A stretch of 36,080 nucleotides of DNA from Saccoglossus kowalevskii. Its lineage: Eukaryota > Hemichordata > Enteropneusta > Harrimaniidae. The stretch lies in the NCBI RefSeq assembly GCF_000003605.2, contig NW_003142307.1, forward strand, positions 182,717 through 218,796, in the 5' to 3' direction. Below are positions 1 through 36,080 of this stretch, one piece after another (the stretch's first letter is position 1; each line of letters begins with the position of its first letter). The notes under the pieces were generated by a model. The model had not been told where the DNA came from. It saw only the letters and a list, made by a program, of their open reading frames with translations, and ran no database searches. The position numbers were made by a program, and so were the translations under genes.

Positions 1-413
1 AGTTTGAACTTGATCAATCCAGACATGTCTCGGATACGGATCCAGAACTGAATTCTTTAAAACAAAATGGCCGCCAGTCGGCCATTTCAAACCCGATCCA
101 AAAAAAAATGACGTGCATCAAGGTCCTATTATGTTTAATGTATGTACCAAATTTGAACAAAATCTGTCCATGCATAACTGAGATCCGGGTCCGGAATGGT
201 GAAAATGTGCGATTTTGATGCATTTTCGGCCTTAAAATGGCCGCTATTCGGCTATCGTTAATCGGATCATGATAAAAATGCATGTGCATATGTCCCATAT
301 AAGGTGTGATGTATGAGTGAAGTTTGAACTTAATCGGTCCATGCATGTTCGAGATACAGGTGATCACGGACGCACGCACGGACGCACGCACGGACGCACA
401 CAGGGCAAAACAT
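1..413. repeat. Degenerate tandem array of ~150-170 bp monomers, truncated at left edge
   Basis: Three related monomers begin near positions 1, 151 and 321. Each opens with a (a)gTTTGAACttgATC-like segment followed by a 'cATG...gAGATacgGg' segment. Two of them carry an AAAATGGCCGC...CGGC block (near 65 and 235). The array runs into a GGACGCAC microsatellite at about 366-400. A related segment lies at the right edge of the window in the same orientation. The open reading frame across it is a by-product of the repeat, not a gene. The repeat class is unknown. Confidence 0.7.
366..401. repeat. GGACGCAC/ACGC microsatellite
   Basis: Short tandem units of CACGGACGCACG, about three copies, join the monomer array to the hairpin that follows. 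Confidence 0.85.
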
Positions 414-414
414 A

Positions 415-449
415 AGTCCCCGTTTTTGGACTACGTCCGAACGGGGACT
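415..449. repeat. Perfect 10-bp hairpin at the end of the tandem array
   Basis: AGTCCCCGTT at 415-424 is the exact reverse complement of AACGGGGACT at 440-449. A second inner stem (GGAC/GTCC) surrounds a three-base loop. It marks the right edge of the array element and could be its terminal structure. Confidence 0.8.
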
Positions 450-742
450 AATAACATTGGAGTTAGAAATGAAAAAGCAGTACTACACACAGTGCGGTGA
501 TGACATGTTTTTGTTTTGTGCCTTCCTCGGTTTTAGAATACGTACATCTAGCGCGTACAAGACATGGACGCCCACTTTTAGAGAACGTGGGACGTTTTTA
601 ACGCGCACTTCATAATAAATAGATGGAGTATGACGCGTCTCAAGCTGGCCAATAGGTGTTCGCCATATAGAACATGTGATCATCAATTTCTCGTCCAATG
701 CTCCTATCATTTTGTACGTGTACCATGCTTTTCATAGCATTA

Positions 743-1117
743 TACAGGGGGGCAAGGGGTAGCTTGTACAGTTTTACGGGAAATAAAAAGGGCTTTTTAC
801 AATTTACAAGGAAAAAAAGACGTTTTTACAGTTTACAGTGAAAATTTTGCAATGAATTGTGTCATCTAGTCGTTTTACAGTTTCGAAAATGTAATTTCCC
901 TGGATTATTCTTTACGATTTTTTATTTGGATGTAAATTCTTGTACGTACCGAGAAAAATGACACATATTTACTGTGTACGAAAAAATATTTGATTGATTA
1001 CGTTGTACGTCTAGCCTGTGATTACAGAATTACGGAATTTATTTTTTTCAATTTACGTTGTACGAACAAAAAAATATTGCAATTACGTTGAACGAAAATA
1101 CCCCTCCTCCAATTATA
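743..1117. mobile_element. TIR element, family D, copy 1
   Basis: A ~370-bp non-coding element rich in TTTACAGTTTACAG and TTACGTTGTACGAA motifs. It is nearly identical to 19113-19640. G-rich left and C-rich right ends form imperfect inverted termini, clearer in the second copy. It lies just downstream (minus strand) of the broken gene copy, about where a PAN exon would be expected by comparison with the intact copy. No coding capacity is visible. Confidence 0.7.
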
Positions 1118-1312
1118 GTGTATGTTTGGCGTTTATAAAAACAAGGTGTACATCATGGTAAATTATTTAGAAACATATTTCAGTATTCTGGGCTCAATAT
1201 TAAATGTTTGCTGTAAAATCCAGTCACTTCGATAATCGCTGCTGTGCTAACTACTCTTCATGGTGTATCGCGGTAACTAGATGTGTAGTTGCCGATCTGT
1301 GCATAGTTAGTT

Positions 1313-1458
1313 TCAGAACGGACGAAATAATCTTACCGTCGATAAAATACGATATAATTTGTAAAGAAAGTACAATATTACAAGATTACACACGCATTGG
1401 AATGACCCACTGACGTTTTCACAACTGTGTTCACAATTGCAGGAGCAATGATTGTTAA
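1313..1458 (-). pseudogene. Broken EGF-like exon, tandem copy 1
   Basis: Reading from the acceptor TTTTAG at 1459-1464, the exon enters in phase 1 and encodes NNHCSCNCEHSCENVSGSF, then QCVCN. It closely matches the EGF exon at 6782-6912. After the fifth cysteine the match is cut by a deletion of about 88 bases relative to the other copy, joining EGF sequence to flanking TTGTAAAGAAAGTACAATATT. The reading frame then runs through unrelated hydrophobic codons to TGA at 1313-1315, so the sixth cysteine is lost. The neighbouring Ser/Thr-rich exon is broken too, so this is treated as part of one pseudogene. Confidence 0.75.
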
Positions 1459-1863
1459 CTAAAATAAAAACTATAATGAGTAGGGAATTATGTAAATTTC
1501 ATTTCAATACAATTCAATCTAAATCAGTGCATGGTTTTCTTGAAAAAGAAAAGAACTGAACAAAATGTATAAACGCTATCGTTAACAATTTTGCACATTT
1601 GCCCCCCGCTCTTTTTACAATCTAAAAATATAACAACCATTCAGATTTGCGTTGTTTAAAAAGACCTTCAAAATATATTACAAAGATAACATGCAATGCT
1701 ACACCTATGAAATATTTATAGGGAAACTTTGATGGTCTTGCATTTTTACACAAACTTTTGACAAGGTCTCATAATGGGCAAATGCCACTGTAATCATGTT
1801 ATTGACACCAAATTGAATTGATAACATAAAATTGAAAAACATGTTTAGGTACTATTCACTTAT

Positions 1864-2136
1864 TCGTAGGCTCACGTTTACTCGTTGGTTTGACCTGTTC
1901 AGTGGAATGTACCATTGATGTGAAGTCAGTTGTATCTTCCCTCTGTGTATAAGTTATCATTGTAGTTGGGAAATTCGCCTTCAATGTACTTTGAAAAACC
2001 GTGCTGCCTATGTCTGAAAATAACGAGGTTAGAATCACAGCATGTCTGGTTGCTGGGTTCTTCTAAATGGCTGCATTGGCAGTGCGATCGTTGTCATATA
2101 CGTACGAAATCACCGCTTGTGAGATATCTCTACATC
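1864..2136 (-). pseudogene. Broken Ser/Thr-rich exon, tandem copy 1
   Basis: This is the counterpart of the exon at 7261-7560. Its acceptor (TTTATGCAG) is intact and the phase-1 frame starts CRDISQAVISYVYDNDRTANAAI, but codon TAG at 2063-2065 stops it where the other copy has TTG. An in-frame loss of 27 bases follows. Beyond that the reading frame is kept (sharing PTTM, EDTT and TSMVHSTEQ with copy 2). At the exon end the donor GTAAGT of copy 2 reads ATAAGT. A stop codon plus a lost donor make function unlikely. Confidence 0.8.
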
Positions 2137-2959
2137 CTGCATAAACACATTATATACAAGCGCAACAGAACTGTTAACGACTACCTACATACATAATTAA
2201 ATGTGCTGAATAGAAGTTTTTCATTCTCCATGCAATACACTACATACAATCTAAACTGTTAAAGATAATTCTAGGGATATAAGAAAAATGTTGTTATTGA
2301 TACATATAATAGATCACCCATGTTTTGAATTGAATTACAAAAATGATAAGAAAACCTATACATGTCGATGAACGATTCAATCTCCGATCAATTGCTTAAA
2401 AAAATATACAAAGCCAAATTACGGATAATTGACAAAAACACAGCACGCAGGTCAGTTGTATGTCATTTTCAATTAATATTTTATAATCCTTGGTGGGTCA
2501 TTAAACAAAAGCAATTCAAATAAGTGTATTTGCAACATACCGCCATTCAAAACAGCAATTGCTTAAATGGTGTGTTAAAGGCTCATTCATTTCTAATATC
2601 TCGAGACAATCCTACGACCCTAACTTAGTCTATAGTATCGTTCCAACGACTAATCTAAACTTTGTTAATATAAAAAACTTATATAAACAATTGAAGAATA
2701 AAAGCGTGTGTCTGCAGGGCGGATTTGAAATTATTCATCACACATATTATTAACAGATGGACACATCCGTTTGTTATTCAAGTGGTTGCATACATCAGAT
2801 TTAACCTCGTGTGGACAAAATTATAATTATTATTAATCATTTGCATGAATGACACTTTTCGGTATTTAGGATTTTAGGATGTTCACGACTAACTTGAAGT
2901 ATACTAGTAATCTTGGCCCAACATGTTTTAAAAACACACAGATACAATATTGTGTTTTT

Positions 2960-3137
2960 AGGAAACATCAAAATAGCAGAATATGCAGAAATTTTAACAT
3001 GTACCATCGTGATCATATTCCATTCGTATACATCATACTTTTCTGAACTGCTAAATTTAAGTATATACACACTGGGGAAGGTGAGAATAAGGATTCCCAC
3101 TACAATTGGTAGAATAACAGTATTGCGCGGTTCACGA
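2960..3137 (-). pseudogene. Transmembrane exon, tandem copy 1
   Basis: After an acceptor-like TTATCACAG (just above 3137) the frame reads REPRNTVILPIVVGILILTF then SVYILKF, a clear ~21-residue hydrophobic span followed by a basic residue and KYDVYEW. It pairs codon for codon with 8914-9031, but where that copy stops with TAG this one has TGG and reads on to 2837. It could be the last exon of a type I membrane protein, possibly the 3' end of the unit lying upstream in the tandem array. The exon limits are inferred from similarity and splice-like sites only. Confidence 0.4.
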
Positions 3138-3382
3138 CTGTGATAATGATGATACATGTCAGAAGTCGATGTGTAAACAAAGGACAGACTTACTATTATT
3201 ATTATCATTGTGCATACATAATTTCAACTTTAGTATACACGCACCTTATAAAGAAAAATATCACATCTGCTGCGAAATCTGCGAAACCATTTATGATAAA
3301 GTGTTTGTTATACGGTAAGCCTCTTGGTATCATATTAATTACTAATTTAAATCATACCGGTTATTTCCACTCAATACATTAA

Positions 3383-4042
3383 TTTAATCAATGACTGTAA
3401 TTATTGCACTTTATGCTGTACAAAATATTATGGAATCAAAGTTGAGAGTGAAATTATGATTAGGAAGTGTTGGTAACTACTCATTTCAAAATGTTATTTC
3501 ATTTGGGAACATAGCTTTTGTGTAAATCATGATGTTTGCATCTTCAGATAATTATATTTTTAGACGTTTATAGAAGTAATAGACAGATTATTTGTTTATA
3601 AACAAATCTTTTTTTTTAAATAAACTTATCCCTGCACTCTTGGAAATTAAGAAATGAAGCTTCCATCAGGGAGACAATACAATTCAATGTGAATCAGAGC
3701 ATAAACTAACCCGGCACACAAATAGTGTACAGGTTATTGGCTTTTATAGAAATATGTCCAGGCTATAACATTTTCTTTGGAGAATGGAATTTGTATATCT
3801 ACATACGTATGTGTGTATGCAAAAGCTCGTCTTTGACAGCGAACAACTACTAATGTATATTTTGTCATCGGCTCGTGTTTGATTCATTTATTCAACTGGA
3901 ATAAAAATTCGAATATATGTTTACAATATACCTCCATCTGATTGAAAAAGTAAGAAGTGTATGCGCCACTGTTTTCTCGGTCGAGTCGAAATGTTTGTCC
4001 TTTATTGGGTTCAGTTTTCAATTAGGTGTAAGGCACTCTCAC
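3383..4042. other. Intergenic or intronic DNA, no gene seen
   Basis: AT-rich, with no convincing exon. A 28-base segment near 3675-3703 resembles 1505-1532 with about three differences, too short to interpret. Confidence 0.5.
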
Positions 4043-4168
4043 CACCTAAAATCGGGGAAAGTGCTTGAAGGGTATATTTCTTAGCAGTGTATGAGCATTC
4101 AACTACAAAAAAATCGTTTGATGTTCCATTTATATAAATATTATATAAATCTAAATTTCTACAGAAAT
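4043..4168 (-). CDS. Candidate phase-1 internal exon of the minus-strand modular gene
   Basis: On the minus strand a strong acceptor (TTTATTTTTTAACAG, ending at 4169) opens a 126-base segment without stops. It ends at GGTG|GTGAGA, a good donor at 4037-4042. Both ends are phase 1, like the EGF, Ser/Thr-rich and PAN exons farther upstream on the same strand. The encoded ~41 residues begin FCRNLDLYNIYINGTSNDFF and contain two cysteines and one NGT glycosylation site. I do not recognise the domain. It sits between the PAN exon and the broken copy, so it may be another module of either gene or an independent relic. Confidence 0.4.
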
Positions 4169-6046
4169 CTGTTAAAAAATAAACGTAAAATGAAGCCAAT
4201 CACTGAATGTCACGTTCACATTTGATTTGCTGTGTATTTTTTTTGTCAACAATCATATATTAAATTAGTGACATATTCCAAAGATATATCAAGATCAACG
4301 AGAGATTTAAGGTGACCACATTTCAAATTATGATATATGAGATTAGGATAGTCTTAACAACACACTAACCTAGACTTATCATCAAGTAACATTTGTAAAC
4401 CATCCAGCTTTTACAATCCTTCTCTCACGAGAACTTGGGTGCAAAGATGTAGAAGTCCCTCGAACATGTTGAATCAGTTATTTTGCTCACATGTTTGTCA
4501 TCTGGGTATATATGGCTTTCTCATATGGCCATGTAAATGTTGTATCATTACGCGACGTTTAACATGGAATATCACTGCAGTATGGCAATGATTTTCCTGC
4601 CACTGAGCGTTACAAACCGAGATGGCACGTATCCACATTGAATCTTGACATTGAACTTTAAAGTCGTATAAAAGCGCGCAATTGCGGAATATTTTAAACT
4701 TAAAAAATTGCCACTGAAATTAATTTTATTAATTAAAACAATCTCAATGATCATATGATAAATCGGTTATCGCTAAATGTCGGGGCTTGGTGTGATCGTA
4801 TTGCCGTCGTGTGATGTGTGATGCGCCTCAAGTGATACTCGCGGCATAGTCTAAAAAGTGACATGCCACAAAGTTGTCTAATTGTGTATACATTACATTA
4901 CATAACATAATCGTTGTTAGATAGAAATGCTCAAATTAATACAAGCTCTGATGTATGGTGTGGCACCAAATAACACATGTTATTATGTGAACACAGTTGA
5001 CACATAAGTTATGTCACATGTAACTCAGAGGTGTCAAAGCTATAGCACGATACAGTTGTAGTAATATGTTGTGTTTAAATATGTGATTAGATATATATAC
5101 GCCAATGACAACCATTAGATATATGTTTTTCATATAAAGTGTTAATATTGTAGCATTTTAATACAGCTTTAAATATATTTACAATCCTACTCTGTCTAAG
5201 TTCTGCTGTCCTGTCTTCATAGCTCGATTCAAAAACAAACTGTATACTACTAGTACATTATATATGAATATACATTAACCACGAAAAAGAAAATAAAACC
5301 GCGTAAAAACAAATTATGTTCAATATAAGTATACAATTTCAGCATTTACTGAATTATAATTAGAATATATCACATCTCATATTACGACATGAATTAGTAC
5401 TCGGCTGTATCTTATTCTCTTTCATTAGCAGTGTAAAAATGGAATGAACATTACGTGAATCGGCATATAATTCACTAACATATCTATTATATTCCAGAGA
5501 ATTACCAACAAACAGTTACAAAACAATTTCGAGTACAAAGCAATTACATCTTTGTTCGCATACACATGTAAAATAAGTTAAATTATAACTATTACTATAA
5601 GACAACCTTTCTTGAGCACAACATTAGATGTAATGTTTTTTTTCTCTGGAGAAGTAGTCATGCTAACAAATTGCAATAGTATGTTTCTTTGAGGGTAATT
5701 TACACTAACATAATATAGACAGGCCAGTGCCCCCAATGCAGTAGTACATCACCAAATAAGAAAATATTTCTTTCAGCTCAAGTTCCCACTTTTGTTCATC
5801 AATCGTTGTGGATATTGTGAACGAACGTATGTGTTTTTTTCAAACGCGTGTTTTTTGTCTATCATCATTTCCAAATCATGTGATGATAAATTGTGATAAA
5901 TTGCTAATCTAAATTGATTTTTTTCTTATACGATATGGACCACGTAAACCCCGCATATAAAAGCAGTGCGTGTCAGTTATACAAATGAACTAACTTATAT
6001 ATGAGATTATGTTTCTTGCTCTGTGACTGAATATTGACTAGCATAT
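4169..6046. other. AT-rich stretch with no gene seen
   Basis: Long runs of A/T with scattered short open frames, none with splice-bounded or domain-like content. It may be intron or 3' flank of the minus-strand gene. Confidence 0.5.
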
Positions 6047-6291
6047 TTAAGGTAGCTCGTTTAACAAAGATGGGCGACCTGAAATCGTTGTCATAGGACC
6101 TGCGTCTGGTGAAAGATCCCCACTCTTAATGTTACATACGTTGGTGTTAGAATGCCATGTCCAAAACGTACACAACGGTTCTTCTGTACATCCAATGCAA
6201 CAGTCAATTGCTGTATCTGCGGCGATTAGCTTGGTTATATTTCTAGACATAGCTGGAAACTTCATGCCTATATGCATATTACACCCAAAAT
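6047..6291 (-). CDS. PAN/Apple domain, terminal exon
   Basis: Acceptor TTTTATTTGCAG (ending at 6292) opens a phase-1 exon that begins FGCNMHIGMKFPAMSRNI and stops at TAA 6047-6049. The core pattern DTAIDCCIGCTEEPLC, then FWTWHSNTNVCNIKSG and a closing ISGRP, is that of the PAN/Apple fold: paired cysteines in the middle helix, a WTW strand, and C-x-x-K near the end. PAN modules bind proteins or sugars in secreted and cell-surface proteins, and are common in amphioxus, echinoderms and hemichordates. The domain looks complete and ends the protein. The upstream partner is probably the Ser/Thr-rich exon, whose donor is also phase 1. The ligand is unknown. Confidence 0.75.
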
Positions 6292-6781
6292 CTGCAAATA
6301 AAATTACATCAGCTATATTATTTAACTAGGTTTGAAATGGGCTAATTATAATCAGAACGTTTAATTGAGTAACGTTACATCTTCGACCAATTGGATTGCG
6401 ACCATCAGGAACTATTAAATTCAGACTAGTTGTAGACAACGTTCCATGATTATAGATGATATTGATATTGAACATACCTGTAAGACCATGTATGTGCTAA
6501 TGACATCCTAATTTGTATTTATAATTAGTTTACAATCCACGAAATATGCGATAACACTTCGAAATTGACCGCTATTTGCAACGTTTGCTTATGAATAGGA
6601 TATGATGCTGATAGACCGGTTAATACGGTCAAATAATAGCACGGTGTAACGGCATTACGCTGACGTAGCATTCTCTTGTTAGTAAAAGTATAAAATCATA
6701 AATTATCTGCTACTCTTTTCAAAACATTTGTAAAGAAAGTACAATATTTGTTTACTCCATTTGAAACTGACTTTCATTAAA

Positions 6782-6912
6782 TTATTGCTGATACTCAACT
6801 GTACATGTTTCCTTATTTTCATCCAATACAAAGCCAAGGTCACACACGCATTGGAATGACCCATTGACGTTTTCACAACTGTGCTCACAATTGTAGGAGC
6901 AATGACTGGGAA
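6782..6912 (-). CDS. EGF-like domain exon
   Basis: With the acceptor TTTTAG ending at 6913, the phase-1 frame reads PSHCSYNCEHSCENVNGSF then QCVCDLGFVLDENKETC, a six-cysteine EGF-like module of the 'GSFxCxC..GF' type. It is followed by TVEYQQ and TAA (6782-6784). No phase-1 donor lies between the sixth cysteine and the stop, so the exon can end a protein but cannot splice in frame to the PAN exon. Either it is an alternative last exon, or its donor has been lost. EGF modules of this type are extracellular. The exon matches the truncated copy at 1313-1458. Confidence 0.75.
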
Positions 6913-7260
6913 CTAAAATCAAAATGTCATGAAATAGACATAAGTAGAGAACTTATATCATGTACATTTCATTTCATAAAAAAAGGAAAACAAAAAATAA
7001 CAAAATGTATTTACGCTATCATTCAAATCTTAGCAAATTTGTCACCTAATAACATAACAGTAATTCGTGTCTGTGGTGTTTAAGGACACTCTGCAAATAG
7101 ATTGCAATACATTGCATAATCAGACGGATAAAATATTTTGGGAAACTTTCGTTTTCAATTTCTTTATGATTCGCATAATCAAAAATATTGATGCAAATTT
7201 ATTCATGTTGCTGGCAACTGGGTCACCAAATTGAAAATGTTTAGGTAAGCATTCACTTAC

Positions 7261-7560
7261 ACGTAGACTGGGTTAGGTTCGTTCTTTTGCCCTGTTCAGT
7301 TGAATGTACCATTGATGTGAGGACCGTTGTGTCTTCCTTCTGTGCGTGAGTTAACATCGTAGTTGGCAAATTTGCCTCCAATTCATGTTGAGAAACCGTG
7401 CTGAGTATGTCTGGAAATGATGAGCTTAGGATCGCAGCAACCGCTGATTTTGTCTCTGTTCTAGTGATTCTGGTTTGCGGAGACGGCAAAATGGTTGAGT
7501 TAGCAGTTCGAACGTTGTCATACGCAAATGAAATCTTTTCTCGTGAGATACCTCTACAGT
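7261..7560 (-). CDS. Ser/Thr-rich extracellular linker exon
   Basis: The exon is bounded by TTTCTTTGTAG (ending at 7561) and the strong donor GTAAGTGA (from 7260). It is exactly 300 bases, phase 1 to phase 1. It begins CRGISREKISFAYDNVRT and continues into about 70 residues rich in Ser and Thr (TRITRTETKS..., LPTTMLTH, TSMVHSTEQ), with NST and NLT sequons. This resembles a mucin-like, O-glycosylated stalk between folded modules. It precedes the EGF and PAN exons on the same strand and can join either in frame. The first exon and signal peptide of the gene are not identified; they should lie at higher coordinates. Confidence 0.65.
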
Positions 7561-8913
7561 CTACAAAGAAATATAATATACAACAACAAGTAAACTGTTA
7601 ATGCAATGTGCTGAATAGGAAGATAACAGTCAAACCTTGATACATAAGTCAGGAGATATAATTTCCCAAAACATACCCAAAACACGAAATCTACACTTTT
7701 ATCCCACAAATCTTTTCAAAAATTCAGTCCCGTGGAGACTCATAAAAAGTAGCGCGGTTCTGAAATATTTGTAGCGATTAAACTTTTATTCATCGAGTTA
7801 TCGTGATCCGAATTTCACTTTTTCGTTGAGTTGGCTCTTGCGTAACGGTCGTTAAATTCAAGATAAAAAATAATTAAACCTCATTTGCAAACGGGCTGCC
7901 GGCCAGCTGTAATGGGTTAGGGTTTTATTCCAGGGATATAATAAAAAAAACGTTCATATTGATGCATGTAATTCACTACACGTGGTATGAATTGTATTAC
8001 GAATATGTAAAGCAAAGCTAAACTTGTCGATGGACAGCTGAATCTCTAATCAATCGCTTTATTAATAAATAAAACTACAGTGCCGGACTATAGATAATTT
8101 ACAAAAACACAATTCGCAATATATTTGTTGACAGAACACTAAGAAGTAATTCAAATAAGTGTGTTTGTAACATATACCCTCATTCGAAACAGCTATAACT
8201 CAGATGGTATCAAAGGCACATACAGCCCTAATATCTTGCAACAATTCTACGACAGTACAAATAGTCTTTAGTATCGTTTCAACAACTTATCTAAACTAAC
8301 TAACTATATATATATCACTAGCTTTAAAAGTCATATTTATCTAATTTGACCGTTACTAGACGTAAACATTATAGAATGGTACTTGTTTGAAAATTATAAA
8401 TACAAGTACATGTCTGCATGCATGCATGCGTGAAAAAAGCATGGTTTGGAAATCTTGTGTAAGTTAGCACTCTCTCAGTGAAAATTATTGGGAACCAACA
8501 ATATATCTCCTACATTATATATAATTGTAGATAAAAATAATATGTCTGCGGGAGCATTTGAAATCATTCACCTATGGTTAACAGCTAAATGGACACACCC
8601 AATTAAAGCCATTACAATACGAAAGTAAAAAGTAATATTTAAATTATTGAACAGATTGCACACATAAATTTTAATTTCCTGCGGTAAAAATTTACAATTA
8701 TTATTAATATTTTGCATCACATAAAACCTTTCAGTATTTTAGATTTTAGTGTTTTCAAGAGCAGTTTAAAATGTTTTAAAACTCTCATTATCACACCAAA
8801 CAAGATAGCTACTAGTTCTATCACTGTTGTTTGGTGCCATAGAAAATTGTGTCTATAACAAAAGGCAGAATATGGAGACATTTCAATATGTATAATTGTA
8901 TGTTGTCCGTATC

Positions 8914-9031
8914 CTATTCGTATACATCATACTTGCCTGTTCTCCTAAATTTAAGTATATACACACTGTGGAAGGTGAGAATAACTATTCCCAGAACAAT
9001 TGGTAGAATAACAGTATTCCATGGTTCACGA
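8914..9031 (-). CDS. Transmembrane exon, tandem copy 2
   Basis: Following an acceptor-like CACTATCACAG, the frame reads REPWNTVILPIVLGIVILTF then HSVYILKFRRTGKYDVYE and stops at TAG 8914-8916. The hydrophobic span of ~21 residues followed by KFRR fits a type I membrane anchor with a short cytoplasmic tail. It lies upstream of the Ser/Thr-rich, EGF and PAN exons on the minus strand. As a stop-bearing exon it more probably ends a preceding gene of the tandem array than starts this one. The reading frame matches copy 1 without indels across the span. Confidence 0.4.
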
Positions 9032-9299
9032 CTGTGATAGTGATGATCCATATCGGAATCGATGTGTGAACAAAAGACAGACTTACTAAACTAATATAAA
9101 TCACACGTGCGTATTAGATTTGTATATAATTTTCCCTTTAGCATACATGCACTTTACAAAGAAAATGTAGACATCTGTTACAGAACCATGTATGATAAAA
9201 CGGTTTTCACATGGTAAATCCCTTGAAATCACTAGACGCACATTTAACTTGACGTGGTATTACCAACTATTTCCTTCAATATTTTAATTTAATTATTCC

Positions 9300-10093
9300 A
9301 TTTCACGCTGTATTTATACGTGTTCGTACTAAAACGTGACAAATTATTGGGGGGGGGATTAGGATTAAAATGTTTAAGTAATCAAGCATTTCAAAATGTT
9401 ATATAGTAGTTTGGGATTAATGGCATGAACTAAATAGTTTTACAGACGTTTTCTGAATACCATCTGATAATATGAGGTTATTACGAGGATACCTCAAAGT
9501 ATGCACGAAGTTATTCTAAGTTTCATCGCTGTTTATAATACCAAATCCGATCACTTGTGCCATGTGTGAATCTCGTACTCACTTTACCTACTCGTGTAAA
9601 TGCACCTTCACATTTACTTTCACTAAATAATGAAAACGTTTTTTGTCATATGTTTCATCTCAGCTAATAGCATATTAATATTTTTTAACAGTTCATGCAT
9701 GATCAGTTTACTGTATTAAGTCTTGTGTTTATATGAAATCTCGCCTTTATATATCGATATATTTTTTTAAAGACTTTTAAGATTCTTGTTTAGGATTTCA
9801 TATAATATAATGAAAATTTATGTAGATAATCGACGCTCGAATAGACGATGTTTCTTAAAATTATTTTCCAGCCAACAGGAAAACGAAAACAATTAACAAA
9901 CACATAAAGGAGTTATAACTGTCTTCAATACAACCATTGATTGTATACATTGCGCCTCCTTGAGATCAATTTGAACAGACTGCAGTGCGCCCTCTGGTGA
10001 TCTATTTTATCCAGGCTGTGCCAAAAGAGAAATGCATTGTCTTGTACATAGTATATTCTTTTCATAATTTTCATCGATTACCAGTCATTTAAC
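9300..10093. other. Intergenic DNA, no gene seen
   Basis: AT-rich, with a run of nine G near 9350. I see no splice-bounded module on either strand. Confidence 0.5.
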
Positions 10094-10278
10094 TTAAAGC
10101 GACAATCGAATAAACCATTTCCTGTGTCATTACTGTCAATTTGTAGTGTTTATTGCCAACATCGTGCCGCGTTATGTTCGATATGGGACTCATAGCGACG
10201 CATACCGGGCAACGCGTGTAAAATACATTGTTTACATGAAATTCGAGCACGCGCTGCGCGACAACCACTGCGCTTTAA
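10094..10278. mobile_element. TTAA-flanked MITE, family B, copy 1
   Basis: Bounded by TTAA at 10094-10097 and 10275-10278. The right end reads GCGCTGCGCGACAACCACTG, and the interior (CCGCGTTATGTTCGATATGG, then ACTCATAGCGACGC) is the reverse complement of the copy at 17395-17517. A TTAA target duplication suggests mobilisation by a piggyBac- or Kolobok-type transposase supplied elsewhere. No coding capacity. Confidence 0.65.
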
Positions 10279-11714
10279 CACTGAAAGCATTGCGTATACG
10301 CTAAATAGCGACGTCATACCGTAAACTACTTTATTTTTTGCACGATCCTACTCCCGCAGTTGTCGGGGAAAGAGAGAAATAAATATTAAAACGAGCTCTT
10401 CACGCTTGGACGCTCGTCCGTGCTCATGGTCGCCATCTGTCTGTGACGTTTGAATTTTAACCAATCATGCTAAATTGCTTTGTTTATAAATGTCATTCTC
10501 ACCTGGCACGAATTTAAAATAATAAAATGTGCTGATCGGATGATAAACCGCTTTTGTGAGTAATACAAAAACAATAATCAAATGGAAGTAGGCAAGGAGT
10601 TACTGAGTACACAATAAGTACAACAACGTGACAAAAACAACGCAATTTACGTCATGAAGATCTATTTCGATTTTCCCAACAACGGATTTATGCAGTATTC
10701 AATTCTCAATCGCTGGTGACACAAATTATCAAAGACATAAAAAAATTCTAAATGAAGTCGTTTTAGAAGAAAACTACTGTAAATCAAAAAATCCCGATAA
10801 AAAGTAGCCGAACCCTTAGTACTAGACCTTGGACATACTCTGATGCATGCCGGTTACAAAGACGATTCTGATCGAGGTAACCAAGATGGTAGCCCAGAAT
10901 GCATGACGTTTAAGAACAACATCTTGTTGACGAATTTGGTGTTATTTCTGTTATATTTATTTTCTATTTTTCGTTAATCGAGGATTTCACTTGTGCGTAT
11001 TTTGACACTGGAAAGTTAAGTGCAAATAAACGCAATAGCAGCGGTGATTGCATATTGCATCGCAGTGCTCTCAGCTGGCAAGATGGTAATCGTAGCGTTA
11101 AAGTTTAGATTACTGAAAAACCGTTAACTTCGGTTTCGAAATATTGTTACAAAAGAAAAACGTTGTGGGACCATGTTTTGTATTATCATCCACAATGAAC
11201 AATGTAACCGACGGACCAAGAAGAAATTGTGACATTGTTTTGCGGGAATATAAAACATATTTTATTTTATAGTTTTATTTCTAATACGCGACTCTCTCTC
11301 TCTTTCTCTCTCTCTCTTTCTTTCCGCGGTCCCCATCTTGCCATCTAATTATCTACCTTGGCGCCATATGTATCTCCTCCTACATACCTTGGAGTAAAAC
11401 TATTTGATATATTTCATTTTCCTCAGCTTGATTGTGTGCATAAAGTTACTATTTCATTCTTTGATATCATTTTTTGTTGTCAAACAAAAAAATACCTAAA
11501 AGTGGGAGTAACGTTTTTTTGCCAGTAACAGCTTTTTAAATTGTTGGTGACTTTAATGTCTGGACTGACTTTGTAAAAACTTGAAAGGCTGATCACAACT
11601 GCACTCTAGTTAAATGGACAACTTGAAAAAAATACAAATTCACAAAAGGATTGTTTGTGTTCTCTGTCGAATCGCCAACAAACCTACCGGCTAGTATATT
11701 AGTAAGTTAAAGGC
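10279..11714. other. Intergenic DNA with a CT microsatellite
   Basis: No convincing gene. A (CT)n/(TCTT)n microsatellite lies near 11290-11325. Other short open frames show no domain-like content. Confidence 0.5.
11290..11325. repeat. CT-rich microsatellite
   Basis: Repeated CTCTCT tracts interrupted by TTT. Confidence 0.9.
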
Positions 11715-11747
11715 CCAATTCACTTGCCCCGGGCAAGTGTGAATTGG
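11715..11747. repeat. Near-perfect hairpin with 15-17 bp arms
   Basis: CCAATTCACTTGCCC is matched by GGGCAAGTGTGAATTGG, with a two-base bulge and almost no loop. TTAA lies a few bases to its left. It may be an insertion footprint or the terminus of an element. Confidence 0.7.
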
Positions 11748-11752
11748 AGGTG

Positions 11753-13762
11753 TGGCTATGGTAATGAGTGGTGTTAATCACTTGCATAGATTATGACGTA
11801 TTCTGTTTCAGCGGTCCAACATCACGTGACTTTGATTGACAGTAGTAATTATTCAAGATTTGTCGCGCGTTCCTTTCCCCGGTTCATGTTTTTTTACTTT
11901 AACCGCCAAAATCTCAGCTCGTACATTATTTATTGTCATAAATACTGCACACAGTCACTGCTGTGATATTCATAGTCACATGCATCCACTTTGGCATGAC
12001 ATAATAGACTTGTAAGTTCGAGCATAGACCCTCTAAGGGTCTATGGTTCGAGAAAACGCGTTTTTACCGGAGCTTGGCTGGCGTAACAAGCAAGGAAATA
12101 TTTATAGTATACCGACCCCATCAAAACACTGGTATGAATGACGTGTTTCTGATTTATATATTCAAGAGCAGTTGTTCTGGTCCAACGATTTTACATAAAA
12201 TGTCTATGTCTATGTCTATACGTCAACTTTCAATTTCAATAGTCTAGAAAGTATGACAAAGTATGACAAAGCAGTAATTCCCGGTTTAACGCGCAAATAT
12301 GCAAATTAGCCTTTTTCTCGTCTTCTATTTTTGGTGAATTCTTGGGTTTTAAATTAAAATAGCTGATAGACGCTTTGGCCATTTGCCTCGAAATTTTCAC
12401 ATATTATTGACAAGGTGTTCCCCCTTCAAAATGCGTCCGGACAGTTTATTACGGCGAGTGGAACAAAAATAACAAGTCCGCAATTAACATGGATATATAA
12501 ATTATGCGAAAATAGAAAAGAGTGAACTTTGAGGTCATGCTGTGCGACTTTGAAAGTCGTTAGAGAGATGAGTGGACGCATTTGAATTAGTAGTATACCA
12601 AGGTATCCAGTGATGTAATTTTACCCACAAACGGACTTGAAGTTTTTAAGCTATTTTTTTTAAAACCACTTTTGTCCAAAAAAGCATATTTTTGACCCAA
12701 AATCAAAAACGCATTCTGGATATTTAAAATAAAGACAAGTTTTACAAAGTTTGTATAATAAGCTTTCAGAAAATATATAACATGTTGGATATATAATACC
12801 ATCTTCATTGTCTAATTACTCAATTAAAAAGCAAGCCAAATAAACTGCATCTCTACCTTAAGTTACTCCCGGGAGTATTGAGCAGCAAGATTATAAACTC
12901 ATTCCGACAAGCTCGGTTTATATAAAATTATTGATTTCCTGGACTGGGTGACTGGGTGCTGACGTTACCACGTGTAAAACCAGTGTAATTCTCATTGGCA
13001 GTCCTTTGGTGATGATATCCCATGAGTCTCAGAAAGTGACACTCTGCTGTCACAAACACTCTTATGTATCACAGAGTTTTAATTTTCAAGCGCGTTCCAA
13101 ATAAACTTGAACATCAATATATTGAAACTATCGATACTAGCAGTATCCATCCATTCCATTGCTCCACGCCTTGGTGGGTAAAGTCAGTGTGGCATGGCAC
13201 TGATGGATATGGTCGGTATATGATACAGGGATGGCACTAGTGGGTAAGTCAGCATGAGATAACTAATTACTGTCAATTTACTATCATGAGTTTAAGGAAT
13301 ATGTTTTGTAAGCAACCAACTATATTCCTCGTATCGGATATACATAATAATGTATATCTTCTTTATGGAGGCGCCCAACGGAGGCGGAATTACATTGGTA
13401 GAACAAAGATATGTAACAGAAAAAACATCCATGTACGCCATCAACGTTCATAGTGTCCTCACGTTTATAGATGCGGTGCTCGTGATGTATTCACGATATA
13501 GGAATGTTTTCAATTATCCTAAAATGTTACAATCAGCGAGAAACAAGATCAGAGAAACCCATTGATTCTGTTCAATTCTTTAAATGACAACTAGCTTATC
13601 GCATGCCAAGGGTTTTGGATTAAATTCCGGATTAAATTCTGCCTAAGGCTTAAAGAGTAATATATTTGAATATAGCCGCCAATCAGTAGGCCTTTTTACT
13701 AATGCATAATCGTACCTTGAGGGCGCAATTTGCTCAACAGTATGTTCAGTGCACGGCGTACT
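11753..13762. other. Intergenic DNA with short duplications, no gene seen
   Basis: Contains short tandem duplications (TCTATG near 12200, AGTATGACAA near 12250) and a partly repeated block around 13170-13250. A minus-strand open frame at 12587-12808 is low-complexity and unsupported. Confidence 0.5.
12016..12052. mobile_element. Hairpin micro-insertion H1 with 7-bp direct repeats
   Basis: A perfect hairpin (arms CATAGACCCT and AGGGTCTATG, loop CTA; 12023-12045) is bordered at once on both sides by GTTCGAG (12016-12022 and 12046-12052). The direct repeats look like a target-site duplication. The arm resembles those of the hairpins at 29385 and 30310. Confidence 0.6.
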
Positions 13763-13785
13763 GCGCATCACTTCGTGTGATGCGC
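13763..13785. promoter_or_regulatory. Perfect 9-bp hairpin upstream of the C2B gene
   Basis: GCGCATCAC and GTGATGCGC flank a five-base loop, about 230 bases before the ATG at 14018. It could be a dyad binding site in the promoter or leader, but nothing shows that it acts. Confidence 0.3.
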
Positions 13786-14017
13786 TTGAGAAGACCGTCA
13801 GTGCGCTGCCATATTTATGTTATCCTCGACTCAACACCGGGATTGTAACAGAATTCGAACCGTTTGAACGTTTTCTGCTTTGGAAGAAAGGCCGTTACTT
13901 GTGTTAATGAGGAAAATAGTGTGTTCGGGAACCGTTAGATGAAAGCGAAACGTCGGTACCATCAAAACTCCGTACTGCTGACCGGGAGAACCAGCATACT
14001 ATAGCGCACAGGGAAAC

Positions 14018-14204
14018 ATGGGTAATATGGTCTCTGAAGAGAACCCATTTGGACCCGGTCAGATTGTCGAGGGGCGGCAACGAGAGGCGGAAAATAAACT
14101 TGGTGAAATTCAGCTGAGTTTTAGCCGACGGAAAGGTCAATTAATAATCGAAGTGGTCCGAGCGCGAGGGCTAACACCAAAACCAGGACGGATAACCCCA
14201 GCTG
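14018..14204 (+). CDS. RIMS-like: RIM-type C2B protein, exon 1 of 3
   Basis: The spliced gene (14018-14204, 25943-26082, 28141-28281) encodes 155 residues, almost all one C2 domain of the RIM (regulating synaptic membrane exocytosis) C2B class. RIMs organise the presynaptic active zone; their C2B domain binds lipid and protein partners without calcium. Exon 1 has a strong start context (AACATGG) and an in-frame stop upstream at 13979, so this ATG is the likely start. It opens MGNMVSEE, fitting the N-myristoylation pattern G2...S6. Residues 11-21 (FGPGQIVEGRQ) recall the conserved linker before RIM C2B (GPxQ[IL]VxGRQ). Residues 40-57 (GQLIIEVVRARGLTPKPG) match the first strands of RIM C2B and lack the calcium-binding aspartates. 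The donor is G|GTAAGA, phase 1. Vertebrate RIMS3/4 are similar single-C2 proteins but have longer N- and C-termini. Confidence 0.85.
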
Positions 14205-14229
14205 GTAAGATAACATCTCACGCAAGTGT

Positions 14230-14254
14230 ATTTTTTTTTTTTTTTTTTTTTTTT
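14230..14254. repeat. Poly-T tract
   Basis: About 24 consecutive T, shortly after the exon 1 donor. Confidence 0.95.
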
Positions 14255-16682
14255 GTATTTCATTGCGTTTTTCGTATTATATTTGTTGGTTTTATCAGCT
14301 GGTAAATCAAGCGGCGTGCGATGGAGATATAAAATAGAGAACAGTATCCACGGCGATGCGACAAAAACGCTCAATTGCCTTAATATGTTATCTCTAATTA
14401 AAGAGAGAGGCATTACGAGTGTAATCATATTTCTGGTTGCCCCCGTAGATACATTTAATTGAATATTAAATCAGTTGGCCTTGTATTCGGAATTATTCCT
14501 CGTGTATTATTGGACGCACTATAGGAACATGCCGATCGACGCTCTTATTAGTGTCACGTCACAGCCACACGTCGAATTAATTGCCCGTTTTATGTGATAT
14601 GTTTGTTATGTACATCATAGTGGACAATATTACCGGATTGGAGTACGCATTGCCTAGGTAATTACTGAATGTATTTAATCTGTTATTGTTAACGAACTGC
14701 GTTTCTGGATTCTTTATGGATGTAAAATGATTGCTTGTCGAACAACTGAATGGTCGTGAGATTTCAGTCCTCATTTTGATACACGAACTTGTAATATAAC
14801 GCGGTAAGATACGAAGGTGAATTGTGTTAAACGGTGTATAGCAATTCGCGAATCGGATTATAGTGTTCGTGTCCAAGGGCATTATGTTATTAGTTGCAGA
14901 TAATGGAATGGGTCTTTTATTCTACTGTTTTTTTTTTTAGATTTCCATTTTCAGACAGATTTTTTTCGGTTTTCTAGGTAAATTGTAAAACGCATGTGTA
15001 CGGACTATTTTGGGACCATGCATGTTACGCATCACCCCCCCCCCCCTTCTCCAAAATACAGCGTAGCCTGTACCCGTAGCCGCGATCAGTGTGAAGTTGT
15101 ATATCCATTATCAAACACCGGCTTGTCTCAAACTGTTGCGTTTTATATCCTTAAATGTGAGCCCAACTTTTTAATATATTTTATCAAGTTTGCTTTATTT
15201 CAAAAAATGATTTTATGATAAATTTAAAGACAATGAAGTGCCATTTATATACATTTAAATTTGCAAATGTCGATTGAAAAGAAGATATAGTCCAACTCAT
15301 CGACCAAATAGGAACACAGCAAGTTAGCATCATACATTCATTCATTGACCGTGTGTGTTATTCAGTTTCACTTAATTTAAATCAATTCAATTGCACTGTA
15401 ACTGGACGTGTGTTTCCATTCGATCACAGTGAGTTGAGTTCTGAGGGCATTTATAATTCGACTATTCAACGCCCGTCTTCTAAATATCTAATAGCTCGTT
15501 CAAATTTCAGATAAACAAACATCGAGTTTTACACGCGTCGCATGGGTCCATATCGAATACGGTGCGGCGACTATTACGCCCTGGCAAATCAATAACAGAT
15601 TCTTCAAGTAAAATGAACCGTACCGTTTTCTTTCAATCCGGATTAACAATGTCATATAGAATAATAAACATTTCAAATAAAAAAAATGAAAACAAAAAGT
15701 TTCAATGCGTATTTTTTTTTTCAAATTTATCAAAATTACTAATGCTATATTCTGCTATGTTACCGTGTTAGATATTTCATTCTCCCCGTTAATTGTTGCC
15801 GTTATTGTATTGTGGAAATCGGAGAATAAGCAAAACCGGTTATCATGGCAACGCCGGTGCGCATATTGTCAGATTTTCACTTTCCATTATTGCTATCGTA
15901 TTGCTATCACACAGTGTTTTGCTCGTGTCTCAGCTTGCATGTGTTCTAAATGACATACGTCGAACCCACACGGTGAATGTCATTCACTCACCTAAACTCA
16001 CCAATACGTCATGCCAAAATAACCTCCGTATGAGCTTCATCGTAACCAAGGTTACCGTGATGAGAACATCCAAATACATGGGTGGCCGTGATATATACTA
16101 GATCATTAACGAAATGTTTTGACCCTGTAACGTTCCAACTCGGCTATAATCTAAACATCAACTCTGTACAATAATAACAAAAATTCAAGAGGGATTGGGC
16201 ATGCTGGAACTAGACAATGTCACCCATCATTTCGTTGCCGAGAAATACGAAAACATAATTGCATATAAATAACACCATCTGTGCACGTTGTTATATTTTA
16301 TAAATACTACATAGTAGTTCGTACAATTGAATATGCGATCGTGTTCTAGCATTACCCGTTTGGCCTGACCTCGTCCACAACATCGCAGTCTAACAATACT
16401 AGTATACCTTAAACCTAGAGGTAGGATAGGCTTGCTTCAAAACTTCAAAACATAAAATTATTCTCTGAAGGTAAAAATAGGCCTAATTACCCCCTCTTTC
16501 TAATAAGCATTATTGAGATATTCTGACATACCCTATCGTAGGGAAAACAAAGGAGTCACAAATTATACCCCATGCATGCCCTCCGATTGACGACGTATTT
16601 TGCTTTAAATCTCGGGAAACTCATATTCTCGTTCACTTTCTAAGGGGAGCATCTCTCTATTTGCATAATTTTTCAGATAATT

Positions 16683-16950
16683 GCCTCCTCAGCAGTTCCC
16701 GTTTCAGAAAATTCAAGAACGCGACGCGTTTGGCCACTGGCGAGATGAAGTCTCCTCAATATTTCCCGTTTCAGAAAATTCACGAACGCGACGCGTTTGG
16801 CCACTGGCGAGATGAAGTCTCCTCAATATTTCCCGTTTCAGAAAATTCACGAACGCAACGCGTTTGGACACTGGCGAGATGAAGTCTCTTCAACGTTTCC
16901 CGCTTCAGAAAATTCACGACCGCGACGCTTTTGGCCACTGGCGAGAAGGA
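16683..16950. repeat. 67-bp minisatellite, four copies
   Basis: Anchor GTTTCAG/GCTTCAG recurs at 16701, 16768, 16835 and 16902, exactly 67 bases apart. Each unit holds TTCCCGTTTCAGAAAATTCA, then CGACGCGTTTGGCCACTGGC and GAGATGAAGTCTC. Units 2 and 3 are almost identical; the first and fourth are more diverged. Because 67 is not a multiple of three, the open frame through it shifts from unit to unit and is not a protein repeat. Confidence 0.95.
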
Positions 16951-17394
16951 AATGTAAATAGTCTGAATTATAATCTGTGCCCTTATGTCAAATGTTTATG
17001 TGATTTATCCGACACGGCGCTGTTATGTCGCGGTGTTGGAGATGAAGAATAACAATGCATTGCACGTTTACCAGATTAGTAACAGGTGGCAGAATGAAAA
17101 GGTTTTATAATTTGAAAACGGATTATTTAAAAAAATGTGACTGTATGTTTACACCCAGTCAGTTGAATACGTGTTGTTGGCGGGCTCAGTAATGGGCATG
17201 TTTACTTTAACATTTATGAAAATTATTGTTTATTCACCGTTAGTTAATTATATATTTATTACTAATTCGTGGCCTGTTTGGCGTTATTCAATACACGGCG
17301 ACTAACTTCCGCTTTCGTTTCACTGTCAAAATTACATTAGAACAATCAGATATAGTTTTCAAGATTTGCTCATATTAATTACTATTAAAGCGCG

Positions 17395-17517
17395 GTGGTC
17401 GTCGCGCAGCGCGTGTTCGAATTTCATTTAAATAAACAATGTATTTTACACGCGTAGTATATGTCGCTATGAGTCCCATATCGAACAAGACGCGGAACGA
17501 CGACTGCCATCCTTTAA
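17395..17517. mobile_element. TTAA-flanked MITE, family B, copy 2
   Basis: TTAA at 17395-17398 and 17514-17517 flank inverted termini (AGCGCGGTGGTCGTCGCGC on the left, GCGGAACGACGACTGCCATC on the right). It is the inverse of the copy at 10094-10278. Related fragments lie near 15520-15590 and 19715-19765. Confidence 0.75.
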
Positions 17518-18172
17518 GCAATGAAGAAAATACCATCTCATCCAGTTACCTTTATTTACAGATATTCGTGAAAAACAACAAATATTTTCATTCGCATCGT
17601 GTTTTCGTTCACAATACGCTCGAGATATAAAGACTGTACCTCATACTATTTATTGAGGATCTGCGATTCGAGAGTCTTCGTTTTGTGGCGACATAAATAT
17701 GACTATTATTTTGCATAAAGATATATAAAGGTGCGTTTATATGCCCGGCAGTTCATCGAGGTCGTTAACCCATCGTGATGGATGTGACACACCGGGTGGC
17801 AATGAATGTAATTCCTATAGCAGTTCACACTCATAACAATAATGGAACACCGCTATCAAACGTGCGACAGAGTATTTACTGCCGCGCGAGAGACGAATCG
17901 CTCCCTGTGGAGCATTTTATCGTTTTTAATGTGTGTAACATACTTCTTTTAGGGTTAGCTACTGGACTAAAAATAGGAAGTCAGGAGCGATCGAAATCAA
18001 AGAACTGTGAGAAAGGCAAAACGAGACCTGAATACAATGAATAATGTTGTGGAAAATGACACATTAACCAGTAAACGTATAAAAAAAAATCCCAATTGGC
18101 TGACCGTCAAATTTAGTTTCGTCACCACCTCTGCAAAGAATGGTCCAACCCTAATATCGGTTGGAAATTGAA

Positions 18173-18328
18173 TTTGCGGGGTGGGTCGTCACCTGCGCAC
18201 GCGTGAGTCTAAAGCGACGATAACAACACGCGCTAAAAACGCAAAGACTCTTGGCTAGACGCTTGTTTGTAAACAATGACACTCTATGGCCATCTGACGC
18301 ATGCGCAGGTGATGACTCCCCGATTTAA
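18173..18328. mobile_element. TTAA MITE, family A, copy 1
   Basis: Left end GGGTCGTCACCTGCGCACGC and right end GCATGCGCAGGTGATGACTC are inverted termini; TTAA at 18325-18328 survives on the right only. The interior includes the family motif CTAGACGCTTGTTTGTAAAC. Confidence 0.75.
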
Positions 18329-18600
18329 ATGTGACTACGATGGAATTTATACATTTTATGAGACATTCAAATGAGTCTCGTTTATAAGCTACAGTTACCT
18401 TAAACGCAAATGGCAGCGGAGATTTCGTTGAGAACGAGAGTACCGCATGACTTGTATCTGCTCCTCGCAAATAATGTTCTATTCTTTCTTCTCGTCACGT
18501 CTACTGTTCGAGATACCATGGTTACCAAGGGGCCAGAGGAACAGTGTTTGTGCCTAAGGTGCATTTGACAGTAGCTACTTTTTCCCTTTTCATTTAATTT

Positions 18601-18690
18601 TAAAGCGCGAGGGAGTCGTCTGCACACGTGACAGGCGATCATAGCATGTCGTTGTTCACAAATAAGCTTCTACTCATGAAAGGAAAGTGA
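18601..18690. mobile_element. Truncated TTAA MITE, family A
   Basis: Starts TTAAAGCGCGAGGGAGTCGT and continues with diverged family A interior up to CTTCTACTCATGAAAGG; the far end is missing. Confidence 0.5.
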
Positions 18691-19112
18691 CTTTCTATTG
18701 AAAATGTATAACAACAACTAACCATACAAATGCAACGCGATAGTCAAAATCACCAAACAACGCGAATCGGCTGCAAAAGGTCAAGCACTGTAATGAAATA
18801 TGAAACCAACATTGAACGTTACTATTTAATTAACTGATTCATTTTGATGAGCAAATATTCTCGTAAACTTGAACTCTACCGTGCACCAATCATACATACA
18901 CCGTGAATTAAAATGGATTATAATTATAGTGATAGAATATATGAAATACTTGAAAAAAAATATTATATGTCAAGATCGTTCGTCATATGTTCCGATCAAT
19001 GTTTTCCCCGCTATACTTGAAAATGATAACTGATAATTTTCAAGTAATATATATATATTAATTATGGAATTGGTAATCATAACTAATATATTGAATGTTG
19101 TTGGAGTGTCTA

Positions 19113-19640
19113 TAAAGAGGGGAGGCAAGGGGGTAGCTGGTACGGTTTTACGGGAAATAAAAAGTTTTTTTTTTTACAATTTACAAGGAAAAAAGACGTT
19201 TTTACAGTTTACAGTGTTAAAAAATGGAACATTGAATGGTCCGAAGAGCTCTCAGACTCAAATTCTCCGCCATTACTGCGCCGTGTGTAGAGACGCATGC
19301 GCATATTACCTTCGTAATGCTCTTCATTCGGTTAGAGGGCCTTTTACGTCTTGACATTCAATTTTGTAGTGAATTATGTCATCTAGTCGTTTTACAGTTT
19401 CTAAAATGTAATTTCCCTGGATTATTTTTTACGATTTTTTTATTTGGATGTAAATTCTTGTACGTACCGAGAAAAATGACACATTTTTACAGTGTACGAA
19501 AAAATTATTTGATTGATTACGTTGTACGTCTAGCCTGTGATTACAGAATTACGGAATTTATTTTTTCTATTTACGTTGTACGAACAAAACAATATTGCAA
19601 TTACGTTGAACGAAAATAACCCTTGTCCCCCCCCCTCTAT
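19113..19640. mobile_element. TIR element, family D, copy 2, with nested insertion
   Basis: The left end TATAAAGAGGGGAGGCAAGG and the C-rich right end CCCCCTCTATA are inverted termini with TA repeated outside. The body matches 743-1117. About 140 bases (roughly 19217-19359, containing CTCCGCCATTACTGCGCCGT) are absent from copy 1 and look like an internal insertion. Non-coding. Confidence 0.75.
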
Positions 19641-20134
19641 AAAAGTCGCTTTAACATAAACTAGAACCATTCAGTAATTCTCAGTGTCACATTCGTCAAA
19701 ATGTACTGCGTGAATGAAAATGTCGCTTGGGTTCCACATTGAACACGACGCGTTGTGACGATAAAGGTGCTTTCAGATTAACACCGCGACGGTTATATGA
19801 AATATCCGCGATCATAATCACGATAACACTTCCTGATTAAGCATTCCTATAAATATGACATACGTCGATAATACTGGTATGTGATCACAGGAGAAGACGG
19901 AAACGCTCGTGTCGCTGCTGGTTCACATGCATGCACAAGTTGTTTTACACTGGAAAGGAAAATTTCAATTTTATGAATGTTGAGACAAAATATACGTTAT
20001 ACAAATTCGTGAATATGTAATATCAATTATATTCAGTTCTGTTCATACACTGGTGTTTCACAGTTGCATGCATAAGGTATGGCGACCGCAATCGGGATAT
20101 TTGTCGCAATCGATACGTTTGTCTTAGATTCCGT

Positions 20135-20189
20135 ATTGACACGCTATGACCATCTAACGCACGCGCAGGTGACGACTCCCCTGCTTTAA
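20135..20189. mobile_element. Solo end of a TTAA MITE, family A
   Basis: CGCACGCGCAGGTGACGACT followed by CCCCTGCTTTAA matches the family A right end; no left partner is found nearby. Confidence 0.6.
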
Positions 20190-20229
20190 GCATTTTCAAT
20201 ATTCTAAATGGCGAACATTTGTTAAAGGG

Positions 20230-20279
20230 NNNNNNNNNNNNNNNNNNNNNNNNNNNNNNNNNNNNNNNNNNNNNNNNNN
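20230..20279. other. Assembly gap (50 N)
   Basis: Exactly 50 N. The flanks read GTTAAAGGG on the left and GCCCTTTTA on the right, inverted relative to each other. Confidence 0.99.
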
Positions 20280-20739
20280 GCCCTTTTATTTATGACATGA
20301 TTACACACATCTATTACGTCATGTTGACGTCACAGTGACGCTTCGTGGCTTGAGGGCGCTACTTATTTATATTGCGAGTTTGAATGGATATTCATTCAAG
20401 CATTCTAGCGTATATTTAATAATCTTGTTGTCAACACTACCTTGCATGTTGCATGGTGACATTAGGGCAACGCAATCCGTGCGTCGCATTTACTATTCTA
20501 ATCGTATCAAACGTGGTAATATCGCACTGTGATTTAAAAGGCTTATGTCATTATATCTACGATCCCGCGGGGCGTTCATTTCGGCTGATGGAAATGTAAA
20601 TCAAAAATAAGTCAGGTCACATAACACCAGCAGTTTTCAATTGCTAAACACCACACAGTGCTTCAATGAGACGAATAGTGATGGAGTAGTTGGCATTATT
20701 TTAATGCGCCCTGATTTCCGCGAAGAACTGAAACCATGC

Positions 20740-21130
20740 GACTCGCATTCCCTGAAAATCTCCCAGAAATTACAACGAAGTGGCCGGATCACAGTATGAG
20801 CTTTCAGGCTCATTCACGTCAAAAATATATACATGATTGTCATGAGTTTATAACAGACTCCAACTAGCGTCACTGGTTTTCACAAAACATGCGACGATTG
20901 TTGTGTTATTTCTGCAGCCCGAAGTAAACAAAAAAAATCCCCATGCGAATATTATTGCGAGGAAATCTCCCGGGTGTATTAAGTATGGGGAAAATCAAAT
21001 TACGACTTCTCTATCCATTCGCGTCACAAAATAATTACATGATTATGCTGTGGCCATACGGAATACAAAATGACGTCACTAGTTTTTACGAAATAAGGTG
21101 GATGAAATTGTTGCGTTTTTTCTGCAACTC
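20740..21130. repeat. Two diverged ~190-bp units upstream of the 159-bp array
   Basis: 20740-20925 and 20943-21130 share an ordered set of blocks: AAATCTCCC, CATTC.CGTCA, ACATGATT, GCGTCACT/ACGTCACT...GTTTT.AC, and GTTGTG/TTGCG...TTTCTGCA. They appear to be older members of the array that follows. Confidence 0.55.
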
Positions 21131-21480
21131 TAGGAAATCAAACACGCTTCACATCACATCGTTAAAGCGGGAGGGTCGTCACCTGAGCAAAAAAAAAAAT
21201 AAAAAAAAAATGATTATCTTTAGAGTTATGGTGACGTCACTAGTTTTTACGAAATAAGGTGGATGCAATTGTTGCGTTTTTTCTGCAACTCTAGGAAATC
21301 GAACACGCTTCACATCACATCGTTAAAGCGGGAGGGTCGTCACCTGAGCAAAAAAAAATTAAAAAAAATGATTATCTTTAGAGTTATGATGACGTCACTA
21401 GTTTTTACGAAATAAGGTGGATGCAATTGTTGCGTTTTTTCTGCAACTCTAGGAAATCAAACACGCTTCACATCACATCG
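21071..21480. repeat. Tandem ~159-bp array containing a MITE left end
   Basis: TGACGTCACTAGTTTTTACG occurs at 21071, 21232 and 21390 (spacing 161 and 158). Each unit runs through CTGCAACTCTAGGAAATC to TTAAAGCGGGAGGGTCGTCA, then CCTGAGCA. In the first two units this is followed by an A-rich tract; in the third it enters the MITE at 21481. Confidence 0.9.
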
Positions 21481-21605
21481 TTAAAGCGGGAGGGTCGTCA
21501 CCTGAGCACGCGCGGGAATCGAGTCTCAAGCGATGATAACAACACACGCTAAAAACACGCTATGGCCATCTAACGCATGCGCAGGTGACGACTCCCCCGC
21601 CTTAA
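21481..21605. mobile_element. TTAA MITE, family A, copy 2 (125 bp)
   Basis: TTAA at 21481-21484 and 21602-21605. Inverted ends are AGCGGGAGGGTCGTCACCTG and CGCAGGTGACGACTCCCCCG. It is shorter than other copies, lacking the interior CTAGACGCTTGTTT block. Confidence 0.85.
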
Positions 21606-22802
21606 CTATTCACAGAATGAATACATATTTGACCTGACAGGATGTGACGTATTTGATTGCAATGGATATGATGATTGACATTGTGGGTTGAAAAGATTGG
21701 TTTCTACGTAATGCCTGTATGTAACGTCAAACAAATAGAATTTCAATTGCTTTCTCTATCACTGTTCAATGTCGTTGCTATTGTATTGAGAAATGAAAAA
21801 AAACATTTCACTAAACATCACTGTGTTTCAAAATAAAAGAAAAAAATCCTACATTTTTTTCTCATATTTTCTCTTCTCCAATTCACTTTATACTGAGCTA
21901 CATTATATTTCACGATGATGTTCCTGTGTTTTGCTTTTGTTTTTCAAGTATGTGAATTACTTTGCTGTGTAGGACGTGAATAGGACAGTATGTGTTGTTG
22001 TTTTTTTATCTGAGACGATGCCATCAAGTTCGGCTCACCTGTACGCTATTTGAATAATACTAGAAAAAAAACTATTGTGTCCACAACATGCGGAGAAAAA
22101 TATTTCTCTAATTTATTAGTGTTCGTCGTCGATGGCGTAAGCTATTTGCATGATATTTTAATTGACTGAACCGACAACAATCCACCATTCAAAACTTCAC
22201 TCTTTGGAATGTTGCGTGCGCTCGAACTAATAAAATAGCGCTTAGAGTGCTACTGTCTGTTCGTACGGAGCGCAATTTCGTTTTATTATGATTCAATTTG
22301 CGCCTAAAAAAGAATAATATGACAACATATTGAACTGCATATTGGCTTGCCCTACGTCTACATGTCTGTGGTCGGGGGTCGTCTATACGTATTATGATAC
22401 TAAGCCGTCGCACGGTGTATGCAGGACTGCACAGTGGGGTGTGATTTATCGTTCAACTCGTGTTCCAAGTAGTCATCGTTTGATGAATGACTATCTAGTA
22501 CGTACCAATAAGTACGTACCATTAAGTCAATGAACGTACGCATTATGTCCTTTAAAATTAAACTGGTAAGTTTGAAAAAAAAAATATGCGATATATTATC
22601 TATAGTGGTCTTACACACGTGGTACTCGTTAATATCGCAAGGTATAAATTTATTATAATTCGGTCATGGTTGCTATGGCAATTGATTTTGTTTTTCCCAA
22701 ATTTGTCTATATGTCAATTTATTTGTATATATCTATATATATCGGACACTATCCACGTGGACACTCCTAATGTGTAACACAACTTAAAACAAAATAACAC
22801 TC

Positions 22803-22946
22803 GTAGGGGCGGATCTAAGGTTCTGGAATGGGGGGGCGATAAGTTGGCCGAAGGCCAAGTTCGCGAGCGCCGATGGCGCGAAGTCCTGTTGGTTGTTAAA
22901 AATAGGGGGCCGCGGCCCCCTCGGCCCCCTCTAAATCCGCTCATGA
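22803..22946. mobile_element. Short TIR element with G/C-rich palindromic ends
   Basis: Left GTAGGGGCGGATCTAAGG and right GGCCCCCTCTAAATCCGCTC are imperfect inverted ends. The interior holds GGCCGAAGGCC and GCGAGCGCCGATGGCGCG dyads and a C/G-rich core. No coding capacity; the superfamily is not identified. Confidence 0.5.
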
Positions 22947-23362
22947 CTCTGTAATTCAGTTTACGTGAAATACGTGACATAATGCACAGTGGAATCGTCT
23001 GCAGGGGTTAATAAACGGTTTGTGTGTAAATGGTGGCGTATCTCGTCTAAATGGGGTCATATAAGTGAAAATGGTTTTACCGTTATTGTTGAGCAAGCAG
23101 CACGTAGCACAATGTTGAAGTCGGGGCTTTCAATTTAATATTACAAGGCAACGTGGGTTATGTCGGAATCAATTTGTTGTTTTTAAAATATAATAATGCA
23201 GTTATTTAAAAAAAAAACGTATCTGCCATTTAGAAAACATGTACAGTGATATCCTGAAGGCCAATCATTTGCTTGTTTTATTAGCACAACACGATGTTAA
23301 ACATTCATGCTCGGGTCAACAAAGGTCATAACAGATTACAAAAGCACAGCAGTGTGTGGGTA

Positions 23363-23570
23363 CTGTAAAGGGGGTAATTATTCACTGGGTTTTAATTTAG
23401 CTTATTTCGCTGACTGGAAAAATGCGCTAAATTAAAACACAGTGAATATGTAAAATTTAGCATAGAACACATTATCTAAATGACGAAACCGTGAATTTAA
23501 AACCCACTGAATATGCCTGAAATGGTAAATCAGTGAAATTTAAACCCAGTCAATATTAGTCATTTTACAG
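23363..23570. mobile_element. TA-flanked MITE, 208 bp
   Basis: TA at 23361-23362 and 23571-23572 flank inverted ends CTGTAAAG... and ...TTTTACAG; the similarity extends inward about 30 bases (ending in ACTGGG). Inside are four copies, one of them inverted, of a motif like AATTTAAACCCAGTGAATAT (23379, 23426, 23494, 23536). The first two form a 23-bp hairpin. A TA duplication fits Tc1/mariner-type mobilisation. Confidence 0.75.
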
Positions 23571-23960
23571 TATCAGTTTCTGCGTTAAAGTGGAATATCG
23601 ATCGTCATTCATATGTTTAGTGCCTCTAATATGTTAACTCTCGATTAATTACAGTCAGGTGTTGTGTTATTTTTCTTCTTTTTTTTTGTAAAATGAACAA
23701 TAGAAAAAATACATCAGCGTGCGTTCGGTAGATTTATATATTTAAAAAACCCGTGACAAAATAGTTAATCTTGCGGACGGGGAATTTCAACTACTGTAAA
23801 ATTATTAATAAACATATAAGTAGTTTTGTTTTTTTCTCTCGGAGCCTAATCAATTGTGTGCTGCCTACATTGCGAGGTATCCAGAGGAATGTTCATTCAT
23901 CGGACAACGGTACTTGTCATGCGCCAAGAAGTGGCATAGCAACGCAAGATTCGCGGCAAG

Positions 23961-24123
23961 TTAAAGCGAGAGGGTCGTCACCTGCGCACGCGCGGAAATC
24001 AAGTCCTACGCGATGATAGCAACACATACAAAAAACGCAAAGGCTCATGGGTAGACGCTTGTTTAAACAATGAAACGCTGTGGCCATCTGACGCATGCGC
24101 AGGTGACGACTCGCCCGCTTTAA
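23961..24123. mobile_element. TTAA MITE, family A, copy 3 (reference copy)
   Basis: Best-preserved copy: TTAA at 23961-23964 and 24120-24123, and inverted ends AGCGAGAGGGTCGTCACCTG and GCAGGTGACGACTCGCCCGC. The interior has AAAACGCAAAGGCTCATGGG and TAGACGCTTGTTTAAAC. 163 bp, non-coding, presumably moved in trans by a transposase that duplicates TTAA. Confidence 0.85.
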
Positions 24124-24972
24124 ATAAAGGCAATATAACTTGCTCCAAATTCTATATTTTCCCACAGTGTATAAAACTATCAACAGGGGTTAATTTTTGA
24201 CAGCGTGTCGTTATAAAATTTATAGAAAATACGACAAATGCATTTAATAAAACACATATATTCACCAAAGCACTGGCAAGGTGCCGCAGTTTCCCTTAAA
24301 ATGCAAGTTAAATTTCACGGGAAATCACGTGAAAATGCGTCATAAAAGTAACACTATTCAAACAGTGTCTCTTATAGAAAAGAAATGTAATAACTCCATA
24401 TTGGATTTTACAAAGGATTGTGGGATAGGGAATTGAAATATAGAGGGCGTTTGGAGGGGAAACTCACATCTTTTCCATACAGCCCTGTGCTAACATCGAC
24501 TGTAAACCACTCCTGTTTTCAAGCAACGCGTTTTTTTTAAATTGTATGGTTATGTTGCTGGACTTTCCATTAATATTACTGTGAAGATTGTTTTCAGATT
24601 TTTTACTGTTTTGGCGCCCTCTATAGTTCAATTGTCTATCTCCGAATCCTTTGCAAATTCCAATATATGGAATTAACACATTTCTTCCCTGTTCAAAGAA
24701 ATTATAAAAGTTAAACAGATGAGCACGTAATGAAAAATGAATACAGCGATTACAAAATATGTAAATACAAACGTGTACAATACATAATGTGAAAATCCGA
24801 ATTAGATTCCATGGACACGGATATTCATCGACACAATAAAACCATTTAGAAACCAAAACAACTTTACAAACCCCGAAGGCTGTCATACAATATTCATTCT
24901 GATCAGTTGTAGTGACCTTCAGTCGATGAATTTAATCAGCTGCGTGGAAAACTAACCTGGTGTACGTGTATG

Positions 24973-25178
24973 TATTCATAATCACGACCATGTTTGTGAG
25001 TTTGAATACAACAAATCACAAAAATGATAGTATAAATTAGGTATTGACTCACATCTAATCATCCTGTTTGAATACAATCAATTACGACCATGTTCGTGTA
25101 TTTGAATACAACAAACCACAAATTTGATTTTGTAGATAGTATAATTTAAGTAATAAATCACAACTAATCAGTATCATG
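24973..25178. repeat. Tandem duplication of ~100 bp
   Basis: ACGACCATGTTTGTGAGTTT at 24984 and ACGACCATGTTCGTGTATTT at 25084 start aligned blocks sharing GAATACAACAAA.CACAAA, then ATAGTATAA and CA.ATCTAATCA-like ends. Confidence 0.75.
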
Positions 25179-25942
25179 AACATCACGGTTTCCATGGCAA
25201 CAATGTGCGGTTCAAACATAGTAACACTTATTTGTTATGGGGGTCGCGGGACGGGGGAAAGAACACTTTCCCGGAAGTCGAAGATACGACGTTTCACATG
25301 CGCGCGCATACCGATTATGGGGTACAACCAAAGGCGACGGCACGAGATTTTGCATGGAGCGAGATCTGCTCGCCATCCCTCGCATCAAAGGCGCGACCTG
25401 GGGGACGAGAGCATGATCTTCCGAGAAAAAAAAATTAAATATAGACCCTCTGAAACGCTATTTCCTGCATTTCGAGGGGCAAGACTTTCGGGGGACGACC
25501 CCTCCTCCCATGTTTAGGCGTTCCCCTTGCACACGTGATATTGTGCTTGTGGTTGTACCAGTCAACGTCACATAAATACAATTCCCTTTTACTGATTGTT
25601 AACGGACTGAAATGTTTGTATCTGACGCCATGACAAAAGCAGGCTTCTTTCTGCACCCCAGTCTCGCTACTTCTGGGAAAGTGGTCTATACGCTTCTATC
25701 TCAAACTATGATATAGCGATGACTAACTAACGCATTGGTTTGATTTGTAATTGCCCACCAATGTGTTGAACTACACAGACCAAGCCGAGTTATCGTACTT
25801 TAGTACATTCCACGAACGAGGATGAACAAAAATGACGAGCATGGTTACGTCTTCGGACAAGAATACCACGTGACATATTAGGATACATTAGAAGGGCCGA
25901 CTAAGATGTGATTATCTTACGTACATGTATTCTCTTTTCCAG

Positions 25943-26082
25943 CTCCGTATGTCAAGCTGTATTTAATGTGGGGTCGAGTGTGCATTGGAAAGAAGAAAAC
26001 GCGAACAGTCGAACCCAGCTTTGTGCCTGTATTTCAAGAACAGTTTGCGTTTAGTTGGGAGTACACAGGCAAGATATTACAG
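25943..26082 (+). CDS. RIMS-like: RIM-type C2B protein, exon 2 of 3
   Basis: 140 bases between TTTTCCAG and CAG|GTAAAT. With the G left over from exon 1 it encodes residues 63-109, beginning APYVKLYLMWGRVC. PYVKxYL is the C2 signature strand and sits in register with the known RIM C2B sequence (APYVKVYL). IGKKKTRT (77-84) is the conserved lysine patch on strand 4, the surface through which C2 domains meet acidic phospholipids. VFQEQFAFSWE (92-102) and KILQ (106-109) match the next strands. The turn after YL (MWGRV) differs from the vertebrate LENGA. There is no stop-free frame longer than the exon here, so the exon is recognised only by domain content and splice sites. Confidence 0.87.
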
Positions 26083-28140
26083 GTAAATCATTATTTAATA
26101 TTTAGTAGTTTCCCATGATGCATTGTGATACGACGATTTATTTATTTATTTATTTGTTTATTTATTTATGTTTCACTACAAAAATTAGTACCTTATTATT
26201 TTCGTTAAATTGCACAAATTTATGAGTATCGAGGTCGCAATCATCACGTAATCACCACGAATGCATTTAATCAAAAACAGACATTCTACTTGTTAGATGT
26301 TTACCCTATGAACAGCAAACGATTCAGCAGGATCAAATTACTCTCGTTCACTGAACGACAGATTAGATTAGCGCATGTTTTATTTGTATGAAGAATCTCT
26401 GAGACACGTCCTCTGAATAAGATCCAAGATGCGATTAGATTTAGTGACAATATTATTTACATGTGAGTCACTAAATCTAATTTAATTTCAGAATTGTATA
26501 AAGTACCTGAATTGTAAGACTTCCCACCTTAAAAGTAATGATTGTGTGAAAGTGATAGCTTTTCTTTCCAATAACAAATGGATACAGCTGTATCGGATGT
26601 GACGTATGTTTTGTCAGAAGGAAATTCTTATATGACTGCACGTAATTGTGGGTAAGAAAAGAGGTCATAGGTCAATGTGATATTCAAATCAACCCGCTGG
26701 AAAATATATGCAAAATAAAACAATAACTTCCATCGATAGCGATCTGTTTTATAGTCTGTCTTCATTATCTCGAATTTGATTGGCTGCGTATAAGGCCCCG
26801 CGACTACCTCCTACCTCATGCAACTTTGTTCATATTTCTGTATACTCGCGTTGCTTTGGCAACTAATAACAACACCGAGTGTCGAATTGTGCTGCACATG
26901 CCTACCAGCAACACAAACCACTAAATGATAAATTTCTTCACGTTAGAACTGAGTAGCTGTTGTTAACGATGTTAGATAGAGTTGAGTGATAGAGTTAAGT
27001 TACTTATAGCGTATTGGGTCCATTCATTGTGATAACTCAACTCAAATCAGTGTCTGTATTTGCCCCTACTCGTCATCAGTATACCTAGCATATGTTGTTT
27101 TATTATCCCTGAAGATAAAAAATAACAATTCCTAAATGAACATAAATACGACATTTTGAAAGAATTCGCGTTAAATATATAATTAATCGACAAATAAATT
27201 GTAAATACATATCGAAATTAGTAATTGTTCATACCATGGAAACAGTACTACTGATGTACAGAGAATGGCATTATTGATATCAAATTTAATACAATTTGAC
27301 TTCAAAATATTATTATATTATTATGATAGTACATATTATTGTAATTTAACAACTTGTAGCAGTGACTAGAAATATTAAATATCGACATTTGATATACTGT
27401 ATCCACTTCCCGATTCTGTAGTCCACCAGGTACATGTAAATTAACCAAGAAACTCATGCACGTTTCAAATCAATCAAAGACCTCAGCCATCTACCGTGAT
27501 CTGCCCTGTCACGGCTTCCAATGTTACTTGGATCATCATTAGCCATTCCGATGTCGTCACCTCGCTTGTCATCATCAATAGTTGTATCATGCTAGAAAGG
27601 GGAAGTGGTTGCTGTCTGCCAGTCTGTCTGCCCTTCCACAGTCGGTCATTGTCTTTCCCGCGAACCAGGGACTCAGCTTGAACAGGCTGTGCTGTGGTAG
27701 CATGATTAGTTCGTTTAGTGTTCGAGGGGGTAATAATATCATTCATTTCGCTTTCCAGGTCGTTTGCTCGATACGCGCGAATGTCGTATTTTGTTCTGTA
27801 GTGCCATGGCGCGTCTGTGTAGAACTCAGAAAGCAGGAATTCCAATGCATAATATTTCTTGCTTAAAGCGCGGCTCCGCAGGGATTGCACCAGTGCGTCA
27901 TGGGAAATGTAATTTGCATGGTCCACCCAGTTGTTTATTTGTTACACAGCTGTTATCATTTCAATCGAAGGTGTTAATTAATTGTTAATTTTTAACGACA
28001 CTTGATCTGCACTGTCTTCGAAGAAACAAAATCCACAGTGAAAAGCTATCGTATTTTCACCTTTAATTAATGGCGAAACTCTTATCATTTCGAGATTTTT
28101 ATTGATAACGTCTTTTTTTCTTCGTATCTTTTTTACGTAG
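26083..28140 (+). other. Intron 2 of the C2B gene (2.06 kb)
   Basis: Starts GTAAAT and ends CGTATCTTTTTTACGTAG. It contains a TTTA microsatellite and a GC-richer patch at 27480-27930 with several open frames (see the rejected list). 26170-27480 holds nothing that I can identify. Confidence 0.8.
26136..26169. repeat. (TTTA)n microsatellite
   Basis: About eight TTTA units with one TTTG interruption. Confidence 0.95.
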
Positions 28141-28281
28141 GTTAAAGTTTGGGGTAACTATGATATGCTATTGGATCGTAAAAACTTCATTGGAATGGTG
28201 CAAATAAGATTAGAACAGCTATCTGTGCCGCAATCGGGTGAAGAATTAAATGGATGGTATAAACTGTTACCAGTGCCTTGA
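28141..28281 (+). CDS. RIMS-like: RIM-type C2B protein, exon 3 of 3 (C-terminus)
   Basis: Encodes residues 110-155 and stops at TGA 28279-28281. VKVWGNYDMLLDRKNFIGMV matches the RIM strand 6/7 region (VIVWGDYGRM...KCFMG). The loop that in calcium-binding C2 domains carries a D-x-D pair reads G-N-Y-D, so calcium is not expected to bind. GWYKLLPVP (147-155) aligns with GWYKLFP, the last strand of RIM C2B, and the protein ends just after it. RIM proteins of vertebrates have a further Ser-rich tail, absent here. Phase 0 joins this exon to exon 2. Confidence 0.87.
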   Translation, partial: VKVWGNYDMLLDRKNFIGMVQIRLEQLSVPQSGEELNGWYKLLPVP

Positions 28282-29245
28282 ACGAGGATGACACGTGACG
28301 TTTAGTTATCAGATATACATTTTCGGATATGCGCATGCTCAAAATCACACGTGATTTGTGATTTTCGTCTGTCTTAGTGACAAGATGTTATCGTCTTTGG
28401 AAGTACAACTCGGAACGATGATTTCAATAACATATCTTTACGAAACTTAAAATGTACTTTTATTTTGTACTCATACTTTTGTTATTCTTAGCAATTGAGG
28501 AGAATAGTGATACGTTACAGTACTAGACTAAATAGAAGCCAGGTATACCAATTAATCATTTGCGGGTTTCTGTATCACACGATGTTTTTGTCCGAGAACG
28601 GCATTTTGTCGTCTTTGTTCGTAGATAGTTGTTATAAAACAACTAAAACAATCCATTTCAATCTATGAATATTCATGAGTATTTATTTGATATCGTTTGC
28701 AGGTAAACGCTTGATTTATAGTGCCATTAATTCCTGCAAATGTGCAGTCACGTTGTTCATATGGGTGAATATACGTGAGCCGTTGACAGTGTGCGTCTGG
28801 AACGAGCCTGTAGAATTACGTATCGTGTGTCGTATGACGCTCAATTTGAACCCAGAAATTATTTATTGGATTCGATAGCAACAACTGTAAATTACAGGAA
28901 TTCGAATTATTCAATGGTTACATACTATATCTGCATCGTGATGACTGCATCTTGCAGAAAATTTGGTTATTGTTGAACTGAATTTTAAAATAAAATGCTA
29001 CATATAAATTATGTCGCATATGGAAAGAAGACTAAGACGTGATACGTAAACATCGTTATTACTTTCACGAAGCCTAGTGTATTCACTTCAAATTTGACTG
29101 CCTACACCTGGTATCCGTCACGTGACACTTCAATCGTCATCTTTTCTTATCTTACACAAAAAGAATCCGCATAAGTTTATATTTTTTGTCAAGACTTGTA
29201 GCTAAAAAGAAATGTTCTTGATTTGGTTAAAATAACCACCGATTA
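28282..29245 (+). other. Probable 3' UTR and flank of the C2B gene
   Basis: The nearest AATAAA on the plus strand that I see is at 28989-28994, about 710 bases after the stop. Nothing else is recognised here. Confidence 0.35.
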
Positions 29246-29779
29246 TTGTTTATAAACAAACGTTTGCCCATGAGTCTTTGCGTTTTTATCGTCGCTTAGG
29301 ATTGGCTGGTTATCGCCTCAAGTGTCATGGCGTACCAAGCCACAAGAGACCGGTAACTTGTAACGGCATTTTGATTGGTCCATCCACAGTCCCTCTGTGG
29401 TCCATCACTTTCTCGTAGCTTTTTTTATTTTCCTTGGTTACCTAACGTCAGCGCTTACGCTCGTGGCCGTTCAGGGGTTTCCTTTCGAAAGTTGGGCGAA
29501 TAATTTGAAAATTTGCACAGAAACAGCGAGGAATGTTAGAATGTATGAGCATGGTTTTATTGTAGTATTACAGACACGTTTACGCAGAACGGAACTTGGA
29601 ATGTTGTTAAATTACGTCATTCGGTCACGTGCCTTCCGGCCGGAAAACCGGCCCAATGGGACAATGTGGCGATTACGAGTTACCTGCGTTCTACTTGCCA
29701 TTCGCAAAGGTCGCTGGGAACCAGCGAACACTTAGGACTCATACCCGCGCGTGCGCAGGTGAAGACCCTGCTGCTTTAA
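29246..29779. mobile_element. Family A MITE split by a ~430-bp insertion
   Basis: 29246-29300 (GTTTATAAACAAACGTTTGC, then CCATGAGTCTTTGCGTTTTT) and 29735-29779 (CCCGCGCGTGCGCAGGTGAA, then TTTAA) are consecutive parts of one family A element in reverse orientation. The sequence between, 29301-29734, is unrelated to the family. An open frame at 29397-29735 lies wholly in that insert and shows no known domain. Confidence 0.55.
29376..29406. mobile_element. Hairpin micro-insertion H2 with 9-bp direct repeats
   Basis: TGGTCCATC at 29376-29384 and 29398-29406 flank CACAGTCCCTCTG. The arms CCACAG/CTGTGG overlap the repeats. The 12-base arm CACAGTCCCTCT is identical to that of the hairpin at 30310, as if the second arm had been shortened. 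Confidence 0.5.
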
Positions 29780-30080
29780 ATCAATTTACAATATACATAT
29801 CTGTACATGTCCCATAGACGAAAAATACATTCAAAGTTTGCTGTCGGACAACGACCACCGATTTTTCGCCAATCACGTTGCCTGCCACTGAAATTGACGT
29901 TTGCCACATTCCTGGTAAAGTTCCTTGCGTTAATGGCGACTCGATCATGGGATAATTGTATCACCCATTGTAGCAGTTCAGAACAACGATTTTTATCAAA
30001 AATAATCAGAAATATGTATTCGCTGAAGTATTTCTTGGCAATGTACAGTACTAAATTAGTACTGTTATTTCACTGTCTCT

Positions 30081-30354
30081 TAAGGGTGGTAGTCGTCGAG
30101 CCGCGTGTGCGACATTTGTGTTGATGAACATTAATTTCCCCACATTACAGTGCGTTCTTCTAATGAAATCACGAGTACGAGTATTACACTGGGCAACGTA
30201 CACTAATTGACACAGGTGAATCCTTCGATACCTTCCAGTTACCTAAAATATACTTAGTTAAAGCTCAGTAACGTCATCAAGTCGCCATCTTTGTTTATAC
30301 GTGACTCAGCACAGTCCCTCTATCAGAGGGACTGTGGACTCATATCTCGTGGAT
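30081..30354. mobile_element. TIR element, family C, copy 1, carrying hairpin H3
   Basis: Starts TTAAGGGTGGTAGTCGTCGA and shares ordered blocks with 35392-35726: GACATTTGTGTT, TGCG.TCTTCT.ATG, TCCTTCGATAC.TTCCA and CATATCTCG. The right terminus is degraded (TGGCGC). Non-coding. Confidence 0.65.
30303..30342. mobile_element. Hairpin micro-insertion H3 with ~7-bp direct repeats
   Basis: Perfect 12-bp arms CACAGTCCCTCT (30310-30321) and AGAGGGACTGTG (30325-30336) surround loop ATC. GACTCAG (30303-30309) lies before and GACTCAT (30337-30343) after. The second copy of the host element has a single GACCCAT at 35678-35684 and no hairpin. Confidence 0.75.
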
Positions 30355-30359
30355 GCCTG

Positions 30360-31336
30360 GCGCTAAGAACTAAACAGAAAACATAGTTTTTCAACTAATT
30401 TCGTGCGTGAATTATTAAAAATGTGTATAAAATATGAAACAATTACAGACGTTACGACATGAGCTATATACGAGAATTTATTTGATAATGTAAAATTATT
30501 ACTTTTGCCAAGAATTGCGAGATGAGGATTGCGCGATGATTCTTGCTAATGACCCTTGCATTCAAGGACAAAGGGACGTATCATATGTGACGGCTGTATA
30601 AACGTACTTATTTTTACAGACATATACAATTAATATGCAAATTAGTAAAAATGATGGTATTTGCCCTGTACATCGCGTAACATTGTCTGTAAGTGACAAT
30701 GCAGACTGGATAGTAACTTGTAACTATGATGATGTCAAATTCCACCACAGTCACCGGCATACGTCATACGTACAGATGAAATAGGTTAGGGTGTTTTACC
30801 AAGACTCGCTTCAATTGCACCCGCTTCTTTGAGGTTGTCAATTGAAAAAGGTTCAGACGAACTAATAAATATTTCGCTTCCCTTCTCGCCTACCCTCATT
30901 CCATGGCAACGCTGGTGTTCCCGCGACTTTTTTTACAGCACAACACAATAGCCCACACTTTATGGTAACTATGTAGTTCTAGTTGAATTGTTGTGTATGG
31001 CAGCAAATTGTAAAGAAATGTAGAATTTGGAATCATTCATTTTATGTGAAAATTTCGTTGTTTATATATACATTATAGGACATACTTTAGCATAAGTTAT
31101 CGAAACAAGTAACCCCCTCGCCAGGGAAAATATCCCACAAGCAAACTTCGAAGGTCGAACATTACATACATGATCCGAAGTCACTTGTGTCCGGATCACA
31201 TAAAGCAGAATTTCAAAAACAGCTTTGCATGCCGGGATTTATGGTTGCTAGAAACTACATTAATGACCATTAGAGACACTATCATAATCGATTACGATCC
31301 AACACGGATAACTCATAAAACTGTTATTATTCGAAA
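30360..31336. other. Intergenic DNA, no gene seen
   Basis: AT-rich sequence without supported exons or repeats. Confidence 0.5.
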
Positions 31337-31531
31337 TTAAGCGGGGGGGGGGGGTCGTCACATGCGCATGCGTCAGATGACCATAAAGTGTCAATGTTTA
31401 CAAACAAGCGTCTACCCATGAGCCTTTGGATGATATCAAACTCTCATGAGCCTTTGCGTTTGTAGCGTGTTGTTATCGTCTCTTGGGACTCAATTCCCGC
31501 ACGTGCGCAGGTGATGACCCTCACACTTTAA
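31337..31531. mobile_element. TTAA MITE, family A, copy 4, with internal 28-bp duplication
   Basis: TTAA at 31337-31340 and 31528-31531; left GGTCGTCACATGCGCATGCG and right CGTGCGCAGGTGATGACC termini; reverse orientation to copy 3. A 13-G run follows the left TTAA. CATGAGCCTTTG occurs twice, separated by GATGATATCAAACTCT, sequence that is absent from other copies. Confidence 0.8.
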
Positions 31532-31723
31532 CTACATGGTTCATTTTTTTGTATGTAAATGTCAGTTCAAGAAGCAATACAGTTTTAATAACAGCGCAAT
31601 AAACATTATTGTGAAGCAAGCGTAATGGGTACATTCAGTCGTAGAAGGTAATAGGATTACTACGCTATTTTATTTTAATATATAATAGTGTGTTCTTGTT
31701 TTTCGATGAATTGCAAGTGGATG

Positions 31724-31884
31724 TTAGTGTGACGTCACCTGCGCGCGCACCGGAATTGAGTCCCAAGAGACGATAACAACACACGCAAAGCAAACGCAAA
31801 GACTCATGGGTAGACGCTTGTTTGTAAACAATGACACGCTATGGCCATCTGACGCATGCACAGGTGACGACTCCCCCATTTTAA
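31724..31884. mobile_element. TTAA MITE, family A, copy 5
   Basis: Left TGACGTCACCTGCGCGCGCA (TTAG in place of TTAA) and right TGCACAGGTGACGACTCCCC with TTAA at 31881-31884. The interior AAACGCAAAGACTCATGGGT and AGACGCTTGTTTGTAAAC matches copy 3. It lies just beyond the polyadenylation signal of the glycosyltransferase. Confidence 0.8.
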
Positions 31885-31963
31885 GTCAAATCTATGACGT
31901 TTCAGATTACTGACCATATATTCCTGTGTATTTTATAGTTTTTGACACTAAATCAACGATTTC

Positions 31964-31969
31964 TTTATT
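31964..31969 (-). terminator. Polyadenylation signal of the glycosyltransferase gene
   Basis: AATAAA on the minus strand, about 53 bases after the stop codon at 32022-32024. Confidence 0.6.
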
Positions 31970-32021
31970 TCAGATCATTTTTTTTATCAGTCATTGTAAA
32001 ATATTTTAGCTCATACGTGTA

Positions 32022-33536
32022 CTAAATCGTGAAACAGTGTAAATTGGTTTTAAACATGAAATCCTTGGCAGCTGAGTGCACAGATACGCCGCTATCGACG
32101 TGGTCCTCAGTGTCATATACCGCTGTGTTCTGAACAGTCGCGTCGGTACAAAGAGCGATGCGTAGCTTTCCTAGGGCTTCCATGAACACGGATGTCAAAC
32201 CCAGCGAAAGGTTGTTCGGGTCGAAGCTGACGTCCCACCATGGTAGTGTTTTTCCCATGAAGAATTCTCCGACGGCGTCGACTACAACACACTGAGGGAA
32301 CGTCACTAAGGCTCGATAACTGCCGTAGTTCAAGTGCATGCAGTCCCCATCCATACCGCCAGTCGCACTCTCAAAGCGCATATACAGTCGGTCGCCGTCC
32401 ACAATTTCGCCGTTCTCATCGACGAAGAACCCGCCGACGACGTCCAATCTCTCGGTGGTATCGTCGAGCTTTTCTACGAAAAGTTCAAGCTCCGTGCGTT
32501 CGGTGAATACGTTGTCGTCACCGAGGTAGAGAAAGTATTTGGTACGAACCTGACTAATGGCTAAACTCATAGCGGCGAACTTGTTGTGTTTTTCCGGCAG
32601 AAAATACTGTTTGACACCGGACATGTTCAGTTTCTGGGTCTCGGTAGGGGGCGTGTAATCAGCAACAATGATCGTGGTGTTGTGATAGAATTTGCGCACG
32701 CTTTCTAAAAGTGTTCGGACTTTGACGTAATTGTGTATGGCTGTGATCACGGTAACCTTTCGGCTCACGTGGTTATCAGGACCGGGGTCGTACAATCGCG
32801 GTGGATTCTTTCGCTGAATATGAACATGAACGTGAAGAACAAAATTTAACACTTTGATTTCCACAACATCGCGGTGGTTGACGTCATAGTATGAACTGTA
32901 ATATTGGACGTTTTTCAACATAATATTGATTAATGTTAAATCTCGTTTAACCCGCATGGTGGCGCTTTTTTGCACGTTGTTTTCTGTGGAAACAAAATCC
33001 TTGTAATATTCCGGAGTTTCGATGAAAATCTTGCCGAATTCTTTCAGAGATGTAAACGTGATGACAATGTCGCCCTCAATGGTGGATGATATCAAACTCT
33101 CATGGGCGTTGAGGCCAACCAATCGCACATATTTCTTGGGTTCTACCGTTATACCGCCACCAACGTACTCAAGCGGGGAAAGGGATGGACAAACTACGAT
33201 CGGTTCTCGCTCCTCTTCTTGTTTTTTCTCCCATTCCTCCCTGTCCAGACTTCCTCGCTGGCCGTATTCCTGTAAGGAACTGCCGAAATATATCCTGTCA
33301 GCATCGCCACCTTCTTTGCATGAGCATTTAGCCTCGTCCAACGACATAGTCTTTCGATAATGCTCTTCCAGGAAAGACAAGCGCTTGCCGGATATGACGT
33401 CACTTTTAGTGGCGGCCTCAACGATACGTTTGATGGAGGTTGGTACGTAGAGATTCAAATAAGCGAACGATATTATCATCGACGCAGTCCCGACTAATAT
33501 GAGGAAAGTTAGACAAAGTTTAAGACTAAAGTTCAT
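32022..33536 (-). CDS. B4GALNT-like: Beta-1,4-N-acetylgalactosaminyltransferase-like protein (GT12), 504 aa
   Basis: A type II Golgi glycosyltransferase of the B4GALNT1/B4GALNT2 kind, which transfers GalNAc from UDP-GalNAc to glycolipid or glycoprotein glycans. Residues 5-28 are a signal anchor. The lumenal stem runs to about 255, and the catalytic GT-A domain begins at VTVITAIHNYVKVRTLLESV (261-280). Family landmarks follow: VRKFY...TIIVADY (280-294), KFAAMSLAISQVRTKYFLYL (319-338), DVVGG (365-369), FPQCVVVDAVGEFF (413-426) and LGKLRIALC (455-463). Three lumenal sequons are seen (N286, N304, N442). The length is near that of vertebrate members (about 530). The metal-site motif reads GDDN (339-342) where the family has DDD. 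The coding region is in one exon; vertebrate relatives have many. The exact acceptor sugar cannot be told. Confidence 0.88.
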   Translation of the reverse strand: MNFSLKLCLTFLILVGTASMIISFAYLNLYVPTSIKRIVEAATKSDVISGKRLSFLEEHYRKTMSLDEAKCSCKEGGDADRIYFGSSLQEYGQRGSLDREEWEKKQEEEREPIVVCPSLSPLEYVGGGITVEPKKYVRLVGLNAHESLISSTIEGDIVITFTSLKEFGKIFIETPEYYKDFVSTENNVQKSATMRVKRDLTLINIMLKNVQYYSSYYDVNHRDVVEIKVLNFVLHVHVHIQRKNPPRLYDPGPDNHVSRKVTVITAIHNYVKVRTLLESVRKFYHNTTIIVADYTPPTETQKLNMSGVKQYFLPEKHNKFAAMSLAISQVRTKYFLYLGDDNVFTERTELELFVEKLDDTTERLDVVGGFFVDENGEIVDGDRLYMRFESATGGMDGDCMHLNYGSYRALVTFPQCVVVDAVGEFFMGKTLPWWDVSFDPNNLSLGLTSVFMEALGKLRIALCTDATVQNTAVYDTEDHVDSGVSVHSAAKDFMFKTNLHCFTI

Positions 33537-33577
33537 TTTGGCTAAAATTACGACGTCACATCGAAACGAAATTTACT
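33537..33577 (-). promoter_or_regulatory. 5'-UTR with splice acceptor before the glycosyltransferase start
   Basis: On the minus strand TTCTTTTTCCGTTTGCAG ends at 33578, 41 bases before the ATG. The leader contains TGACGTC and an in-frame-type stop. This implies an upstream non-coding exon; one candidate donor is GAG|GTATGC at about 34005, but it is weakly supported. Confidence 0.5.
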
Positions 33578-33795
33578 CTGCAAACGGAAAAAGAAATATA
33601 AAAAATTAAACATTGTTAAAAATAAGAAAACTGATTGCATACTTAGTCGCATCGATGTTTAGCGCATGGATCTGCGTTATATAGTGCGCCCTCGTAGTTA
33701 GAATTAAGCTGCGAACTAGCATTGTGTCAACACAGGTGGTGCATTAGAGGGCGCAATGATGTGCGGAAGTACTAGTATATAGCAAAGTGAACGAA

Positions 33796-33828
33796 GTCCG
33801 ATACGGACCAGACCTGCAATTTGCAGGT
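33796..33828. promoter_or_regulatory. Two adjacent short dyads upstream of the glycosyltransferase
   Basis: GTCCG-ATA-CGGAC (33796-33808) is followed by ACCTGCAA-T-TTGCAGGT. Their position in the presumed leader intron or promoter is the only reason to list them. Confidence 0.25.
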
Positions 33829-33829
33829 T

Positions 33830-34590
33830 ACATGCGTCAGATATCTTCACTACACTCTTGTGTAAAATGTCCGGGTACAAAGTAAACACAGTATACTCTG
33901 TTTTATGCTAATGGAGGGAACCGTAAACATTATCAACACGACACGAGAGTACCATGACCAGAAGGTCACGGCCGTATTTGTCTTAACAAGAGACCCAACG
34001 CATACCTCTATGCAGAACTCAGCAACATCGGTGTCCAACAGCTTATCTTGCCAGCAAACTGATAAAATCTCCATAAACGGATAGTCTTGGTGTGTTTATT
34101 TCAAGCCAGTGACGACGGTCATTGCTTGAGCGACTCAGCGTGAGAAGCTGATTACACAGTAACTTACTACATTAATATTTAACTACGTTTAAGTAATACG
34201 TAGAATATCGATAGATGGCGCTAGGTATTTTGTCTACTATCACGTAAGTCGGTGATACTTGCTTATATAAATTGATGATAAATTTGACTTTTCCGCCAGG
34301 GTTTCCAAAGTTTACTTGTGAGATTAACAGAAAAAGAACCCCTTTATTGATCTGCGATATCGTGGACATACTACACTTTACGTATGCTCTTTTAACTGTT
34401 TTCCCGCTAAAATATTGGTCCCTCATAATATTTGTAATGTAGATTTGTTCTGTGACAAAAAATGACTTTGTGTTCAAAAGGTTAGAGTTCAATGATGATA
34501 GAAACAGAAACATTCTCACCCAGTAGATCGCCGTTCCCGCAAATTTATGGAACCTATGCACAGAATGTCAGAAGGGTAGTTATCGAGGAT
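33830..34590. other. Upstream region of the glycosyltransferase, no further gene supported
   Basis: Minus-strand open frames at 33850-34074 and 34172-34561 lack domains. The first may hold a 5'-UTR exon ending at the donor near 34005. The rest is unexplained. Confidence 0.4.
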
Positions 34591-34593
34591 CGG

Positions 34594-34760
34594 GGAATCA
34601 GTAACCTTCCCGGAGAGAAACGAAAACGCTAACCACTATTTCACGCCGAGTTAATTCGAACCTACACAAATATTTGAGGACATTTTAGAACACACTGAAA
34701 ATTCTATATAATACATCATTTCCTTTAAAAGTCGCGCCCTCTAACGACTGAGCTACTCTA
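34594..34760 (-). repeat. Two tRNA-like pol III heads, probable SINE relic
   Basis: On the minus strand GTAGCTCAGTCGTTAGAGG (34738-34756) is a tRNA D-arm/A-box. It is followed by ACTTTTAA, the anticodon loop of a lysine tRNA (34725-34732), and farther on by a B-box-like GGTTCGAATTA (34652-34662). A second A-box-like TAGTGGTTAGCG (34627-34638) and B-box-like GGTTACTGATTCC (34594-34606) follow with normal tRNA spacing. Neither forms a full cloverleaf, so these are not functional tRNA genes. Confidence 0.5.
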
Positions 34761-34769
34761 TGACGTAAA

Positions 34770-35390
34770 TTTGTAACACAAAATCCATTCAAAGCTACGT
34801 TCATCGATGAATATTATGTTTTCGGGTGATCTGACCAAATTGTAGATGACTACATTGTAGGAATACTATTGACCTAACGTGCATGGACTGGGGGTAACTA
34901 TACGCAGCGGGCACATAAATGCGAAACGAAAATACCATGGCGATTTTTTTCTGAATCTGAATTCATATCTACTATTATAGTTCCAATCATCTTTTAAAAG
35001 GCCTTCTTTCAGTTCATTCATTTTAGATTAGCGTTGTTTGCTTTGAAAATGCAGGCGGTTAAAGGAATACATAGTGTTCATGCGATACACAGAGATAGTT
35101 TCTACTTGATAAAATCACATCCAATCAACTTCATTTCATCAATGCCAACAAACGAATGAAATCGACATTATAGTCGGTATACTGATTGGTTATCGCAATT
35201 CAAATCTGTTCACACATACTAGTATATTATTTATCAATACGACTCAAATATGTTTATTGTTCCCACAAGAGGGCGTGTTTAATGAAATTGAGTTTATTGA
35301 CTGTTTGTTAATGTACCAAGAGTATTAGCTCAGACGTCTGAGATATTAGTAAAAATTAGTACACATGGAGGTGGAACTTTAGTAAAATTA
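34770..35390. other. Intergenic DNA, no gene seen
   Basis: AT-rich; nothing supported. Confidence 0.5.
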
Positions 35391-35391
35391 G

Positions 35392-35726
35392 AAAGAGCGG
35401 TGGTCGTCGCGCCGCAAATCTGGGACATTTGTGTTTTATAAACATGTATATGCCAACAATCCAATGCGCTCTTCTGATGGAAATCACTGGTTCGAGTGTT
35501 GACCTATGCGTGTGGTGCACTAATCACCACCAGTGACTCCTTCGATACATTCCAATCACAATAATAATTACCTAATTAAAACTTTCCTTCCAATCACCGA
35601 ATAAATGACATATTTAAAGTTTGGTGACGTCTCAGTTTGTTTCCGTTGATCCGCACAACAAAACATTGTTCATATAAGACCCATATCTCGCGCATGCGTG
35701 GCGCGACGACAGCTGCCCTTCAATAA
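35392..35726. mobile_element. TIR element, family C, copy 2
   Basis: Left GAGCGGTGGTCGTCGCGCCG and right GTGGCGCGACGACAGCTGCC are inverted termini sharing GTCGTCGCGCC. The interior aligns with 30081-30354 and lacks the H3 hairpin. Non-coding. Confidence 0.75.
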
Positions 35727-35864
35727 AACAAGTAATGACATTGCAGGGTAAACAAAACTGAAATGAGTCAGACATTAGAGTAGGGAAGTAAGAAAGTATT
35801 TTCCTTCCAAGAAAGGGAAATAGATGTTTCTATTTCTGTTTTCTTTCTGTGTCATGTAGTTGTA

Positions 35865-36080
35865 AAGTTTGATTGAGATCAGTCATACACATGGCACAAG
35901 AACGGCATTTGCATTCCGCCATTTTAAATCCGATCTGAATAATAAAATTATTACCGTTATATATCAAACATCTATATATGTACGAATTGATGCAAGATGC
36001 ATCTGCAAAGTTTGAAAGTGGTTGATCAAGACATGTCAGAGATATGGGTCCGAAACATCATTTGTCTTAAAAAAATTGCC
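35865..36080. repeat. Monomer array related to the left edge, truncated at right edge
   Basis: Contains AAAGTTTGA...GATC, GACATGTC.GAGATATGGGTCCG and GCCATTTTAAATCCGATC blocks, in the same order and strand as positions 1-180. Confidence 0.65.

Follow-up and report, generated by a model that had tools for sequence, protein, structure and literature searches.

A 27-bp hairpin in a Saccoglossus kowalevskii repeat is very probably the excision footprint of a P-superfamily DNA transposon

In the part of PMC7776569 on which we draw, the Drosophila P transposase cuts the 5′ strand 17 bp inside a 31-bp terminal inverted repeat (TIR) and leaves 17-nt tails. As described in part of PMC2895639, junctions left by P excision in flies consist of target repeat, TIR, filler, TIR and target repeat, with overlaps and templated fillers. 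The hairpins that we describe from the hemichordate Saccoglossus kowalevskii resemble the fly junctions in those portions of the two papers (PMC2895639; PMC7776569) in layout: a left and a right TIR remnant, each up to about 17 nt long, meet in an overlap or filler between two copies of the target repeat. As in Drosophila P, so far as those accounts go, the ends read CA...TG and some fillers are copied from nearby sequence. The differences are that the target repeat is 7 bp long here and 8 bp in Drosophila P, that the TIR measures 30 rather than 31 bp and has another sequence, and that the fly junctions are laboratory events, whereas those of S. kowalevskii are natural scars. Target repeats of 7 bp are found in most copies of Galileo, a member of the P superfamily whose target consensus, GTANTAC, is palindromic like the RTTNAAY found here; however, the Galileo transposase has a THAP domain, and none was found in eight ORFs of L075, the transposase-bearing relative described below (PMC4168063, in part). 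The zebrafish THAP9/P-like element likewise comprises a full-length copy and internally deleted copies with common inverted repeats, but its TIR is 13 bp and its target repeat 8 bp, compared with 30 and 7 bp here (PMC7776569, same part).

The window, the 36,080-nucleotide stretch of S. kowalevskii DNA analyzed here, contains a perfect 27-bp hairpin at 30310–30336, in which 12-nt arms, CACAGTCCCTCT and AGAGGGACTGTG, enclose the 3-nt loop ATC. The 7-mers bordering it, GACTCAG and GACTCAT, share six of seven bases, and the whole lies within a family C repeat (Table 1). From 1875 first-look candidates for family C, 40 matches were scored, and 12 further copies were fetched from those 40. When aligned, none of 13 other copies (the one at 35392 in the window and all 12 that were fetched) has an insert at the hairpin point; where the window copy has a hairpin and two 7-mers, the empty copies have a single GACCCAT-like word. 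Judged by them, the base that changed in the left 7-mer is its last one, G for T. The initial annotation had recognized the 27-base hairpin between its two 7-mers and the empty site at 35392, and had reasoned that the hairpin plus one 7-mer is an insertion into family C; these observations and the reasoning hold. The same 13 copies speak against the alternative it had raised, that most family C copies carry the hairpin as an ancestral part. Rfam, at the gathering threshold, identified no family in the window.

Table 1. Positions of the scars, their parts and the transposase-bearing relative (window coordinates unless a locus is named)
Feature	Position	Strand	Remarks
Host repeat (family C element), former P-type insertion site	30082..30380	+	End points approximate; family C matches
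Left 7-bp target-site duplication, GACTCAG	30303..30309	+	6/7 bases as in right copy; GACCCAT-like words in empty paralogues
Left TIR remnant of P-type element, 16 nt, CACAGTCCCTCTATCA	30310..30325	+	Equals first 16 nt of intact elements, e.g., L064
Right TIR remnant, 12 nt (AGAGGGACTGTG on + strand)	30325..30336	-	One base common with left remnant
Right 7-bp target-site duplication, GACTCAT	30337..30343	+	Hairpin flank; GACCCAT-like words in empty paralogues
Second window scar, GTTCGAG-CATAGACCCTCTAAGGGTCTATG-GTTCGAG, sister family	12016..12052 (hairpin 12023-12045)	.	Perfect 7-bp repeat
Third window scar, GTCCATC-CACAGTCCCTCTGTG-GTCCATC	29378..29406 (hairpin 29385-29399)	.	Perfect 7-bp repeat
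P-like element L075	L075:1114-9055 (G000:C1630)		~7.9 kb; transposase domains and convergent second gene with C2H2 zinc finger

Intact element ends in this genome read CACAGTCCCTCTATCMCCGGTCTGGAAACG, a 30-bp TIR with 219 matches at up to two mismatches (108 forward and 111 reverse; control 0). The TIRs of Galileo are much longer. As read from the sequence, each hairpin is two ends of this TIR joined with a variable overlap or filler; two other loci, L001 and L003, are identical to the window hairpin, with 16 nt on the left, 12 nt on the right and an overlap of 1. We put the probability that the hairpin is the excision footprint of a P-superfamily DNA transposon at roughly 95%. A transposon with a 30-bp TIR would have entered the family C repeat, duplicating 7 bp of target. 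Later its transposase would have excised it by cutting each TIR in a staggered fashion, about 17 nt from the outer end, so that single-stranded tails with at most 17 nt of TIR stayed on both flanks. The break would then have been sealed by end joining with one base of overlap, and the product, in which 16 nt of left TIR and 12 nt of right TIR lie between two 7-bp repeats, would be the hairpin that we observe. Part of the initial annotation's suggestion of a hairpin-encoded excision footprint thus stands: it is the excision footprint that fits, and the hairpin would not be encoded as such but formed by two transposon ends joined after excision.

Comparable structures are not confined to this site. 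We searched the window for CA...TG palindromes (arms of at least 5, lengths of 15–55, 7-mer flanks with at most one mismatch) and obtained 3 places, the hairpin and the other two scars of Table 1; among 60 dinucleotide shuffles the mean was 0.25 and the highest count 2. Requiring perfect 7-mers left 2 places, versus 0 in the shuffles. Across the genome (572 Mb, 4830 contigs), a search for the 27-mer in which the three loop bases were left free found 8 places (reversed control 0), and the pattern CACAGTCCCTCTN{0,30}AGAGGGACTGTG, which allows a loop of 0–30 bases and is its own reverse complement, gave 211 matches per strand, with 0 for the reversed pattern. Among the matches listed for this pattern were 48 distinct places, with C310 and C996 entered twice because of nested ends; the palindromes were at most 34 bp long in 35 of these, 35–36 bp in 4 and 37–51 bp in 9. 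The short form CACAGTCCCTCTGTG, the 15-mer of the third window scar, gave 49 matches (29 forward and 20 reverse; control 1).

Flanks were compared at 39 symmetric places, consisting of L001–L004 from the 3-base-loop search and 35 of the 48 listed places (L005–L019 and L096–L115). A 7-bp direct repeat was perfect at 29 of the 39 and had no more than one mismatch at 36, whereas pairing left and right flanks from different places gave 13 matches in 1482. Thus the palindromes flanked by 6–9 bp direct repeats for which the initial annotation had proposed a genome scan do exist, with 7-bp repeats at most places examined, and far more often than the chance level that would have spoken against it. The exceptions were L109 (two mismatches), L112 (three) and L115, whose bases 30–95 (C773) comprise a pair of independent scars separated by about 12 bp, one flanked by ACTAGAT and the other by GTTAAAC. 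A repeat of 8 bp, the length of the canonical Drosophila P target-site duplication, fails, with 4–8 mismatches at all 19 of the first loci compared; 7 bp fits. By column, the 7-mers agree with RTTNAAY at 107 of 174 positions, compared with at most 90 in 5000 shuffles, for a consensus that was picked after the data had been seen. Palindromic pairing within single 7-mers did not reach significance (27 of 87 pairs, a score reached by 1102 of 5000 shuffles).

The 16-mer CACAGTCCCTCTATCA has 185 + 183 matches in the genome. Of 30 loci that were fetched, 2 correspond to the two ends of L064; the remaining 28, which represent 27 distinct places, several of them already among the 39, keep 16 or 17 nt of TIR. 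Of the 27 places, 21 have a second 7-mer that differs at no more than one base; at the other six (L037, L044, L046, L047, L053 and L057) none was found within 100 bp. Some of these scars are asymmetric, with, for example, 17 nt of TIR on the left and 6 nt on the right. At L035, beside the L005 scar, we also observed an additional palindrome, ...GGAACTATAAACCCGGGGTTTATAGTTCC..., adjoining it.

The inverted ends, the 7-bp repeat and the many copies could also be those of an ultra-short mobile element, in which the hairpin itself would be replicated and each insertion would duplicate 7 bp of target, and the initial annotation had suggested a new class of this kind. We consider this extremely unlikely. 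A mobile hairpin would be expected to have one full-length sequence in all copies, but the examined hairpins range from 20 to 47 bp, with a centre that differs from place to place through overlaps, blunt joins and fillers; moreover, asymmetric remnants occur, none of the 78 ends examined retains more than 17 nt of TIR and longer elements exist with the same ends and 7-bp repeats. In addition, the internal transposase-binding sites of Drosophila P, as described in part of PMC7776569, would not fit in a 27-bp remnant. Before new elements are named from short hairpins with direct repeats, the possibility of an excision scar should be tested.

If the hairpins are excision footprints, how were the ends cut and joined? 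We examined the junctions of 39 scars (38 of the sampled loci, with L115 left out, plus the window's own), providing 78 ends. Each end keeps 12 to 17 nt of TIR and none keeps more than 17 nt, although the search pattern permitted longer remnants. Since TIR bases 16 and 17 differ among elements, such that one end of L064 itself scores just 16 by exact match (L051), a ceiling based on exact matches could mislead, and we therefore compared TIR positions 18–30 directly. Here all 78 scar ends match at 1–7 of 13 bases, compared with 10–13 for 21 of 24 element ends. The poor matches among element ends fall at one end each of L062 (5 of 13), L063 (6) and L064 (3), and intact-looking elements therefore do not always carry the inner half at both ends. 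All three have the outer 16 TIR nucleotides at both ends and an unusual inner half at one.

From these remnants we infer a staggered cut about 17 nt inside the TIR, followed by end joining; a cut at this distance, with remnants at the donor site, is characteristic of the P superfamily. Junctions comprised 11 overlaps, 9 blunt joins, 8 with 1–3 inserted bases and 11 with more than 3; the 9 of 48 listed palindromes that exceed 36 bp require filler or nearby second scars. Among the 11 fillers of at least 4 nt, 2 (L013 and L097) are clearly templated, being copied from the TIR, and for the other 9 templating was not distinguishable from shuffles at 0.05. Another possibility is that the hairpins mark the end points of internal deletions made during gap repair, when copying from a sister copy is interrupted, rather than direct joining of cut ends. 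Internally deleted elements are present in this genome, and in one fly assay most wild-type repair products arose by incomplete synthesis followed by end joining (PMC2895639, in part). However, interrupted synthesis should leave variable lengths extending beyond 17 nt, which none of the 78 ends has, and we regard this explanation as very unlikely. The 17-nt stagger is known from Drosophila; a 17-nt ceiling in a distant P-like element suggests that this geometry is old within the superfamily. The scars also constitute a natural set of repair junctions at a defined break, a few of them containing templated filler such as has been linked to DNA polymerase theta in flies.

Candidate sources of the scars survive in the genome. 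The 12 two-ended elements that we fetched range from 191 to 1646 bp, and their 7-bp repeats are perfect in nine (L063, L064, L065, L067, L090–L093 and L095), have one mismatch in L066 and L094 and two in L062, so that 11 of the 12, like 36 of the 39 scars, show at most one mismatch in a duplication within the 7–8 bp of the P superfamily. Six further stretches, L068–L073, have just one TIR end each. The P-transposase domain PF21787 was matched 13 times in the S. kowalevskii genome and not once in 14 control genomes. The first 12 P-transposase loci (L020–L031, 3.2–3.4 kb each) contain no match to CAYAGWCCCTCTATCA with up to two mismatches, and a few have the 12-mer with one or two mismatches; the link between TIR and transposase emerged from wider stretches.

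The best PF21787 match sits in L075, between two identical 30-bp TIRs, CACCGTCCCTCAACACCCGGTTAAGAAACG, that lie about 7.9 kb apart and differ from the TIR of the scars at 8 of 30 bases. ORFs on one strand match, in order, PF21787 (1.1e-27), PF21788 (6.7e-5; 23.7 bits, cut-off 24.8) and PF21789 (1.2e-6), giving this relative, whose TIR agrees with that of the scars at 22 of 30 bases, the RNase H fold transposase split by a GTP-binding insertion that is expected of the P superfamily. On the opposite strand, reading inward from the far end, are a C2H2 zinc-finger ORF and a 351-residue ORF, the latter with no Pfam match. A THAP domain was not found in the eight L075 ORFs scanned, in an exon-less scan that could miss a split domain. 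The best PDB sequence match of the transposase, though weak (E 0.0048), is P transposase 6p5a, and its two aligned stretches cover chain residues D230 and D339, named in part of PMC8230255 as a catalytic Asp and a conserved-motif Asp. The L075 flanks have no matching 7-bp repeat, and its ends may therefore come from different insertions. Another locus, L074, has a TIR, CACAGTCCCTCTATCACCGGTCTGGCAACA, that is nearly that of the scars, and runs into an assembly gap. Just inside its left end lies an ORF with 33% identity to the L075 zinc-finger ORF, and residues 1–28 of the L074 ORF match the 616-bp element L064 at 61%. These relationships tie the short elements to the L075 type. The initial annotation had proposed to look for a longer autonomous element with the same termini; the two-ended elements have those termini, and no copy was found that combines the exact TIR with a transposase.

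Since other cut-and-paste elements also leave footprints, the scars could derive from another superfamily, such as hAT, MULE or Merlin. Direct repeats in these groups are 8–11 bp, and the hAT target duplication is 8 bp. The repeats here are 7 bp, which does not fit a hAT footprint; in addition, the long TIR remnants at donor sites fit the 17-nt stagger of P-type elements, and P-type transposase domains lie between related TIRs. We find an origin outside the P superfamily highly improbable.

The mechanism of P excision is already known; what is of interest here is how many scars there are, that a second family is represented mainly by scars, and that no THAP domain turned up in a P-like element with two genes. 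In the titles and abstract openings of literature outside most subscription journals and Repbase, we recognized no earlier report of a comparable scar set. Tentatively, and with less than even confidence, we envision that a P lineage without THAP and with a convergent C2H2 zinc-finger second gene swept this genome, using 7-bp targets and a 17-nt stagger, and left hundreds of independent scars that would form a natural record of germline end joining at a single defined type of break, with the sister family surviving mostly as scars.

For the sister family, the fuller palindrome CATAGACCCTCTN{0,30}AGAGGGTCTATG was counted 77 times on each strand of the genome (control 0), and seven of eight fetched places have perfect 7-bp repeats, the eighth, L119, having five mismatches. 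The exact end CATAGACCCTCTAACAGA has 38 genome matches, 20 of them in symmetric scars listed for the palindrome search; the other 18 were all fetched, and 16 are scar-like. The remaining two, L133 and L134, do not resemble scars and may be ends of longer elements. A second 7-mer is present in 16 of 20 cases, the scripted count of 17 having included L130, whose second 7-mer is spurious, since L130 and L119 share flanks. In both L119 (C258) and L130 (C2716) the same non-matching flanks surround a family 2 scar, and from this shared sequence the two seem to be one scar copied along with its host repeat. The longest filler-free sister-family scars, L116 and L117, keep 18 + 18 nt, which may reflect either cleavage at 18 nt in the sister family or two filler bases.

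A scar of a third family is nested inside L064, where CATAGACCTTAG...CTAAGGTCTATG (CATAGACCTTAGAAAGAGATTTCTAAGGTCTATG) begins at about base 49 between perfect ATTGTAC repeats. Nine other L064 copies match both sides of the nested scar (bases 1–48 and from 83) and never across it, and for seven of them the left and right matches share exactly 7 bp, as expected of an empty site. Judging by these alignments, the nine copies seem to be without the nested scar.

Finally, we note two other features of the window. A 504-residue open frame at 32022–33536 on the minus strand contains a family 2 glycosyltransferase domain (PF00535), and several places between 18226 and 31897 carry dispersed repeats with inverted ends of the CGCATGCGCAGGTGACGACTC type, some of them followed by TTTAA-like words.
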